NCBI GenBank assembly: GCA_040221055.1
Contig: JAVJVN010000001.1
Location: 1-64,000 of the forward strand
Length of the DNA stretch: 64,000 nucleotides
From: Rhodothermales bacterium
GTDB taxonomy: Bacteria; Bacteroidota; Rhodothermia; Rhodothermales; UBA10348
Direction: 5' to 3'
Under the pieces are notes generated by a model, which ran no database searches, was not told where the DNA came from, and worked only from the letters and a program-made list of their open reading frames with translations. This document shows positions 1 through 64,000 of this stretch, piece by piece. Made by a program: the position numbers and the translations under genes. Positions within the stretch are counted from its first letter, which is position 1; each line of letters starts with the position of its first letter.

Positions 1-131
1 GGTTCGGTTACGTTGTTTTCTCGGCACCTGGGGCCCCGCCGGGGTGGGCGGCCCTATAAATCCAACGAACCCGAGCCGACAAAGAGATTTCTGGGAGGCG
101 GTCGTTGTAACCCTCCTCCCAGTAACGGGGG
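1..131 (+). other. Possible 3' part of a structured RNA or leader
   Basis: No open reading frame here looks coding. Bases 1-6 (GGTTCG) can pair with 66-71 (CGAACC), and a second hairpin can form from CTGGGAGG near base 92 to CCTCCCAG near base 123, just before a strong terminator. This would fit the end of a noncoding RNA or a structured 3' UTR whose start lies outside the window. I could not match it to tmRNA, SRP RNA, 6S or RNase P RNA, so the identity is open. Confidence 0.25.
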
Positions 132-171
132 GCGCCCGGCGGTTGGTGGGACCGCCGGGCGCTGTTTTTTT
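132..171 (+). terminator. Rho-independent terminator
   Basis: A perfect 12-bp stem (GCGCCCGGCGGT at 132-143 with ACCGCCGGGCGC at 151-162) with a 7-nt loop is followed by a T-rich run at 163-171. It ends a rightward transcript that begins left of the window and separates it from the lipoprotein gene at 263. Confidence 0.88.
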
Positions 172-262
172 GGCAAAACCTCGCGCGGAATGAGACGTAC
201 GTCCGGACGGCAGCCCCGTCAACAGCCTCGACTCCACCATCCGTACCTTCGTCCCCATTTGC

Positions 263-1657
263 ATGCCCATGTCCCGAACGTTCCGTCCACTCCCGCTGGC
301 GCTGCTTCTTCTCCTCCTTCTGCTCCCGGCCTGTAAACAGACGCCGGTCGAAGTCCGCACGGACAGCGTCACCATGCCGGACGGATTCGCGTTGGCGGCC
401 ACGTGGTATGAGCCGGAAGGCGTCACGGAGGCCGTCCTGCTGTTCAATGAATGCAGTCGCACGGCCCAGCAGGGGCTGTATGAGGAACTGGCGCGAGCGC
501 TGGCAGCCGAAGGATTTGCGGTCATGACCCACGATTTCCGTGGCACCGGAGGCAGTCGTACGGACGCCTTCGACCTGTCGAATCCGGCCCACACGGATGC
601 CATCCGCAGCGCCTTTGGCAGCGACACCCGCAACATCGTGTCCTACGCCCGTCTGCAATACACTGTCACAGCGGTCGCGGGCACCAGTTGCGGGGCATAT
701 CGATTGGCGGACCTGGTAGATGAGCTCCCGGACCTGCGTGCCTTCGTAGCGGTCAGTGGAGGGGCCACCGACAACGGACTCGAAACGCTGTATGGGGCGC
801 GCCCGGTTTCGGTGCTCGGCATTGTTTCCCGGGGTGACGCATCGGCCGTCGAGCCGGTCCGGACCCTGGTACGGAGCCTGGAGAATCGCGCGGAATTCCT
901 GATGCCGGACGGCAGTCTCCATGGCATGACGCTCGTCGCATCGGACGAATCGGTACGCGAACGGATTGTGGATTTCATTGTGACGCGCACCACTGAGGTG
1001 GTGGATGATGGTGGCCGGATTGGACAGGTCGATGCGTTTTCCGCCTTCTATATCCAGGGCGGCATGCCCATGGCGCTGTCCGTGACGCATCCGGAGCCCG
1101 GACTCACGCGCGCGGTCATCGAAACGCAATTGCCCGGCTCCGGCCGCATCCTGGCCGATACGCTGGAGCACGATGCCTGGGGAGCGTTCGTCCGGCGTTC
1201 TTTCGATTATTTCGGCGCACAACCCGAACGGGTGCTGGCCGGCACGGTCGGGGACTCCCTGATCGTATTCCGTCAGCCCCACGACAGCGACGAGGCCACG
1301 CGGACCAGCCAGGAATTGGTTTATCCGGTCATCGACGCCACGTGGGCCAACTGGATGCTCGGCGTCATGAAGACCACGGAGTTGGACAGTGTTTCGGTAC
1401 CGACGTGGCAGATGACGCCGTCGGGGCCCATCCAGCAGGTTTCCGTGTACCACCGGGCGGTCGGCGCAGACGCCAAGGACCCGGCCACCGGATGCACCTG
1501 GTGGGAGCGGCGCTCGGCCGCCTACACGTTGCGCTCGTGCGTGACGGACGAAGCGCCGTATTTGCTGCGCCAGCAGGCGGTGACGCCGGATGGCACGGTC
1601 CAGCCCCTGTTGGAAGTCAATGCCGGTAATGCACCATCGGGCATGCCCTCATTCTGA
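263..1657 (+). CDS. Lipoprotein with alpha/beta-hydrolase fold
   Basis: The product (464 aa) begins with a positively charged tip, a Leu-rich segment and a lipobox ending LLLPAC near residue 24, so it should be a lipid-anchored envelope protein. The region around residues 45-230 reads as a serine hydrolase of the dienelactone hydrolase / acyl-peptidase type. It has the N-terminal strand pattern with DFRGTGGSR, and GTSCGAYR sits where a nucleophile elbow would be, with Cys rather than Ser in the G-x-S/C-x-G position, which is unusual. The C-terminal half (from about residue 250) is unassigned. A second ATG two codons downstream is an equally possible start. Substrate unknown. Confidence 0.75.
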   Translation: MPMSRTFRPLPLALLLLLLLLPACKQTPVEVRTDSVTMPDGFALAATWYEPEGVTEAVLLFNECSRTAQQGLYEELARALAAEGFAVMTHDFRGTGGSRTDAFDLSNPAHTDAIRSAFGSDTRNIVSYARLQYTVTAVAGTSCGAYRLADLVDELPDLRAFVAVSGGATDNGLETLYGARPVSVLGIVSRGDASAVEPVRTLVRSLENRAEFLMPDGSLHGMTLVASDESVRERIVDFIVTRTTEVVDDGGRIGQVDAFSAFYIQGGMPMALSVTHPEPGLTRAVIETQLPGSGRILADTLEHDAWGAFVRRSFDYFGAQPERVLAGTVGDSLIVFRQPHDSDEATRTSQELVYPVIDATWANWMLGVMKTTELDSVSVPTWQMTPSGPIQQVSVYHRAVGADAKDPATGCTWWERRSAAYTLRSCVTDEAPYLLRQQAVTPDGTVQPLLEVNAGNAPSGMPSF

Positions 1658-1817
1658 TCGCCCTGTTCGCAGGCGGGCAGCGGGCTGTCCGGAATCGGAC
1701 GTTCCTGAACGCCGAGCACGCATGAACGGGCCCGGAATGAGCCATGCAACCGGCTCCGGAAGGACTGGCACAAGGATTGCATTTCCGGGGACATCCTGAA
1801 TCTCTCCCTGATCGCCC

Positions 1818-4127
1818 ATGTCCCTCATCCGAAGACTGCTCCGCGGCGCGGTCCGTGACCGCCTCCTGACCGCCATCAACATCACGGGGATGGCCATCGG
1901 TCTCGCGGTGGGTTTCCTCATCCTGGCGTTCGCGCTCCAGGAATATGACCACGATGCGCGCTGGCCGGAAGCCGACCGGATGTACCGGGTGGATGCCTGG
2001 TCCGAGGACGATGGGCAGCGGACGCACTGGGCCGATACGCCATACAGACTGGCGGACGATCTCCGGGAGTCGGGTGCGGGCATTGATGCGGCGTCGGTTT
2101 TCCTGCCGGAATTCTCGGTCGTTCGGGCGGGCAGTGTCCTGGAATACAACCGGATATGGTACGTGCATCCCTCGTTCCTGGACCTGTTCGACGTGGATGT
2201 GCTGGCGGGAAATGTGGAGCAGGCCCTGCGCTCCCCGGAATCGGTGGTGCTCACCGCGAGCGAGGCGCGCCGTTACGTCCCGTTCGGGTCGCCCATCGGC
2301 GAACTGATTGAAATCAACATCGGTGGGGCCTTCGAATCGTTCCGGGTGGACGCCGTCGTGGCAGATTCCCCGGCCTGGTCGAGCCTTCAGTGGGGCATCC
2401 TCCTTCCGTACGAGACGGCTCGCGCGCAACCGGGCAAGGCACGCCAACACGATGCCGGGCACGGGCAGGCGGCCACGTTCGTTCGGCTTGCGGATGGCGT
2501 GCAGGCGGCGGACGTGCGTCTTCCCGAGCACGAGCGGCTTTCGTTCTTCCTGACGCCCGTGGAGGACATGTACTTCCTGAGCGAGGCGTCCACCCTGGGC
2601 ATTGTCCGGACGGGAGACAAGCAGCGTGCCGACGTCTTGATCGGTCTGGCCTTGCTCATCATCCTGATTGCCTGTTCCAATTTCACGACCATTTCCCTGG
2701 CCCGGAGCGTCCAGCAGAACCGGGCCGTGGGCATCCGGAAGGTGGTCGGGGCCAGTCGCCTGAACATTGCGGCCGAGTATCTGGGCGATGCGCTCCTGAA
2801 AACGTCGATCGCCGCCCTGGTCGGGATCGGCCTGGCCGATCTGCTGTCCACGGCGTTCGGCACGCTCATGGGACAGACCGTGGACCTGTCGGTGCTGACT
2901 CGTCTGGAGTTCGGCGTACTGGTGGCACTCGGCGTCATCCTGGTGGGGGTTCTGGCCGGTTCCATTCCGACGTGGCACCTGGCACGGGTCCAACCGGTTG
3001 ACGCCCTGAAAGGCGCATCGGACGGACGGGGCCGGTCCCGGCTCATCCAATCGGTGGTCGTGCTGCAGTTCGTGGCGACGGCGGTACTCCTGGCATCGGC
3101 CTGGATCATGTCGCATCAACTGGCTTTCCTGAACCGGATTGACCTGGGCCTGGACGCGGAAAACGTGCTCGTCGTTGAGCCCGATTTCACGAACGGGGCC
3201 ACCATCCCGGCGCTGCATGCGCAGTTGTCCGCCTCAACCGACCCGGCCATTTCGGGCGTCGCGCTCTCCAACGGCATGCTCTCCCGCAGCCTTCGTACCA
3301 TGGAAATCCCGGATGGGGATGAAACGCGGCGCATCCATACGTTCGGCGTATCGGCCGAATACGTGGCTCTGCTGGGGCTGGACGTGACGGAAGGCACGCC
3401 CATCGATGCATCGAATCCATCCCATGTCCTCATCAACCGGACGTTGGCCAACGAACTGGGCGGAGCGCCCGTGGGCACCATGCTGACGGATGCATACCGG
3501 GTGGGCGGCATCGTCGAGGATTTCCACTTCCTGTCGGTCACGCGCGCCATTGGCCCGATGGCCCTGTTGCCACTCGAACAGCCGGAGTCGGCCGGCTATC
3601 TGCTGGTCCGGCACGCCGCTGGGCGCGAGCAGGATGCCCTCAGTGCCGTCCAGGACGCATGGCGGCTGCTCGCCCCCGACACCCCCATGTCCTATTACCG
3701 CCTGTCGGACAACCTGGGGGACCGCGCGTCGGGAAGCGCCGCCTGGGCCCGCATTGTACGGTATTCAACGCTGTTCGCGCTCTTGATTGCGACTCTCGGG
3801 CTATTCGGGCTGAGTGCCCTGGCGGCCGCACGGCGGACCAAGGAAATCGGCATTCGGAAGGTTCTCGGCGCCGGTTCTGTTCGTGTAGCCGGCTTGCTCG
3901 TGGGCGAATCGGTCCGGCTCCTGGTGGTGGCCTGTGTGCTGGCCGCCCCGCTCGTTTGGTGGCTCATGGGCGACTGGCTCGCTCGGTTCGCGGTCCGGGA
4001 CGTCCCGGGAGCCGTGAGTTTCCTGCTGTTGGGGGCGCTGCTCGTGCTCGTTGCCGTTCTGACGGTGGGTTCACACGCGCTCCGGGTGGCCCTGGCGAAT
4101 CCGGTGGACAGCCTGCGGCGGGAATAG
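1818..4127 (+). CDS. MacB/FtsX-type ABC transporter permease
   Basis: This 769-aa inner-membrane protein has the layout of Bacteroidota antimicrobial-peptide or lipoprotein transport permeases: an N-terminal transmembrane helix (residues about 17-40), a MacB-type periplasmic core domain, a first FtsX block of three helices (about 270-400), a second periplasmic domain, and a second FtsX block at the C terminus. The second block carries the typical RRTKEIGIRKVLGA stretch and ends ANPVDSLRRE. These two-block permeases work with a separate ATPase, which is not in this window. A decayed relative lies at 40208-41776. The substrate cannot be told from sequence. Confidence 0.88.
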   Translation: MSLIRRLLRGAVRDRLLTAINITGMAIGLAVGFLILAFALQEYDHDARWPEADRMYRVDAWSEDDGQRTHWADTPYRLADDLRESGAGIDAASVFLPEFSVVRAGSVLEYNRIWYVHPSFLDLFDVDVLAGNVEQALRSPESVVLTASEARRYVPFGSPIGELIEINIGGAFESFRVDAVVADSPAWSSLQWGILLPYETARAQPGKARQHDAGHGQAATFVRLADGVQAADVRLPEHERLSFFLTPVEDMYFLSEASTLGIVRTGDKQRADVLIGLALLIILIACSNFTTISLARSVQQNRAVGIRKVVGASRLNIAAEYLGDALLKTSIAALVGIGLADLLSTAFGTLMGQTVDLSVLTRLEFGVLVALGVILVGVLAGSIPTWHLARVQPVDALKGASDGRGRSRLIQSVVVLQFVATAVLLASAWIMSHQLAFLNRIDLGLDAENVLVVEPDFTNGATIPALHAQLSASTDPAISGVALSNGMLSRSLRTMEIPDGDETRRIHTFGVSAEYVALLGLDVTEGTPIDASNPSHVLINRTLANELGGAPVGTMLTDAYRVGGIVEDFHFLSVTRAIGPMALLPLEQPESAGYLLVRHAAGREQDALSAVQDAWRLLAPDTPMSYYRLSDNLGDRASGSAAWARIVRYSTLFALLIATLGLFGLSALAAARRTKEIGIRKVLGAGSVRVAGLLVGESVRLLVVACVLAAPLVWWLMGDWLARFAVRDVPGAVSFLLLGALLVLVAVLTVGSHALRVALANPVDSLRRE

Positions 4128-4161
4128 GAAACCGAGCCGGTGGGGCGTCGTTTGTGCGGGC

Positions 4162-4608
4162 ATGAAAATTGCCAAACGATTCCGATGGGAAGGTGCCCAC
4201 CGCCTGCCATGGCACGAGGGCCGCTGTCGCGACCTGCACGGGCATTCCTACACCATGTTCGTCGAACTCGAGGGTGAGCCCGACGAGAACGGCCTCCTCG
4301 TGGACTTCAAGCACGTCAAGAACGCCCTGGCCCCCTTGGTCGACGCCTGGGACCACAGCACGTTGGTGGCCGCAGGCGATGCCAAGCTGCTCGGCATCAT
4401 GCAGGATGCCGGCTGGCGCCACGCCGTCCTGCCCTACGACACAACGGCCGAGAACATCTGCATTTTCGTGGCGGACCACCTCATTGAAACGTCCATCGAC
4501 ATGCTGAGGGCGCGGCGCATCCACGCCGTCCGCGTGCGGGTCCAGGAAACCGAAACCTGCTGGGCCGAGGCCGAGCGGCGCGTCACCTCAGCCCCTCTGG
4601 AATCCTGA
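4162..4608 (+). CDS. queD: 6-carboxy-tetrahydropterin synthase (QueD/PTPS family)
   Basis: The 148-aa protein belongs to the 6-pyruvoyl-tetrahydropterin synthase fold. It has the zinc ligands His13, His26 and His28, the catalytic Cys22 between them (EGRCRDLHGHSY), and the C-terminal pterin-binding Glu in QETETCWAE. QueD converts dihydroneopterin triphosphate to 6-carboxy-tetrahydropterin on the way to queuosine in tRNA. No queC, queE or queF is nearby, so a tetrahydrobiopterin-type role cannot be excluded. Its last 26 bases overlap the 3' end of the convergent lipoprotein gene. Confidence 0.85.
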   Translation: MKIAKRFRWEGAHRLPWHEGRCRDLHGHSYTMFVELEGEPDENGLLVDFKHVKNALAPLVDAWDHSTLVAAGDAKLLGIMQDAGWRHAVLPYDTTAENICIFVADHLIETSIDMLRARRIHAVRVRVQETETCWAEAERRVTSAPLES

Positions 4609-5590
4609 CTTTCACAATGGCTGGCGTCGGGTCGTGCCGAGACAAGAAAAACTCCGAAGATGATTCATCGACCGCCAGCGCCGTGAAACCACCGTCGAGT
4701 ATGATTCGTCCCTTCAGTTCGCCGGTCCAATCGAATGCCAGAATGGTGTTTCCCAAGTGGGACGGATGCAGATCTGACTGAAAGCTGAGCAGAGCATAGA
4801 TGGCATCCGATCCGGCGGATACATCAATGTACCCGCGGTCTCCATTCAACGGATCGTGCTCGAACGGACCCCACGTTATTGCAAGAGGTTCACCGGACCG
4901 CAAATCGTGGATTTCGATGATGTCGGCACGTGTGAGGACGACCACGGCCTTCGATCCATCGGGAGAGGCTCTGTATTCTCCCCTGAGGTCATAATCGGTG
5001 CCCGTGTTCGACAAGAGGATTGGAAGATCTCCAAATTTCCTCAGTACTTGACCGTCAGCGGCGACCTCAATGAACCGTTGGGAACCGAAGCTTCCACCAA
5101 GAACGGTGCTCACCGTGGAATCAGACTGTAGAACGTGCGTTACCATTCCTTCCGTGGGCATCGGACGAAATCCGGACAACGCCATCTTTTTGGTCTCCGT
5201 CACGTGAAGATGAAACGTGTTGCGATTCGCAACATCCACTGACGCAAAGTTATTCGGATGCATTTGATGCAGTGACCAAACACGCCTCAATTCTCCGGGG
5301 CCTTCTCCGACCGCATCCACACTATCCGTCAGGACACCGGATGCTCTATCATACAGTCTCAACGGAGAGCCGCTGGACGCATCGGTTACTACTATGCTGG
5401 ATTCGCCAAGCGCAAGGTCCATGGGCAACGCGACATCAATCCCGGTCGCAACTTCCTGCGTTGACAGATTCCAAGTTGGAACTGCCGACAAATCGACCGA
5501 TTGGGTCGGAACGTTGTACTCAAACGATGGTGTCGGACCACAGCCTGACGGGAGGAGCAATACCCACCAGAGAAACCTTATTCTCTGCAC
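4583..5590 (-). CDS. 6-bladed beta-propeller lipoprotein (TolB-like/BF3164-like)
   Basis: The protein (about 335 aa) has a short signal sequence with lipobox LLLPSGC, so Cys17 of the start chosen here would be lipidated. The rest is strand-rich and propeller-like, with the motif VGEGPGEL characteristic of the TolB-like 6-bladed family of Bacteroidota. No ATG exists at the 5' end. I chose the GTG whose codon sits in the last codons of the upstream peptide gene, which would couple their translation. Upstream GTG and TTG codons (to 5626) are alternatives. Function in these families is unknown; they are commonly adjacent to small secreted peptides, as here. Confidence 0.72.
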   Translation of the reverse strand: MQRIRFLWWVLLLPSGCGPTPSFEYNVPTQSVDLSAVPTWNLSTQEVATGIDVALPMDLALGESSIVVTDASSGSPLRLYDRASGVLTDSVDAVGEGPGELRRVWSLHQMHPNNFASVDVANRNTFHLHVTETKKMALSGFRPMPTEGMVTHVLQSDSTVSTVLGGSFGSQRFIEVAADGQVLRKFGDLPILLSNTGTDYDLRGEYRASPDGSKAVVVLTRADIIEIHDLRSGEPLAITWGPFEHDPLNGDRGYIDVSAGSDAIYALLSFQSDLHPSHLGNTILAFDWTGELKGRIILDGGFTALAVDESSSEFFLSRHDPTPAIVKVRIPEGLR

Positions 5591-5760
5591 TTGAAGTCCC
5601 ACACAATGCCGCTGTCCGGCTGACAATAATCACCGAGCGCAGGGATGCATGTACAAGGTCCTTCAGCAGCCGAGCACGAATTGCTTGAAACAGGGGTCGT
5701 TGATTTTACAGGAATCAGGCTGACGATCAGCAAGGCGAAGAGAGCAACGAGCAGTTTCAT
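5578..5760 (-). CDS. Small secreted Cys-rich peptide (NVEALA-like position)
   Basis: This 60-aa product has an N-terminal hydrophobic signal (MKLLVALFALLIVSLIPV) and a mature part with five cysteines (29, 36, 38, 46, 58), suggesting disulfide bonding or metal binding outside the cytoplasm. It starts at a clear ATG and overlaps the following propeller lipoprotein gene. In Bacteroides, small NVEALA peptides with a Cys-rich tail occur next to 6-bladed propeller lipoproteins. This gene has the same position and build but lacks the NVEALA motif itself. Function unknown. Confidence 0.6.
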   Translation of the reverse strand: MKLLVALFALLIVSLIPVKSTTPVSSNSCSAAEGPCTCIPALGDYCQPDSGIVWDFKCRE

Positions 5761-5845
5761 GAAATTCCGGTTTGGTTAATCGGAAACAGAAACATAATAT
5801 CCCCCCCGGAATCCAGATTCAAGTCTTATTCCGGATCGTTCGACG

Positions 5846-6115
5846 TTACGCTACCTCATACTCTTGGACGTCGGCGTACGCCACGAGCGACCAGAGATCA
5901 TCCTCGGGACCCGATTCGCGGAAGGCCATCAGCTCCCGGCGCGACTCCCATTGCTCGCTGACATTTATCCGGTTCTCGTCCAGCGGGTCGGCCGACACCG
6001 AGAAATCCACGCAGCCGGGACGCTTCCGTGCCGCGCAAACGGCAGGGAGCGACCCGGCCAGGAACGCATCCCGCTGCCCGGGTTGGATCCGAAGGTATCC
6101 AAGGACGAGGATCAT
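5846..6115 (-). CDS. ABM-domain protein, putative quinol monooxygenase
   Basis: The 89-aa product matches the antibiotic biosynthesis monooxygenase (ABM, YgiN-like) fold: an opening strand MILVLGYLRIQPG, a helix, then a central strand pair with CVDFSVSADPLDENRINVSEQWES and a helix before the last strand. Such dimeric ferredoxin-like proteins act on quinols or are structural relatives without known substrate. I start at the ATG at 6115; a GTG at 6142 would add nine residues. It lies between the peptide/propeller pair and glutamate dehydrogenase, all on the minus strand, with no tight coupling. Confidence 0.72.
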   Translation of the reverse strand: MILVLGYLRIQPGQRDAFLAGSLPAVCAARKRPGCVDFSVSADPLDENRINVSEQWESRRELMAFRESGPEDDLWSLVAYADVQEYEVA

Positions 6116-6169
6116 GTTGTCTGAGGGCGAGAGCGGCAACACAGGTATGCGCCCCGATACGACCCCGGA

Positions 6170-7573
6170 TCAGGGGAAGATGCCGAGTGCATTGTAGTAC
6201 ACCGCCACCTTGTCAATGGCATTCACGAACGCCGCCGTCCGCTGGTCGGTCTTGTGCGCCTTGGCGATCTCGCTGTTCTCGATGTAGGCCGAGATCATAG
6301 TTTCCTCGAGACCGGAGTTGACGAGATCGAGCTCGTCGGCCCCCTGGGAGAGCTTGGTGATCTGCTCGGCCGGCAGATTGATGCCGGTGGCCGACAGGAT
6401 GGAGCGGATGATGTTTTCGTTGGAGGTCTGCTCGAAGCGCTTGCTCATGCGCCCGAATCGGACGTGGGAGAGGTTCTTGAGCCACTCGAAGTACGAAACG
6501 GTGACGCCGCCGGCATTCAGGTAGACGTCGGGAATGACCAGGACGCCCCGTGCGAGCAACATGGCGTCGGCGTCGGCCGTAACCGGACCATTGGCGCCTT
6601 CGCCAATGAGCTTGGCCTTTATGCGCGGCGCGTTTTCCTTGGTAATCTGGGCTTCGAGCGCCGCCGGAACGAGGATATCGCAGTCCATTTCCAGCGCGGC
6701 AGCAGGATTGCCGACATCGGTGCAGCCAGCCAGGCCCAGCAGGGCGCCGGTTTCCTTTTTGTGCGCCATGGCAGCCTCTATGTCAATGCCATTCGGATTG
6801 TAAACGGCCCCGTTCCATTCAATGAGCCCGACGAGGATGGCCCCGCCTTCCTGGAGGTACTTGGCCGCATGGTAGCCCACGTTTCCAAGGCCCTGTACAA
6901 TGCATTTCTTGCCCTCGAGCCCGACGCTGAGGCCGACCGCCTTCATGTCCTCCGGGTTGTTACAGGCTTCCCGGATGCCGTAGTACACGCCACGTCCGGT
7001 GGCTTCGGTCCGACCGCGGACGCCGCCCTGGGCGACCGGCTTGCCCGTCACACAACCAGCGGCGGTCAACGGATCGTCGGACATGGAATTGTAGGTATCG
7101 AACATCCACGCCATCTCCTTCGGACCCGTCCCGTAGTCCGGGGCGGGGACGTCAATGCCCGGGCCAATGAAGTTTTTCTTCATGAGCTCGTACGTATAGC
7201 GGCGGGTAATGCGCTCGAGCTCGGCCTCGGAGTAGTTGTGGCGGTTGATCTTGATGCCGCCCTTGGCGCCACCGAACGGGACGTTCACGATGGCGCACTT
7301 GTAGGTCATGAGCGTGGCCAGCGCGGCCACTTCGTCGGCATTCACGTTGTCGGCATACCGGATGCCGCCTTTTACGGGCAGGCGATGGTGGCTGTGCTCG
7401 GCCCGCCATGCCTGTATGACCTCGATGGTGCCGTCATCCTTCTTCAGCGGAAACTTCATGTGGTACATGCTATTACAGATTTGTATCTGTTTCAGCAGAC
7501 CCTCCGGATGGGAGGTCAGGGCACTCGCTTTGGCGAACATTCGGTCAACTTGTGCCAGGAAGGATGCGGACAT
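6170..7573 (-). CDS. gdhA: Glutamate dehydrogenase (Glu/Leu/Phe/Val dehydrogenase family)
   Basis: The 467-aa cytoplasmic enzyme interconverts glutamate and 2-oxoglutarate plus ammonia with NAD(P). It shows the substrate-binding PVKGGIRY, the catalytic Lys in PFGGAKGG (about Lys104), the PAPDYGTGPKEMAWMFD motif, GRTEATGRGV, and the Rossmann motif GLGNVGYHAAKYL. Length matches hexameric bacterial enzymes. The ATG at 7573 is preferred over an in-frame TTG 28 codons upstream because the added residues do not look like the family and would overlap the divergent aroE promoter region. I would not guess NAD or NADP preference. Confidence 0.93.
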   Translation of the reverse strand: MSASFLAQVDRMFAKASALTSHPEGLLKQIQICNSMYHMKFPLKKDDGTIEVIQAWRAEHSHHRLPVKGGIRYADNVNADEVAALATLMTYKCAIVNVPFGGAKGGIKINRHNYSEAELERITRRYTYELMKKNFIGPGIDVPAPDYGTGPKEMAWMFDTYNSMSDDPLTAAGCVTGKPVAQGGVRGRTEATGRGVYYGIREACNNPEDMKAVGLSVGLEGKKCIVQGLGNVGYHAAKYLQEGGAILVGLIEWNGAVYNPNGIDIEAAMAHKKETGALLGLAGCTDVGNPAAALEMDCDILVPAALEAQITKENAPRIKAKLIGEGANGPVTADADAMLLARGVLVIPDVYLNAGGVTVSYFEWLKNLSHVRFGRMSKRFEQTSNENIIRSILSATGINLPAEQITKLSQGADELDLVNSGLEETMISAYIENSEIAKAHKTDQRTAAFVNAIDKVAVYYNALGIFP

Positions 7574-7659
7574 GGGTCTTGGAGTTGGTTCAGGTTCAGA
7601 AATCCGGTGACAGGCTACTATCTTGGAAGCGTAATCGCAACGTGCCTGCTGATTCAATT

Positions 7660-8523
7660 ATGGATGCGAAAAGCGCTTCCAGACAACTCGCCATCCTCAT
7701 GGGAGATCCGGTGGCCCACTCGAAATCCCCGGTCATCATGACCGCGGCGGCAAAGGCCGCGGGGATAGACCTCGTCTATGTGGCCTGCCGTGTCCGGGAT
7801 TGTGACTTGGCCCAGGCGGTGGATGCCATCCATGCGCTCGGCATCCTGGGTGCCAATGTCACGATACCGCACAAACAGCGGGTCATCGAATTCCTGGACG
7901 ACCTGACGGCGGCGGCGCGCGCGGTGGGCGCCGTGAACACGGTTTTCCGCGACGCCGAGGACCGCCTGGTCGGCGACAACACCGACATCGCCGGGTTCAC
8001 GGCGCCCATACGCGAGCGGGGGCTCGCGTCGGCCCTCGTGCTCGGCACGGGGGGCGCCGCGCGCGCCGCCGCCTGGGCGTGCCTGCACGAACTCGGCATG
8101 GATCGGGTCCTGGTCACTGGCCGCACGCCGGAAAAGGCCGATGCGCTCGTTCATGCGCTTTCGGCGGGGCGGGAAGACCGAGTCGTTAGAGAAATAATGG
8201 CCATACCCTGGGAAGAGCGCCACGCCGCCATCGCATCGGTCGAACTGATCGTGAACGCTACGCCCATCGGCATGTGGCCGGAGGTGGATGCGTCGCCGCT
8301 CGACGACCCGGCGTGCCTCGGCGCGCATCATCTGGTGTATGACCTGGTCTACAATCCGGCCGAGACCCGCCTGCTGCGCGAGGCCCGCGAGCAGGGTGCA
8401 CGCACCCAGGGCGGCATGGACATGCTCATCGGTCAGGCCGCAGCGGCCTTCGAGCGCTGGACCGGCCGGAAAATGGATACGCTGTCGGTCCGCGGCGCCC
8501 TTTCACCGAGGGAGTACCCTTGA
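7660..8523 (+). CDS. aroE: Shikimate dehydrogenase
   Basis: The 287-aa product reduces 3-dehydroshikimate to shikimate in aromatic amino acid synthesis. Family motifs are all present: SKSP near residue 20, NVTIPHK with the catalytic Lys, DNTDIAGF with the catalytic Asp, GTGGAARAA for NADP(H), NATPIGM, DLVYNP, and a C-terminal GGMDMLIGQAAAAFE. It is divergent from gdhA with an 86-bp gap that should hold both promoters, though I see no convincing -35/-10. It overlaps the next gene by 4 bp, so it heads the aroE-Rieske-nadE-ruvA operon. Confidence 0.94.
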   Translation: MDAKSASRQLAILMGDPVAHSKSPVIMTAAAKAAGIDLVYVACRVRDCDLAQAVDAIHALGILGANVTIPHKQRVIEFLDDLTAAARAVGAVNTVFRDAEDRLVGDNTDIAGFTAPIRERGLASALVLGTGGAARAAAWACLHELGMDRVLVTGRTPEKADALVHALSAGREDRVVREIMAIPWEERHAAIASVELIVNATPIGMWPEVDASPLDDPACLGAHHLVYDLVYNPAETRLLREAREQGARTQGGMDMLIGQAAAAFERWTGRKMDTLSVRGALSPREYP

Positions 8524-9602
8524 ACACACCGAACATCAACCCCGTGGACCTCGAAATCGCGCCCCTGGCGACGAGCGAGACCATTCCGTCCGCGTGGTAC
8601 ACCGACCCCGCGTTCCATGCGTTCGACCTGGCGGCGGTCCTGGCCCGTTCCTGGCAGTACGTGGGCCCGGCTTCGGATGTCGCCGAGCCCGGCTCGTACG
8701 TGACCGACTTCGTCGCCGGCAACCCCGTCCTGGTTGCGCGCGACCGCACCGGCGCCCTGTCCGCGTTCTACAATGTCTGCAAGCACCGCGGCGGCCCCCT
8801 GGCCACCGACCGGTGCGGTCGCGCCCAGATGCTGCGCTGCCAGTACCACGGCTGGACCTACCGCATGGACGGCATGCTGCGCGGCGTGCCCCGCTTCGAC
8901 CGGACCGAACTGTTCGACAAGAAGAACTACGGCCTGACACCGATTGGTGTCGAAATCTGGGAGGGTCTGCTGTTCGTGTGCCTGGAACCGGAAAACGCCA
9001 CCCCGATTGCCGAGCTGTTCGCCGGTATCCCCGAGCACATTGCGCCCATCCGGCTCACCGACCCGGCCTTCCGCGTCAGGGACAGCTACGACGTGGCGTG
9101 CAACTGGAAAGTCTACGTGGACAACTACCTGGAGGGCTACCATATCCCGCTGGTGCATCCGGAGCTCTGCGAGCTGCTGGACTACCGGTCCTACGAGACC
9201 GAGACCTTCACCCATTACTCGCTGCAGCACAGTCCCATCAAGAACGCATCGACCGCCTACGGGCCGGCCGACGGCGCGGCGTACTACTATTTCGTGTTTC
9301 CGAATCTCATGCTGAACATCCTGCCGGGCCGCCTGCAGGTGAACCGGGTGGATGCGCTCGCCCCGGACCGGTGCCGGACCCTCTTCGACTACTACGCCAC
9401 GGCTGAGCACAACATCGACGAGGACCGCGCGTTCAGTGACCGCGTGCAACAGGAAGACATCCATATCTGCGAGCATGTCCAACGCGGCCTCGCAAGCCGC
9501 GCCTACGACCGGGGGCGGTTCTCCTACGACCTTGAGAACGGCGTGCATCATTTCCAATCCATGCTGAAGACGGCGTATCGAGCGGCTACCACATGCGCAT
9601 AG
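8520..9602 (+). CDS. Rieske-type aromatic ring-hydroxylating oxygenase, alpha subunit
   Basis: The 360-aa protein has an N-terminal Rieske [2Fe-2S] domain with ligands Cys87, His89, Cys107 and His110, and a C-terminal mononuclear iron domain with DNYLEGYHIPLVH giving His208 and His213. Glu205 sits at the bridging position where many ring hydroxylases carry Asp. That Glu is known from carnitine monooxygenase (CntA), so a quaternary amine or similar small substrate is possible. No reductase gene is nearby. The start is a TTG overlapping the aroE stop in a TTGA arrangement, with no upstream ATG in frame. It overlaps nadE by 10 bp. Confidence 0.85.
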   Translation: MNTPNINPVDLEIAPLATSETIPSAWYTDPAFHAFDLAAVLARSWQYVGPASDVAEPGSYVTDFVAGNPVLVARDRTGALSAFYNVCKHRGGPLATDRCGRAQMLRCQYHGWTYRMDGMLRGVPRFDRTELFDKKNYGLTPIGVEIWEGLLFVCLEPENATPIAELFAGIPEHIAPIRLTDPAFRVRDSYDVACNWKVYVDNYLEGYHIPLVHPELCELLDYRSYETETFTHYSLQHSPIKNASTAYGPADGAAYYYFVFPNLMLNILPGRLQVNRVDALAPDRCRTLFDYYATAEHNIDEDRAFSDRVQQEDIHICEHVQRGLASRAYDRGRFSYDLENGVHHFQSMLKTAYRAATTCA

Positions 9603-11278
9603 CCCTCGCACAGATCAACACCACGGTCGGCGACATAGCCGGCAATGTGGAGCGCATCCTCCACTACGCGCAACAAGCGGCCGAGGAAGGCGCGGACCTG
9701 GTCGTATACCCCGAGCTGTGCATTACGGGATATCCACCGCTCGACCTGCTGCACTCGGACTACGTGATTTCGGCCGCGCAGAAGGCGCTGACGCACATTG
9801 AAACCCATCTTCCGGACGGGGTGGCCGCGCTCGTCGGCACGCCGGTCCCGAATACGAGTCCCAAGGGCAAACGGCTCTTCAATGCCGCCGTCCTGCTGGA
9901 GCGCGACCAACCCCGGCAGGTCGTCCACAAGATGCTCCTCCCGACGTACGACGTGTTCGACGAATACCGCTACTTCGAGCCCGCGGCCGCACAACAGGTC
10001 ATGTCCTTCCGCGGCGTCCGCCTGGGCGTCCACATCTGCGAGGACATGTGGAATAACGAGGAGGTGGCCGAATACCACCTCTATGACCGGGATCCGCTCC
10101 AGGAACTGGCCGACCAGGGCGTCGACCTGTTCGTGAACATCTCCGCGTCGCCCTTCTCGCACGGCAAGCACGCGCTGCGCAGCGGCGTCATTGGAGGCAT
10201 TTGCCGGGCGCATGGCGCGCCGTTCCTGGTGGTCAACCAGGTAGGCGCCAACACCGAACTGATCTTCGACGGGGACAGCCGCGTGCATGCGGCCGACGGC
10301 ACGCTCGTTCATGTGGCGCCCTCCTTCGAGGAGACCCTCACCTGGTACGACCTGCCCGAAGCAGACGCCATCACGCCCACCGCGCTGCCCCGCCCCGCGG
10401 ACCGTATTGCCGACCTGCACGATGCGCTCGTGCTCGGCATCCGCGACTATGTCGGCAAGTCCGGCGCCTTCAAGCAGACCCTCGTCGGGCTGTCCGGCGG
10501 GATCGATTCGGCCGTCACGGCGGCCCTTGCCGCCGAGGCCCTTGGCGGCGAAAACGTACTGGGCGTGACCATGCCCTCGCGGTTCTCGTCGAAAGGCAGC
10601 GTGGAGGACTCCGTGGCGCTGGCCGACGCCCTGGGCATGACCCTGCATACCATTCCGATTGAGCCGGCCGTGGAGGCCTTCCACCACATGTTGGAGCCGC
10701 TGTTCACCGGCACCCAGCCGGGCGTGGCCGAGGAAAACATCCAGGCGCGGGCGCGGGGACTGACCCTGATGGCCATCTCCAACAAATTCGGTCACCTGCT
10801 GCTGACCACCGGCAACAAGAGCGAGCTGGCCATGGGCTACGCCACCCTGTACGGCGACATGTCCGGCGGCCTGGCTGTGCTCTCCGACGTCTTCAAGACC
10901 GACGTCTTTGCGCTGGCCAACTACATGAACCGGCGGGCCGGCCGCGATATCATTCCGCAGGCCACCATCGACAAGCCCCCGTCGGCCGAGCTGCGTCCGG
11001 ATCAGCGGGACGAAGATTCATTGCCGCCATACGATGAATTGGACGCCATCCTGAAGCGCTACATTGAATACCGGGAAGACGTGGACGTGATTGCCCGCCA
11101 GACCGGGCATCCGACCGCATTCGTGGAGGGCCTGCTGCGCGTGGTCGACCGGAACGAGTACAAGCGCCGCCAGGCCCCACCCGGGCTGCGCGTATCTTCC
11201 AAGGCCTTCGGCGCCGGACGGCGCCTGCCCATTGTCATGAACCTGGACCGGGCCGCCATCGACGCCCTCTTACCATGA
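9593..11278 (+). CDS. nadE: Glutamine-dependent NAD+ synthetase
   Basis: The 561-aa two-domain enzyme makes NAD+ from deamido-NAD+ using glutamine nitrogen. The N-terminal nitrilase-like amidase domain has the catalytic triad Glu41, Lys113 and Cys149 (in VYPELCITGY, VHKMLLPTYD and VHICEDMW). The C-terminal synthetase domain has the ATP pyrophosphatase P-loop SGGIDS around residue 301 and TTGNKSELAMGY further on. Length is as expected for the glutaminase-fused form. It overlaps both neighbours, by 10 bp upstream and 4 bp downstream, indicating translational coupling. Confidence 0.95.
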   Translation: MRIALAQINTTVGDIAGNVERILHYAQQAAEEGADLVVYPELCITGYPPLDLLHSDYVISAAQKALTHIETHLPDGVAALVGTPVPNTSPKGKRLFNAAVLLERDQPRQVVHKMLLPTYDVFDEYRYFEPAAAQQVMSFRGVRLGVHICEDMWNNEEVAEYHLYDRDPLQELADQGVDLFVNISASPFSHGKHALRSGVIGGICRAHGAPFLVVNQVGANTELIFDGDSRVHAADGTLVHVAPSFEETLTWYDLPEADAITPTALPRPADRIADLHDALVLGIRDYVGKSGAFKQTLVGLSGGIDSAVTAALAAEALGGENVLGVTMPSRFSSKGSVEDSVALADALGMTLHTIPIEPAVEAFHHMLEPLFTGTQPGVAEENIQARARGLTLMAISNKFGHLLLTTGNKSELAMGYATLYGDMSGGLAVLSDVFKTDVFALANYMNRRAGRDIIPQATIDKPPSAELRPDQRDEDSLPPYDELDAILKRYIEYREDVDVIARQTGHPTAFVEGLLRVVDRNEYKRRQAPPGLRVSSKAFGAGRRLPIVMNLDRAAIDALLP

Positions 11279-11871
11279 TTGCCTACGTATCGGGAGTCCT
11301 CGTTTCCAAGAAACCCACCGAGGTCATCGTGGACGTCGGCGGCATCGGCTACCGCGTGCTCGTGCCGACCTCCACCTTCGAACAACTCCCCGCCACGGGC
11401 AAGAAAGTCCACCTGACCACGTTCCATCACGTCCGGGAGGATGCCGAAATGCTCTACGGCTTCGCCCGCGAATCGGAGTACGTGGTGTTCGGGATGATGC
11501 TCGCGGTCTCGGGCGTGGGTCCGAAACTGGCGCTGGCCGCCCTGAGCGCATTGCCGCCCAACGAGATCCGGGAACGCATTCTGGAAGGCGATGCGGCGCT
11601 GCTGACCCGCATTCCGGGTGTGGGCCGCAAGACTGCCGAGCGGATGATCGTGGAGCTGCGCGACCGGTTCGAGAAGGTGGATCCGTCCGATGCGACGTCT
11701 CCCGGCGGTGGCGTCGCCACGCCGGCCTCATTCCGTGCCGATGCGCTCGCGGCACTCGAGGCGCTCGGTCTGTCCGGCGGAGCAGCCGACAAGGCGGTCC
11801 GGTCCGTGCTCAAGAAGAACCCCGATCTGACGAGCGCCGAGGACATCATCCGATTGGCCTTACGGGAATGA
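11275..11871 (+). CDS. ruvA: Holliday junction branch migration protein RuvA
   Basis: The 198-aa protein has the three RuvA domains: an N-terminal OB fold (MIAYVSGVLVSK to about 62), a middle helix-hairpin-helix region with VSGVGPKLALAAL and IPGVGRKTAERMIVELRDR, and a C-terminal three-helix domain that contacts RuvB. A tetramer binds Holliday junctions and loads the RuvB motor. The ATG overlaps the nadE stop (ATGA). ruvB and ruvC are not in this window. Confidence 0.95.
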   Translation: MIAYVSGVLVSKKPTEVIVDVGGIGYRVLVPTSTFEQLPATGKKVHLTTFHHVREDAEMLYGFARESEYVVFGMMLAVSGVGPKLALAALSALPPNEIRERILEGDAALLTRIPGVGRKTAERMIVELRDRFEKVDPSDATSPGGGVATPASFRADALAALEALGLSGGAADKAVRSVLKKNPDLTSAEDIIRLALRE

Positions 11872-11890
11872 ATACCCGCGGGCGGGTATT
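11871..11890. repeat. Palindrome after ruvA
   Basis: A perfect 9-bp inverted repeat (AATACCCGC / GCGGGTATT) with a 2-nt loop begins at the ruvA stop codon. It has no T-run, so it is either a transcript-end hairpin or a protein site. A related palindrome with the same AATACCCG arm follows the NmrA-family gene at 35213-35236. Confidence 0.5.
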
Positions 11891-11948
11891 GGGGCGGCCA
11901 TGCGTGCCGGTAACTTGGCACACGAACCACTTTCCCCGTACTCCCGCC

Positions 11949-13250
11949 ATGACCGATTTCTTCCTCCGATCCCTAGGCCTGTTGGCCCTGTTCACCCTTC
12001 TGGGCGTCACGTCCCAACCCGCCCTCGCCCAGTGGGAACGGATGGATCGGAACGCCGGGCTTCCCGATGGCGTGCCTGCTGGCCTGTGGTATGACGGGCA
12101 GACCCTCTTCACCTTGTGGACCGCTCCCTCGTCCGTGGTCGTATCGTTGTACTCGTCGGCCGATCTGGGCGCATCCTGGAGCCCGGTTGCCGGCTTCACG
12201 CCCGTGGCAGGCGTTCCCACTCTTCAAGCCGTCGTCAACGGACGGATGATTCTGGCCGCCCTTCTCGGAAACGCTACAGCGGTGGCCTTCCTGACCTCCG
12301 ACGACGGAGGTACCACCTGGTCCTACAAGGAACAGCCTGGCCTCGGTCAGCCCAGCGCCATCGCCTACGGGAACGGACGCTGGTACCTGTCGACCGCCTC
12401 CTTCCTGTACGTCTCGACCGATGACATGCAAACTTGGACCCAGTCCTCATCGGGCGGCGCGGGCTCCGGTGTCCTGCTCACGGACAATGCGGGGTCGCTC
12501 CTGGCCAACCGGTCGGGTCTCGCGTACCGCTCGGCGGATGACGGTGCCACCTGGACGGCCATTGCCATTCCCGGCAACTTCCTGAACTTTTTCTCCGGAG
12601 CGTGGCAGGTCGGCACCACGTTCTACCTCAAGAACGTCGGTGACGGACAGGTCCACCGCAGTGAAGACGGCGGCGCGACGTGGACGTCATACACATCGTT
12701 CGGCGATTTCAACTGGGCGAATGCCCTGGTCGCGGCCAACGGCGAGACGTGGATACCCTATACGACCAGCGTTGGAGGGGCCAATTTCTTCCTCTCCACC
12801 GACGCCGCCGTCACCGCGACGGCTGCGTTCGATCTGACGGGATACCCTCTGTCGTCCTCCGCCACGCCGTGCTTCGGCGTCCCGAAACTCGCGGGCAACT
12901 ACCTGTTCATCAGCGCCAACCTGTGTTTCAACGATCAGAACGGCATCTACCGATACGCGCTGGCCACCGACACGGCCGCCGAACGAACCCCTGAACATCC
13001 AGATGCCCTCGACGCATCCCCCATGGGCCTGCCCTACCCCAACCCGGCGCGGACCGCCGTCACGGTGCCCCTCAATTTGCAGCCCGGCTCTTCAGCACGC
13101 ATCCACATGGTCGATCTGCTCGGGCGCACGGTCCGGACCTGGACTGCACACCCCACCGCCGACAGGCTGACACTCGACCTCTCGGGCGTGCCAGCCGGCA
13201 TGTATGTGCTGCACACCGGCGCCCACGCACGACCGCTGGTAGTCCGCTGA
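11949..13250 (+). CDS. Secreted beta-propeller (BNR-like) protein with T9SS sorting domain
   Basis: The 433-aa product has a signal peptide (residues 1-27, ending PALAQ), repeated sialidase/sortilin-type modules with S-x-D-x-G-x-T-W motifs (TSDDGGTTW, SADDGATW, SEDGGATW), and a C-terminal type IX secretion sorting domain from about residue 360 (PYPNPARTAV ... VDLLGRTVR ... VPAGMYVL). It should be exported through the T9SS and attached to the surface or released. The BNR repeats suggest a propeller scaffold; no sialidase active site could be identified. ATG 11949 is chosen because it directly precedes the signal peptide; the longer in-frame start near 11868 would bury it. Confidence 0.82.
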   Translation: MTDFFLRSLGLLALFTLLGVTSQPALAQWERMDRNAGLPDGVPAGLWYDGQTLFTLWTAPSSVVVSLYSSADLGASWSPVAGFTPVAGVPTLQAVVNGRMILAALLGNATAVAFLTSDDGGTTWSYKEQPGLGQPSAIAYGNGRWYLSTASFLYVSTDDMQTWTQSSSGGAGSGVLLTDNAGSLLANRSGLAYRSADDGATWTAIAIPGNFLNFFSGAWQVGTTFYLKNVGDGQVHRSEDGGATWTSYTSFGDFNWANALVAANGETWIPYTTSVGGANFFLSTDAAVTATAAFDLTGYPLSSSATPCFGVPKLAGNYLFISANLCFNDQNGIYRYALATDTAAERTPEHPDALDASPMGLPYPNPARTAVTVPLNLQPGSSARIHMVDLLGRTVRTWTAHPTADRLTLDLSGVPAGMYVLHTGAHARPLVVR

Positions 13251-13256
13251 CCTGAA

Positions 13257-14327
13257 TCAGTCGGCCCCACCCCGCTCGGGCAACGATTCCACGTGCAGGG
13301 TTTGCGTCGGGAAGGCGAATTCAATGCCTTCCGCCGTGAATCGCTTGTGCAGGGCCAGGTTGATTTCCTGCTGGCGGTCCATGTAGACGGCGTAGTCGGA
13401 CACCAGCACGAAGTACACGGTCTCGAAGTTGATGGAGAAGTCGCCGAACTCCTTGAAGTGCGCGCGGTCGAAACGCACGTCGGAGCAGGACTCCACGGCT
13501 TCGCGCAACATGTCGGGGATGGCCTGCAGCTTGTCGTGCGGCGTGCTGTACGTGACGCCCACACCGAACACAATCCGGCGCTCGTACATCCGCTTGAAAT
13601 TCCGGACGCGTGTTGAGAGCAGGTCATTGTTGGATATGATGATCTGCTCACCGGACAAGCTCCGGAGCCGCGTGGTCTTGATGCCAATGTGTTCCACGGT
13701 CCCCGACATGCTGTCCAGTACCAGGAAATCCCCGTACACGAACGGCTGATCGGCAATGATCGATACATAAGCCAGCAAATCCTGCAGCACATTCTGGACC
13801 GCGAGGGCAATGGCAATGCCGCCAATCCCGAGCCCCGCTACCAGCGCTGTGATGTCCACCCCGAAATTGTCCAACGCCACCAGGAACAGCACGGACCAGA
13901 GCACGATCTTGCCCACCAAACCGATGGCGCGGACCGCCGTCACCTGGGACGTATCCTCCTGTTGGGCCTCCGAGTACCATTTCGTGGTGAGCCGGATGAG
14001 GTCATTGCCCCACAGCCCGGCCTGCACCAGCAGCCCCAGGAACACCAGTCGCAAAAGCCATTCCAGGGCCGGGGCATCGTCCGTATGGTACCGTGTCGCG
14101 AAATAGAGCGCAACCACGGCCAGGAACCATGTGCGTGTGCCGCCGAGCAGTTCGGCAATCACATCGTCTATCCGGTTCGACGTCCGCTCGGCCAGCGCGG
14201 TGAACCGGCCGAAGAACAGGCGGCGGATGCCCAATCCCACCGCGGTGAACACCACCCATAACCCGAGGAGTTTGGCCCATTCCAGGAGGGGCCATCCGGC
14301 CAGTTCGTACGAAAGCAGTTCGGTCAT
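13257..14327 (-). CDS. MscS-family mechanosensitive ion channel
   Basis: The 356-aa inner-membrane protein has four to five predicted helices. The last is a Gly/Ala-rich pore helix (VAGLGIGGIAIALAVQN), followed by the MscS beta domain (FVYGDFLVLDSMSGTVEHIG, then TTRLRS and IIISNNDL) and the alpha/beta C-terminal domain. MscS channels open under membrane tension to release solutes on osmotic downshock. It is convergent with the upstream T9SS protein, with only 6 bp between stops. Confidence 0.92.
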   Translation of the reverse strand: MTELLSYELAGWPLLEWAKLLGLWVVFTAVGLGIRRLFFGRFTALAERTSNRIDDVIAELLGGTRTWFLAVVALYFATRYHTDDAPALEWLLRLVFLGLLVQAGLWGNDLIRLTTKWYSEAQQEDTSQVTAVRAIGLVGKIVLWSVLFLVALDNFGVDITALVAGLGIGGIAIALAVQNVLQDLLAYVSIIADQPFVYGDFLVLDSMSGTVEHIGIKTTRLRSLSGEQIIISNNDLLSTRVRNFKRMYERRIVFGVGVTYSTPHDKLQAIPDMLREAVESCSDVRFDRAHFKEFGDFSINFETVYFVLVSDYAVYMDRQQEINLALHKRFTAEGIEFAFPTQTLHVESLPERGGAD

Positions 14328-14373
14328 GTCGCGTCAGGGGTTCGTTCCAGCCCCCAATTTACGACGCAACGAA

Positions 14374-14727
14374 CTACCCCATCCGGAAGCGGATAACCGC
14401 CGAGAGGACATACAGGACCAGGAACTCCACCAGACCGAATATCGGCGCGATGAAGGATACTTTCAGGCCGCCCGCGACCAGGGCCGGAGACACGGTTCCG
14501 CCAACGCCTTCAATGGCCGACAGGGCCTGATACAGTCCCATGGCCTGGGACAGGATGCCCATGATGAGCAGGAATACGGCGGCATGACGGACGGCGGCGG
14601 CCATTTTCCCGGCGTGCGGGGCGAGGGATCCAACGCCGAACGCACCGGCCAGACCGGCCACAAAAGCCACGACGCCAATGAGGAGCATGGGCATCATGAA
14701 GACGCCACCCATTTCGATGTAGGACAT
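14374..14727 (-). CDS. Small membrane protein, possibly MotA/TolQ/ExbB-like
   Basis: This 117-aa product has three to four hydrophobic segments. Its last third (SPALVAGGLKVSFIAPIFGLVEFLVLY, in two predicted helices) resembles the proton-channel helices of short MotA/TolQ/ExbB-family proteins found in Bacteroidota. No ExbD or TonB-like partner is adjacent. The ATG at 14727 is preferred because upstream in-frame sequence is not hydrophobic or conserved-looking. It is divergent from the histidine kinase gene; the 139-bp gap should contain both promoters. Family assignment is tentative. Confidence 0.5.
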   Translation of the reverse strand: MSYIEMGGVFMMPMLLIGVVAFVAGLAGAFGVGSLAPHAGKMAAAVRHAAVFLLIMGILSQAMGLYQALSAIEGVGGTVSPALVAGGLKVSFIAPIFGLVEFLVLYVLSAVIRFRMG

Positions 14728-14866
14728 GACAATCACTGTGTTGATGGTAAGGATTCGGCCGCAACGTAGCCCGGGGCTCCGCGCTCCGGAAACCAAAATC
14801 GACCATCAACGGTCTCGCGTCGACCATCATCGTTGGGCTTGTCGGCAGGAAACTGTACCCTTTGTC

Positions 14867-15886
14867 ATGACCCTGCGCATCCGCATCCTGCTTCACGTCG
14901 CCTACTGGCTGACCGCCCTGGTGTTCTTTGCCCTCTACTACGGGCAGAAGCCGGGGGATTTTGCCCAGAACCTGGCCTATGCGGCCCTGCTGTTGCCCGT
15001 CACGATCGGCACCACGTATTTCATTCTGTATCGGCTCATCCCCCGGTACCTGCTGACGCGACAGTACGCGCGGTTCGGCCTGTACCTGGTCTATACGGTC
15101 ATCGCATCGGTCTACCTTGAGCTCCTGGTGTCCTTCGTGCTCTACATGACGCTCGCGGACTACCAATCCATGGTCGTGCAACCGGATTTTCCGGGAGTGG
15201 TGGACGGGCTCCTCGGCATGTATTTCTTCGTGGCCCTGGCCGTAGCCGCCCACCTTGCCGAGCGATGGTACCGTCTCCAGCAGGCGCGCCATGCCATGGA
15301 AATCCGCCTGAAGGAAGCCGAACTGGCCCTGCTGAAATCCCAGATCCAGCCGCACTTCATGTTCAACGCGCTGAACAGTCTGTATGCGCTGGCGCTTGAG
15401 CGGAGCGCCGACACGCCGGACCTCATCCTGAAACTGTCCACGCTGCTCGACTACGTGCTCTATCGCGCGGGTACGGACCGCGTGGACCTTGCCCTGGAAC
15501 TGGACATGATCCAGGCGTACGTGGATCTGGAGTCGGTGCGATGTGCGGACCGGGCCGTCATCACGCTCGATCTGCCGTCGGACCCGCCCGCCGCCACCAT
15601 GGCACCGCTCCTCATCCTGCCGCTGGTCGAGAACGCGTTCAAGCACGGCGTTCACCCGTCCGATGCGCCGAGCCGGATTGCCATCCGTGTCACCGTGGCG
15701 GAGGGGCGCCTGCACGTCGAGGTCCGCAATACGCTGGCGGCTGCCGACCCGAAAAGGAGCGGCGGCATCGGCCTGGAAAACCTGCGTGCACGTCTGGCCC
15801 ACCTGCATCCTGGAGCGCACGAGCTGACCACATCGGTCCAGGATGGCTGGTTCACCGCCCGTATGACCATTCCCCTTGCGCCATGA
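14867..15886 (+). CDS. LytS-type sensor histidine kinase
   Basis: The 339-aa protein has four predicted membrane helices in residues 1-130 and then the His_kinase (LytS/YehU) catalytic region. The phospho-acceptor is His163 in QIQPHFMFNALNSL, and the N-box reads LPLVENAFKHGV. It lacks a periplasmic sensor domain, so sensing is presumably within the membrane. ATG 14867 directly precedes the first helix. Its stop overlaps the start of the response regulator gene by 4 bp (ATGA), so the two form a two-component pair. Confidence 0.9.
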   Translation: MTLRIRILLHVAYWLTALVFFALYYGQKPGDFAQNLAYAALLLPVTIGTTYFILYRLIPRYLLTRQYARFGLYLVYTVIASVYLELLVSFVLYMTLADYQSMVVQPDFPGVVDGLLGMYFFVALAVAAHLAERWYRLQQARHAMEIRLKEAELALLKSQIQPHFMFNALNSLYALALERSADTPDLILKLSTLLDYVLYRAGTDRVDLALELDMIQAYVDLESVRCADRAVITLDLPSDPPAATMAPLLILPLVENAFKHGVHPSDAPSRIAIRVTVAEGRLHVEVRNTLAAADPKRSGGIGLENLRARLAHLHPGAHELTTSVQDGWFTARMTIPLAP

Positions 15887-16569
15887 GCCTTTCCTGCATG
15901 ATCGTGGATGATGAACCGCTGGCCCGCCGCGTGCTGGAGAACTTCCTCACGCACCTGGACGACTGCGAACTCGTGGCATCGTGCGCGTCGGCCAGGGAGG
16001 CCCTGAGCGTACTGTCCGAACGCCCCGTGGACCTGCTCTTCCTGGACATCCAGATGCCCGGGCTCTCCGGTCTGGACCTCATCCCGCTCCTTCCAGAGCC
16101 CCCGGCTGTGGTGTTCACCACCGCGCATCGTGAGTATGCGGTCGAGGGATTCGAGCTCCAGGCCGTCGACTATCTCCTGAAACCCGTCTCCATGGCACGG
16201 TTCAAAAAGGCCGTCGACCGGGTTCGGGCGCTCCACGCCACGCGCAACGCATCGAGCGTCGCCCGGATTACCGTCCGGGTGGACCGGCAGAACGTACACG
16301 TGCGGACGGGGGACATCGTGTACATCGAGGCCATGAAGGACTACGCCCGCATCCATACCCTGTCCGGCCTGCTGGTCACGAAACGGGCCCTGTCGAGCCT
16401 GGAGGAGGAACTCTCCGGCGCCGGATTCATCCGCATCCACCACTCGTTCCTGGTCCGGGGGGCCGCCGTCGAAGCCCACGCGCCGGAATTCGTACTCGTC
16501 GCCGGGAAACGCCTGCCGGTGGGCCGGGCGTACCGGCAGGAGGCCCTGGCCCGACTGGAATTGGCGTGA
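15883..16569 (+). CDS. LytTR-family response regulator
   Basis: The 228-aa protein has a receiver domain (IVDDEPLARR at 7-16, phospho-acceptor Asp55 in LFLDIQMPGLSG, the switch Lys in LLKPVS) and a C-terminal LytTR DNA-binding domain from about residue 125 (IVYIEAMKDYARIHT, FIRIHHSFLV). It should be phosphorylated by the kinase encoded immediately upstream. Targets are unknown. The start overlaps the kinase stop. Confidence 0.92.
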   Translation: MSLSCMIVDDEPLARRVLENFLTHLDDCELVASCASAREALSVLSERPVDLLFLDIQMPGLSGLDLIPLLPEPPAVVFTTAHREYAVEGFELQAVDYLLKPVSMARFKKAVDRVRALHATRNASSVARITVRVDRQNVHVRTGDIVYIEAMKDYARIHTLSGLLVTKRALSSLEEELSGAGFIRIHHSFLVRGAAVEAHAPEFVLVAGKRLPVGRAYRQEALARLELA

Positions 16570-16676
16570 ACTTCCAACTTCTGCCGGGACCCGGACGCCT
16601 GCACGGCGTATCCATGGGCTGAACCCCAATTTTCAGGAGCGCAACCTGCGCACCGTCCCTATTCCTCGCATCTCCC

Positions 16677-18494
16677 ATGCACACTTCCCTGCGCAACATC
16701 GCCATCGTGGCCCACGTGGACCACGGCAAAACCACCCTCGTCGACTCGCTGCTGTGGCAGAGCGGCACGTTCCGGGACAACCAGGAAGTGGCCGAACGCG
16801 TCATGGATTCCATGGATCTGGAGCGCGAGAAGGGCATCACCATCATGGCCAAGAACACGGCCGTGCACTACGGGGATGTCAAGATCAACATCGTGGATAC
16901 GCCCGGTCACGCCGATTTCGGCGGTGAAGTCGAGCGGACGCTGCGGATGGTGGACGGCATCATGTTGCTGGTCGATGCGGCAGAAGGCCCCCTCCCACAG
17001 ACGCGCTTCGTGCTGTCCAAGGCGCTCGCCCTCGGCCTGCCGGCCATCGTGGTCATCAACAAGATTGACCGATCCGACGCCCGCCCCGAGGAAGTCCTGA
17101 ACGAGGTCTACGACCTGTTCATCGACCTGGACGCCAACGAGGAGCAGATTGAATTCCCGGTCGTCTACGCCGTGGCGCGCGACGGCAAGTGCACGTTGGA
17201 CCTCGGCGAGGAGATGGCCGATCTGCGGCCCCTGTTTGAAACCATCGTAAACACCATTCCCGCTCCTCCGCAGGACGCCGAGAGCTCGGTCCAGGTGCTC
17301 GTTACGAACGTGATTCCGGACAAATACCGGGGTCCGCTCGCGGTGGGCCGCGTGGTACGCGGGACGCTGAAGAACCGCCAGCACGTGGTGCTGTGCCGCC
17401 GCGACGGATCGAAAACCCCCGCCCAGGTCACGGCGCTGTTCGAATATGAAGGGCTGAGCCGCGTGGAGACCGATGAAGTCGGCCCGGGCGACATCGTGGC
17501 CGTGGCCGGCATGGCGGGAATCGGCCTTGGCGAGAGCATCGCTGACGCCGAAAACCCTGAAGTGCTGCCGCCGCTGCACGTGGACGAGCCCACCATGTCC
17601 ATGGAGTTCCGCGTGAACGATTCGCCGTTCTGTGGCCGTGAAGGCAAGTATGTGACCAGCCGGAACCTGCGTGATCGCCTGTTCCGCGAGGTGGAAACCA
17701 ATCTGGCCATGCGCATTGAGGAGACGGATTCGGCCGACAGCTACCTGGTCTACGGCCGTGGCGAGCTCCAGATGGCCATCCTGATTGAGCAGATGCGCCG
17801 CGAAGGCTTCGAGTTCTCCGTCGGCATGCCCCGCGTGATCACGAAGGAAATCGACGGCAAGCTCCACGAACCGTACGAACTGGCCATGATTGACGTGGCC
17901 GAGGATTTCATGGGCGCCGTCGTGCAGAAGCTGGGCACCCGGAAAGGCGTCATGACGAAGATGGTGAACCACGGCTCGGGCCGTGTCCGCCTGGACTTCG
18001 AACTCCCGAGCCGGGGCCTCATCGGCTACCGCACGGAGTTCATGACCGATACCAAAGGCACCGGTATCCTGACGCACCTTTTCGACAAGTACAAGCCATG
18101 GGCCGGCGAGATTTCGCACCGCGCTTCCGGCGCCCTGGTAGCCGACCGCTCCGGAAAGGCCACGGGATACGCCATCGTGTCGCTCCAGGAGCGCGGTGAG
18201 CTGTTCGTGGGCCCGACCGATGCCGTCTACGAAGGCATGCTGGTGGGCGAGAACAGCCGCGACGTGGACCTCGACGTGAACGTCGTCAAGGAAAAGAAGC
18301 TCACGAACATGCGCGCCTCGGGCTCCGATTCGTTCGAGAAGATCATTCCGCCGCGCCGGATGTCGCTCGAAGAGGCCATTGAGTTCATCCGCGAGGACGA
18401 GCTCATGGAGGTCACCCCGACGTCCATCCGCCTGCGCAAGCGCTACCTGAACCCGAACGACCGCAAGAAGCACGAGCAGAAGCGGAACGCGTAA
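16677..18494 (+). CDS. typA: Translational GTPase TypA/BipA
   Basis: The 605-aa ribosome-binding GTPase has G1 AHVDHGKTT (12-20), the switch I region [12 protein letters not shown]3 [14 protein letters not shown] and G4 NKIDR, followed by EF-G-like domains and the TypA-specific C-terminal domain. TypA is involved in ribosome assembly and stress or low-temperature growth. Length is typical of the family. A 107-bp gap separates it from the response regulator, so it probably has its own promoter. Confidence 0.95.
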
Positions 18495-18578
18495 TCAGGT
18501 CGGGTCGGGCCCGTTTTTCCTTACATATTTGGCACCAGATGCCGAGATTGCAAGGATAAACCATACCGGCCACCCTTC

Positions 18579-19571
18579 GTGTCCCTCTTCCGCGTTTCCT
18601 CCGTTCACCGTACCCACCTGACCGTCCTGGTCGGGCAGGCCGAAGTCCGCGCCGAGCTCACGGGCCGCTTCCGGTTCATGGCCGAATCGGACGAGGCCCT
18701 GCCGGTGGTCGGCGATTGGGTGGAGGCCGAGCTGTTCGACAACGACACACTCGCGATTGTGCACGACGTGCAGCCCCGCCGGACGGTGCTCCGCCGTCGC
18801 GCGGCCGGGGGCGATGCCGCCGTGCAGATCATGGCCGCCAACGTGGACACCGCATTCATCGTGCAGTCCTGCGACCGCGATTTCAACCTGGCCCGGCTGG
18901 AGCGGTATCTCGTGGCCGTCCGGGATGGCGATGTGGCGCCCGAAATCATCCTGAACAAGGCCGATTTGCTGGACGGGGTGGACCTCGTCGCGGCCATCCG
19001 CGCGTCGGGCGAAACCGCGCCCATCCACCTGGTCTCGGCCGAATCCGGGCTCGGCATGGAGGCCCTGGCAGCGCGGCTCGAGCCCGGCAAGACGTATTGC
19101 CTGCTCGGCTCGTCGGGCGTCGGCAAGACCACGCTCACGAACCGCCTGCTGGGCGTGGACGCGTATGCCACCGGCGCCGTGCGGGAAGACGATCACCGCG
19201 GCCGCCACACCACCACGAGCCGTCACCTGATGGCGCTGCCCTCGGGGGCATGGCTTATTGATACGCCGGGTATGCGTGAACTCGGTCTGCTGGGCGCCGA
19301 GGCCGGCCTCTCGGAAACCTTCGATGACATTGGCGCGCTCGCGACCGCCTGTCGCTTCCGCGACTGCTCCCACATGGTCGAAGAGGGATGCGCTCTGCTT
19401 GAAGCCGTTACCTCGGGTGAACTGGACCGCGCCCGCTACGATCGCTATATGAAACTGAAGCGGGAGTCCGAGCACTACGACCGCAGCCTCGCTGAACGCC
19501 GCCGCAAGGACAAGGAGACCGGCAAGCTGCACAAGCGTATCCAGGCTGAAAAGAAAGACAAGCGACGCTGA
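18579..19571 (+). CDS. rsgA: Ribosome small-subunit-dependent GTPase A
   Basis: The 330-aa circularly permuted GTPase has an N-terminal OB fold, then the G motifs in the permuted order G4 (NKAD), G1 (GSSGVGKTT near 176) and G3 (DTPG), and a C-terminal zinc site CRFRDCSHMVEEGC. RsgA acts in late 30S maturation. A GTG start at 18579 is used because there is no earlier in-frame ATG that fits. It is the second ribosome-associated GTPase in a row after typA. Confidence 0.92.
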   Translation: MSLFRVSSVHRTHLTVLVGQAEVRAELTGRFRFMAESDEALPVVGDWVEAELFDNDTLAIVHDVQPRRTVLRRRAAGGDAAVQIMAANVDTAFIVQSCDRDFNLARLERYLVAVRDGDVAPEIILNKADLLDGVDLVAAIRASGETAPIHLVSAESGLGMEALAARLEPGKTYCLLGSSGVGKTTLTNRLLGVDAYATGAVREDDHRGRHTTTSRHLMALPSGAWLIDTPGMRELGLLGAEAGLSETFDDIGALATACRFRDCSHMVEEGCALLEAVTSGELDRARYDRYMKLKRESEHYDRSLAERRRKDKETGKLHKRIQAEKKDKRR

Positions 19572-19618
19572 ATCAGCCGAAAAATGGAACTTGGCAGCGG
19601 GCTGCTGATTGGAAGGGC

Positions 19619-19978
19619 ATGCCCCTTATCCGAACCATCAAAGCACGATTGGCGCCGGCAGCCTGGCTGCTGACGGTGCTGATGGCGCTGGCCCCCCTCG
19701 GGCCGCACGCCAGCAAGGTTGTACTGTGTTTCGGCATGGATGGGCATGTGGATGCGGAAATCGTGCACGTTGAAGACTGCCTGGACATCCCCATCCCGAC
19801 GGGAAATGATGCCAAGTGCAGCTCGTTCAAGACGGAAAGTGGCCCGGCTCAGGTGGCCGTCATGGCCGTCGTGGCGCATCTACCGGCACCCGTGCACCCC
19901 CTTCCCGCGTCTCGCGTCGCGCCTCCGTCGACGTACGGACCCACCCCACTGCATCGCAGTGTCGTCCTGCTGATCTGA
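19619..19978 (+). CDS. Small exported protein heading the metal-efflux operon
   Basis: This 119-aa product has a signal peptide (about 1-31) and a mature region opening VVLCFGMDGHVDAE, followed by further Cys residues at EDCLDI and AKCSS. I recognise the LC-x-G-x-DGH pattern from small proteins encoded upstream of Cus/Czc-type pumps, but they have no established function. The Cys and His residues make periplasmic metal binding plausible. It lies 88 bp before the outer-membrane component of the RND pump, in the same direction. Confidence 0.6.
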   Translation: MPLIRTIKARLAPAAWLLTVLMALAPLGPHASKVVLCFGMDGHVDAEIVHVEDCLDIPIPTGNDAKCSSFKTESGPAQVAVMAVVAHLPAPVHPLPASRVAPPSTYGPTPLHRSVVLLI

Positions 19979-20066
19979 GCCTTTCCTGATCCCCGATTCG
20001 TCCGCCCGGTACGCACGACCATGAGCGTCAACGGTGGCATCATACACGATCAGGACTTCAAGGCAT

Positions 20067-21449
20067 ATGATCCGCATCCCATTCGGGCCGACGCTGGCGT
20101 CGGTCATGGTTTTGCTGGCTGGCATGTCTGCCGGCTGCGCAAATTCCTATAAAGCCTCCTATCCGGAGCCCCGCACCCTAATTTCAGAGCGTCCGGTCCA
20201 CCTTCCTCCACCGTCCGGCAAGCACGTACCGATTCCTCCGGACAAATACGACCGTCCGCTTTCGCTTGAAGAGGCCGTCGCTCTAGCACTCGAATACAAC
20301 CCAACGCTCAGGTCAGCCGCCTTCGAACAGCAGGCCAGGGAAAACGAGGCTTCGCAGGCGGCGCGACTGCCCAATCCGGAACTGGATGCCGGAATCGACG
20401 AGTTCGGCGGTATCGGGTCGCGAACTGGACTCCGATCCCTGGAAATCGGGGGTAGCCTTTCACAGACACTGGAGTGGGGTGGCGACCGTCGTGCCCGTTC
20501 CGACGTCGCAGCACGTGGCGCGGAATGGGCGGCGTGGGTCGTCGAGTCCACCCGCTTGGATGTCGTTACCGAGGTTCGGTACTCCTTTATCGGCGTTCTG
20601 GCGGCGAAGGCACGTCTCGAAATCGCTGAAGAACAAGGGGAGATCGCACGACGGCTTGCCGATGCAATCGAACGCCGCGCCGCAGAAGGAGCCGTGTCTC
20701 CGCTGGAAGCCCGTCGTGCGCGTGTGGCCGCCATCACGGCCGTTACCGTCCTCGAGCGAGCACGTCGATTCCTGGACAATGCGCGGGCCCGACTCGCCGC
20801 CACCTTCGGTGGCGACGTCGAATACGTGAGGGTGAAGGGGACACTTCCTGAGCCCGCACCGGTGCCCGAACTCGAAAGGCTTGTTCCGCTGCTCCAACTC
20901 AACCCGGAGTTGGCCCAATATGCCACACTGCTGGAAGAAGCCCGTGCACACGCTCGTCTGGAGCGCGCCCGACGCATTCCGGACGCTACTGTTCGTTTCG
21001 GCGCCGCGTATTTCAATGAATTGGGAGAGTCGGCGATCTCGTCAGGGATTACCATTCCGCTTCCCCTTTTCAATACGAACAAGGGTGCCATCCGCGCTGC
21101 CGATGCGCGCATTGCAGCCACGGAGGCAGACGCAGAGTCGGCGTTCCTGCGGGCCCGCAGGGAACTCACCACGCTGTACGGCACCTTGGTCGTGTCAGCC
21201 GATGCAGCCCGCATGCTGTACCAAGATGCCCTGCCGAACGCCCGGGCCGCGTATGACGGAATCCTGACCGGCTATCACGAGGGAGAATATGGGCTTCTCG
21301 ACGTCCTTGATGCACAAAGTGCATTCCTCGAAACACGGAATGCGTACGCGGATGCCTTGTCGGATTTCCATCAAGCGCGCGCTGCCGTCGAGCGACTGAT
21401 CGCCACCCCTTTCCATGCCGTCGAAGACGCCCACACGAACCAGAGATGA
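20067..21449 (+). CDS. CusC/CzcC-type outer-membrane efflux lipoprotein (TolC family)
   Basis: The 460-aa protein has a signal with lipobox LLAGMSAGC, then two outer-membrane efflux protein repeats rich in coiled-coil helix (from LSLEEAVALALEYNPTLRSA onward). It would form the trimeric outer-membrane duct for the adaptor and pump encoded next. I start at ATG 20067, which has AAGG a few bases upstream and places the signal peptide at the N terminus; a GTG 33 bp upstream is less likely. Its stop overlaps the adaptor start. Confidence 0.88.
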   Translation: MIRIPFGPTLASVMVLLAGMSAGCANSYKASYPEPRTLISERPVHLPPPSGKHVPIPPDKYDRPLSLEEAVALALEYNPTLRSAAFEQQARENEASQAARLPNPELDAGIDEFGGIGSRTGLRSLEIGGSLSQTLEWGGDRRARSDVAARGAEWAAWVVESTRLDVVTEVRYSFIGVLAAKARLEIAEEQGEIARRLADAIERRAAEGAVSPLEARRARVAAITAVTVLERARRFLDNARARLAATFGGDVEYVRVKGTLPEPAPVPELERLVPLLQLNPELAQYATLLEEARAHARLERARRIPDATVRFGAAYFNELGESAISSGITIPLPLFNTNKGAIRAADARIAATEADAESAFLRARRELTTLYGTLVVSADAARMLYQDALPNARAAYDGILTGYHEGEYGLLDVLDAQSAFLETRNAYADALSDFHQARAAVERLIATPFHAVEDAHTNQR

Positions 21450-22669
21450 CCATGAATACCCGAATCACTACCCGTCGCATTCTGCTCATGGCAACCTGGC
21501 TCGGCCTTCTGGCCGTGGCTTTCCTTGTCTGGAGGTTCGCTGTCGTACCCGGTCAATCAGCGGTCCCGTCATCAGTGGCCGAACGCCTCAATACGGACCC
21601 TGCAAATTCAGACCTCGTTGTGCTTACAGCCGACGAGGTGGAAGAATTCGGAATTGACATCCGGACGGCCGGCCCCGGCACCATGTCCCTGCAAAAGAGT
21701 CTTCCAGGCGAAATACGCGCCAACGAAGACCGGTATGCGCACGTCACGCCCCGCGTGTCGGGCGTGGTGCGGAGTGTGAGTGCAAACGTCGGCAGTTACG
21801 TTCGCGCCGGCGAGATCATGGCCGTCATTGAAAGTCGGGAGTTGGCCGACCTGAAGGCGGAATACCTTGCGGCCGTTGAACGTCAGGAACTGGCCCGCGC
21901 CTCATTTGAGCGGGAAGAACGGCTCTACAAGCAGGAAATCACGGCCGAGGCCGATTTTCTCGAAGCCCGACAGGCCAACGCCGAGGCTCAAATCCGCACC
22001 CGATCCGCACGTCAGAAACTGATCGCTCTCGGATTTTCGGATGCGTACATCGAAGCCCTGCCGCTTGAGGAAGAACGCAGCCTGGTGGCCTACCCCCTGA
22101 CTGCACCCATTTCAGGGAGTGTAATCGAGAAGCACGTGGTTTTCGGAGAGGCGGTCGAGGCTGCCACGGAGGCGTTCGAAGTGGCGGACTTGTCCACCGT
22201 ATGGGCGGACCTGTCCATCTACCAGCGGGACCTCGGGACCGTCCAGGAAGGACAGGACGTGATCATTGATGCGGGTCCGGGGCAACCCCGGACACGGGGC
22301 ACCATTTCCTATGTGCGCCCGATCGTCGGCGAGGAGACGCGGACAGCCATTGCCCGCACGGTCGTTTCTAATCCGGAAGGACGATTGAAACCCGGTCAAT
22401 TCGTCACGGGCCTTTTGACCGTCCGGGCTGTGGAGGTGGACGTTCTCATACCGGCCACGGCACTGATCGATGTCGAAGGCCGGACCGTCGTATTCGTGCA
22501 GACTGTGGACGGGTTCGTGCCGCGACCCGTCGAAACAGGGGACGTCGCCGGGGATCGGGTAGCCGTCCTGGAGGGCCTCAAGCCAGGCGAACGCTACGTG
22601 GCATCGGGGGCTTTTGCACTCAAGGCCGAGCTTGGTAAAAGTGAATTGGAGGGCGGACATGCGCACTGA
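21446..22669 (+). CDS. RND efflux periplasmic adaptor (CusB/CzcB family)
   Basis: The 407-aa membrane-fusion protein has one N-terminal helix (about 10-30), a split lipoyl/barrel-sandwich domain (VTPRVSGVVRSVSANVGSYV ... TAPISGSVIEKHVVFGE), a helical hairpin between the halves, and beta-barrel and membrane-proximal domains. It bridges the pump and outer-membrane duct and in the Cus system also carries metal to the pump. No Met-rich N-terminal motif is evident, so copper is not specifically indicated. It overlaps the genes on both sides. Confidence 0.9.
   Translation: MTMNTRITTRRILLMATWLGLLAVAFLVWRFAVVPGQSAVPSSVAERLNTDPANSDLVVLTADEVEEFGIDIRTAGPGTMSLQKSLPGEIRANEDRYAHVTPRVSGVVRSVSANVGSYVRAGEIMAVIESRELADLKAEYLAAVERQELARASFEREERLYKQEITAEADFLEARQANAEAQIRTRSARQKLIALGFSDAYIEALPLEEERSLVAYPLTAPISGSVIEKHVVFGEAVEAATEAFEVADLSTVWADLSIYQRDLGTVQEGQDVIIDAGPGQPRTRGTISYVRPIVGEETRTAIARTVVSNPEGRLKPGQFVTGLLTVRAVEVDVLIPATALIDVEGRTVVFVQTVDGFVPRPVETGDVAGDRVAVLEGLKPGERYVASGAFALKAELGKSELEGGHAH
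22648..22653 (+). promoter_or_regulatory. Ribosome binding site of the RND pump gene
   Basis: GGAGGG lies 5 bases upstream of ATG 22659, inside the end of the adaptor gene. It decides between this ATG and an upstream in-frame start at 22614. Confidence 0.7.
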
Positions 22670-25600
22670 AATGAACAAAATCATCCAATTCTCGCTGCAG
22701 AGCAAGCTTCTTGTCCTGGTGTTGGGTGTCGTAGTCGTCGCTGCCGGCTGGTGGACCTATCGGGGGCTCCCGATCGATGCCTTTCCTGACGTCTCCCCGT
22801 CCCTGGTCCAGGTTTTCACGGTGACTGAGGGACTTGCACCGGCCGAGGTAGAGCGCTACGTGACCTACCCCGTTGAGACCTCCATGAACGGCCTGCCCAA
22901 CGTGGAGCAGGTCCGATCGGTATCGAATTTCGGCCTGTCCGTCGTGAATGTCTATTTCGAGGAGGGAACGGACATCTACTTCGCCCGCCAACTCGTCGGT
23001 GAACGCCTGAATGAGGCGCGCGAGTCCATTCCTCCGGGATTCGGTGAACCGGAAATGGGACCCATCTCCACCGGCATGGGACTCGTCCTGTTTTACTACC
23101 TGGACGATACGACCGGACAGTATTCGCTCGAGGAACTCCGCACCATGCAGGACTGGATCGTGAAGACCAGTCTCCAGACCGTTCCCGGCGTCACGGAAGT
23201 GCTGGGTATAGGAGGCTATGAGCGCCAATTCCAGGTCGTCGTACATCCCGATGCCTTGTTGCAGTACCGGGTCACCCTGGAAGAACTGACACGCGCACTC
23301 GAGGAAAACAATCTCAACGTCGGTGCACAGTACATCGAGCAGAATGCCGAACAGTTCGTGGTCCGCTCCGTTGGGCTGGCGACCGGTGTTTCCGACCTTG
23401 AGAACGTCGTGGTCCGAACCACCGACGGCACGCCGGTATTCGTGAAGGATGTGGCAACGGTCCAGATCGGTGGTGCCATCCGGCGTGGCCTGCAGACACG
23501 CGGAGGCGTTGAGGAAGTGGTCTCGGGAATGGTGGTCAAGTTGTATGGGAGCAACTCGTCCACCGTCATCGGTCGTGTCGAGGCCCAGCTTGCCGCCATC
23601 AATAATGCGCTTCCTGAAGGGGTCAACATCGTCCCGTACTATGAGCAAAAAACGCTCGTGGAAGCCGCGGTTGCCACCGTGACCACCGCACTTTGGCAGG
23701 GAATCCTCCTGGTTATTGTCATCCTGATGGCCTTCCTGGGATCGTGGCGTCCAAGCGTGGTTGTGGCTCTCGCCATTCCGTTCTCGGTCCTGTTTGCCGC
23801 GATATTCATGGGTCAGTTCGATATTTCCGCCAACCTCATGAGTCTTGGTGGGCTGGCCATTGCCATCGGAATGATGGTGGACGGGGCCATCGTCATGATT
23901 GAGAATACCGATCGCATGTTAAAGGAGGCCCATCCCGACGAGCCTCGTATTCACGTCGTCGCAAGGGCATGCGCAGAGGTCGCCCGGCCCGTGGCGTTCG
24001 CCGTGCTCATCATCATCGTGGTTTTCCTGCCGCTCTTCACACTGCAGGGTGTAGAAGGGAAGACCTTCCGGCCATTGGCCTACACGGTCGCCTTGGCCAT
24101 GTTGGGATCGCTTGTATATGCGCTCGTACTCGCGCCCGTACTGTCGCACTTCTTCATGCGTGCCCCCGAAACCGACGTCGCGAGTGGAAAACCGCTGAAG
24201 GAGCCCCTCGCGGCCAAGGTGTTGGACCGGATGATCGGATGGTATCGCCCTGTCGTGACGCATTTCGTCAAGAAGCGATCCATGGCCGTCGGCCTGGCGG
24301 TCGGCCTGGTCGTCGTCGGCGTGGCTGTTTTTCCACGGTTGGGAAGTGAATTCACGCCCACCCTTCAAGAGGGTACCATTGTCATGCGACTGACCATGGC
24401 GCCGTCCATTTCGATCACCGAGAGCAAGGCGACCACCCAGCGGGTGGAACGTCGTTTGATGGCCATTCCGGAAATCACGGACGTGGTCAGTCGGATAGGC
24501 CGCGGCGAAGTGGGTGCACATGCCGATCCCATCAATTCGGCGGAAATGTACCTGGTCCTCTCGCCACAGGATGACTGGCGATTCGGCAATCAGGCGGAGC
24601 TGCTGTCAGCCATTCGCGACGAATTGGGTGACGTACCGGGCGTTCTGACCAATTTCAGCCAACCCATCCAGATGACGGTGGATGAATTGCTGGAGGGCGT
24701 AAAGGCCGAACTCGCCATCAAGCTTTTTGGCGACGACCTGGACGTCCTGAAATCCAAGGCCGATGAAATCGCGGCAGCCCTTCGTACCGTCGAGGGTGCC
24801 GCAGATGTCCAGGCCGACCAGATTACCGGTACGCCCCAGCTGCAAATCGACATCGATCGACAGGCCATTGCCCGATACGGTGTCAATGTGGCAGACGTCC
24901 AGCGCACGGTGGCGACCGCCATCGGTGGGTCCAACGCAGGCCAGATCTTCGAAGGTATCCGTCGCTTCCCCATTTATGTACGCTTCGAGGAGGGCGCCCG
25001 GTCGACACCGGCGGCCATCGCCAATCTCCTCATCCCGATTCCGGGAGGCGGGACCGTGCCCTTGGGTGCACTGGCGGCTATCAACCAGGTGGTAGGCCCA
25101 CGACAGATCACCCGACAGGACAACCAGCGCTTCATTACCGTTCAATTGAACGTCGAAGGCCGTGACATCGGCTCGTTCGTGGCGGAGGCCCAGGACGTCA
25201 TCCAGTCGGAAGTTGATCTGCCAACCGGATACCTGACCACATGGGGTGGACAATTCCGGCTGCAACAGGAAGCCAACAAGCGGCTCATGATCGTCGTGCC
25301 CATCACGTTGTTGATTGTCCTGCTCATGTTGTATGCCAGCTTCAATTCCTTGAAGAACGCGGCGCTCATCATGCTCAATATCCCGCTCGCGCTCGTGGGC
25401 GGAATAGTGGCCCTCTGGGTGACCGGTCAGAACCTGTCCGTTCCTGCCTCCGTCGGATTCATCGCCCTGTTCGGTATTGCATTGGAAAACGGAATGGTAC
25501 TCGTCACCTACCTGAACCAGCTCATCCGGGACGGGACACCCATGGACCGGGCCAGTATTGAGGGCGCCCTGCTGCGCCTGCGCCCTGTCCTCATGACAGC

Positions 25601-25793
25601 GGCAACCACGGCACTGGGCCTTATTCCACTTCTTTTTTCGACAAGCACCGGCAGCGAAGTCCAGCGTCCGTTGGCGACCGTCGTGGTCGGCGGCCTGGTC
25701 ACCTCCACCGTCCTGACACTGCTGGTGTTGCCAGCACTGTACCGGTGGTTCAGCGACGGTGCCCTCCCGGTCGATGTTGACGTCCAGCAGTGA
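22659..25793 (+). CDS. Heavy-metal RND efflux pump (CusA/CzcA family)
   Basis: The 1044-aa protein has the 12-helix RND layout with two large periplasmic loops. Features include the opening helix, DAFPDVSPSLVQVFT, the TM4 segment GMMVDGAIVMIENTDR, and a second-half repeat with FGIALENGMVLVTYLNQL. This matches the CusA/CzcA (HME) family, which exports monovalent or divalent metal ions using the proton gradient. With the adjacent CDF transporter, divalent ions (Zn, Co, Cd, Ni) are more likely than Cu or Ag, but that is inference. Start chosen from the strong ribosome binding site. Confidence 0.92.
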   Translation: MRTEMNKIIQFSLQSKLLVLVLGVVVVAAGWWTYRGLPIDAFPDVSPSLVQVFTVTEGLAPAEVERYVTYPVETSMNGLPNVEQVRSVSNFGLSVVNVYFEEGTDIYFARQLVGERLNEARESIPPGFGEPEMGPISTGMGLVLFYYLDDTTGQYSLEELRTMQDWIVKTSLQTVPGVTEVLGIGGYERQFQVVVHPDALLQYRVTLEELTRALEENNLNVGAQYIEQNAEQFVVRSVGLATGVSDLENVVVRTTDGTPVFVKDVATVQIGGAIRRGLQTRGGVEEVVSGMVVKLYGSNSSTVIGRVEAQLAAINNALPEGVNIVPYYEQKTLVEAAVATVTTALWQGILLVIVILMAFLGSWRPSVVVALAIPFSVLFAAIFMGQFDISANLMSLGGLAIAIGMMVDGAIVMIENTDRMLKEAHPDEPRIHVVARACAEVARPVAFAVLIIIVVFLPLFTLQGVEGKTFRPLAYTVALAMLGSLVYALVLAPVLSHFFMRAPETDVASGKPLKEPLAAKVLDRMIGWYRPVVTHFVKKRSMAVGLAVGLVVVGVAVFPRLGSEFTPTLQEGTIVMRLTMAPSISITESKATTQRVERRLMAIPEITDVVSRIGRGEVGAHADPINSAEMYLVLSPQDDWRFGNQAELLSAIRDELGDVPGVLTNFSQPIQMTVDELLEGVKAELAIKLFGDDLDVLKSKADEIAAALRTVEGAADVQADQITGTPQLQIDIDRQAIARYGVNVADVQRTVATAIGGSNAGQIFEGIRRFPIYVRFEEGARSTPAAIANLLIPIPGGGTVPLGALAAINQVVGPRQITRQDNQRFITVQLNVEGRDIGSFVAEAQDVIQSEVDLPTGYLTTWGGQFRLQQEANKRLMIVVPITLLIVLLMLYASFNSLKNAALIMLNIPLALVGGIVALWVTGQNLSVPASVGFIALFGIALENGMVLVTYLNQLIRDGTPMDRASIEGALLRLRPVLMTAATTALGLIPLLFSTSTGSEVQRPLATVVVGGLVTSTVLTLLVLPALYRWFSDGALPVDVDVQQ

Positions 25794-25803
25794 AACCAAC
25801 ACC

Positions 25804-26145
25804 ATGAAACAAATTCAAGCCTATATCAAACCTCACAAACTCTCCTCCGTCACGCGTGCTTTTCATCGGATTGAGGGACTGACGGGGGTCAGCGTCAGCG
25901 ATGTCAAAGGCTTCGGTCGTGGCCGGGCGAAAGATGTGGCACACAGTTTTCGCGAAGATCTGGTAGACTATGTCGCATACGTCAAGATCGAGACCGTCGT
26001 TCAAGACGAGCTTGTGTATGAAGTCATACAGGTCATCCAGCGAGAGGCACATACCGGACTTCGGGGAGACGGCAAGATCTACGTCTCGCCGATTCACGAT
26101 GCCGTTCGCATTTCATCAGGAGAACGAGGCACTGACGCCATCTGA
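25804..26145 (+). CDS. P-II-like protein associated with metal efflux
   Basis: The 113-aa product is a small P-II (GlnB/GlnK) relative: opening MKQIQAYIKPHKL, a T-loop region VSDVKGFGRGRA, and the closing GDGKIYVSPIHDAVRISSGERG. The Tyr uridylylation site of classical GlnB is not in its usual place. Such P-II-like genes within RND metal operons are known and presumably sense or bind metals or nucleotides near the pump, not nitrogen status. It lies 10 bp after the pump gene and 2 bp before the CDF gene. Confidence 0.85.
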   Translation: MKQIQAYIKPHKLSSVTRAFHRIEGLTGVSVSDVKGFGRGRAKDVAHSFREDLVDYVAYVKIETVVQDELVYEVIQVIQREAHTGLRGDGKIYVSPIHDAVRISSGERGTDAI

Positions 26146-26147
26146 CC

Positions 26148-27065
26148 ATGAGCCATGATCACGCCCCCCACGATCACGATTTGAAGGATGTCTCCGGTCG
26201 GCGCATTGTTATCGCACTTGCCTTGAACGTCGCGTTGACCATCACCCAGATCATAGGAGGCCTCCTTTCCGGAAGCCTTGCCCTTCTGAGTGATGCCGCG
26301 CACAATGGATCGGATGCCGCTGCGCTTGGCATTGCGTGGGGGGCGCAGAAACTGGCGCGTCGCCCTGCAGACCATCAGTATACCTTCGGATACGAGCGCG
26401 CCAAGGCCATCGGTGCACTCATCAACCTGACCACGCTGTACGTCATTGCCCTGTATCTCATTTATGAGGGCATCTCACGGCTCATTCATCCGCCGGAGGT
26501 CCAGGGAATGATCATGCTCATCGTCGGGGGCATTGCGTTCGTCGAAGACCTCCTTTCTGTCCTCGTGTTGTGGAAAAGCACGAAAGGCAACGTGAATGTG
26601 AAAGCCGCCGCCATCCATTTGATAGGAGATACCGTGGCCACGGTCGGTGTCGTCCTGTCTGGCGCACTCATCCTGTGGAAGGGCATCGTGTGGATTGACC
26701 CGGTCATCACACTGGCCATTGCCGTCTACATCATAATCCACGCTTCCATGGAGATGCGCAAGGTCACGGGCCTGCTGATGGAGCGGGCTCCGGACGACCT
26801 GGACCTCCATGCGCTTGCCGATGCCTCGCGTGAGGTTCCGGGTGTCCTGGATATCCGACACGTCCACGTTTGGCGGCTGGATGAGTCCCGGACGGCTATG
26901 GAGGCCGTGGTCGTCGTCAATGCGGACCTGCGTATGGAGGCGGTCGAAGAAATCAAAACCCGCCTTCGCCGGGTCCTCGCACACGATTTCGGGGTCGCGC
27001 ACGCCGTCTTCGAAACGGAAGTCCCGAACCCGGACGGCGATGCCGGGCTGATTGCGGTGGAGTAG
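26148..27065 (+). CDS. Cation diffusion facilitator (CzcD/ZitB-like)
   Basis: The 305-aa inner-membrane antiporter has six predicted helices. The metal site is formed by the HxxxD pairs His52/Asp56 (LLSDAAHNGSD) and His157/Asp161 (HLIGD), followed by a C-terminal cytoplasmic ferredoxin-like domain (VPGVLDIRHVHVWRLD). The N terminus is His-rich (MSHDHAPHDHD), as in zinc exporters. It completes the efflux set by moving metal from cytoplasm to periplasm, from where the RND pump can expel it. Confidence 0.9.
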   Translation: MSHDHAPHDHDLKDVSGRRIVIALALNVALTITQIIGGLLSGSLALLSDAAHNGSDAAALGIAWGAQKLARRPADHQYTFGYERAKAIGALINLTTLYVIALYLIYEGISRLIHPPEVQGMIMLIVGGIAFVEDLLSVLVLWKSTKGNVNVKAAAIHLIGDTVATVGVVLSGALILWKGIVWIDPVITLAIAVYIIIHASMEMRKVTGLLMERAPDDLDLHALADASREVPGVLDIRHVHVWRLDESRTAMEAVVVVNADLRMEAVEEIKTRLRRVLAHDFGVAHAVFETEVPNPDGDAGLIAVE

Positions 27066-27157
27066 GTGTGCAGAATGCCAGTCGTTGCTCATGTAATAAC
27101 ATCAAGGTTTCCATTCATAGGGGTCGACCTGTGCAGCCCGCTGCCGTATATTCATAT

Positions 27158-27184
27158 TTGTACGATAATCAACCCGGCGTACAA
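27158..27184. promoter_or_regulatory. Putative operator of the mobile mystery protein A gene
   Basis: A perfect inverted repeat, TTGTACG at 27158-27164 and CGTACAA at 27178-27184, lies just upstream of the ATG at 27191. A third, partial copy (TGTACGAT) overlaps the start codon. Position and symmetry fit autoregulation by the encoded HTH protein. Confidence 0.5.
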
Positions 27185-27190
27185 CTGAAT

Positions 27191-27646
27191 ATGTACGATT
27201 CGCTTCGTATTCGACAACTCGATACCAAAATCCGCCCACTCCAGGCCGAATTCCTTCGGGAAGTCCCAAATGGCGGCTGGATCCGACTGATCCGCACGGC
27301 TCTCGGAATGTCCATGCGTCAACTGGCTGACCGCGCCGGTGTGGCCAAGAACAGCGTTGCCCAAGCAGAAGACTCCGAGGTTCGAAGCGCCATCCAATTG
27401 GATACGCTGCAAGCCATGGCCGACGCCATGGATTGCGATCTCGTATACGCCCTCGTTCCTCGGACATCTCTGCACGCTACGCTCCGGAGGCAGGCCTACA
27501 AGAAGGCCTCCCGTCTTCTGGCGCGTGTTTCGGACTCCATGGCTCTGGAGGGTCAGGCCGTATCGGAAACTGAATACAAGCATCAGCTGAACGATATTGC
27601 AGAGGAACTCATGTGTACACGCGGCAGGGATTTCTGGAATGATTGA
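27191..27646 (+). CDS. Mobile mystery protein A (HTH regulator), orphan
   Basis: The 151-aa product matches the mobile mystery protein A family: an N-terminal linker (RIRQLDTKIRPLQ), a Cro/C1-type helix-turn-helix (GMSMRQLADRAGVAKNSVAQAEDSE), then TLQAMADAMDCDLVYALVP. The family is normally followed by mobile mystery protein B, a Fic-domain protein, as a toxin-antitoxin-like pair. Here the next gene is a hexosaminidase, so the partner is missing. The Fic protein at 41857 has a different architecture and is not that partner. ATG 27191 matches the family's N terminus. Confidence 0.85.
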   Translation: MYDSLRIRQLDTKIRPLQAEFLREVPNGGWIRLIRTALGMSMRQLADRAGVAKNSVAQAEDSEVRSAIQLDTLQAMADAMDCDLVYALVPRTSLHATLRRQAYKKASRLLARVSDSMALEGQAVSETEYKHQLNDIAEELMCTRGRDFWND

Positions 27647-27680
27647 CTTGATTCGCGTCCTCCCAAAACGACCCTGAACC

Positions 27681-29210
27681 ATGCACATACTGGCGCTTGT
27701 CATGCTGTTCCAGGTGAATGTGATTCCGCTGCCGGCATCGGTCGAGCAGCGGCCGGGCGCGCCGTTCGCGGTGTCGGCCGGGACCCCGGTCACGGTCCAG
27801 GACGCGGCGGCGCGCCCGGCCGCCCGGTTCCTGCAGGAAGTACTGGGGCTGAGCCGGCCAGTGGAGGGCTCCGGACAATCCGGCGAGAACGCCGAGAACT
27901 TGAACGAAACGGACCCGGCCATCGTCTTCCGCGTGGCCACCAGCGCCGACCTCGGCACCGAGGGATACGAGCTCGACATCCGCGCCGAGCAGATTACCAT
28001 CACCGCGCAGTCCGGGGCGGGCTACTTTTACGCGGTGCAAACACTCCGGCAGCTGCTTCCACCCGCCATCGAGTACTCCGGGACGTTGCCCTATGCGCTT
28101 TCGGTCGCGCCCGTGCGCATCCGCGATCAGCCGCGCTTCGAGTGGCGCGGGGCCATGCTGGACGTATCGCGCCACTTCTTCGGCCCCGCGGACGTGAAGC
28201 GCTACATGGATCTCATGGCCATGTACAAGCTGAATCGCCTGCATCTCCATTTGAGTGACGACCAGGGATGGCGCCTGGAAATCCCCGGGCGCCCGGCGCT
28301 CACGGACATCGGCGCGCAGACGCAGGTCGGCGGCGGCGCGGGCGGCTACTACACCCTCGCTGAATGGGATGACCTGGTGGCGTACGCCGCCGACCGGTTC
28401 ATCACGATCGTGCCCGAAATCGACATGCCCGGCCATACGAATGCCGCGCTGGCGTCGATCGCCGAGCTGAACTGCGACGGCCGTCGCACGGAGCCCTACA
28501 CCGGAATCGATGTCGGCTTCAGCTCGCTGTGTGTGGACCGCGAGGAGACGTACACGTTCGTGGACGACGTTGTCCGCGAAATCGCCCGGCGCAGCCCTGG
28601 CGCGTATTTCCACGTGGGCGGCGATGAGGTCAAAACCCTGACCGCCAGCGAGTACAACGCCTTCATGGACCGCACGGCGGACATCGTGGCCCGCCACGGC
28701 AAACTCTTCATGGCCTGGGACGAAGTCGCCGAGACCCGTCTCGCGCTGCCGCCCGGCGCCATTATCCAGGTGTGGCGTCCGCAGACCGCCGAGACCGGAC
28801 AGCATCTGGTTGATGCGGTGAGCCGTGGCGCCCTCCTGGTCCTCTCGCCCGCTGACCGCATTTACATCGACATGAAATACGATGCGTCGAGCCGCCTGGG
28901 CCTCCGCTGGGCCGGATTCAACGACACGCGCGATGCCTACGACTGGGACCCGGCCACGCTCGTCGGCGGCGTGCCCGAAAGCGCCATCCTGGGCGTCGAG
29001 GCCCCCCTCTGGAGCGAGACCGCCGAAACCCTACGCGATCTCGAATGGCTGGCCTTCCCGCGCCTGCCGGGTGTTGCCGAAATCGGCTGGACGGCCCGTG
29101 ACCGCCGCGACTGGACCACCTACCGCACACGCCTCGCCACCCACGCCCCCCGCTGGGACATCCTGGGCATCAACTATTACCCGTCGCCGCTGGTGGAATG
29201 GAGGAGGTAG
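27681..29210 (+). CDS. Beta-N-acetylhexosaminidase (GH20)
   Basis: The 509-aa enzyme has an N-terminal GH20b domain (about 10-145) and a GH20 catalytic barrel starting at FEWRGAMLDVSRHF. Family signatures include LHLHLSDDQGWRLEI, PEIDMPGHTNAAL, and the catalytic Asp-Glu pair in HVGGDEV near residue 313. It would remove terminal GlcNAc or GalNAc from chitin- or glycan-derived oligomers. The N-terminal hydrophobic stretch is short and a signal peptide is uncertain, so cellular location is unclear. Confidence 0.93.
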   Translation: MHILALVMLFQVNVIPLPASVEQRPGAPFAVSAGTPVTVQDAAARPAARFLQEVLGLSRPVEGSGQSGENAENLNETDPAIVFRVATSADLGTEGYELDIRAEQITITAQSGAGYFYAVQTLRQLLPPAIEYSGTLPYALSVAPVRIRDQPRFEWRGAMLDVSRHFFGPADVKRYMDLMAMYKLNRLHLHLSDDQGWRLEIPGRPALTDIGAQTQVGGGAGGYYTLAEWDDLVAYAADRFITIVPEIDMPGHTNAALASIAELNCDGRRTEPYTGIDVGFSSLCVDREETYTFVDDVVREIARRSPGAYFHVGGDEVKTLTASEYNAFMDRTADIVARHGKLFMAWDEVAETRLALPPGAIIQVWRPQTAETGQHLVDAVSRGALLVLSPADRIYIDMKYDASSRLGLRWAGFNDTRDAYDWDPATLVGGVPESAILGVEAPLWSETAETLRDLEWLAFPRLPGVAEIGWTARDRRDWTTYRTRLATHAPRWDILGINYYPSPLVEWRR

Positions 29211-29252
29211 CGGTCTCGCCCGAATAGCACGCGGCATTTTTCACAGGAATTA

Positions 29253-29283
29253 TTTACAGACAAAATACTCTTTTGTATATAAT
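29253..29283 (+). promoter_or_regulatory. Promoter of the haem-copper enzyme operon
   Basis: A consensus-like -10 TATAAT at 29278-29283 lies 19 bp after TTTACA (29253-29258), in an AT-rich patch that stands out in this high-GC sequence, 43 bp before the first start codon. An inverted repeat (ACAAAA / TTTTGT, 29260-29276) fills the spacer and could be a repressor site. No FNR/DNR-type TTGAT-N4-ATCAA box is present. Confidence 0.5.
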
Positions 29284-29326
29284 TGACCTCCAGCGTATCC
29301 TCCTCCATCACCAACCCGCACAGGCC

Positions 29327-29485
29327 ATGTCTGACCCGATTGAATCGCCGGATACTGACCGCCCTTGGCAGATCCACCTTTTCGACAGCATCTGGCTCCT
29401 CGCCGGAGCTGCCATTGTCTTCTTCGTGCTGTCCTACATCGTTTGGGGCCTCGTTGACATTCTCACCATCCCGAACGGAGGCTGA
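29327..29485 (+). CDS. Small single-helix subunit of the haem-copper enzyme
   Basis: The 52-aa product has one transmembrane helix (WLLAGAAIVFFVLSYIVWGL). It sits 2 bp before the CuA subunit gene, the position and size of subunit IIa in ba3-type enzymes, where a lone helix supplies the missing second helix of subunit II. I call it an equivalent on position and topology only. Confidence 0.6.
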   Translation: MSDPIESPDTDRPWQIHLFDSIWLLAGAAIVFFVLSYIVWGLVDILTIPNGG

Positions 29486-29487
29486 TC

Positions 29488-30027
29488 ATGAGTTCACCCA
29501 TTCATTCCCCCCAGGGTAACTGGTGGATTGCCGGCGTATCGGTCCTGGAAAAGACCTGGATCCGGATCAGCGTTGTCTGGTGCCTCATCCTGTTCGCATC
29601 CATGATTGTGTGGGCCTCCTACGGCAAGCAGAACCAGCATGGCCCGACGTACCGGGTATCCACCTCGGAATACATCCAGAAGGTCCAAGACTTCAAGAAG
29701 GCCGGGACCCAGACGGAAGAGGGCATTATTCCTGCGGACGAGCACATATATGTTGCCGCCGCGCGCTTCTCCTTTGACGGATTCCCGGTGGTGCTGAAGG
29801 CTGGCAAGCAATACCAGGTGCACATGAGCAGCTATGACGTGCAACACGGGCTGTCCATCCGGCCCGAACATGCCCTCAGCAAGCAGATGTCGCTGCAACT
29901 GCTTCCGGGCTACGAGTGGGTGTTGCCCATGAAGTTCGACGAGCCGGGTGTGTATCACGTGGTCTGCAACGAGTTCTGTGGTGTAGGGCATAGCACCATG
30001 CATGGCTCATTCATCGTGCAGAGGTAA
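29488..30027 (+). CDS. CuA-containing subunit II of a B-family haem-copper enzyme
   Basis: The 179-aa protein has one N-terminal helix (about 26-44) and a periplasmic cupredoxin domain. The dinuclear CuA ligands are complete: His120, Cys160, Glu162 (backbone), Cys164, His168 and Met171 (in CNEFCGVGHSTM). It therefore takes electrons from a soluble cytochrome c or HiPIP and passes them to subunit I. The start has a GGAGG-type site upstream. The single-helix form is characteristic of ba3-type and related B-family enzymes. Confidence 0.9.
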   Translation: MSSPIHSPQGNWWIAGVSVLEKTWIRISVVWCLILFASMIVWASYGKQNQHGPTYRVSTSEYIQKVQDFKKAGTQTEEGIIPADEHIYVAAARFSFDGFPVVLKAGKQYQVHMSSYDVQHGLSIRPEHALSKQMSLQLLPGYEWVLPMKFDEPGVYHVVCNEFCGVGHSTMHGSFIVQR

Positions 30028-30030
30028 ACC

Positions 30031-31737
30031 ATGATCAAGGAACTGTTCACCAACGACTACGGCCCCGACGGATTCCGCACCTGCTCTGTCACGGGCATGC
30101 GCATTGACCGCACGGCCGAGAATTTCGTCAAGATCTTTGGTCTCACGGCCGTCGTGGCTCTCGTCATGGGCGGTATTTCAGCCATCCTCGTCGTGCTTAC
30201 CCGCTGGGAAGTGGTCGGGCTGCTGCCGCCGGACGCGTTTTACAACTGGCTGAGCGTACACGCGTGGAATCTGCTCATTTTCTGGATGGTGTTCATGGAG
30301 GTGGCCATCCTGTATGTGGGCGGTCCCATGGTACTCGGGCGCAAGTTGCCTGCTCCGAAGCTCGCCATGGTCGGATACGTACTCATGCTCGTTTCGGCCA
30401 TCGGCATCAACTGGTCCATCATGACGACGTCTGCTCCGGATCAGGCTCCGCTCCTGACGTCCTATGCCCCGCTGCCTTCGTCCGAGTGGTTCTATCTCAG
30501 TGCCATCGTCTTCATCCTGGGTACGGTGATCGCTGCGCTGCCCTTTTTTGCAGCTATCTGGCAGGAGAAAATCGAGCATCCGAACCGGAGCCTGCCCCTG
30601 GTGGCCTTCGGCGCATTCATTACGGCCATCATCGCCGTAGAGGCGCTCCTGGGTGGCCTGATTACCTACATTCCGACGTACATGTGGCGGATTGGATTGA
30701 TCGAGCATATCGATGCCGCATGGTACCGTCAGATGTACTGGATCATCGGGCATGGCAGCCAGCAGATCAATCTTGCGGCCATGGTCACGGTCTGGTATTT
30801 CCTGACCCATGTCGTGGGTGGCGCCGAGGTAGTGAGCGAGAAGGTTTCCCGCTCGGCCTTCATCCTGTACCTCTTCTTCATCAACATGGGGGCCGCGCAC
30901 CATCTCATGGCCGATCCGGCGCTTGCCGCGAGCTGGAAGGTGTGGAACACCTCATATGCAGCATATGGCGCCGTTCTGGCCAGCATGATCCATGCTTTTG
31001 CCATTCCGGCGGGGCTCGAAGCCGGTCGCCGCAAGCGGGGAGCAGGGAAGAGCCTGTTCGGTTGGTTGTGGTCGGCCCCCTGGGGCAATCCCGTGTTCTC
31101 GGCGGTCATCTTCTCGATTATCCTGTTCGGCTTCATGGGCGGTATTACCGGGGTACTGATGGGTCAAATGCAGCTCAACCTGGCCTGGCACAACACCTGG
31201 GCCACAGTGGGGCACTTCCATGCCACGGTGGTTCTGGGGACCACCATGACGTTCATGGGCCTCGTGTTCTTTGTCATCCAAACCATGTTCAAGAAGGAAT
31301 TGATCATGGCCCCGCTCGCCCGGATCCAGCCGTGGTTCTATTCGGGATTCATGGCCCTGGCCACGCTCATGATGATGTACCTCGGCATCCTGTACGGTAT
31401 TCCGCGGCGACATGCATCGGTCATGGACATTCCGGGCACGGACTTCAACTTCGGGGCCGCCGAACCGTTGTTCGTGATTTTCGGCATTGCTGCGCTGCTG
31501 GCCATAGTCGGGGGCATCCTTTTTGCCGGGATATCCGTCGGGTCCCTGCTGTTCGGAAAGAAGCTGGAACCGTCGTCCGTATTTCGGCCTGCTGCCTCCT
31601 GGACGGGAGATGGCAGTGCGGTTCACCTGCAATCCATGCGTGGCACGTTCACGTTCACGCTCATCTTCCTGGCCGTGTTCGTGATTGCCTATATCCTGAA
31701 CTGGTACCTGCTGTCACGACTGTGGGAAATCGGGTAA
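30031..31737 (+). CDS. Catalytic subunit I of a B-family haem-copper enzyme, probable eNOR-type NO reductase
   Basis: The 568-aa protein has 12-13 helices and all six canonical His ligands: His77 and His397 for the low-spin haem, His395 for the high-spin haem, and His241, His290, His291 for the second metal, aligning one-to-one with Thermus ba3 oxidase. In oxygen reductases of this family the first metal ligand is followed four residues later by the cross-linked Tyr (HPxVY). Here the motif is HGSQQ, so Gln245 replaces Tyr. Loss of this Tyr marks the NO-reducing branches (eNOR, sNOR, gNOR, nNOR) derived from B-family oxidases; an eNOR was purified from Rhodothermus marinus. NO reductase is therefore more likely than oxidase, by inference. 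Confidence 0.8.
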   Translation: MIKELFTNDYGPDGFRTCSVTGMRIDRTAENFVKIFGLTAVVALVMGGISAILVVLTRWEVVGLLPPDAFYNWLSVHAWNLLIFWMVFMEVAILYVGGPMVLGRKLPAPKLAMVGYVLMLVSAIGINWSIMTTSAPDQAPLLTSYAPLPSSEWFYLSAIVFILGTVIAALPFFAAIWQEKIEHPNRSLPLVAFGAFITAIIAVEALLGGLITYIPTYMWRIGLIEHIDAAWYRQMYWIIGHGSQQINLAAMVTVWYFLTHVVGGAEVVSEKVSRSAFILYLFFINMGAAHHLMADPALAASWKVWNTSYAAYGAVLASMIHAFAIPAGLEAGRRKRGAGKSLFGWLWSAPWGNPVFSAVIFSIILFGFMGGITGVLMGQMQLNLAWHNTWATVGHFHATVVLGTTMTFMGLVFFVIQTMFKKELIMAPLARIQPWFYSGFMALATLMMMYLGILYGIPRRHASVMDIPGTDFNFGAAEPLFVIFGIAALLAIVGGILFAGISVGSLLFGKKLEPSSVFRPAASWTGDGSAVHLQSMRGTFTFTLIFLAVFVIAYILNWYLLSRLWEIG

Positions 31738-31744
31738 CGCTGGA

Positions 31745-32539
31745 ATGACCTTCATCGAAAAATCCATGCGTATGGAACGGACAGATCCGGGGGCGGCAAA
31801 TGCCGCCCCCGGCAGGCGTCCGAGCAATGTTCACCACCGGCATCGCCCGGTCCAACGGGAGAAGCATGGTGCCCTGAAGTCGCTGTGGCTGGCCTACAAA
31901 GCCATCTACTACGCCAGCACCCCCTCCTGGCGCTTCATGAAGAGCGGAGCCCTGTTCCTGTTCGGATTTTTCTGTTGGTCTGCCGGAAACCTCCTGCTGT
32001 CCTATGAGCCCTCATGGATGTGGGTGCAATTCATTGCCGCATATGGGTTTCTGGTCATCATATGGGGGCCCGTCACGCACTTGCTGCTCGTCCCCATCGT
32101 GACACCGTTCTTGCGACGCCATTTCCGTTGGAATCCTGCAAAATGGATGGCCAAGCACCTCTCGTTGCTCAACTTCCTGATCTTCCTGGTGCATGTCATC
32201 CTGTTCGGGTTGTATCCCCCTGATCACGTGCTGTTCGAATTCGGAACCATCGCCCGTGAGAACCCGACCGTGGACGTGAATCCGACGCTTGACTGCAGCC
32301 GGGAGCCCGCTGCAGCGCGCCTGACCTGCACCGTCAGCCCTGCGGATGGTATCGGTCGCCTTGAAATAGAGACCGCCGGAGAACCGCTCATGCAGCTCAC
32401 CGAGGCTCCGTGGAGTTTCACACTGCAGGAACAGGACCTGGTCAGCGTCGTCGGACAACAACAGTTCGAAGTCCTGGTCATGTCCGCAGACAGCAACATC
32501 ATCCGGCGTTTCACGAAGTTCACAGCGAACATTCCCTGA
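31745..32539 (+). CDS. Membrane protein of the haem-copper operon, unknown function
   Basis: The 264-aa product has a basic, Pro-rich N-terminal region, three predicted helices (about 62-160, with LFLFGFFCWSAGNLLLSY, FLVIIWGPVTHLLLVPIV and LLNFLIFLVHVILFGLY), and a periplasmic beta-rich tail with two Cys residues. I do not recognise the family. It follows subunit I by 7 bp and its stop overlaps the next start (TGATG), so it belongs to the operon and may be an assembly factor or extra subunit. Confidence 0.65.
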   Translation: MTFIEKSMRMERTDPGAANAAPGRRPSNVHHRHRPVQREKHGALKSLWLAYKAIYYASTPSWRFMKSGALFLFGFFCWSAGNLLLSYEPSWMWVQFIAAYGFLVIIWGPVTHLLLVPIVTPFLRRHFRWNPAKWMAKHLSLLNFLIFLVHVILFGLYPPDHVLFEFGTIARENPTVDVNPTLDCSREPAAARLTCTVSPADGIGRLEIETAGEPLMQLTEAPWSFTLQEQDLVSVVGQQQFEVLVMSADSNIIRRFTKFTANIP

Positions 32540-33702
32540 TGACCTTGACGGAAAAGCGGGTGTGGACCGCCGCCCTCGCATGTTTCATCCTGGCAGCCGG
32601 GACCGGGTTTTTCTTCCGCAGCATCCAGTTCCTTGGCGTGCCGCCGGCCCTTCCATGGCCGGGTGGCGAAATACCCCTCGACATGGGTCACATCCGCCAC
32701 GCCCACACCCACGTCATGTATTTCGGGTGGGTGACGCCCGTTGTCATGCTGCTCATGCTTCCCGATCCGGCCCGGTATCGCGGGATTCTTGCGACGCTGC
32801 TGGTGTTGGCCCTCCTCGCATGGGCACCGTTCCTGTTATTGGGATACAAGCCCATTTCCATTGTCCTCTCGACCTCGACCATGCTCACGTGGTATGTCTT
32901 TGGTATCCGATACTGGCGGGATCGGCGGCGGGGCATGCTGCAATCATCTCCCCTTCAGCAGGCCGCACTCGTACTCCTCGTGATCTCGTCGTTCGGTGCA
33001 TGGGGCCTGGGTATGACCATGGCCATGGGGATGGACCACTCGCTTCCGTACGACCTGTCGCTGCATGTTTTCCTCGACCTGTTCGCCGAGGGATGGCTCA
33101 TGCTGAGTGTCCTGGCGGCCATGCTTCGTTCGGCCGGGCGGGCCGTTCCTCGGCGCGCCTTCCGGTTGCTGGTCCTGGGCATTCCCACGCTCTTTCTGCT
33201 GGGCGTATCGCCTGATCGATTGCCGGGCGCGGTCCGACTGGTCGGCAGCGCAGGAGCGCTGTTTACGGCGGCCGGGCTGTGGCTCATCCTCCGGGAGGTC
33301 CAAGGCCGGCTGCCTGCTATCTGGGCCCTGCCGGTAGCGCTCATGTACATGAAGATCATCGTCCACATCGGACTCGCCATCCCGCAGGTCGCCTCCTGGG
33401 GGCTGGTCGTGGGTCTCCGGATTCCGTGGCTCCACCTGGTGCTGCTCGGCATTGTCACCACGGGCCTCGTGGCAGCCGTTCATGACCGGTTCGGCCCCGG
33501 ATGGACCCGCGGCTGGCCAGCCCTGCAGGCATCGATCGTGCTGGTCCTGGTGAGCCTCTTCCTGCTGACGGGAATCTGGCCTGCCGACCTGCGAGGCGCC
33601 TGGGCCGGGCCGGTCGTGGCCGTTATTGCCCTGCTGCCCGTCCTCGCCATGGTCTGGATGTTGGCGGGAGTGACGAAGGTCCGCCGACAGATCAACGCAT
33701 AA
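32539..33702 (+). CDS. Polytopic His-containing membrane protein, haem-copper-oxidase-subunit-I-like
   Basis: The 387-aa product has about ten to twelve hydrophobic segments. An early loop/helix has MGHIRHAHTHVMYFGW (His51, 54, 56, 58), reminiscent of the haem-binding HTH-x-x-x-x-GW helix in cytochrome oxidase subunit I-like and NnrS-like proteins. Further His residues occur in GMDHSLPYDLSLHVF and KIIVHIG. Translation is coupled to the preceding gene. A haem-binding partner of the NO-reducing enzyme or an NO-response protein are both possible; I would not choose. Confidence 0.6.
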   Translation: MTLTEKRVWTAALACFILAAGTGFFFRSIQFLGVPPALPWPGGEIPLDMGHIRHAHTHVMYFGWVTPVVMLLMLPDPARYRGILATLLVLALLAWAPFLLLGYKPISIVLSTSTMLTWYVFGIRYWRDRRRGMLQSSPLQQAALVLLVISSFGAWGLGMTMAMGMDHSLPYDLSLHVFLDLFAEGWLMLSVLAAMLRSAGRAVPRRAFRLLVLGIPTLFLLGVSPDRLPGAVRLVGSAGALFTAAGLWLILREVQGRLPAIWALPVALMYMKIIVHIGLAIPQVASWGLVVGLRIPWLHLVLLGIVTTGLVAAVHDRFGPGWTRGWPALQASIVLVLVSLFLLTGIWPADLRGAWAGPVVAVIALLPVLAMVWMLAGVTKVRRQINA

Positions 33703-35149
33703 TCATGATGGGGCGGGAGGACACCGCCTGGCCCGAACGGACCCGGACCAGGTAGGTACCGCTGGACAGGCCATCCACGGGAATGCGGAGCGGCCCCTGG
33801 CCATGCACCTCCGTGGCCACGCGGACGGTCCGGCCAAGGAGGTCGTGAACCGTGATTTCCGATCCGGGTTCGACCGCATCCATGTACAGCGCATCACGGG
33901 CCGGATTCGGCCACGTCGACCAGGCTGCCACTCGGGACGGCATTTCTTCCACAGATACAGCCAGACCCACGGTCAGACGGAGGACGAACCGCCGTTCGAT
34001 GTCGTTGTAGCGCACGAAGAAACCGCCAACCAGGACGTTTCCGTCCGGCTGCATGGCGAATGATGCAACGTTCGCATACTGTCCGATGCCGTATTCCAGG
34101 CCGGTACCCGGGGTGAACGATGCGTCGAGCGAGCCGTCGGCGTTCAGCCGGGCTATCCCGCGCCGGTCTTCCCCGGCCACGGTGTTGAACGCACCACCCA
34201 ACAGAACCTTGCCGTTCGCCATCACCAGCAACGCATTGACGGCCGTTCCGTAGTTCGTATGGACGCCTGCACCGGTCGTGAAGGACGTATCGACCGATCC
34301 GTCGGCATTCAGCCGCACGATGCTGTTGTGGGGCGTCGCGTCCACCGTGGAGAAATGCCCACCCACGACGACTTTTCCGTCCGGCGTGGTCGCCAAGGAA
34401 TTGGCCGTGTGGATGGAGCCGGCCCCACCGCCAATCCGGGCAGGCTCGAACGACGTATCGAGCGAGCCGTCTGCGTTGATCTGCGCAATGCGGTACCGAC
34501 TGACGCCGTTGTAGGACGTGAACAGACCGGCCAGCACAATCCGGCCGTCATCATGCAGGGCCATGGCCTGGACATCCCCGGTCACCCCGGCGACACCCGT
34601 CCCCGGATCGAAGGACGGATCGACCGTGCCGTCCGCGTTCAGTCGGGCCACACCGGCGCGGGACACGCCGTCGTACGTTTTGAATCGCCCGGAAATCAGG
34701 ATTTTCCCGTCCGGCTGCACGATCACGTTCGTGATGTAGTCATCCGGGCCGTCGCCGTAGTGGAACGAGTTATCGACCGTGCCGTCTGCATTCAGCCGCA
34801 CGATGTTGTTCACGGGGACGTCCAGATACGTCGAGAACTGACCGACGACCAGGACTTTCCCGTCCGGCAGGACAGCGGTGGCGTACAGCACCGCCCCCCA
34901 GAGCCCCGGGCGGGTGAACCCGGAGTCCACCGAACCGTCCGCGTGCAACCGCACGATCCGGCTGTCGAAGTGACCGGTGACAATGATCTTGCCGTCCGGC
35001 TGGAGCGTGACGGATTCCACCGCCGTTCCGGTGGCCGTTCCGGGGTCGAAGGTCAAGTCCAGCTGGCCGTCCTGGGCTTGGGCCGGAAGAACGGCCATGA
35101 GCAGGATCAACATGGACAGGAAACGAGGAGCAGAAGCACGTGGGGACAT
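33692..35149 (-). CDS. Secreted delta-60 repeat propeller with T9SS sorting domain
   Basis: The 485-aa product has a signal peptide (to about residue 26, ending LPAQAQ), roughly seven to eight copies of the delta-60 repeat (VQPDGKILISGRF ... RLNADGTVDPSF), and a C-terminal type IX sorting domain (WPNPARDALY ... VHDLLGRTVR ... LSSGTYLVRVRS). It should be exported by T9SS; the function of delta-60 proteins is unknown. ATG 35149 is used because it leads straight into the signal; an upstream in-frame TTG is less likely. Its 3' end overlaps the convergent membrane protein gene by 11 bp. Confidence 0.88.
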   Translation of the reverse strand: MSPRASAPRFLSMLILLMAVLPAQAQDGQLDLTFDPGTATGTAVESVTLQPDGKIIVTGHFDSRIVRLHADGSVDSGFTRPGLWGAVLYATAVLPDGKVLVVGQFSTYLDVPVNNIVRLNADGTVDNSFHYGDGPDDYITNVIVQPDGKILISGRFKTYDGVSRAGVARLNADGTVDPSFDPGTGVAGVTGDVQAMALHDDGRIVLAGLFTSYNGVSRYRIAQINADGSLDTSFEPARIGGGAGSIHTANSLATTPDGKVVVGGHFSTVDATPHNSIVRLNADGSVDTSFTTGAGVHTNYGTAVNALLVMANGKVLLGGAFNTVAGEDRRGIARLNADGSLDASFTPGTGLEYGIGQYANVASFAMQPDGNVLVGGFFVRYNDIERRFVLRLTVGLAVSVEEMPSRVAAWSTWPNPARDALYMDAVEPGSEITVHDLLGRTVRVATEVHGQGPLRIPVDGLSSGTYLVRVRSGQAVSSRPIMIMR

Positions 35150-35212
35150 GGCAAAGGAGGTCAGATTGGCAAGGTTCAACCCCCGAAAATTACCTGTCCC
35201 GAAAAATTCCCC

Positions 35213-35236
35213 GGTATACCCGGATCCGGGTATTCC
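35213..35236 (-). terminator. Terminator-like palindrome after the NmrA-family gene
   Basis: An exact 18-bp palindrome (35216-35233; arm ATACCCGGA) with GG/CC outer pairs lies right after the stop of the minus-strand gene. Read on the minus strand it is followed a few bases later by five Ts, so an intrinsic terminator is plausible. Its arm resembles that of the palindrome after ruvA. Confidence 0.5.
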
Positions 35237-35242
35237 GACCCG

Positions 35243-36199
35243 TCACCCCATCGGAATGGCGTCCTTGTTGGTGGCCAGCCAGTCGTCGAAGGATTGCAGG
35301 TCCGGGTTCAGCTGCCGGGACAGGGCACGGTCACGATTCGCGTTGTACGCCTCGTTGAAGTCCCGCTTCACCTGGAACATGTTGCCCAGGTCGTCGGCGC
35401 CCGGGAAACCGAAACTGCGGTAGACGTCGGCTGGCACATCGTTGTAGTGGACCTTCGTACCGAGCGCGTCGGAGAACTTCGCCGCCATCTCGGCGCCGCT
35501 CACGCATTCGCCCACAATGCCCACCGTGCGCCCGGCGAACTCCGGTGCCCGCTTGAAAATACCATAGGCGCACTTGCCGATGTCCTCAGCCGCAATGCCG
35601 GCCAGTTCCGCGTTGCCCATGGGAAACGCAATGAAGTGGCTTCCGTCTTCACCCTTCTGCGGGCCCATCCCGAAATGGATGAAATTGTCCCAGTAGAACG
35701 ACGTCCGGAGCAGCGTCACCGGCACGCCGGACTCCAGGAAGAGCGCATCGGACTCGCCCTTGGCGTCAAAATGCGGCACCTTGTACCGCTCCTGCAGCGT
35801 GGGCATGCGGTCGTCCTCGACCGGCACCCACTGGCGCATGTCCTCCAGCGTCGACCAGATGGCGTGCTTCAGCCCGGCCTTTGCCGCCGCCGTGGCGAAG
35901 TTGGCGGCCTGCTGACGCTCCTGGTCCGGCGAGAAGTGCTCCCAGAAGAAGGTCACGAAGAACGCCCCCCACGCGCCCTCGAGCGCCCGGTCAATGCTTG
36001 CCGGGTCGTCCGCATTGGCTTCCACCACTTCGGAGCCGGCTGCCGCCAGCGCCTTGGCTTTGTCGGACGATGCGTCACGCGTCACCGCCCGTACGGCAAA
36101 ACCGCCCTGCGGGTCGTTGAGGATGGCACGTGCGAGCCCGCCGCCCTGCGCGCCGGTGGCTCCGAAAACGGTAATGATTTTCTTGCTGGACATGGTCAT
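35243..36199 (-). CDS. NmrA-family NAD(P)-binding protein
   Basis: The 318-aa protein is an atypical short-chain dehydrogenase. It has an N-terminal Rossmann motif GATGAQGGGLARAI (13-26), and VRAVTRDAS as the second strand, pointing to NADP through the Arg. The central and C-terminal parts match NmrA/HSCARG proteins, which sense NAD(P) redox state or act as oxidoreductases. The Tyr-x-x-x-Lys catalytic pair is not evident, which fits a sensor-like role. It starts at one of two close ATGs. Confidence 0.85.
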   Translation of the reverse strand: MTMSSKKIITVFGATGAQGGGLARAILNDPQGGFAVRAVTRDASSDKAKALAAAGSEVVEANADDPASIDRALEGAWGAFFVTFFWEHFSPDQERQQAANFATAAAKAGLKHAIWSTLEDMRQWVPVEDDRMPTLQERYKVPHFDAKGESDALFLESGVPVTLLRTSFYWDNFIHFGMGPQKGEDGSHFIAFPMGNAELAGIAAEDIGKCAYGIFKRAPEFAGRTVGIVGECVSGAEMAAKFSDALGTKVHYNDVPADVYRSFGFPGADDLGNMFQVKRDFNEAYNANRDRALSRQLNPDLQSFDDWLATNKDAIPMG

Positions 36200-36227
36200 C
36201 GCGTATTTAGTTGACGCGTCAAGGTAA

Positions 36228-37376
36228 TTACATCCGAAGACTCATGCTTGACCCGTCCATCTTCTCGACCCGCACCGGATCCGCATCGAACAACCGGTCC
36301 ACGTTCAGGAAGTAGTCGCAGAACGATGAGAACAGATCGGCGGGCGTCTTGCCGTTGACTGTGCGCAACGTATCGCCGAGCGCCAGACCCAGGTCCCGCG
36401 TCGTCCGGTTGACCACCCAGAGCGAATCGCCCAGACCGGCCACCATGAACGTGCGGGGCGAATCGACATGGACTTCTTCCTGCCGTTCGAGATGGATGGT
36501 CTTGGTATCGTAGTTGATGATGATCCCGAAATGCTCCAGGAAATCGTTCCCCAACAAGGCCTTGCCCACGGACGAGAACGACACCGGCACACGGATGCGG
36601 TCGTCGCCCAGACGCACCGTCAGTTCCTTGACCACCAGGGAGTCCGTGTTCGCGCCGAAGATCCCGGACGTGGAGCGATCATGTACGGTCATGATCGTCG
36701 GACTGTCGAACCGGTCGGCAAGCGCCATGGGCAGGACCAGGCCCCCATTGTAGCCGACGTCGAACAGCACATCCTTCACCTCCAAGCCGTCGATTTCCAG
36801 GCGGATGCTGGGCGTTCCCGACAGCATGGGCCGGTCGAACGAAACGGAATGCGCTCCGACACCGGCCTCGAAGGCCCCGTCGGAGAAGTGCAGTTCCTTC
36901 GCCTGGTAGTCGATTTTCCAGTGGGCCAGTTTCATGAGATTGGCGCCAATGATCCCGTCGGCGGCAATGCACTGGCTGGCCGATGAGGGGTCATACGTCA
37001 GCTTGCCCGCGCCGATATCGTACGCCGTGGTTTCGCCGAGCCCGACGGAGTCAATCCGGACGACGTCGATGGTACGGCTGATGCCTTGCGCCGTACTGTT
37101 GGTTTTACTGGCTACCACGTCCAGCGCGAGCCGGTCCGCCAGCTCTTTTTCAACCTTGCTGTCGAACGCACCGGTATCGAGAATGAACTCCCGGGCCTCC
37201 GGATCGGCGTTCAGCCGTGCCTGGATGACGATCAGATCCTTCCGGTAGTCGAAAGGAATGACCTGGACGTAGTCGGTCCGGCGGATTTCTCCCCCGGTCA
37301 GCAGGCGCACGTTGGCCACGTACGAACAGGAGGAGAGCAGGATGAGGGCGCAGCAGCAAGCAAGGAGGTGTTTCAT
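36228..37376 (-). CDS. Retropepsin-like aspartyl protease lipoprotein
   Basis: The 382-aa product has a signal with lipobox LLSSCS, so Cys17 is lipidated. It carries two aspartyl protease-like folds: the first with FILDTGAFDS (Asp-Thr-Gly) near residue 65 and GIIGANLMKLAHWKIDY, the second with LFDVGYNGG near 205 and LLGNDFLEHFGIIINYD. The C-terminal 80 residues look like a PDZ domain (LGLALGDTLRTVNGKTPADL). This combination is a known Bacteroidota family of envelope clan AA proteases. DVG in the second motif departs from DTG, so only the first motif may be fully active. Confidence 0.8.
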   Translation of the reverse strand: MKHLLACCCALILLSSCSYVANVRLLTGGEIRRTDYVQVIPFDYRKDLIVIQARLNADPEAREFILDTGAFDSKVEKELADRLALDVVASKTNSTAQGISRTIDVVRIDSVGLGETTAYDIGAGKLTYDPSSASQCIAADGIIGANLMKLAHWKIDYQAKELHFSDGAFEAGVGAHSVSFDRPMLSGTPSIRLEIDGLEVKDVLFDVGYNGGLVLPMALADRFDSPTIMTVHDRSTSGIFGANTDSLVVKELTVRLGDDRIRVPVSFSSVGKALLGNDFLEHFGIIINYDTKTIHLERQEEVHVDSPRTFMVAGLGDSLWVVNRTTRDLGLALGDTLRTVNGKTPADLFSSFCDYFLNVDRLFDADPVRVEKMDGSSMSLRM

Positions 37377-37385
37377 CCCCGAAGA

Positions 37386-38312
37386 TTATTCGATGGGACC
37401 CTCAATGGCAAGCCGCTCCATGATCCATCGCCGCCGGTCCTGCCGGGCCTCTTCGTTGAGACCATGCCCCTCGTCGTACCACAGGATGGTCTTGGGCTCC
37501 GACCCGGCGGCCTGGTACGCCTCGGCATCCGCCACCGGCACGAATTCGTCGAACCGGCCGTTCTGGAACAGCAATTCGGCGGGGGCGGCGCGGCCCACCC
37601 AGCGCAAGGGCTCAATCGGCTCCATGGCCCGCAACCAGGCCGTACGCTGTGTTTCAGACATCCGGTGGAACGGGCCGCGCGCATCGTCCGGCCCCGTCAC
37701 GTGGGCCACCAGACCGCCGTCGCCGACCCAGAGGGCGTAGGCCACAATCCGGTCCTCGACGCCCGCCAGCAGACCGCCCATGGCTCCGCCGTAGCTGCCG
37801 CCGCTGTAGGCAATGCGGTCCGGATTCACGTCCGGTCGCGCCTGCAGCAGGTCGATGGCCCGGCGCAGGTCCTGGATGAGTTGGATCTGATCGTCCGCGT
37901 CCTGGCGCGTCATGGTCAGGATGTTTCGGCGGGGCTCGTCGTCGGGGCGCGCCCACGGGGCAGTAATGGCCAGGGCCACCGCGCCCATCCGTGCATATTC
38001 GGCGGCAAACGATGCCGCATTCCGCCGGCTTCCCGGCATTCCGTGCTGTACGATGACCGCCGGCCACGGCCCCCGGCCGTCCGCAGGCAGGAACAGCAGC
38101 GCCGGCACCCGCCCACCGGCCGGACTCCGGTACGACAGGTCCAGCTCGGTATGGTCGGCGTGCTCGGTACGGGCGTTCACCACAACGTCAAGCGGCACGT
38201 CCCGGTCATAATCGAACACCGCGGGGTCCGCCGTCGGGGCCTGGGCGGCACACCCGACGGACAGGAGCGCCATGAACAGGCTGAACAGAACGGCAGGCTT
38301 CACAGGGCGCAT
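37386..38312 (-). CDS. Alpha/beta-hydrolase lipoprotein (dienelactone hydrolase/prolyl peptidase-like)
   Basis: The 308-aa product has a signal with lipobox LLSVGC and an alpha/beta-hydrolase domain. The oxyanion strand is VIVQHGMPGS, the nucleophile elbow GGSYGG gives the catalytic Ser, and the Asp and His are likely in FQNGRFDEFVP and YDEGHGL. An esterase or peptidase acting in the envelope is probable; substrate unknown. It ends 9 bp before the start of the aspartyl protease lipoprotein gene, which is in the same direction, so they are probably cotranscribed. Confidence 0.82.
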   Translation of the reverse strand: MRPVKPAVLFSLFMALLSVGCAAQAPTADPAVFDYDRDVPLDVVVNARTEHADHTELDLSYRSPAGGRVPALLFLPADGRGPWPAVIVQHGMPGSRRNAASFAAEYARMGAVALAITAPWARPDDEPRRNILTMTRQDADDQIQLIQDLRRAIDLLQARPDVNPDRIAYSGGSYGGAMGGLLAGVEDRIVAYALWVGDGGLVAHVTGPDDARGPFHRMSETQRTAWLRAMEPIEPLRWVGRAAPAELLFQNGRFDEFVPVADAEAYQAAGSEPKTILWYDEGHGLNEEARQDRRRWIMERLAIEGPIE

Positions 38313-38395
38313 GGGTCTCCGGACGGGAAAGGTAGAAACGTCACACGCCTACAGGACGAAACCGCGCCCGCCCGGTTGCACCCGTCCTCCTGCTG

Positions 38396-38785
38396 TCAGA
38401 GCACAGAATACAGAACAGCGCATCCGAAAAGGATGGAGAACGGGGAGACCAGCCGGATTCGGACGGGCGTCAGCAGTTCGGCCGTCCACAGCGCGTATTT
38501 GTGATGCATGGCCCGCGGCACGAACCAGAGCACGACCGACGTCGCGATCATGAACCACCCCAGCACACTGAATGCTTCCGGAAACCGGGATGCGTCGGAA
38601 CAGACAATCATCCCGGCCGCTGGAATCATCCGGACCGTTATTTCAGCGTAATTGATGAGGTTCGTGCTTCCGGCCTTCCGCAGATACGCCCTCGCCCGGG
38701 CGGGCCTGACGAGCATGAGCACGCCGACGCCAACGAGGAAAACCCCGAAAAGGACCACGACAGACTGGGCGACGAGCAGGATCAT
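38396..38785 (-). CDS. Small four-helix membrane protein, unknown
   Basis: The 129-aa product has about four hydrophobic segments (3-27, 52-66, 73-90 and the C terminus). I do not recognise the family; similar small membrane proteins are common in Rhodothermales genomes. It precedes the hydrolase lipoprotein gene by 83 bp on the same strand. No catalytic or ligand motif is visible. Confidence 0.6.
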   Translation of the reverse strand: MILLVAQSVVVLFGVFLVGVGVLMLVRPARARAYLRKAGSTNLINYAEITVRMIPAAGMIVCSDASRFPEAFSVLGWFMIATSVVLWFVPRAMHHKYALWTAELLTPVRIRLVSPFSILFGCAVLYSVL

Positions 38786-38910
38786 TCCGGTGGCTGAAGG
38801 TGCGTGAGGAATCCAGAGTTACGACTCCCGGCCCGTCGGGTCAAGTCCCGAACACGTCTTCCTGCTCGTTGAGGTTGCCAATGATTCCTGGTCTCATCAA
38901 AGTAATCAGA

Positions 38911-39246
38911 CTATTTCGGCTTCAGTGAATTCACGTAGTTGAACCCGATCTGCAGGTAGGCCGACACAACGTCCAATTGTTCCAGAAGGCTATCGGGCAC
39001 AAGCACATATTCCTTCATCACGGCCCCATACGATTTAAAGGGATCCGCACAGTGCGTCTCATGAAACGCCTCCCGGTGTTCTTCAGGCAGCCTGATTCCG
39101 ATTTCGCCCGACTTGTTGATTTGGGAAAACATGTGCCCGTTGGATGACGTGTAGGGCATTGTTTTGCCTTTCCGTTCGATCCCTGGCGCTATGGAAATCA
39201 ACGTGTCGTACAACGCAAGATTTTTCTGATACCTGTCGTCACTCAT
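38911..39246 (-). CDS. Small conserved cytoplasmic protein, TfoX-N-terminal-like
   Basis: The 111-aa product has the pattern of small proteins related to the TfoX N-terminal / MmcQ fold: an opening helix (NLALYDTLISIAPGIERKG), a strand pair (YTSSNGHMFSQINKSGEIGIRLP), then the YGAVMKEYVLVPDSLL segment and an amphipathic closing helix ending in Lys-Pro-Lys. Function is unknown. It has its own 5' region and is the last minus-strand gene before the accessory stretch. Confidence 0.6.
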   Translation of the reverse strand: MSDDRYQKNLALYDTLISIAPGIERKGKTMPYTSSNGHMFSQINKSGEIGIRLPEEHREAFHETHCADPFKSYGAVMKEYVLVPDSLLEQLDVVSAYLQIGFNYVNSLKPK

Positions 39247-39397
39247 GGTTCACTGGCTTGTTCGAACTGGGATGCGTGCAATCGATATGTGATCAATTCT
39301 TGTCAAAAGGTATGACGGAACCACTCCTGTGTCTTACCGACCACGTCCTGTCATGGACTTACGTGAATGAACACACAGGCGCTGCACGCGTAATGAA

Positions 39398-39793
39398 ATG
39401 CCTCTACTGAATGAACTTGGAGTTCCCCCCGATATGACTGGGTTCAGAAAGAAATTGGAATCGTGGCTTCAGGGTGTCTCTTTCGTCCTCGACTTGAGTG
39501 GTGCATCCCAGCAAGCACGAGCAACAGAGAGGAACTCCAGAGAGAGCATTTGGAATGCCATAGGTCAAGATTTCCAAGCCGTCGGGCGCGATATGGATTC
39601 CGCCCTGCAATCTGGTTTCGACTCGCTCTGCCTCGAAGATAAAAAGAGAGTCATCCGGGCTGCGACCCGCAGCCGGGGGAACGCTCGTCTGTCTTCGCGT
39701 GATATGTTCAGCCATGACAGAACGGTGGATCCATCTCCCATCGATTCCATGAGCCGAACCAATGAGCGAAGAGACGACGCCGCGAACGCCTGA
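39398..39793 (+). CDS. Hypothetical protein coupled to DUF2335 gene
   Basis: The 131-aa product is hydrophilic, with a short conserved-looking core (GVSFVLDLSGASQQARATE and AIGQDFQAVGRDMDSAL) and a low-complexity basic tail. I recall similar short proteins encoded before DUF2335 membrane proteins, and this one overlaps that gene by 32 bp, which suggests a pair. A second in-frame ATG at 39434 is possible. The opposite strand is also open here but lacks any recognisable family. Confidence 0.5.
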   Translation: MPLLNELGVPPDMTGFRKKLESWLQGVSFVLDLSGASQQARATERNSRESIWNAIGQDFQAVGRDMDSALQSGFDSLCLEDKKRVIRAATRSRGNARLSSRDMFSHDRTVDPSPIDSMSRTNERRDDAANA

Positions 39794-40196
39794 AGACCCT
39801 GTAGCTGCGACAGATCTTGAAAATTTTGCGATAGCAATTTCAAAGCAGCACTCAGGACCCCTTCCTGATCCTTGGACCATTCAGGAGTACAAGAAAATTG
39901 ATCCAAAGCTGTTGCAATGGGTTCTCACCGCTGCTGAGGAGGAACGGATTCATCGGCAATGGTGTGAAAAAGAACCGCTGATACAATCCCAGCATGGTCA
40001 GAAGTACGCGTTCGCACTCGCACTGTCATCCATTCTCGTTGGGGCAGTCCTTGCCTTCCTGGACAAGAACGTCGTTGGACTCGCTACCATGTTCGCACCG
40101 CTCGCGTTGGTTCTGGGTGTTTTTGCCTACAAAGAGGTCCGACGAGTCCGATCCCAACATGATCGAAGACGTGATTCCCCTGCCGAACGTCCTTGA
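39762..40196 (+). CDS. DUF2335 membrane protein
   Basis: The 144-aa product matches DUF2335: GPLPDPWTIQEYKKIDPKLL, then AAEEERIHRQW, followed by two transmembrane helices (about 89-104 and 107-123) and a short basic tail. The family has no known biochemical role and is frequent in accessory regions. It overlaps the preceding small gene and is convergent with the decayed permease, whose remains begin 11 bp after its stop. Confidence 0.78.
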   Translation: MSEETTPRTPEDPVAATDLENFAIAISKQHSGPLPDPWTIQEYKKIDPKLLQWVLTAAEEERIHRQWCEKEPLIQSQHGQKYAFALALSSILVGAVLAFLDKNVVGLATMFAPLALVLGVFAYKEVRRVRSQHDRRRDSPAERP

Positions 40197-40207
40197 TCCA
40201 CCCGTCC

Positions 40208-41776
40208 CTACTCACTCCTCAGCGAATCCACCGGATTGGCGAGGGCCGCCCGCGCCGCCTGCACCCCAACCGTCCCTACCGCAAGCACGAGCCCGGCCAG
40301 GCCCACCCACGCAAACAGCGTCCACGTGATGTCCATGCGATACGCGAAGGTCTCGAGCCACCGGGACATCACCACCCATGCAATGGGGGTCGATACGATA
40401 AACGCGATCGCCACCATGGCCACGAACTCCCGCGACAGCAGCCCCACGAGTCCGCCCACCGATGCGCCGAGCACCTTCCGGATCCCGATTTCTTTCGTGC
40501 GGCGCTCCGCGGCGCTCGTCGGCATACATGGCCGCGAATTCGTCGTCCAGGAACGAATAGGCGAACGGCTGATCGGGCAGGAATTCCTTCCAGATGCCCT
40601 CCACGGCGGCCAATACCCCGGTCACGTCCCCGCCCGCCACGTTCAGCACCACATACCGGGAGGATGCCTCGTCCTGCGTCATGATCATGGGCAGAACTTC
40701 CTTGTGCAGCGCCTCCATATGGATGTTTTCAAACACGCCGATGACCGAATCCCAGCCCAACCGCCGGACCGCCGCCTCGTTCACGAGCACACCCGTATCG
40801 GTCTCATCCTCGCGGAACCACCGACCGGCCACGAGTTCCGTGCCGAGCGCCGGACCGTAGGCGGCATCGGCCATGATGTAATTGAAGTACAGGGCATCGT
40901 TCTCCGGTGGAACGTAGCCCTCGATTTCGCCCTCATCGAAAAACATGATGCCGGTGCTCGTCCCGGGCACCGCCGAGCCCCAGCAGCACCGTCACGACGA
41001 CGATCCCCGCGAGCACCACCGGATCCAGGAGCGAAAGATCAATGGACCGGTCCGTCCTCAATGGCACGGAATGCCTCCATGACCGCGTCAACCTCGACAC
41101 CCGGTTCCAGAAGCGCATACGTATAGGCAATCGTACGCCACGGATTTTCGGCGTCGAGCACATACGATGCCACGTAATTCGCTTTCAGATGCGTATTGCC
41201 GGGCATGTCGGCCATGATGCCGACAACCTCGTACTCGGTACTCGAGGCCGACCACCGCCCGCCGGCCGACAGGCGCTGGCCAAGCGGATCGGCGTCCCCG
41301 AAGAGCCTTCGGGCCGTCGTTTCGGACAGGATGACCGTTCCGGGGCGGGCCAACTCGGCTGCGCTCCCGGCCACCAGCGGAAAGTCGAACATTTCGAAGA
41401 ACGACGGTTCGGCCTTCAGGAAATCCTCCTCCAGCCACGCATTCTCGCCCACCGCCACCAGCGGGCCGAACAGCCTCTGCACACGCACGGCCGCGGAGAC
41501 GCCCGGCACCTGCTCGCGAAGCACGTCGGCCACCGGTCCGAATGTCTCGTTCCATTCATCGATCCGGCCGTCCGACATCGTCTGGGTTGTGCGCATGCGC
41601 ACTATCCGGTCGCCCTTCTCGTGGAACGCATCCCACGACAACTCCTCCCGCACGAACAGTCCGATGAGCAGCACCGACGCCAATCCGATGGTCAGCCCGA
41701 ACAGGTTGATGGTGCTGTATCCCGCCTCGCGGCGCATGGCCCGCCCCGTACCCGTCGCCCGTCCACCCTCGAACAC
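40208..41776 (-). pseudogene. Decayed MacB/FtsX-type ABC permease
   Basis: Three fragments in different frames add up to most of a permease like that at 1818. The N-terminal helix and periplasmic core (GYSTINLFGLTIGLASVLLI ... IEDGPVH) lie at 41039-41776. A second periplasmic piece (GRWFREDETDTGVLVNEAAVRR ... FLDDEFAAMYADE) lies at about 40530-40970. The C-terminal FtsX block (AERRTKEIGIRKVLGAS ... ANPVDSLRSE) lies at 40208-40525. The first FtsX block is lost between SLLDPVVLAGIVVVTVLLG and the second piece, and about 25 residues plus the frame are lost before AERRTKEIG. It cannot encode a working permease. The ATPase partner is not nearby. Confidence 0.85.
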
Positions 41777-41816
41777 GCGGCTGTACGCCAGCGGACACCG
41801 CAGACTGATTCAAGTA

Positions 41817-41854
41817 CATCGACACGATCGACACATCAACAGAACGTGTCGATG
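41817..41854. repeat. Inverted repeat before the permease pseudogene
   Basis: Arms CATCGACACG (41817-41826) and CGTGTCGATG (41845-41854) are perfect complements 18 bp apart, and two more partial copies of ATCGACA lie inside and just right of it. It sits between the 3' end of fic and the 5' end of the pseudogene. It could be a former operator of the permease or a transcript-end hairpin. Confidence 0.4.
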
Positions 41855-41856
41855 AT

Positions 41857-42969
41857 TTACGGTTTCATCGACATGACGTGAAGCGAATAGCTCGTACTGC
41901 GGCCGCCACCCGGATCCTGGACCAGAATGCCGCGCGAGACGAGGTCCTTGATGTCCCGGTAGGCCGTGTCCTGGGATGTCTTCGTCATCTTGGCCCATTT
42001 GGACGTGTTCAGTTGCCCGTCCATCCCCTCGAGGAGCTTGTTGAGCATGATGATTTGTCGCTCGTTCAGGTCTTCCGTTGCCCAGGTGTCCCAGAACTTC
42101 CCGCGGGTCAGCACACCCTCCAGGATCTCTTTGGAAGATGCGATGGCACGGACAGCGCACGAAAAATACCAGGAGAGATAGGCCGATACGTCGAGCGTGC
42201 CGGACTGCGTGCCCTGCAGCACCGCGTAGTAGTCGTTCCGTTCCTTCTCGATTTGATTGGACAGACTGAAGAACCGAAGGGCCGACCGTTCGAACCGGGC
42301 TTGCACCATTTCCATGATGGCCCGGGCAATGCGTCCGTTTCCATCCTCAAAAGGATGGATGGTGACGAACCACAGATGGGCGAGCGCGGCCTTGACCGGT
42401 CCCGCCTCCAATCGATCGGAATTGAACCAGGCGAGGAATCGGTCCATTTCATGATCCAATCGGCGGGACGGTGGCGCCTGGAAATGGACCGCTTCGCGTC
42501 CAACGGGCCCCGAGACCACCTGCATGAGGTCTTTTTCCGCACGGCGCCATGCGCCCGTCTGAATGGAAACCAACCCACTCCGTCCGGTCGGAAACAGCGC
42601 GCCATGCCACGCGCAAAGCCGTTCCTCGGTCAATGGATCGGCATGATTCCCCGTGGCATCCAGGATGACCTCCACGACACCATCAATGGAGCGATTGGAA
42701 GGGGGAAGTCCGGCAATATCCATACCCAACCGGCGACCGAGGGAGGACCGGACCGACAACGGATTGAAGCGTTCTCCCTCGATTTCGGACGACTTGACCA
42801 CTTCCTGGGTCAGGATGCGCAGATTGGCGTTTTCCTTCAGGGCAAAGCCCAAGCCGTCCATACGGCCAAGGAGCCAGCCCAGATCGAGATGGAATTGCTT
42901 TTCGAGGGTGGCAAACGACCCATCGTCCCACTGGAAGTCGGGCCATTCCGTCCGTTCCCATATGTACAT
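41857..42969 (-). CDS. Fic-family protein with C-terminal winged helix
   Basis: The 370-aa protein has an N-terminal Fic-associated helical domain with inhibitory motif S-x-x-x-E-G (Ser60, Glu64, Gly65), the Fic core with HPFEDGNGRIAR (catalytic His205, Arg213), and a C-terminal winged-helix segment (TSKWAKMTKTSQDTAYRDIKDL). This is class II Fic layout. Such enzymes usually transfer AMP to a target Ser/Thr/Tyr and are held off by the N-terminal Glu. The winged helix suggests DNA binding and autoregulation; a palindrome lies 36 bp upstream of the ATG. A deleted second copy is at 44369-44536. Confidence 0.9.
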   Translation of the reverse strand: MYIWERTEWPDFQWDDGSFATLEKQFHLDLGWLLGRMDGLGFALKENANLRILTQEVVKSSEIEGERFNPLSVRSSLGRRLGMDIAGLPPSNRSIDGVVEVILDATGNHADPLTEERLCAWHGALFPTGRSGLVSIQTGAWRRAEKDLMQVVSGPVGREAVHFQAPPSRRLDHEMDRFLAWFNSDRLEAGPVKAALAHLWFVTIHPFEDGNGRIARAIMEMVQARFERSALRFFSLSNQIEKERNDYYAVLQGTQSGTLDVSAYLSWYFSCAVRAIASSKEILEGVLTRGKFWDTWATEDLNERQIIMLNKLLEGMDGQLNTSKWAKMTKTSQDTAYRDIKDLVSRGILVQDPGGGRSTSYSLHVMSMKP

Positions 42970-43005
42970 GGCGGTCTCCAGCGGGGCGCATTACGATGAC
43001 TCTAT

Positions 43006-43026
43006 TCTCCGCATAATATGCGGAGA
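43006..43026. promoter_or_regulatory. Palindrome upstream of fic
   Basis: A perfect 9-bp inverted repeat (TCTCCGCAT / ATGCGGAGA) with a 3-nt centre lies 36 bp upstream of the fic start codon. A further half-site, TTCTCCGCA, is at 43067-43075. The same half-site forms a palindrome beside the fic remnant at 44562-44584. Binding by the Fic winged helix is inferred. Confidence 0.6.
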
Positions 43027-43080
43027 TAAACCGAATGGTTTCCCCAAAGCGCGCCCTTGCGACTCATTCTCCGCACTCCG

Positions 43081-43347
43081 TCAACTCTTTCGTTGTTCGT
43101 CTTCTCGCGCCTTTTCCAGCTTGATCCGTTCTTCGAGGTACGTCTTGATGACCTGAGCACTCGTGGTACCATGTCGCTCCGCCTCCAGGTACAGCCAATA
43201 GACCATCCATTGGGGAATTTCCAAGCTGACGGTCTCGGGTTCCAGTCCAGGTTGACGAGCACTGTCGTGATCCAGAAAATCCCAGATGTCGTGTCCGTCG
43301 TCGAATAGACGGTCAAACTCGTCTGCTGTAATAGTCTTCTTTTTCAT
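43081..43347 (-). CDS. BrnA-type antitoxin (CopG/ribbon-helix-helix-like)
   Basis: The 88-aa product has an acidic N-terminal half (DEFDRLFDDGHDIWDFLD) and a C-terminal beta strand plus two helices (ETVSLEIPQWMVYWLYLEAERHGTTSAQVIKTYLEERI) that fit a ribbon-helix-helix DNA-binding domain. It lies after, and overlaps by 35 bp, a BrnT-like toxin gene, the order known for brnT-brnA. The antitoxin would bind the toxin through its acidic part and repress the operon. Confidence 0.75.
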   Translation of the reverse strand: MKKKTITADEFDRLFDDGHDIWDFLDHDSARQPGLEPETVSLEIPQWMVYWLYLEAERHGTTSAQVIKTYLEERIKLEKAREDEQRKS

Positions 43348-43579
43348 TGTTTCGAGAGCGTCGGACCGAAATCAATCTAATGAATTCATCCCGATACGTG
43401 ATAATGGCCGTCCAGAGTATTCCATCAATGATGCCGGTCACCGCAAAACGTGATTCCGTGATATGTTTGACCGGCTTTTCGACACGATAGTTGTCCTTCC
43501 AAAGCTCCTTCGCTTCGCCAAATGAGATGCCATGTTTCTGCTCATTGGATCGGCTCTTGTTCAGGTCAAAAATGAACAC
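43313..43579 (-). CDS. BrnT-family toxin
   Basis: The 88-aa product matches BrnT ribonuclease toxins: FDLNKSRSNEQKHGISFGEAKELW at the N terminus, a central strand pair (ESRFAVTGIIDGILWTAIITYRDE), and the C-terminal FIRLISVRRSRNNEKEDYY. It has the RelE-like fold that cuts RNA and blocks translation in the founding member. The start is a GTG, with no better upstream ATG. It overlaps its antitoxin gene. Confidence 0.82.
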   Translation of the reverse strand: MFIFDLNKSRSNEQKHGISFGEAKELWKDNYRVEKPVKHITESRFAVTGIIDGILWTAIITYRDEFIRLISVRRSRNNEKEDYYSRRV

Positions 43580-43689
43580 TGCTTCAGGTGGTTATCAATT
43601 CTCTGCTTACCGGTTCCCCGGCACTATCTCAAAGACCCGGCACACCGCTGTCCGTAACGCATTTCCGTGTCCCAATTCTATATTGGTGT

Positions 43690-44349
43690 ATGACGCGAAA
43701 CTTGTTCATGCTGTCTGTCCTCCTGTTGACGCAGAATGCATGGGCACAAGAGTTCCAGACGTACTTCGACCTTGAGAAGCGCTACGTCTTGAATTCTTTG
43801 CGGACGGTGGACAGCACGTCCTGGATTTCAGTCCAGTTCACCAACATGTGCCCGGACGATCCGTCCGCTCATCCTGAGGCTGTCACAGCAGAGTTCAGAA
43901 CGATTCCGTGTCAGGAAGCGGCTCGGTCGGAGGTGGTGTCCCTGCCCGATTCAGCTACTGTGCATGTTGGTTCACGCAGAGCGGCCGTTGTTGATGGCAA
44001 CTCTGTGAACTATGTCATCGCAGACTCGCTCCGAAGAGTCTCGCTGCAAGTACCTCCTGGCACATACGAACTCCGCGGAGGTCACCTGCGCACCTACCGG
44101 ATTGATGTCCCTCCCTTCACGGTTCAGCCGGGGGATTCCGTCGTGTTGGAATTGCAAAAGACCTTCATTGACCTTCTTGGATGCGAGAGCGCGAGAATAC
44201 AGTTGCCGCCGCCGGACCTCAGAGCCGAATATTTGCACCGACGGCAGGACTTTTTGTATTACAAGTTCCGCTCGTCCGACCGGATCATGGCGTCGTGCTA
44301 TTACAACGTCCATGATTATTTGAGTCAGCTTCCGGTATCGGAACGGTAG
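43690..44349 (+). CDS. Secreted protein, unknown function
   Basis: The 219-aa product has a signal peptide (MTRNLFMLSVLLLTQNAWAQ) and a mature part rich in strands, with an even number of Cys residues and a segment PPGTYELRGGHLRTYRIDVPPFTVQPGDSVVLEL (in two blocks) that looks like a carboxypeptidase-regulatory or Ig-like fold. I do not recognise the family. ATG 43690 is chosen because it directly precedes the signal. Its 3' end is 20 bp before the fic remnant. Confidence 0.65.
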   Translation: MTRNLFMLSVLLLTQNAWAQEFQTYFDLEKRYVLNSLRTVDSTSWISVQFTNMCPDDPSAHPEAVTAEFRTIPCQEAARSEVVSLPDSATVHVGSRRAAVVDGNSVNYVIADSLRRVSLQVPPGTYELRGGHLRTYRIDVPPFTVQPGDSVVLELQKTFIDLLGCESARIQLPPPDLRAEYLHRRQDFLYYKFRSSDRIMASCYYNVHDYLSQLPVSER

Positions 44350-44368
44350 GATGGGTACTCAACCCACC

Positions 44369-44536
44369 AGCGAATAGCTCGTACTGCGGCCGCCACGCGA
44401 GACGAAGTCCTGGGATGTTTTCGTCATCTTGGCCCATTTGGACGTGTTCAGATGCCCGTCCATCTCGTCGAGGAGCTTGTTGAGCATGATGATTTGTCGC
44501 TCGTTCAGGTCTTCTGTTGCCCAGGTGTCCCAGAAC
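44369..44536 (-). pseudogene. Remnant of a second fic gene (C-terminal part)
   Basis: These bases are nearly identical to the 3' part of the intact fic gene (residues around FWDTWATEDLNERQIIMLNK to the end), but the Fic core and N terminus are gone. Two internal gaps remove parts of the winged helix: one between short GCCGC repeats and one between GTCCT repeats of the intact copy. The palindrome that precedes fic is kept 26 bp beyond the break. It encodes no working enzyme. Confidence 0.85.
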
Positions 44537-44561
44537 ACGCTTCCGGCGCCCTCGCAACCCT

Positions 44562-44584
44562 TTCTCCGCAAATACTGCGGAGAA
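44562..44584. promoter_or_regulatory. Palindrome beside the fic remnant
   Basis: Arms TTCTCCGCA (44562-44570) and TGCGGAGAA (44576-44584) form a perfect 9-bp inverted repeat with a 5-nt centre, and another half-site TCTCCGCA lies at 44597-44604. It matches the fic upstream palindrome in its TCTCCGCA arm. It lies 67 bp before the chosen start of the rightward gene at 44652, so it may now regulate that gene. Confidence 0.55.
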
Positions 44585-44651
44585 TACCCCCCGTAATCTC
44601 CGCACGTCCCACGGCGCACGCATGACTTCCGTGTTTTGCATACTATGCTGC

Positions 44652-45824
44652 ATGCCGTCTACCCGATCCATCAACGTCTCCGTCTTCCTGCTCCTGGCAG
44701 CCAGCCTGACATTGAGTGCGGAGGCCCGCCAGTCCGAAGGCGTCTTGATCTGGGGAAGTGTCCTGGAGGAGGGCACGAACCGGCCACTGGCAGGCGTGAA
44801 TGTGTTCGTACCGAACACCATGGCAGGAACGATGACCGACGCAGATGGCACGTACCAATTCAGGTACCGGACGTTTTCGCCCGGAATTGTCGTTGCCGCA
44901 TCCATGATCGGGTTCGACATGCAAACCGCAGAAGCCATGTTGGACTCCAGCAACGAAGTGCACGTGCCCTTTCGACTTGCGGCGACCGTGTACCCGCTCG
45001 GCGAAGTCTCGGTCACCGCATCCACCGAGGAATGGAAACGCAACCTGTCGCGGTTGGAGAAGCTGCTGTTCAGTACGACCCGGAACGGCGAGGATTGCAC
45101 CTTCCAGAATCCGGAGTACCTGGTCATTTCATTCCATGAGGATACGGGCGTCGTATCTGCCACGGCCGATGCTCCGCTGGTCATTCACAACAATGCGCTG
45201 GGCTACGCCCTCACCATCCATGACTTTTCGTTCACGGGATCGGACCTGGCACTGCGTCAGGGCGGCGAAATGCAATTCAGAGAGCTCGAGGCCACGTCCA
45301 ACCGGCAACGCAGAAGATGGAATGATCGCCGGTTGAAGGCGTACAGGGGATCGACCCGGCATTTCATTGGCGCATTGGTTTCCGGCACCGTGACCGACGC
45401 TGAGTATGAAGTCCGGGAGGTACCACGGCCTGGTGTCGTGCTTCACGGATCCCAATACCAACCCTCGATTGAAATCACGGAAATGACGGGTGTCGGGGCC
45501 GATACGACCGTTCCCCTCTTCAATCTGTCCTTCAAGAAGGTGCTTCTGGTGATGTACCATGGCGAGTCGGAGCCTTCAGAATACGTGCAGTATCAGGAGA
45601 GGATAAACGTGCGCGGGTCACGCTGGCGTTCCACCACGGGCGATCCGAATGCTGCCAACCGCCCCTATCAGGCTTCCTGGCTGACGCTTTCAGGCGGCAG
45701 TATTGTCGTCGACAGACGGGGCATGGTGTACGGTCCGCTTTCCATGGAACGATTCGGGTACTGGGCCTGGGAGCGGCTCGGCGAGGTGGTGCCAAACGAT
45801 TACGTCCCGACCCGAAAACCGTGA
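44652..45824 (+). CDS. Secreted protein with carboxypeptidase-regulatory-like domain
   Basis: The 390-aa product has a signal peptide (INVSVFLLLAASLTLSAEARQ) followed by a CarboxypepD_reg-like beta sandwich (WGSVLEEGTNRPLAGVNVFVPNT ... MTDADGTYQFRY) near residues 35-120, as at the N terminus of TonB-dependent receptors. There is no receptor barrel; the remaining 270 residues are an uncharacterised domain typical of a Bacteroidota family. An ATG at 44622 would add ten residues; I prefer 44652 because the signal starts there. Surface or periplasmic location is inferred. Confidence 0.75.
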   Translation: MPSTRSINVSVFLLLAASLTLSAEARQSEGVLIWGSVLEEGTNRPLAGVNVFVPNTMAGTMTDADGTYQFRYRTFSPGIVVAASMIGFDMQTAEAMLDSSNEVHVPFRLAATVYPLGEVSVTASTEEWKRNLSRLEKLLFSTTRNGEDCTFQNPEYLVISFHEDTGVVSATADAPLVIHNNALGYALTIHDFSFTGSDLALRQGGEMQFRELEATSNRQRRRWNDRRLKAYRGSTRHFIGALVSGTVTDAEYEVREVPRPGVVLHGSQYQPSIEITEMTGVGADTTVPLFNLSFKKVLLVMYHGESEPSEYVQYQERINVRGSRWRSTTGDPNAANRPYQASWLTLSGGSIVVDRRGMVYGPLSMERFGYWAWERLGEVVPNDYVPTRKP

Positions 45825-45868
45825 TTATATCGACATGACACGCAGGCGCCCCTGCAGTAACTTGCCGC

Positions 45869-48514
45869 ATGACCGGCACCACCCTCTCCCACTACCGCAT
45901 TGAAGCGGAGCTCGGCCGCGGCGGCATGGGCATTGTCTATCGCGCCCGCGACACGAAACTGGACCGGGCCGTGGCCCTCAAGGTCCTGCCGGCATCGGCC
46001 CTGACGAGCGAGGACGACCGCGCCCGGTTCTACCGCGAGGCCAAGGCGGCGGCTGCGCTGAATCATCCGAACATTGCGGCCATCCACCAGATCGACGAGG
46101 CCGTTCCGGAAGATGCGCAGGGTCGGCCGACGGCGGCATCCGACGGGCCCCGGCCGTTCATCGCGATGGAGTTCATTGAGGGCGATACGCTGGAAGCGCG
46201 CATCAAGGAAGGCCCGCTGAAGATTGCCGATGCGGTGCGCCTGGCCATCCAGATTGCCAATGCGCTGCAAGCGGCCCACGCCAAGCACATTGTGCATCGT
46301 GACATCAAGAGCGCCAACATCATGCTGACGCCGGACGGGCAGGCCAAGGTGCTGGATTTCGGGCTGGCGCAGACTGCGCAGTCCACCAAGCTGACCCGCA
46401 TGGGTTCGACGCTCGGCACCATCGCCTACATGAGCCCCGAACAGGCGCGCGGCGAGGAAGTGGACGGACGCAGCGACCTCTACTCGCTCGGCACGGTCCT
46501 CTACGAAATGATTGCCGGGCGGCTGCCCTTCGGCGGGGCGTACGAGCAGGCCGTCGTCTACTCCATCCTGAACGCCGATCCCGAACCGCTCACCGCGCTC
46601 CGCACGGGCGTACCCATGGAACTGGAGCAGGTGGTGAACAAGGCGCTCCGCAAGGATGCCGGCCTGCGGTACCAGACCGCGGCCGACTTCGCGGCCGACT
46701 TGAAGGCCCTGGACCTCGCCGCGGGGTCGGGCACGTCCTTCGCCGCGAGCGCACGAACGACCGTAGCCACCTCCGCCCCGACCCCGCCCGCCCGCCGCGC
46801 CCCACACAGCACACTGTGGCCCGTCGCTACGGTGCTCGCGCTGGTCGCCGGCATGCTCGTGTCGTGGATGCTCTGGGGCCGCAGCGTTCCGCGCGATACT
46901 GTCGACATTGCCCTCGGCATTCCGGGCCTCGATGCGAAAATCAACAGCGAGCCGGCCAACGCCGCCGACCTGCTCACCATCTCGCCGGACGGCAACAAGG
47001 TCGCCTACGTCGGTTCGGGGTCCGAAGACGGGCTCTTCGTGCAAGACCTCACGACCGGCAAACCCGCCCGGCGGATTGCCACGCGGGGAGAGACGCCCGC
47101 CTTTTCACCCGATTCCCGGTTCATTGCCTTCTCTGCAGACGGAGCGGTGTACCGGGCCGGTCTCGCGGGCGATGCGCCGGAGCGCCTGGCCAGCAACGTC
47201 ACCGACATCGTGGGCCTCTCCTGGGCCGACGATGGGCATTTGTACTACGCCGCGGACTACGCTACGGGGATTTCGCGGGTAAGCGAGCTCGGGGGACCCG
47301 TCGAAACCGTGACCCAACCGGACCGGGACAGCGGTGACCTCGGGCACGTCTACCCGGACGTGCTGCCCGGCGGCAAAACCATGCTGTTCACCGCCTACGG
47401 ATTGGACGGTTATGAGCTGCGCATGATGGACCTCGCATCGGGACGCATAGACAAGCTCGGCCCGGGCGTCACCCCGCACTTCATTGCCCCCGACATCGTG
47501 GTGTTCGCGCAGGGCCCCCGGCTGTTGGCCGCCCGCCTGGACGTGGACGGGCGCCGGATGGGGCCGCCGGTCGTCATCAGCGAAAGCATCTACCACAACA
47601 TCGCGTCCTTCTCCACCAATATCGGCGTGTCCCAGCGCGGCGACGTCGTGTTCATTGACGGCAGTTCCAGCTGGAACGTCCCGCTCGAAATCCGGCGGTG
47701 GGACGGCACGCGGGAAACCGTCGCGCCCAGCATCCCGGACTTTACGCAATACTCCATGTCACGCGATGGACGATACATCGCCATGACGGGGCAGGATGCG
47801 GTGCGGGACCCCGACATCTGGGTGTACGACCTGCAGACCAAGGATACGCGCCAGATTACCGACCATCCGCTCTACGATGCGCAGCCGCTGTTTTCGAGCG
47901 ACGGACGGCTTATCTGGTTCGCCTCCGAGCGGAACGGTGCGTCCGACATCTACACCGTGGACGTGCGCACAGGCGAGGTGAAGCTGGTTTACGCGGACGA
48001 CTCGCCCAAGTATGTATCGTCCGTGTCGGCCGACAACACGTTCCTGCTGTACCTGAACGGCACCGAACTGTGGGCGCTGGATCTGGTGGGCGATGCCGGG
48101 GCCCGGCCCATCCAGAGCAACGTGGCCGATGAACGGGAAAGCGACATTTCACCCGATTCACGGTGGATTGCCTTCTCGTCCGAGACCAACGGACAGGCCG
48201 ACATCTTCGTGGTCGATTACCCCGAAACCCGTCCGCGCCAACGCATTACCGTGGGAGGCGGCCGCGCCCCCAAATGGTCCGCCGACGGCCGCTTCGTGTA
48301 CTACAAGCGCGGAACCGAACTGTACCGCGTCCCCATGAGCCCGTCCGGCAACAGCGCCGGCCCCGCCGAACGCGTCATGGAAGGCATATACGAACGCTTC
48401 GAACTCCTCCCGGACGGCTCCGGCATCCTGGTCCGCGCCACCCCACCCCGCCGCACCGTCCGTTACATCCAGGACGTGGTGGGGAGGATGGACGCCCGCC
48501 TTACCGGGCGGTAG
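45869..48514 (+). CDS. Membrane Ser/Thr protein kinase with C-terminal TolB/WD40-like propeller
   Basis: The 881-aa protein has a Hanks-type kinase domain (glycine loop GRGGMG at 16-21, Lys38 in VALKVL, HRDIKSAN with Asp145, DFG at 163-165, then MSPEQARGEEVDGRSDLYSLG), a linker, one transmembrane helix (about 315-335), and an extracytoplasmic propeller of PD40-type repeats (FSPDSRFIAFSADG, FSSDGRLIWFASERNG, ISPDSRWIAFSSETNG). A kinase inside coupled to a propeller outside suggests signal sensing. Fragments of a second copy occur at 50141 and 54466. Confidence 0.92.
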   Translation: MTGTTLSHYRIEAELGRGGMGIVYRARDTKLDRAVALKVLPASALTSEDDRARFYREAKAAAALNHPNIAAIHQIDEAVPEDAQGRPTAASDGPRPFIAMEFIEGDTLEARIKEGPLKIADAVRLAIQIANALQAAHAKHIVHRDIKSANIMLTPDGQAKVLDFGLAQTAQSTKLTRMGSTLGTIAYMSPEQARGEEVDGRSDLYSLGTVLYEMIAGRLPFGGAYEQAVVYSILNADPEPLTALRTGVPMELEQVVNKALRKDAGLRYQTAADFAADLKALDLAAGSGTSFAASARTTVATSAPTPPARRAPHSTLWPVATVLALVAGMLVSWMLWGRSVPRDTVDIALGIPGLDAKINSEPANAADLLTISPDGNKVAYVGSGSEDGLFVQDLTTGKPARRIATRGETPAFSPDSRFIAFSADGAVYRAGLAGDAPERLASNVTDIVGLSWADDGHLYYAADYATGISRVSELGGPVETVTQPDRDSGDLGHVYPDVLPGGKTMLFTAYGLDGYELRMMDLASGRIDKLGPGVTPHFIAPDIVVFAQGPRLLAARLDVDGRRMGPPVVISESIYHNIASFSTNIGVSQRGDVVFIDGSSSWNVPLEIRRWDGTRETVAPSIPDFTQYSMSRDGRYIAMTGQDAVRDPDIWVYDLQTKDTRQITDHPLYDAQPLFSSDGRLIWFASERNGASDIYTVDVRTGEVKLVYADDSPKYVSSVSADNTFLLYLNGTELWALDLVGDAGARPIQSNVADERESDISPDSRWIAFSSETNGQADIFVVDYPETRPRQRITVGGGRAPKWSADGRFVYYKRGTELYRVPMSPSGNSAGPAERVMEGIYERFELLPDGSGILVRATPPRRTVRYIQDVVGRMDARLTGR

Positions 48515-48524
48515 AGTTGACTCA

Positions 48525-49913
48525 CTACCAGTCGTCTCTCAGCTTCTCCAGCAGGTCGATCAACTCAGTGTAGTTGGCCTGACCGGCCGGTTGACGTGGG
48601 TCCTTACCGCTGTTGTGGGAAGCCTCCTCATTCAGGTACTGCCCGACAATCACGTCAACCTCGTGCTCCGGTAGACACTGATAGGCAGCAGGAATGATAA
48701 AGTCGTGCAGGTAAGGCTCCATGCTGTCCGTCGAGTCATGCGGGTTGGTGATAGTCCTCCCTTCCCGAATCCAGCGGTGTAACTCTTTGGCGATGCATCC
48801 TTCGGGTGCGTCATCGAATTCGTCGTCCGCCAGAGCTCGTTCAGAATACACCTCGGACGCCTTTTTCATGTTGTTCTTGAGGGAGCTGCCAAACAAGTCT
48901 ACACCGGCTACCTTGGGCAAAATTATCCCCCTCGCCAGGGCAGACATCAGCGACCCGAGTATCTCCTGAAAACTGTTGTTGGCTCCGATTATGGAGGCAA
49001 GCTTGACGCCATGAGCACTCATCGAATACGCTGGATTATTTACGAGAGCAAGCGTCGAGTACTCCCGATGCGGCATCAAATTCTCAGTGCTTAAATCATG
49101 GAAAGCGCTCGACGGGTCCTCGTTCAGTCCTGAGAGCCACTTGAGTGCAGTCGCCAGAAGCTCCTCCATACCATGATGAGTGGCCTTGGCATCCATGTAC
49201 ATGCTCTCGAGAACCCTGTTCAAGTCTTCGAACGAGAGCTTGCTGAAAAAGTCGGAATAGGTGGACTCAAAATTCTTCCCGTAAACGGAAATCATCGAGA
49301 GGACAAATTCTATGAGTGCGTCCGTAATCCTGTCCCGATTTCTTGGGTTGGCAAAGGGCGAACCATAGTTGGGGCATCCAATCGTGACGACGCCTCTGAT
49401 CTTGTTCAGTTTGAAGACGTACCGGTCGAGGAAAGCAAGGTATCTGGCAACCAGACCTCCTTGCGAATAGCCAATGAGGATATTGTTGTCGTATTGGGAT
49501 ATGAGTTCATAATACCCGACACCCTCAGGCGTGGTCATGTACCGGTTCGTCTCGACCGCGACGGACTCTTTTCCGTTATCCTGCCTCCACCATGAGCTGA
49601 ACGTATCCTCACTCCCAAAGCACTCAGGATAGGAGCTAGTGATGCCACGAAGAAGTTCGTTGGCACCCTCGTCGGGCCCATCATCATTTTTGTAATGCCT
49701 GCCGATGCATTTCAGTGGTATTGGAACGAAATATTCGACAGCAGGCATGAGCTGATACGGGCTCTCGCCGGTGGGCACCGGTCTCTGTCTGACATTCGAG
49801 TTCCATCGGTTGCCGTTTCGGTTGCGGCGGCCAAAAACGGCACATACATCATCACGGTGACCATCTACCAGAGATTCGGCGCGATTGATGAGCCAGATAT
49901 TCATGTCTCCCAT
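48525..49913 (-). CDS. Lipase-like alpha/beta hydrolase
   Basis: The 462-aa product has a nucleophile elbow GYSQGG (Ser150) followed by LVARYLAF and VVTIGCPNYGSPFA, the pattern of triacylglycerol lipase/PGAP1-like hydrolases. There is no signal peptide or lipobox, so it should be cytoplasmic. The 170-residue C-terminal part is unassigned. Placed at the edge of a defence island, it could be a phospholipase-type effector, but no partner gene is evident. ATG 49913 and 49904 are both possible starts. Codon use is less GC-rich than in the neighbouring kinase gene. Confidence 0.65.
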   Translation of the reverse strand: MGDMNIWLINRAESLVDGHRDDVCAVFGRRNRNGNRWNSNVRQRPVPTGESPYQLMPAVEYFVPIPLKCIGRHYKNDDGPDEGANELLRGITSSYPECFGSEDTFSSWWRQDNGKESVAVETNRYMTTPEGVGYYELISQYDNNILIGYSQGGLVARYLAFLDRYVFKLNKIRGVVTIGCPNYGSPFANPRNRDRITDALIEFVLSMISVYGKNFESTYSDFFSKLSFEDLNRVLESMYMDAKATHHGMEELLATALKWLSGLNEDPSSAFHDLSTENLMPHREYSTLALVNNPAYSMSAHGVKLASIIGANNSFQEILGSLMSALARGIILPKVAGVDLFGSSLKNNMKKASEVYSERALADDEFDDAPEGCIAKELHRWIREGRTITNPHDSTDSMEPYLHDFIIPAAYQCLPEHEVDVIVGQYLNEEASHNSGKDPRQPAGQANYTELIDLLEKLRDDW

Positions 49914-49995
49914 TTTCTCGAAGCGTTTTGTGAGAAATACAGAGGGTTCTCCCGTTCAAGTTCCATTGGCCTGACCCACTTTCCTGTACCAACTT

Positions 49996-50130
49996 CTATG
50001 TTGGTCTGGCAGGCTCTTTTAGCATGAATGTCGCGGCATACTCAACAGGAGTCAAGTACCGAGTAGCCGAGACTGAAATGAGGGTGTTCGGAGTTGTACT
50101 CGGTACGCCAGCGTTCTCTGAGGACCCTGG
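49996..50130 (-). mobile_element. IS3-family transposase (orfB) 3' remnant
   Basis: Read on the minus strand the bases encode RVLRERWRTEYNSEHPHFSLGY, then after a frameshift TPVEYAATFMLKEP and a stop. This is the end of the IS3-family integrase core (W..YN..RPHSSLGY.TP.EYA). The rest of the transposase is missing. Past the stop a small hairpin (ACCAAC / GTTGGT) may be the element's end. It abuts the first kinase remnant within 11 bp. Confidence 0.72.
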
Positions 50131-50140
50131 CCTCGGTTAC

Positions 50141-50408
50141 GGGCCGGCCTCGCGGGCGATGCGCCGGAGCGCCTGGCCAGCGACGTTACGTACATCGTGG
50201 TGTTCGCGCAGGGCCGACGGTCGTCATCAGCGAGAGCATCTATCACAACATCGCGTCCTTCTCCTCCAACATAGCCGTGTCCCAGCGCGGCGATGTCGTG
50301 TTCATTGACGGCAGTTCCAGCTGGAACATCCCGCGCGAAATCCGGCGGTGGGACGGCACGCGGGAGACCGTCGCCCCAGCATCCCGGGCTTTACGCAATA
50401 CTCCATGT
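50141..50408 (+). pseudogene. Remnant 1 of a second kinase-propeller gene (propeller part)
   Basis: The bases are a close relative of the intact kinase gene between 47154 and about 47763 (the propeller region including SQRGDVVFIDGSSSWN), with two deletions. One removes 288 bp, bounded in the intact copy by the 10-bp direct repeat GACATCGTGG (47204 and 47492). The other removes 49 bp, bounded by GGGCC repeats (47512 and 47561), and breaks the frame. The kinase domain is absent. Confidence 0.88.
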
Positions 50409-50418
50409 TGATCAAGTG

Positions 50419-50646
50419 TTAACGAATCCTTCTGCTGTATCCTTTTTTTACACGAGTACTGATGAAACTATTCAGTCCACTTCCGGCTCGGGCCAGTTGG
50501 ATCATTTGCTGAATGTTTGCGGCACCTGCGCTCGCATTCGTATAGAGATAGGCCGCCCCATCGTTGAAGTAGACCGTAATCGAGTCAGAGGCAATGGAGT
50601 AGCCGGACACTCCTGAATTCCCACCGTTGTTGGCATAATATTCCAT
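50419..50646 (-). CDS. KTSC-domain-like small protein
   Basis: The 75-aa product fits the KTSC pattern: a start with Ser/Gly-rich strand (GYSIASDSITVYFNDGAAYLY), a helix (AANIQQMIQLARAG) and LNSFISTRV. KTSC domains bind nucleic acid or accompany Lys-tRNA synthetase-related and phage proteins; their role alone is unknown. It lies 49 bp downstream of the nuclease-helicase gene on the same strand and 11 bp from the end of the kinase remnant, so it came with the inserted module. Confidence 0.65.
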   Translation of the reverse strand: MEYYANNGGNSGVSGYSIASDSITVYFNDGAAYLYTNASAGAANIQQMIQLARAGSGLNSFISTRVKKGYSRRIR

Positions 50647-50695
50647 TTTATTTTACCGTGTGTTCGTTAGAGTTAAGCATTCTGATTGCCGTGTT

Positions 50696-53600
50696 TTATT
50701 CTGCTTCTGCATAGGCAATAAATCTGCCAAAGAAGTTCGCCAGCTTCATCTGATCAATCGTGGTACATGTAGGACGTCTGAGCAAAGGAGATCCGACAAC
50801 AATCGCTAGTGATTGAGCACGTGATATGGCCACGTTGAGCCTGTTGATGCTTAGAAGGAAATCCATTCCTCGGGGCACGTCGTCTGCAGAGCTTGCGCAC
50901 ATGGACAGTATGACGACAGGTGCCTCTTGACCCTGGAATTTATCAACTGAGGCTACACGCGCCGTCGTACCCAAACGGGACTTAAGCAAGTTGACCTGCA
51001 TATTATATGGGGCAACGAAGAGGATATCATTCAATTCAAGCTTTCTCTGCTCGGCACCGTCCACTCCCGTTATCGACCTTCCAACCAATTCCTGGACCAG
51101 TATTTGAATAACATCAGCCTCCTCTTCACTGGACTGAGAATTGCCAGTATGTACGGACGGTATATAGACCGTGCCGCTCTCCACGGTCAATACTTCTGAG
51201 TTCAGGCCATTGTTTTTTACGACGCAGTTTATGCAATGTGGTTTGCTCGTCAGTCGACTGTCGTACACGGCATCCGAAATGAAGGTGCAAATGCCGGGGT
51301 GCAGCCGCCACGATTCGTTGAGCAGAATTCCTTTTTCTGGCGGAATGGTCGCATGCTCAGCCATGAAGTATGCCATGACCGACTGTGCGCTGTTGCCGGG
51401 ATGGGCGCCTTGGACAGGTTGCTCCAGCTGCATCTGATCGCCAATGATGACGAGATTCCTGGTTGACGGTGCCATCGCTACGAGATCCGCCATGGAAACC
51501 TGACCAGCCTCGTCTACGAACAGATAGTCAAAACAGCCCGCCCAATCGCTACGAGAAAAGGCCCACGAGGTGGCTCCTGCCAATCGCTGACCTCCCGTTG
51601 CGCCAGGTGTCCAGCTATTTGAATCCTTGACCCAGTCAATTCTTGTGTCCTTTTCAAATTCGTTGTTGTCACCGATTTTGATCCCGTGGAAATTTTGGGC
51701 TGTCTCCGCGGCGAGCTCGGATACTTTGCTCAGCAGATTGACGATGACCTTGTGGCTGTTTCCGGTGACCCCAACGCGCTTTCCTTGTGCCAGTAAGGCC
51801 AAGATGCTTCTCGCAGCGACATGTGTTTTCCCGGTCCCCGGTGGGCCTTGAATACATAGAATACTGTCGTCGAGATTCAGTACGGCACGCACTGTTCCTT
51901 GCTCAAGTGATTCCCCTTCTGTCAAAACAGGCGTCCCGAACAGCCGGTCGCGAATAGTTGGCTCGCGACGTTCGAGAAAGTGTCGGACACAGGATTGGAG
52001 TTGTCCCTCACTCTTCCATTGAAGTGCTGTCCTGAGCAGGGAATCTCGCTTCACAGCATTGGCGATCGGACCGCCTGGCACGAGATCCAACGTGTCCGGA
52101 AGAGGGCCACGACTCGCGCCGATTTTCAACGAGATCAATCCTTCATCGTGATTCATCGATTCAACGATAACACCGGTTTTGAGATCTTGCGCCAAGTAAT
52201 ATCGTCCTTCAGCACTGACCTTCGATTCTTGATTCGGATCGAAATGGTACTCATAGGATAGCGATCTTTTGATCACTTCTGGTGGCCTTTCCGTTCGCTG
52301 AAGCCCGGCCAAGCATTCAATGTCCTCAAATAACTCCTCTGTGGTCTGGCCCTCTCGGTTGAAATATTTCCACCATGAGGGTTTGTCTTCTCGTCGATGA
52401 TATTCCAATAGCCAAGCCAGCATCCGAGTGATTGAATCTTCCGGTGACGGTTCCTCCCCTTTGTCCGACATACTCTCGAGCATTTCGATCGAGAGTCTCT
52501 CTGCGTCGGATCGGGGACCGGTATCTGCAGTGAGTTCGGGATCCGAATCCGGTGAGACCCACTCAATATCGAACTCTGATTGGCGATCACGCAGCCAGTG
52601 CGCCAGCTCGAGCGTGGAGTCACAATCATCCTTGTTATACTCCCGGATTCCTCGGAGAAGCGTCGACTCTTGCCAGTCGGATGACTCGCCCGATTGTAGC
52701 CATGCATCGAATGCGACAATGGAATCCACTGCTGTATCCACGTCGCCCTCGCGCAATGGTCGATACAGTCGCTCAACATATTTGATCGAATAGGATGGCG
52801 TTCCGATGCACAGACCTTGGCTGATAACCTGGTAGAGGTCGACGAATACATTGCCCCTTAGAAGATTGTCGATCTGGTTTTCACGTGAAGCATAGGCCCC
52901 CATCAATCGCTTCAGCGCAGATTGCTCATAATGACCATAGTGGTAGATGTGCATGGATGGATCCCGATTCCAGCGTTCGTAGACCCAGTCAATAAAGTTC
53001 TCAAACGCATTCACCTCTTCCGATTTGTCACACGCCCACCAGTCCCTGAACTCTAAGGTGCCCTCCTCCACGAAAGTTGCCCCAAACAGGTATTCGAGTC
53101 CTCCCTCCATCAACGGATAACCCTCCATATCGAAATAGACGTCCAAGTCGGAGGGTGGTGGAAGGAGTTGCAGGCCTTGCCTGCCCGTAGTGTGGGCCAG
53201 GTCGTTCAACTCGAACCGGGGTTCGTGGCTTGCCCCGGTCTCTATTTGTAGGCGGGCCTGCTTGCGAAGTCTCTGAAAAACCTCATCTCCGATACCGTCG
53301 ACCCGTAGTAGTTCTGTGTGCGCCAGGTTTGTGACAGTTGAAATACCGGCATTGTAAAGGCGTTTGACCTGCGTGCTGCGAATATTCGCTACCAATGACA
53401 GGTGGTCATTCTCAGTCAGCCATTTTTCAGCACGCGCTTGCCACCGGCCATTCGATCCGAATCCAGTAGGCTCCGGGAGTTTGCCAGGATCAAAAGACGC
53501 CATGCAATCAAGGAAAGAAGCCTTGATTTCACGGTAGTAGTACAGGAAATCATGCGTCGAGAATTCTTGGTGGATCGAATTGCCTAAGATGATGCCGATG

Positions 53601-54076
53601 CGTTCTGGCAGAGATCCCGTCATTCCCTCCAACATTTCAGCGTAGCAACACAACTGAATCAGGTGCTCCGATTTGGCACTTCTAGCCAGCTTTGAATCCC
53701 AGACCTCCCACCTGTTATCCGCTCCTCGGCGCAGGAAGTCGGCAAACCCGGCGAACTGACCATGAGACAATCTCGCTTGGAATATCACGTCGGCGTCACT
53801 TTCAAGTGCTTCTCTGGTCAAGAGGTCTTGTTCCACGTCCGAGTCAGCCTGAATCCGAACAACTTTTTGGCCGCGCGACTCCATTTCTGTCAGAATGCGG
53901 GTTTCGTGCTCAACCCCACGGTCAGCGAGCATTCGCTCTGACGGTGACTTCTCATCTGGAATGAATGCATCCCTGTCGTCAAGACGATGACGATCCATGA
54001 TGGTCGCAAACTCCGACTTCATGAAAACGGCCAGGTCCGAAGGCGAGTAGAGGAGATTTGTGCCTGAATACTGCAT
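50696..54076 (-). CDS. TM0106-type RecB-like nuclease fused to DNA2/NAM7-type helicase
   Basis: The 1126-aa protein has, in order: a RecB-like PD-(D/E)xK nuclease (Asp113 in GFADFL, Asp127 and Lys129 in VWDSKLAR, then QLCCYAEML at 141-149), a helix-hairpin-helix region (about 235-275), an RNase H-like exonuclease fold (Asp316/Glu318 in YFDMEGYP, and EYNKDDC later), and a superfamily 1B helicase (GPPGTGKT near 745, VDEAGQ near 855, C-terminal VDKFQGQE and NVAISRA). This is the TM0106 architecture. Such proteins cluster in defence and repair loci; the role is not established. It lies between the two fragments of a broken kinase gene. Confidence 0.88.
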   Translation of the reverse strand: MQYSGTNLLYSPSDLAVFMKSEFATIMDRHRLDDRDAFIPDEKSPSERMLADRGVEHETRILTEMESRGQKVVRIQADSDVEQDLLTREALESDADVIFQARLSHGQFAGFADFLRRGADNRWEVWDSKLARSAKSEHLIQLCCYAEMLEGMTGSLPERIGIILGNSIHQEFSTHDFLYYYREIKASFLDCMASFDPGKLPEPTGFGSNGRWQARAEKWLTENDHLSLVANIRSTQVKRLYNAGISTVTNLAHTELLRVDGIGDEVFQRLRKQARLQIETGASHEPRFELNDLAHTTGRQGLQLLPPPSDLDVYFDMEGYPLMEGGLEYLFGATFVEEGTLEFRDWWACDKSEEVNAFENFIDWVYERWNRDPSMHIYHYGHYEQSALKRLMGAYASRENQIDNLLRGNVFVDLYQVISQGLCIGTPSYSIKYVERLYRPLREGDVDTAVDSIVAFDAWLQSGESSDWQESTLLRGIREYNKDDCDSTLELAHWLRDRQSEFDIEWVSPDSDPELTADTGPRSDAERLSIEMLESMSDKGEEPSPEDSITRMLAWLLEYHRREDKPSWWKYFNREGQTTEELFEDIECLAGLQRTERPPEVIKRSLSYEYHFDPNQESKVSAEGRYYLAQDLKTGVIVESMNHDEGLISLKIGASRGPLPDTLDLVPGGPIANAVKRDSLLRTALQWKSEGQLQSCVRHFLERREPTIRDRLFGTPVLTEGESLEQGTVRAVLNLDDSILCIQGPPGTGKTHVAARSILALLAQGKRVGVTGNSHKVIVNLLSKVSELAAETAQNFHGIKIGDNNEFEKDTRIDWVKDSNSWTPGATGGQRLAGATSWAFSRSDWAGCFDYLFVDEAGQVSMADLVAMAPSTRNLVIIGDQMQLEQPVQGAHPGNSAQSVMAYFMAEHATIPPEKGILLNESWRLHPGICTFISDAVYDSRLTSKPHCINCVVKNNGLNSEVLTVESGTVYIPSVHTGNSQSSEEEADVIQILVQELVGRSITGVDGAEQRKLELNDILFVAPYNMQVNLLKSRLGTTARVASVDKFQGQEAPVVILSMCASSADDVPRGMDFLLSINRLNVAISRAQSLAIVVGSPLLRRPTCTTIDQMKLANFFGRFIAYAEAE

Positions 54077-54465
54077 GACTGCGCGATATTGATCGATGTG
54101 AAGGCGGACGAACTGCCGAATCAGTTGGAACGTAATATTTTGGGGATCTCGCCTACGGCTCCTCGGACCAGATAGTTGACGTAGCCCTCTGGAACATTAC
54201 CACCTAAGCTGAGCAATTCGGATTCGTTACGTATCCAATATCGCTGATTTGACTGTGATGAACCATGGCTCGGACGTCCCGGCGACGCCGGGGCCGGTCA
54301 ACCTCCCTACCGCACACTGCTTTGGGCTCGAAAGTGGGCGGTTTTCGGGTCATTTTCTGACGATCGCGCACATCTCTTCCATTGAATTCCGTTCGCCTTG
54401 CCCATTTCCGTCCGTCTGGTCATCCCCAGACAATGCGGGGCGGCTCTCCGGCCCGTTCCCAGAAT
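54077..54465. other. No gene identified between nuclease-helicase and kinase remnant 2
   Basis: Only short frames occur. One minus-strand frame (54121-54297) reads NESELLSLGGNVPEGY and onward to a stop, but has no ATG or GTG start and no recognisable family, so it may be a gene scrap. The right part (54280-54460) becomes GC-rich and may be old flank of the kinase copy. The promoter of the minus-strand nuclease-helicase should lie at the left end. Confidence 0.5.
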
Positions 54466-54630
54466 ATACCGTCGCCGCCGAACGCGTCATGGAAGGCATA
54501 TACGAAAGCTTCGAACTCCTACCGGACGGCTCCTGCGTCCTCATCCGCGCCACCACATCGCGCCGCACCGTCCGCTACATCCAGGACGTGATCGGGCGGA
54601 TGGAAGAGAAGTTGGTGGGGCGCCAGGCGG
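54466..54630 (+). pseudogene. Remnant 2 of the second kinase-propeller gene (3' end)
   Basis: The bases encode AAERVMEGIYESFELLPDGS, then RRTVRYIQDVIGRMEEKLVGR, clearly matching the C-terminal 50 residues of the intact kinase (48360-48514) with about one residue in five changed. Same orientation as remnant 1, 4.1 kb away. Together they show one ancestral gene split and mostly lost. Confidence 0.85.
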
Positions 54631-55086
54631 GCCCGGGCGTCGGGCGACCTAACACAGCTCGATAGACGCCACCGATACCATCCCAATCAGATGACAGCAC
54701 GACCCTCCTCCCGACGCGAGCGGAGGAATATGTATGGGATGTGTGAGCGGTGCACGCTGGGCGTTTAGGATGTTTTCTGTTGCTGACAGTGATGATCGAA
54801 TCCGCTCGACCAACTCCCATCAAGGCTATGACAACGAGTGTTTCGAGGCAAGCATCTCCTTGGAGTTGCGAGCGTTGTCCACAATCGGACAGCTTTGTGT
54901 CTAATGGCTGACGAAGTCTTGAAGTCGAAGCCACGAGTGGTGACCGTCCGATCTGGGATTTCGCACACTCCCCTTTTGATCTCAATCCGAGTACATCATG
55001 CTGAGATTCCAAGAAGTTAAGTTTTCCACACATCTTGACCATGCCGCCCAAGTTGTGTACATACGATATCTAAACACTGCAATGAT
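54631..55086. other. No gene identified; base composition boundary
   Basis: No frame here resembles a known protein. GC content falls from left to right, reaching the AT-rich level of the following two genes near 55010. The last 60 bases (around TTGTGTACATACGATATC) probably contain the promoter of the dGTPase gene. The middle may be degraded mobile DNA, but no transposase motif could be read. Confidence 0.5.
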
Positions 55087-56514
55087 ATGGTTTTAGATGA
55101 CTTTCTAAGATATGCGAGGCGTAGAGACTCCACAGTCCCGGGGAGATCACCGTCGGAGGAGGCGCTAAGTGATTCTTCTCGCATCATTACGTCAAGTTTA
55201 TTCCGTCGTCTCCAAACGAAGGCGCAGGTTTTTTCCCTAGAGCAGAATGCTGCTGTTCGTTCACGATTAACTCACTCTCTTGAGGTTGCGTGCTATGGGA
55301 GGTGGATTGCACATGACATTTATCATAAACTGAATAGTGGTAAACATCTTAGTAATCCTGATTTGTATCTGCCGTTTGTATTGACCGTTGAGAACTCATG
55401 TCTGCTTCACGATATTGGCAATCCTCCGTTTGGTCATCTCGGAGAATATGCAATTCAGAGTTGGATAAAAAATAATTATTCTACATTAGAAAATGAAATT
55501 AAAAAGTTTTGTGGTACGAAAGGTGTAGGATATCTAGACTCTCTTTGCCAGTACGACGGCAATCCTCAAGGATTTCGTTTTGTAACCAAACTTCAGTGGC
55601 TTAATGACGAAAACGGGCTGAACCTTTCGTATCCTTTGCTTGCGTCTATGCTCAAATACCTCAAGTCATCACCTTCCAAACAATCTAGCGCATTCACAAG
55701 CAAAATCGGTTTTTTCTCTTCAGAGAAGGATATTGTAGAGGACGTATGGAGATTTTTCGAAATGCACATCGACAACAATGGCGAGCCCAATATGAGGTAT
55801 CCATTGACCTTCATAATGGAAGCTGCGGATGATATTTCGTATTGCGTTTCAGATATTGAGGATGCGCTGGAAAAAGGAGTACTGACCGAGAATCATATTT
55901 TTTCTAATTGTGATAGCATGCCCTCTATCGCAGTTGAGGCGTTTAGTAAATGTAACGATTTAAATGAATCGTCTGCCGCACGACACTCTAAATACATTGT
56001 ATTTAAAACCCGCATAGCGCGCGTCCTGGCAGAGAGAGCATCAGAAGTCTTTGCCGAAAACGTCGATTCAATCTGCAGTGGTCAATTTAGACAATCTTTG
56101 TTGGACTACCATTCAGACACTAAAGAAGTGGTTGAGTATCTAAAAGATATCACACGCAAGCATGTGTTTACATCACGAGAAGCGATTCATATAGAACTAT
56201 CAGGTTTCCACATGATTCACGAGATCATGGATGAGATGTTAAGTCTATGGAGATTGGGAAAGGAAGATTTTTGCAAGATTATGCCTGATTGTGATGGCAC
56301 TCCTGCTAGAAATGAACTGCAAAAAGAACGAAGGCTTGCTACTTTATTGCCGAGACGACACTGTCTTGCCTATAGGCATTTTGTTTCCGAGGAGCCCGAT
56401 ATGGAACAATATTGGAGACTTGCTCTACTGATTGATTATATATCGGGCATGACCGATAGTCATGCCTACAAGGTCTACAGAATGCTAAAAGGAACAAACG
56501 TTGGACTGGTTTAA
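55087..56514 (+). CDS. dGTP triphosphohydrolase (HD superfamily)
   Basis: The 475-aa enzyme has the dGTPase motif set: RSRLTHSLEVACYGR, the HD pair in LLHDIGNPPFGHLGE, MEAADDISYCVSDIEDAL, and the C-terminal LIDYISGMTDSHAYKVYRML. It should split dGTP into deoxyguanosine and triphosphate using divalent metal. The gene is strikingly AT-rich compared with the host-like genes of the window, so it was acquired recently. Bacterial dGTPases are established antiphage proteins that starve phage of dGTP. It is followed after 3 bp by a primase-like gene, suggesting a two-gene unit. Confidence 0.9.
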   Translation: MVLDDFLRYARRRDSTVPGRSPSEEALSDSSRIITSSLFRRLQTKAQVFSLEQNAAVRSRLTHSLEVACYGRWIAHDIYHKLNSGKHLSNPDLYLPFVLTVENSCLLHDIGNPPFGHLGEYAIQSWIKNNYSTLENEIKKFCGTKGVGYLDSLCQYDGNPQGFRFVTKLQWLNDENGLNLSYPLLASMLKYLKSSPSKQSSAFTSKIGFFSSEKDIVEDVWRFFEMHIDNNGEPNMRYPLTFIMEAADDISYCVSDIEDALEKGVLTENHIFSNCDSMPSIAVEAFSKCNDLNESSAARHSKYIVFKTRIARVLAERASEVFAENVDSICSGQFRQSLLDYHSDTKEVVEYLKDITRKHVFTSREAIHIELSGFHMIHEIMDEMLSLWRLGKEDFCKIMPDCDGTPARNELQKERRLATLLPRRHCLAYRHFVSEEPDMEQYWRLALLIDYISGMTDSHAYKVYRMLKGTNVGLV

Positions 56515-56517
56515 ACC

Positions 56518-57162
56518 ATGAATACTCAGCGATTTTCCCTTTTTTCGGATATTCCGACGGATTGCGATCTAACGCTTCTTTTAATACAGAACTTTCGCGA
56601 TATATGTTCGTCCACAGGCGTGACATCCGTTGAGTTTTCAGTGTATGAATATGAGCCTCTTACATTTGCTGAATCGCGAAACACTTATCTAACAAGCCTG
56701 TGCGAGTTTAAGGCGTGCATCCAAGGTGCGTTGTCTGATCTGCGTCCGAATCAGAATATTGCCGTTCACTCCAAAGTCCAAGTTGATGGCAAGGCCTACC
56801 ATATACCTATGATAGACTTTTCAGCTATCTCACTTCGTATTGTCGAAAGAACCATACAACATTTGTGTAATGACTTGAATTACCCGGGAATGCATGTGTA
56901 TGCTTCTGGAAGGTCATTTCATGCATATGGTACTGGATTGTTGTCTCCGGATAAGTTCGTTCAATTTATGGGTTACTTGTTATTGTGTAATTCCAGAGGT
57001 GTTTCTGATGTTATTGACTCTAGATGGATTGGTCATCGGTTGATAGGCGGATACGCAGCACTTCGACTGACTAACCAGGCAGGACATTATCTTGCGGTGC
57101 CTCAGTTTGTGACACATATTCGAAATACTTCTCACCAGATCCAGGAACTTGTAAAGGCGTAA
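56518..57162 (+). CDS. Archaeo-eukaryotic primase-like (primase 1D-like) protein
   Basis: The 214-aa product has the motif order of the archaeo-eukaryotic primase fold: hydrophobic strand plus Asp (IPMIDFS, Asp100) for motif I, SGRSFHAYG (130-138, His135) for motif II, and VIDSRW (Asp167) for motif III, then IGHRLIGGYAALRLT. This matches what I know as primase 1D-like proteins. Motif I has Ser102 where active enzymes have a second acidic residue, so it may bind nucleotides without polymerising. It is AT-rich like the dGTPase gene, 3 bp upstream, and surely cotranscribed. Assignment is by motif only. Confidence 0.65.
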   Translation: MNTQRFSLFSDIPTDCDLTLLLIQNFRDICSSTGVTSVEFSVYEYEPLTFAESRNTYLTSLCEFKACIQGALSDLRPNQNIAVHSKVQVDGKAYHIPMIDFSAISLRIVERTIQHLCNDLNYPGMHVYASGRSFHAYGTGLLSPDKFVQFMGYLLLCNSRGVSDVIDSRWIGHRLIGGYAALRLTNQAGHYLAVPQFVTHIRNTSHQIQELVKA

Positions 57163-57304
57163 TATAAATTTTGATCGATCATGTTCATTGAGGTAGTTCG
57201 AGATGAACGCGAGACTTTGAAGATTGAATATTGACAATTAACAACGACTGGACTCGAAACACGGTATCTTATCAGAGAAAGTCAATCGCCACCCTCGTCA
57301 TCGT

Positions 57305-57598
57305 TTACGTGGGAACGGCGTATGTTTCCGCGTCGTCTTGATTCCTGAGGTTCCATACATACGCTATCAGCAAGCCTGAGAATTTCCCGTACTTCCGGTT
57401 GGTAACAAATGCACGGTTCGAAGAAACTTTCGTCTGAATATGCCACGCGGTAAACCGCTCCGTATTCTTGACCAGGTCTGCGTACACTCTCAGATCAATT
57501 CCCCGGTCACGAGCCGGGGTAGCGACTTCAGGACCAGCTGTCAGGAGCTCGTCAACCAGTCTGTTGTGTCCAAAAAGCTCGATTACCTGGGTGTCCAT
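57305..57598 (-). CDS. Truncated nuclease-like small protein
   Basis: The 97-aa product opens MDTQVIELFGHNRLVDELL and continues EVATPARDRGIDLRVYADL ... WHIQTKVS ... RKYGKFSGLLIAYVWNL, the pattern of a widespread small protein family that looks like a PD-(D/E)xK fold (RGIDL plus Q-x-K). Relatives I know of continue another 30-50 residues past the ETYA segment, whereas this one stops right there, so the C terminus is probably lost. It lies 59 bp upstream-side of the end of the helicase gene, separate from that operon. Confidence 0.55.
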   Translation of the reverse strand: MDTQVIELFGHNRLVDELLTAGPEVATPARDRGIDLRVYADLVKNTERFTAWHIQTKVSSNRAFVTNRKYGKFSGLLIAYVWNLRNQDDAETYAVPT

Positions 57599-57657
57599 GA
57601 TTGTGGGTATACTCAATTGCTGATCGCGGCGGTCGTATTCAGGACGCACCAATATCC

Positions 57658-60261
57658 CTATGCCTCGTACTCACCTTCTTCCTCTCGCGCCACCACGGTG
57701 TCGTAAAGGCCATAGTATGCGAGTCCTTTGTGACTTTCTATGCCGGTGTATCGAAGGGATGCGTCCTCGTAGCGGCGGAATGCGAACACGGCTGCGTTCA
57801 TCTGTTCCGTGTTGAATACGCGTAACCGAACCAGCAGGTGAAAATCCTGGACGGTCAACCCGGTCACGGTCTGGAACAGGTCCGGCTCCAGTTTGGTGAT
57901 GACATCCTGGAGTGTGTTTTCCCTGAAATCCGTCAGGTACATGAAGGCCGGAATGCGTGTAGCAAATTTGATGAGCTTCTCCTGAATCTGCTTCCGCTTG
58001 CTCTTATACTCCTTCTCCTCATCAGTGAGCTCCTTTTTCTCCTTGGGGGTAAGGTCCCGCTCCTTCGACTTGCCCTTGAGCTCCTTGATTTTCTCACTCT
58101 TGTTGATGACGGTCTCGAGGACATTGACTCCAAGGGAACGCCAACCCTCAATGCGCTCTACGGCCGCCAGGGCTTCGGGATCGTTCATGACACGCCGCAA
58201 AGTGTCGTTGTCGACGTTCACGAGCAGCGGGCTCTCCCACTTGCGAGCCAGGAGCGTAGCAGATGTGCCCGCCATCGCGATGTCTAGGATGCCACCCGCA
58301 TCGATCTGCGTCATGTTCGCGCCATCGTAGGCCAGAACGGGCAAAAATGAGATAAGGTCGCGGACAGCGGGCTCCGGATTCGATTCGCCCGGCGACAGAC
58401 GCATGCCATATTCGGAAAGCTGCAGCAGTGCCCGCGTCGGTGCAAAATCAAACACGAAGCAAACAGGCTTCAGGACCTCCTCCTCGTTCGGATTGTCACC
58501 GTTCGGATTCTTGATTGACCAGGGTGACTGCACCCTGAAGGCCGCCTGGAAATAGGTCTCAGGCGACTTCAGATTGCGCAACATGAGGATGGACGACCAC
58601 TGAGGTACGGTCACGCCCGTAGTCAATTTTCCGCACGAAAGCGTGATGGTCTTCGTATCGAACCCACTTCCGATGGCCTGGCGAACGGGAGGGAGCGCAT
58701 CAAGTCCAATTCCTGCCGATGCTCCTGCGGCGACAACCACGGTGTAGTCACGCCAGAACGTGTTGTGGCCCTCCCGGAGCAGGTTCGCCATTGCGTGGCA
58801 TGCCGCAACGTTTGGCATGAACCAGAAAGCGTGTTGCAGGTAGGGCAAAAGCCGTACGTCCGAATACGGAAAGGGCGGACGAGTGCCCGTTTTCAGGTGT
58901 TCTGCGGCGGTAGGCGCATAGTCACCGCGTATGACATCAAGCCACTTCTGCACGTCGCGCGCGTGTCGGAATTTGGCGCTCTTTCCACGCCCTGACGCCT
59001 CAAAGAAGGAATTGAGGTCGAACTCGTCGAACTCACCTGCACTGGCAATCGCCAGCAACTCATCCGGCATCTGGTACGTCAGCAACCGCAACTGTGGGAG
59101 CGCGCCGTACGGGTTTCGGTCATTGGGATGCGCGGTGGCAAACGCTTCTTTGGCACGCTGTTCATCGGTATAGGTCCAATTGAAGATCTGCTCTTCGATG
59201 AACTCCCCCGTCGAAAGCGCACGGAAGGGTGTCCCGGACAGATACAGATACGCCCGTGTTGTAATGGGCAGGAAGTCGGATTCCGGCTCTGCAAACTCGC
59301 TGAACTCCTTTTCAAAGTCCTCAATACTGGCCGTTTTCTTCTTGCGGCCGGACAGGTTCGTTCCGAATTCTTCCTGGATCTCGACACTGGCATCCTCCTC
59401 GCCCTCGAATAGCTCCTTCGCCGTGTCGCGCCACGCGCCGAAGTGGTATTCGTCAAACACAACAAGATCCCAGTTCAGCGTGTGTAGCCACTCGTTACGG
59501 GGTTTAATGTTGCCGTGCGCATCCGTGCCAAGCAAGTCCTGAAATGACCCGAAATACACGAGGGGACGAGCGGGGTCGGCGCTGCGGGGGTCCCCGTCCG
59601 TCGTACGCGAGTGGTATTGCCAGCCGTCAAAGTCAGCGTGGTTTTCGAGGTCGCTCTGCCACGCGTCGGCGACCGCCGGCTTGAACGTAACCACGAGAAT
59701 GCGCTTGGCCTTCAATGCTTTTGCAAGCTGATACGAAGTGAAGGTCTTGCCGAACCTCATTTTCGCATTCCACAGGAAGCGAGGGGATGCATCCGGGTCC
59801 TCAGCCCAGATTGAGCGAAAGTAGGAGAGTGTTTTCTCGACCGCGTCGGCCTGCTCTCGGCGCATCGGAAATGTCTCGTGGTGGGTACCCGAAAGCGGCA
59901 TGCCCGTCCGAAGCTCAACGAGAACGGTCCGCACGTCGGCGACCGTGCAACGCATCCACTCCATCATCGGATTGTCGAAGCCCTTGCGGACAAGGGCAGC
60001 CCGCACCTCGTGGTCGGTGATGGTCGAGCCGTCGTCGCGGGAGGCGGCCTCATCAAGCTCTATCCGATAATTCTTGATTGCTGCCGTCTTGAGCTGCTCC
60101 GATACGCGTCGCTTGACGTCGCGTGTGGTCTGCCCAACTTTAAGCAGCCCCGCATGTGGCTCGTCATCAATGGAATAAGCGTAGATGCGCGGTTTGGCCT
60201 TGGGTTTGGCCGCGAGGATGTCGTCGATGGAGGGCTTATTCTCCATCATCGTCGCCGGCAT
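57658..60261 (-). CDS. GIY-YIG (T5orf172-type) nuclease fused to a superfamily 2 helicase
   Basis: The 867-aa protein starts with a GIY-YIG-like domain (RIYAYSI at 25-31, LKVGQTTRDVKRRV at 40-53), then a superfamily 2 helicase: Walker A-like NAKMRFGKT (166-174), DEYH box (271-274), SGTPFRA (343-349), and the second RecA domain with SCGKLTTGVTVPQW and QAAFRVQSPW. A Lys/Glu-rich coiled coil (about 690-745) and a C-terminal domain follow. It is the probable DNA-cutting/translocating subunit of the methylase operon, overlapping the upstream methylase gene by 26 bp (or 11 bp from the ATG at 60246). Confidence 0.82.
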   Translation of the reverse strand: MPATMMENKPSIDDILAAKPKAKPRIYAYSIDDEPHAGLLKVGQTTRDVKRRVSEQLKTAAIKNYRIELDEAASRDDGSTITDHEVRAALVRKGFDNPMMEWMRCTVADVRTVLVELRTGMPLSGTHHETFPMRREQADAVEKTLSYFRSIWAEDPDASPRFLWNAKMRFGKTFTSYQLAKALKAKRILVVTFKPAVADAWQSDLENHADFDGWQYHSRTTDGDPRSADPARPLVYFGSFQDLLGTDAHGNIKPRNEWLHTLNWDLVVFDEYHFGAWRDTAKELFEGEEDASVEIQEEFGTNLSGRKKKTASIEDFEKEFSEFAEPESDFLPITTRAYLYLSGTPFRALSTGEFIEEQIFNWTYTDEQRAKEAFATAHPNDRNPYGALPQLRLLTYQMPDELLAIASAGEFDEFDLNSFFEASGRGKSAKFRHARDVQKWLDVIRGDYAPTAAEHLKTGTRPPFPYSDVRLLPYLQHAFWFMPNVAACHAMANLLREGHNTFWRDYTVVVAAGASAGIGLDALPPVRQAIGSGFDTKTITLSCGKLTTGVTVPQWSSILMLRNLKSPETYFQAAFRVQSPWSIKNPNGDNPNEEEVLKPVCFVFDFAPTRALLQLSEYGMRLSPGESNPEPAVRDLISFLPVLAYDGANMTQIDAGGILDIAMAGTSATLLARKWESPLLVNVDNDTLRRVMNDPEALAAVERIEGWRSLGVNVLETVINKSEKIKELKGKSKERDLTPKEKKELTDEEKEYKSKRKQIQEKLIKFATRIPAFMYLTDFRENTLQDVITKLEPDLFQTVTGLTVQDFHLLVRLRVFNTEQMNAAVFAFRRYEDASLRYTGIESHKGLAYYGLYDTVVAREEEGEYEA

Positions 60262-61858
60262 CGTCGGACGCGACTACTGGCCGCTCCACAATAAGGGATT
60301 CAATGAATGCGACTTGATCTGGTGTGATGCCATAACGCGCGAACAATTGTTCGTCCGTCCATCCGGTATCCATGGCGAGGTTGGGCACAAACCGGTATGA
60401 ATCACGTGTGATGTTCTGCGTTATTTTTCGCAATGACACGAGAAATCTCACAAACCGCGTGCGCATGTATCCAGCCAAGTGATGAGCTTCCTGTTCCGAT
60501 TCACATACGCCTATCACCAGATACGTCTCAGTACATGCTGACCCTGGAGCCGCTACCACTGGTTCACCAAGAATGGTCACATCATCGCGACCACTTGTGC
60601 CATGTGCTTTGACGAGCAGCACTTTCCATCGATCAATCCATTCGATGTTGTTCGTGATGGTCGATCGTTCAAGGTATGATGATTGCTGATTCCCGTATAC
60701 GAGTACCGGGTCCTTCAGTCCAGTCGGGCTCTGTCTGCCTGTCTGATTTGTGAGTCCAAAGGGTTTTCTGGCGGATACCTGATCGCCGAGGCTCGGTTCT
60801 GGCTCACCGTTTACTCTGTAGCTGGTCACCTTGTCAAGAATGCGCACGGCCTCATTTCGACGCACAAGGACATCGTATGCGTCGAGACTTCGTACCACTG
60901 GCTCGCCGATGATCTCATCTCCAATCATTGTCGTGATCTCACATCCGCCGTGATGGTCGCGTCCCCAGAGCCAGTACGAAATCCCGCCTCGTATTTTTAC
61001 ACCCGGAAAAACATCGTATAGCTGAGGAAAGTCCACCAATTTCAGAAACCGGTGATCACGTAGCATCCGGTCTCGAAAATCATCAAGCCCCTTGCCCCCT
61101 GAAAACCAGCGAGATGGAGTAATCATTACCACATACTGAGGTTCAAGCGAAATGGCTGCCTCCACAAAGAGATTATAGATTGGGGTCGCGGACGCACCAC
61201 CTCCGCCACCACCATCTCCCAATTGATACGGCGGGTTGCCAATGATCACGTCGAATTGCATATCGTCTCCAAATATTTCTGCGATGCGAGCGTTGATGTC
61301 GTCTGTGTGGATGAAGGCATAGGCATGGGATTCCATTTCGTCGCCACGATCCAGGGTTTCCCGGTTCGTACCGCAGTACCGACACCGTCCCTTCGTTGTC
61401 CACGTGTGCTCGGTCCGCTCATACCAGATGTTTCCGTTTGCACTGGTAAGGCTCCGGGCGATGGAGTGTTCACCATTGGCACGCTTGGAGCAATAGACAC
61501 TTCGGCGGGCGAGCAATGCTGTGATCTGGGTGATTCCTATCCCGAATACCTGTCTGGTCAGAATGTGGTCCACGCGTGAGTCCAAGTCCGGCATCTGGTC
61601 CGCCAAGCCCTCCGTCAACCGGCGGGTAATTTCCCGGAGGAAGACACCGGATTTCGCTACGGGATCGAGGAAACGCACATCGGGGTTCGCCCAAAGGCTT
61701 GCCCCGTTGTGGTCCGCCGACCACGCATCGGCCAGTGTGTCCAGCATCCGGTTGGCGAACTCAGGTGGCGTGAACACTTCGTCGTTGGACAGATTCGCTA
61801 TGCACGAAAGCACATCCGGGTTACGTCCTCGGAGTTCAAAAGGGGCTTTCTCACTCAT
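60236..61858 (-). CDS. Eco57I-like N6-adenine DNA methyltransferase
   Basis: The 540-aa protein has an N-terminal helix with NDEVFTPPEFANRMLD, AdoMet motif I LDPVAKSGVFL (64-74), and catalytic motif IV NPPY (208-211) followed by a Gly-rich run. A CxxC (CRYCG, 159-163) may bind zinc with the upstream Cys. The C-terminal half should recognise target DNA. Start ATG overlaps the stop of the upstream methylase gene (ATGA). It modifies adenine in the recognition site and may be a restriction-linked specificity subunit. Confidence 0.85.
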   Translation of the reverse strand: MSEKAPFELRGRNPDVLSCIANLSNDEVFTPPEFANRMLDTLADAWSADHNGASLWANPDVRFLDPVAKSGVFLREITRRLTEGLADQMPDLDSRVDHILTRQVFGIGITQITALLARRSVYCSKRANGEHSIARSLTSANGNIWYERTEHTWTTKGRCRYCGTNRETLDRGDEMESHAYAFIHTDDINARIAEIFGDDMQFDVIIGNPPYQLGDGGGGGGASATPIYNLFVEAAISLEPQYVVMITPSRWFSGGKGLDDFRDRMLRDHRFLKLVDFPQLYDVFPGVKIRGGISYWLWGRDHHGGCEITTMIGDEIIGEPVVRSLDAYDVLVRRNEAVRILDKVTSYRVNGEPEPSLGDQVSARKPFGLTNQTGRQSPTGLKDPVLVYGNQQSSYLERSTITNNIEWIDRWKVLLVKAHGTSGRDDVTILGEPVVAAPGSACTETYLVIGVCESEQEAHHLAGYMRTRFVRFLVSLRKITQNITRDSYRFVPNLAMDTGWTDEQLFARYGITPDQVAFIESLIVERPVVASDDAGDDDGE

Positions 61859-62655
61859 TTGGAATCCTCTGAGAGAGCGGCACCTACCGTGGCGAGGTCA
61901 CGAATCGCCATTGGCTCATACGAGCGAATGGGCGTGAACAATTCATGTTTACCCACATGGGCGAAGAGCGAATCTTCTGCGCTGAATGCTGCTGACTGCG
62001 CCAAGACCTCGAATTTGAAGTCGCGCCGCTGAAACTTGCCTCGGCCCAAGTAGCCCCATTCGGCAAAAGAGATCGGCTTGCCGGTGTTCGTTTTCATGGC
62101 GAGCGCATCGCCGTGAATCAGGTTCACCGCGAGAACATTAGCCGCTGCACGGTAAAGCTCGTCCGATGCTTCCAGGAGGAACGCTTCTGCGAACGTGTCC
62201 AAGAGGTTTTCCTTACACTCCGCAACGTTGTCGGCCAGAATTTCGATTCCATACAGGCTCATGATCGCCAGTAGTGCAAAATGCTGCCGTTCGAACTCCG
62301 ATCGCCCATACTTAAGCTCCACTGCAGCGAGTTTCCGACGCAGGGCGGCCACGAGGAAGTTACCACTCCCACAGGCTGGTTCAAGAAAGCGAGAATCAAT
62401 GCGCTCCGTCTCCGACCGTACCAGATCGAGCATTGCCTCCACCATCCACGCTGGCGTGAATACCTCACCGTGGTCGGCAACGCGCTGCTTTGATTTGACG
62501 AGGCTCAAGGACTCAACTATTACGTTTTGCGTCAACGATATCTGCACAACAGGCGACAACTGGCTGCCAGCACAGCCAGTCCTCCGAACACTGAAAGGTA
62601 GTTGCGCCAGGCTGTAAATGCCCACGAGGGGATTCACGTCAACCGTTCCGGACAA
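61855..62655 (-). CDS. N6-adenine DNA methylase-like protein, first gene of the operon
   Basis: The product (up to 266 aa) has SKQRVADHGEVFTPAWMVEAML and the AdoMet motif FLEPACGSGNFLVAAL, followed by a long region ending FTPIRSYEPMAI. No NPPY-type motif IV is present, so it may be a non-catalytic or split methylase working with the next protein, which has NPPY. The 5' end is uncertain: the long frame starts at TTG 62655, and the first 35 residues are not family-like. GTG or TTG codons near 62532-62547 are better candidates. No ATG occurs before residue 70. Confidence 0.75.
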   Translation of the reverse strand: MSGTVDVNPLVGIYSLAQLPFSVRRTGCAGSQLSPVVQISLTQNVIVESLSLVKSKQRVADHGEVFTPAWMVEAMLDLVRSETERIDSRFLEPACGSGNFLVAALRRKLAAVELKYGRSEFERQHFALLAIMSLYGIEILADNVAECKENLLDTFAEAFLLEASDELYRAAANVLAVNLIHGDALAMKTNTGKPISFAEWGYLGRGKFQRRDFKFEVLAQSAAFSAEDSLFAHVGKHELFTPIRSYEPMAIRDLATVGAALSEDSK

Positions 62656-63024
62656 TCAGAGTAATCTGCTTATCCGTTCATGGTTTGCTGCCACCACACC
62701 GAAGAGGACCGAAAATAGCGCAACAGCCACACGTTCTCGTGCAGGCTCGCAATAACATATGCCGCTACGGCATGTCCCTTCGGCGCGGGCGGGACGCTCG
62801 AACAGGACCGATGAAGAAAGATGAACCGTTGTGCCCACTGAGTGACAGTCCATACCCGATATAATTGTCTGTCCCGAGCCCGGCTGATGGCAGACGAACT
62901 GTCTTGACGACGTAATCCGAACGTCAGGATCGACCGTGTCCAACACTCATTCTGGGAGCGATTCCGACAGTTGGACCAGGTTTTTAAGCCTGATTCTTGA
63001 CTTCCGCCTAATGATATTCGCTTG
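62656..63024. other. Intergenic region upstream of the methylase-helicase operon
   Basis: No plausible gene. The minus-strand frame across 62656-62946 has a composition unlike its neighbours and no known pattern. A small hairpin (ATGCCG / CGGCAT, 62759-62773) is present. The leftward promoter of the methylase operon should lie here, but no clear -35/-10 could be read. Confidence 0.5.
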
Positions 63025-63630
63025 TCATCCAGAATCCGCTGGTTTCAAGGAATCGTCAGGAACTGGAATTACTTCTTCTTGATCTTGGTTATCCCTGCGA
63101 TACTCTTCTTTTCGCTCTTTGTGACCGTAGCCTTCTGCACCTTTGTGATGCCAGCCACGCTCTCTTTCAATGTTTTTCGTTTCACTTCCTTCGCCATAAT
63201 CCGCCTGTGATCTTGGTTTCGTGAGGGTTAATCCGAGGACTAGTGAGGCAGTAATGCCAAGCCGGAAAAACCAAAGTACGCATTTATCAATCTTGGTAAG
63301 TCGAAGCTCTGTTCTTGATATGACTTTTGAGTACCTAGGGTCCACCTCAGCTCTGGTCTCCCTGGTGGCTGCACCTTTCGCCAATAACGCATTCAGCTTG
63401 TAAACAGTCAGAATCAGAAGTATTGCAGATCCAAATGCGCCCAAAATACTGATATATAGCCATTGTTGGAGTCGAGAGGTAGAGCCAATTGTAGACAGCA
63501 ATGTCACTACGATAGCAATACCACCAGCCGAAAGTGTCATGAGGCTTTTATCAAGCTCCATGCGGCTGCCAATGAATACGTCTAGGAAGGCTCCGAACAG
63601 AACATCGTCCCTTTTTCTTGAATTGGACAT
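63025..63630 (-). CDS. Membrane protein, unknown, at defence island edge
   Basis: The 201-aa product has a short cytoplasmic head, two helices (about 30-50 and 57-81), a cytoplasmic loop of about 35 residues, a third helix (about 117-138), and a hydrophilic highly charged tail rich in Lys, Glu and Arg. I do not recognise the family. Similar three-helix proteins with charged ends are frequent next to restriction and defence genes. It is transcribed toward the methylase operon but 370 bp away. Confidence 0.6.
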   Translation of the reverse strand: MSNSRKRDDVLFGAFLDVFIGSRMELDKSLMTLSAGGIAIVVTLLSTIGSTSRLQQWLYISILGAFGSAILLILTVYKLNALLAKGAATRETRAEVDPRYSKVISRTELRLTKIDKCVLWFFRLGITASLVLGLTLTKPRSQADYGEGSETKNIERERGWHHKGAEGYGHKERKEEYRRDNQDQEEVIPVPDDSLKPADSG

Positions 63631-63810
63631 AGATCTGAAATCGGATTCTGGATAACGGATATGCGGCGATCTGACGCCTACTTATCAGAAAGTAACTGGC
63701 CTCAGATCAGCACGCCAGAACTGCGAGTGCGCAAAATGTGCTTGGTATGTCGAAAACTAATTGCTTCCGACAGCACAGCGGCACCAATCAAAGGAGATGG
63801 AGACTGTTCT

Positions 63811-64000
63811 TTAACGCGACCCGATAATCACTTTATTCCTGGGTTCGATAATTTGTCCTTGAATTGGCTGCGAGTACACAGCCTGATTTACTCCGTTGAC
63901 GTCATACCCCTGACTTTCGAGGTAGGCTTTGATCTCCGTTGCAAATCTGAACGCTTCCGCGTCGCCCATTACTGCTGTCAGGTCCACAGGTTCTGATTTG
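63811..64000 (-). CDS. Partial gene at the right edge, C-terminal fragment
   Basis: The minus strand is open from the window edge to a TAA at 63811, encoding about 63 residues. They include MGDAEAFRFATEIKAYLES, then VNGVNQAVYSQ and IIGSR before the stop. The pattern looks like the end of a small protein family of unknown function. The start is outside the window unless the ATG near 63969 is used. Confidence 0.45.
   Translation of the reverse strand, partial: KSEPVDLTAVMGDAEAFRFATEIKAYLESQGYDVNGVNQAVYSQPIQGQIIEPRNKVIIGSR

What the first reader, a model, noticed from the sequence alone, without database searches (positions are those of the whole stretch)
55087..57162. dGTPase plus archaeo-eukaryotic primase-like protein: possible undescribed two-gene defence unit
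Two AT-rich genes, 3 bp apart, encode an HD-type dGTPase and a 214-aa protein with primase-fold motifs (Asp100, SGRSFH, Asp167). Their base composition differs sharply from the host-like genes, and they lie in a stretch full of nuclease, methylase and broken genes. dGTPase alone is a known antiphage enzyme. A primase-like partner could sense phage replication intermediates, regulate the dGTPase, or synthesise a nucleotide signal. I do not know a described system with this pair.
Basis: partly seen in the sequence, partly recalled or inferred. Interest (0 to 1): 0.8.

Follow-up and report, generated by a model that had tools for sequence, protein, structure and literature searches.

The report
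dGTP-destroying enzyme with primase-shaped partner gene
Two neighbouring bacterial genes, one for an enzyme that destroys the DNA building block dGTP and one for a small protein shaped like a DNA primase, travel together as a unit through several bacterial phyla, usually among antivirus genes, and probably form a virus-defence pair in which the second protein controls the first.

Summary
55087-56514 encodes a dGTPase with all HD catalytic residues; 56518-57162, 3 bp downstream, encodes a 214-aa protein of Pfam PF24387 (AEP-like, E 5e-36) whose predicted fold matches primases (best RepB', Z 11). The pair is no accident: in all 12 loci where the upstream side is visible (Bacteroidota, Ignavibacteria, Gamma- and Betaproteobacteria, Acidobacteria), the primase-like gene directly follows a dGTPase, usually overlapping it. 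These dGTPases form one clade (99/97), sister to proteobacterial Dgt and separate from Clover CloA. The unit is rare, horizontally acquired (GC 42% against 60%) and mostly lies among restriction or abortive-infection genes. Closest known system: Clover (CloA dGTPase plus the nucleotidyltransferase CloB, which makes an inhibitory dinucleotide). Here a different fold takes CloB's place, and CloA's signal pockets are not conserved. The primase-like protein keeps the nucleotide-binding residues (Ser133, His135, Arg183) and two metal ligands (Asp100, Asp167) but lacks the second motif-A acid in every dGTPase-paired copy. I therefore favour a nucleotide-binding negative regulator over an active primase; a signal synthase is the main rival. 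Defence function is inferred, not shown. A 2023 survey that may mention this domain could not be read.

The parts
55087..56514 (+). dGTPase (HD-domain dNTP triphosphohydrolase, Dgt-like, 475 aa); predicted effector
   Evidence: TIGR01353 309 bits, PRK04926 391 bits (cut-off 405), PADLOC dGTPase 3.2e-64, 7w1f 1.5e-63; tree clade
55273..55275 (+). codon of His63 (HD metal ligand)
   Evidence: conserved in alignment A5
55408..55413 (+). codons of His108-Asp109 (HD motif)
   Evidence: conserved in A5; equals CloA H117/D118
55435..55446 (+). codons 117-120, His117...Glu120 (catalytic dyad, CloA H126/E129)
   Evidence: alignment with CloA and A5
56518..57162 (+). AEP-like protein (Pfam PF24387, 214 aa), primase fold; predicted regulator of the dGTPase
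   Evidence: Pfam 5.3e-36; AF2 pLDDT 81, pTM 0.77; RepB' primase Z 11.0, rmsd 3.1 over 159 aa
56815..56817 (+). codon of Asp100, motif A (IPMIDFS; only one acid, second position is Ser102)
   Evidence: invariant; +2 position not acidic in any dGTPase-paired copy
56908..56922 (+). codons 131-135, GRSFH, motif B (nucleotide-binding sxH)
   Evidence: Gly131, Ser133 and His135 invariant in A4
57016..57018 (+). codon of Asp167, motif C (hDxRWhGH)
   Evidence: invariant
57064..57066 (+). codon of Arg183 (LR after motif C; counterpart of PrimPol Lys297)
   Evidence: invariant in A4; counterpart by spacing, PMC10778844

Best explanation
A two-gene antiviral unit. The first protein is an active dGTPase that, when unleashed during phage infection, empties the dGTP pool so that phage DNA cannot be copied. 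The second is a primase-fold protein that has probably lost ordinary primase catalysis but still binds a metal-bound nucleotide (and possibly single-stranded DNA). It is made together with the dGTPase through overlapping genes and restrains it in healthy cells. Infection changes what the primase-like pocket holds (dNTP pool, replication DNA or a phage protein) and the restraint is lifted. Shown here: the genes, the pairing, the predicted fold, which residues are conserved, the defence-rich surroundings and the horizontal spread. Inferred: dGTPase activity, defence, negative regulation, the trigger.
For: Pairing in 12 of 12 testable loci with overlaps of 1-11 bp or a 3-bp gap; correlated divergence of the partners (Mantel r 0.85, p 1e-4); paired dGTPases form one clade, 99/97; of 30 dGTPases with neighbours read in the phylum sample only the window's and Stygiobacter's have the partner. 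HD residues conserved. Primase fold from two models. Asp100, Ser133, His135, Asp167 and Arg183 kept; the motif-A second acid and the motif-B lysine are absent; in human PrimPol the counterparts are a catalytic metal ligand and the lysine that positions it (PMC10778844). Defence neighbours: RM genes in the window; AbiH, Dcm and a type II REase (L015); integrase, QueC and D12 methylase (L013; same gene order in L014); Vsr, Dcm and UvrD (L017); Eco57I methylase (L018); type III REase (L009). Absent from 244 other genomes of its class, including three of its genus. Negative control of a toxic dGTPase by the neighbouring gene has precedent in Clover (PMC12265719). Two contigs classed as viral carry the primase-like gene with no dGTPase found, one near a Lar-like restriction-alleviation gene; in a Pantoea plasmid the dGTPase has an in-frame stop while the partner is intact. 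Both fit a partner that tames the dGTPase.
Against: No phage or toxicity experiment. Vibrio, Pantoea and Stygiobacter copies have weaker or no defence neighbours. Loss of one carboxylate does not prove loss of catalysis. Conserved pairing would also fit an activator. The two viral contigs gave no Terminase_6N hit, so their viral nature is not verified. No complex could be predicted.
Confidence: 0.45

Rival explanations
1. Clover analogue with signal synthesis. The primase-like protein joins nucleotides without a template and makes a short linear 5'-triphosphate oligonucleotide that binds and inhibits the dGTPase, as CloB's p3diT does for CloA.
For: The same two-gene logic as Clover, and dGTPases with a nucleotidyltransferase-like second gene occur in the same phylum sample. 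The first product of a primase is a dinucleotide with an intact 5' triphosphate (PMC11009956), the same kind of molecule as p3diT. Asp100, Asp167, Ser133 and His135 are invariant.
Against: The second motif-A acid is missing in all paired copies. CloA's p3diT contact R34 is Ser and R314 is Lys, and the dTTP contacts D61 and K256 are changed. No accessory domain such as PriL or the helix bundle, which primases use for the first dinucleotide.
Confidence: 0.28
2. The primase-like protein is a sensor and activator. It binds phage replication DNA (ssDNA, primer ends) and switches the dGTPase on.
For: RepB' with initiator DNA is the best structural match; the paired dGTPases are sister to E. coli Dgt, which is reported to bind ssDNA (recalled, not tested here).
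Against: Solitary copies in contigs classed as viral make little sense for an activator; host DNA replication also exposes ssDNA.
Confidence: 0.15
3. A nucleotide-pool or DNA-repair housekeeping pair with no role in defence.
For: Dgt has a housekeeping role in E. coli; no phage experiment exists; some loci (Pantoea, Stygiobacter) lack clear defence neighbours.
Against: Rare and patchy: 2 of 394 Bacteroidota genomes, 1 of 369 gammaproteobacterial genomes, 1 of 245 in the class; foreign base composition; defence and mobile-element neighbours in most loci.
Confidence: 0.1

Closest known systems
Clover (CloA dGTPase + CloB nucleotidyltransferase; PMC12265719)
   Same: Two adjacent genes: an HD dGTPase effector (chain 9p8t, which I take to be CloA from its residue numbering, matches at 2e-48), then a small protein with a nucleotide-polymerising fold; presumed need to restrain a toxic dGTPase.
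   Different: The partner is a primase (AEP) fold, not a Pol-beta nucleotidyltransferase; the dGTPase belongs to the Dgt lineage, not the CloA lineage; p3diT and dTTP pocket residues are not conserved.
E. coli and Pseudomonas Dgt (4x9e, 7w1f; PRK04926)
   Same: Closest solved relatives of the dGTPase; same catalytic residues; sister clade.
   Different: The enterobacterial dgt genes read here are single genes next to mtn and degP with no primase-like partner; PRK04926 just misses its cut-off (391 against 405 bits).
Pfam PF24387 AEP-like and AEP primases (RepB', PriS, PrimPol, LigD PolDom)
   Same: Family hit 5e-36; same fold (RepB' Z 11.0, 3.1 A over 159 aa); motif B and motif C kept.
   Different: Single-domain protein without the second motif-A acid, the helicase, Zn or PriL modules, and without a replication context.
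Stand-alone antiphage dGTPases (PADLOC dGTPase, NF041026)
   Same: PADLOC model 3e-64; same proposed effector chemistry.
   Different: NF041026 far below its cut-off (184 against 400); those systems are single genes.

Membership tests
Clover | HD dNTPase with intact catalytic residues as first gene | tested here: met
   H63, H108, D109, H117, E120 conserved
Clover | Partner is a Pol-beta nucleotidyltransferase with [DE]h[DE]..h[DE]h | tested here: not met
   Partner is PF24387 with a primase fold
Clover | p3diT pocket (R29, R34, R38, R314 of CloA) | tested here: not met
   R34 is Ser in all paired dGTPases, R314 is Lys, R38 kept; R29 lies outside the CloA fragment at hand
Clover | dTTP activator pocket (R47, D61, K256, Y452 of CloA) | tested here: not met
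   R47 kept; D61 is Ala, Ser or Pro; K256 is Glu; Y452 is Tyr, Phe or His
Clover | Synthesis of p3diT | not testable with these tools
   needs LC-MS
Archaeo-eukaryotic primase superfamily | AEP catalytic-core fold | tested here: met
   Two models, best rows nearly all AEPs, best Z 10-11
Archaeo-eukaryotic primase superfamily | Motif A DxD/E | tested here: not met
   One Asp only; +2 is S, L, G, Y, A, V, T, I or N in the close group; only the archaeal outgroup L020 has Glu
Archaeo-eukaryotic primase superfamily | Motif B sxH and motif C acid | tested here: met
   Ser133, His135, Asp167 invariant
Archaeo-eukaryotic primase superfamily | Primer or nucleotide synthesis | not testable with these tools
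   needs an enzyme assay
Pfam PF24387 (AEP-like) | Score above the gathering cut-off | tested here: met
   123.8 bits against 27
Antiphage dGTPase NF041026 | Score above the curated cut-off of 400 bits | tested here: not met
   183.6 bits
Toxin-antitoxin pair | Tightly linked gene pair | tested here: met
   overlaps of 1-11 bp, or a 3-bp gap in the window
Toxin-antitoxin pair | First protein toxic alone, second neutralises it | not testable with these tools
   needs expression in a laboratory strain

The most novel reading that the evidence does not exclude
A second, independently evolved class of Clover-like immunity in which a primase-fold protein, not a nucleotidyltransferase, makes or holds the nucleotide that keeps a Dgt-lineage dGTPase switched off, with phages carrying the primase-like gene alone as an antidote.
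Probability: 0.4. Interest if true: 0.82.

Novelty: new variant of a known kind. Interest (0 to 1): 0.63.

Why it matters
If it works as proposed, dGTP-destroying immune enzymes have at least twice, independently, taken on a nucleotide-polymerising fold as a partner (Pol-beta nucleotidyltransferase in Clover, primase fold here). That would point to a general design rule: nucleotide-pool effectors are kept in check by nucleotide-handling partners. It would also give a primase fold a role as immune regulator, and it makes directly testable how dGTPases of the Dgt lineage can be controlled. Solitary copies in contigs classed as viral suggest a candidate counter-defence.

Tried and rejected
Literature: no paper in the held library describes a dGTPase-primase pair. 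The 2023 NAR survey of nucleotide-targeting effectors, which I take to be the 2023 work that Clover's authors cite for the dNTPase-NTase pair, is not held. PF24390, three accessions from PF24387, is PRTase-CE, a name I recall from that survey, so the AEP-like domain may already be mentioned there. Sequence search of the AEP-like protein or its alignment against solved structures: no real hit. INPHARED phages: no match. A fused dGTPase-AEP model read through the stop was prepared, but the alignment misplaced the AEP rows over the dGTPase, so it was not folded. Promoters and terminators near chance. No tRNA in the window. The idea that the pair is a Clover member was rejected on partner fold, tree and pocket residues. 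The idea that the primase-like protein is an ordinary primase was rejected because motif A is incomplete. The nucleotidyltransferase-like partners of other dGTPases had no sequence match in solved structures; their assignment rests on motif reading.

Full report
OBSERVATION. Window 55087-56514 and 56518-57162 (+) are two complete ORFs of 475 and 214 aa, 3 bp apart. The first is a dGTPase (TIGR01353 309 bits; PADLOC dGTPase 3e-64; Dgt 7w1f 1.5e-63; 9p8t, taken to be CloA, 1.8e-48). The second matches Pfam PF24387, 'Archaeo-eukaryotic primase 1D-like', at 5e-36. GC is 42% against 59.5% for the window.

THE PAIR IS CONSERVED. A scan of 84,980 species' genomes with a three-sequence profile returned 14 loci; one more paired genome of the same phylum (the same contig as L016) and the Pantoea plasmid (the same as L012) fall among them. 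With the window this gives 12 distinct loci of the close group whose upstream side is visible: window, Stygiobacter, Vibrio aestuarianus, V. owensii, Sedimenticola, Aliidiomarina, a betaproteobacterium, Pantoea, two Acinetobacter, a Bacteroidales MAG and an Acidobacteria MAG. In all 12 a dGTPase lies directly upstream. In the eleven loci measured the genes overlap by 1-11 bp, or are 3 bp apart in the window; in Pantoea they are also adjacent or overlap, depending on the start codon chosen. One further close member (Niastella, L017) lies at a contig end. Distant members lack a dGTPase: Mycolicibacterium plasmid (SIR2 - DprA - phosphoribosyltransferase - AEP-like), a planctomycete and a Pacearchaeota contig. 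Partner distance matrices correlate (Mantel r 0.85, p 1e-4), though shared ancestry adds to that figure.

CONTROL FROM THE OTHER SIDE. In 394 Bacteroidota genomes, 89 have a dGTPase at E 1e-20. Of the 30 loci inspected only the two best, the window and Stygiobacter, have the partner. A tree of 46 dGTPases puts the 12 AEP-paired ones in one clade (99/97), sister (100/100) to E. coli, Pseudomonas, Pseudoalteromonas and Arcobacter Dgt. CloA and dGTPases followed by a nucleotidyltransferase-like gene lie elsewhere. The partner was therefore most likely acquired independently of Clover.

FOLD. AlphaFold2 on a 16-row alignment of the window protein: pLDDT 81, pTM 0.77. On the Sedimenticola homologue: pLDDT 91.5, pTM 0.88. 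Both are closest to RepB' primase (Z 11.0 and 10.1, rmsd 3.1-3.5 over 153-159 residues), followed by S-2L PrimPol, PriS, human primase, LigD PolDom and PrimPol. Foldseek E-values are modest (one below 1e-3, none), but nearly all the top rows are primases, and the Pfam hit is independent support.

ACTIVE SITE. AEPs carry motif A DxD/E, motif B sxH and motif C D/E; in human PrimPol these are Asp114/Glu116, Ser167/His169 and Asp280, with Lys165 and Lys297 helping (PMC10778844). The family here has invariant Asp100, Ser133, His135, Asp167 and Arg183. The Glu116 position is never acidic in the paired proteins, and the Lys165 position is Gly. Only the archaeal outgroup L020 has Glu there. So nucleotide binding is probably kept and ordinary two-metal synthesis is doubtful. 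This is inference from sequence.

THE dGTPase. The HD residues and the His117/Glu120 dyad are conserved across the paired set. Mapping onto CloA (PMC12265719): p3diT contact R34 is Ser and R314 is Lys; dTTP contacts D61 and K256 are replaced; R47 and an aromatic residue at Y452 remain. A Clover-type dTTP and p3diT switch is therefore not predicted here.

CONTEXT. Window: RecB-type nuclease/AAA_12 helicase upstream, ResIII protein and Eco57I/N6 methylases downstream. L015: AbiH, C5 methylase, HATPase-type REase. L013: tyrosine integrase immediately upstream, then PfkB/nucleoside deoxyribosyltransferase, QueC and D12 methylase downstream; L014 has the same gene order. L017: Vsr, C5 methylase, UvrD helicase. 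L018: Eco57I-type methylase. L009: type III REase-like. Vibrio: HTH gene overlapping the dGTPase and a divergent ResIII helicase. L010: a transposase-like ORF upstream. Pantoea and Stygiobacter: ordinary neighbours. The unit is absent from the other 244 genomes of its class and found in 1 of 369 gammaproteobacterial genomes, the centre genome itself: rare, accessory, mobile.

MECHANISM. dGTP removal as the effector step is strongly implied by family. Since CloA is toxic without CloB (PMC12265719), the second gene most likely restrains the first. Three observations fit restraint: an intact partner beside a dGTPase with an in-frame stop in Pantoea, solitary copies in two contigs classed as viral with no dGTPase found, and a Lar-like restriction-alleviation gene close to one of them. 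The restraint could be direct binding by a nucleotide-loaded pocket (favoured, because of the incomplete motif A) or synthesis of a small inhibitory nucleotide. Primases do make 5'-triphosphate dinucleotides (PMC11009956), the same kind of molecule as p3diT.

NOVELTY. No paper in the held library describes the pair. The nearest system is Clover, which it resembles in logic but not in partner, lineage or pocket. PF24387 exists in Pfam, and the 2023 NAR survey likely to mention it could not be read, so prior mention of the association is possible. Filed as a new variant of a known kind, interest 0.63.

Noticed in passing
L026:2783-3484, L027:783-1511, L029:777-1511, L036:591-1322 (and more divergent L031:758-1486); L056:3850-4629: Bacteroidota dGTPases, and one on a Phaeobacter plasmid, are followed by a 230-260 aa gene with CCA-adding-like motifs (FSGVIRN...RDLDFVV or FGGALRD...SDVDTVV): probably Clover or a Clover-like system, here in a phylum not named in the passages of the Clover paper that I read, with no Pfam family over its cut-off.
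   Followed up: partly
L021:5926-6498 and L022:601-1230: Two contigs classed as viral (181 kb and 163 kb) carry the AEP-like gene with no dGTPase found; in L022 a Lar-like restriction-alleviation gene lies close by. Candidate counter-defence.
   Followed up: partly
L005:2452-6396 (Mycolicibacterium chubuense pMYCCH.01): A distant AEP-like protein sits in a different set: SIR2 - DprA - phosphoribosyltransferase-like - AEP-like, next to an integrase and an antitoxin; another likely conflict system.
   Followed up: no
window 45869-48514, 50140-50408, 54469-54604: The 'broken genes' are two fragments (89-97% identity) of a second copy of the intact kinase/TolB-like gene at 45869-48514, now separated by the RecB-nuclease/helicase gene 50696-54076.
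   Followed up: partly
window 57658-62655 (-): A ResIII protein, an Eco57I methylase and an N6 methylase piece match parts of type IIG REase-MTase models: a type IIG-like system split over three genes.
   Followed up: partly
window 41882-42097 and 44369-44536: A second duplication, 96-97% identical, about 2.5 kb apart, upstream of the island.
   Followed up: no
L004:4379-5908 (Pantoea sp. SOD02 pSOD02): The dGTPase is interrupted by one in-frame stop, annotated as two genes, while the AEP-like partner is intact.
   Followed up: partly
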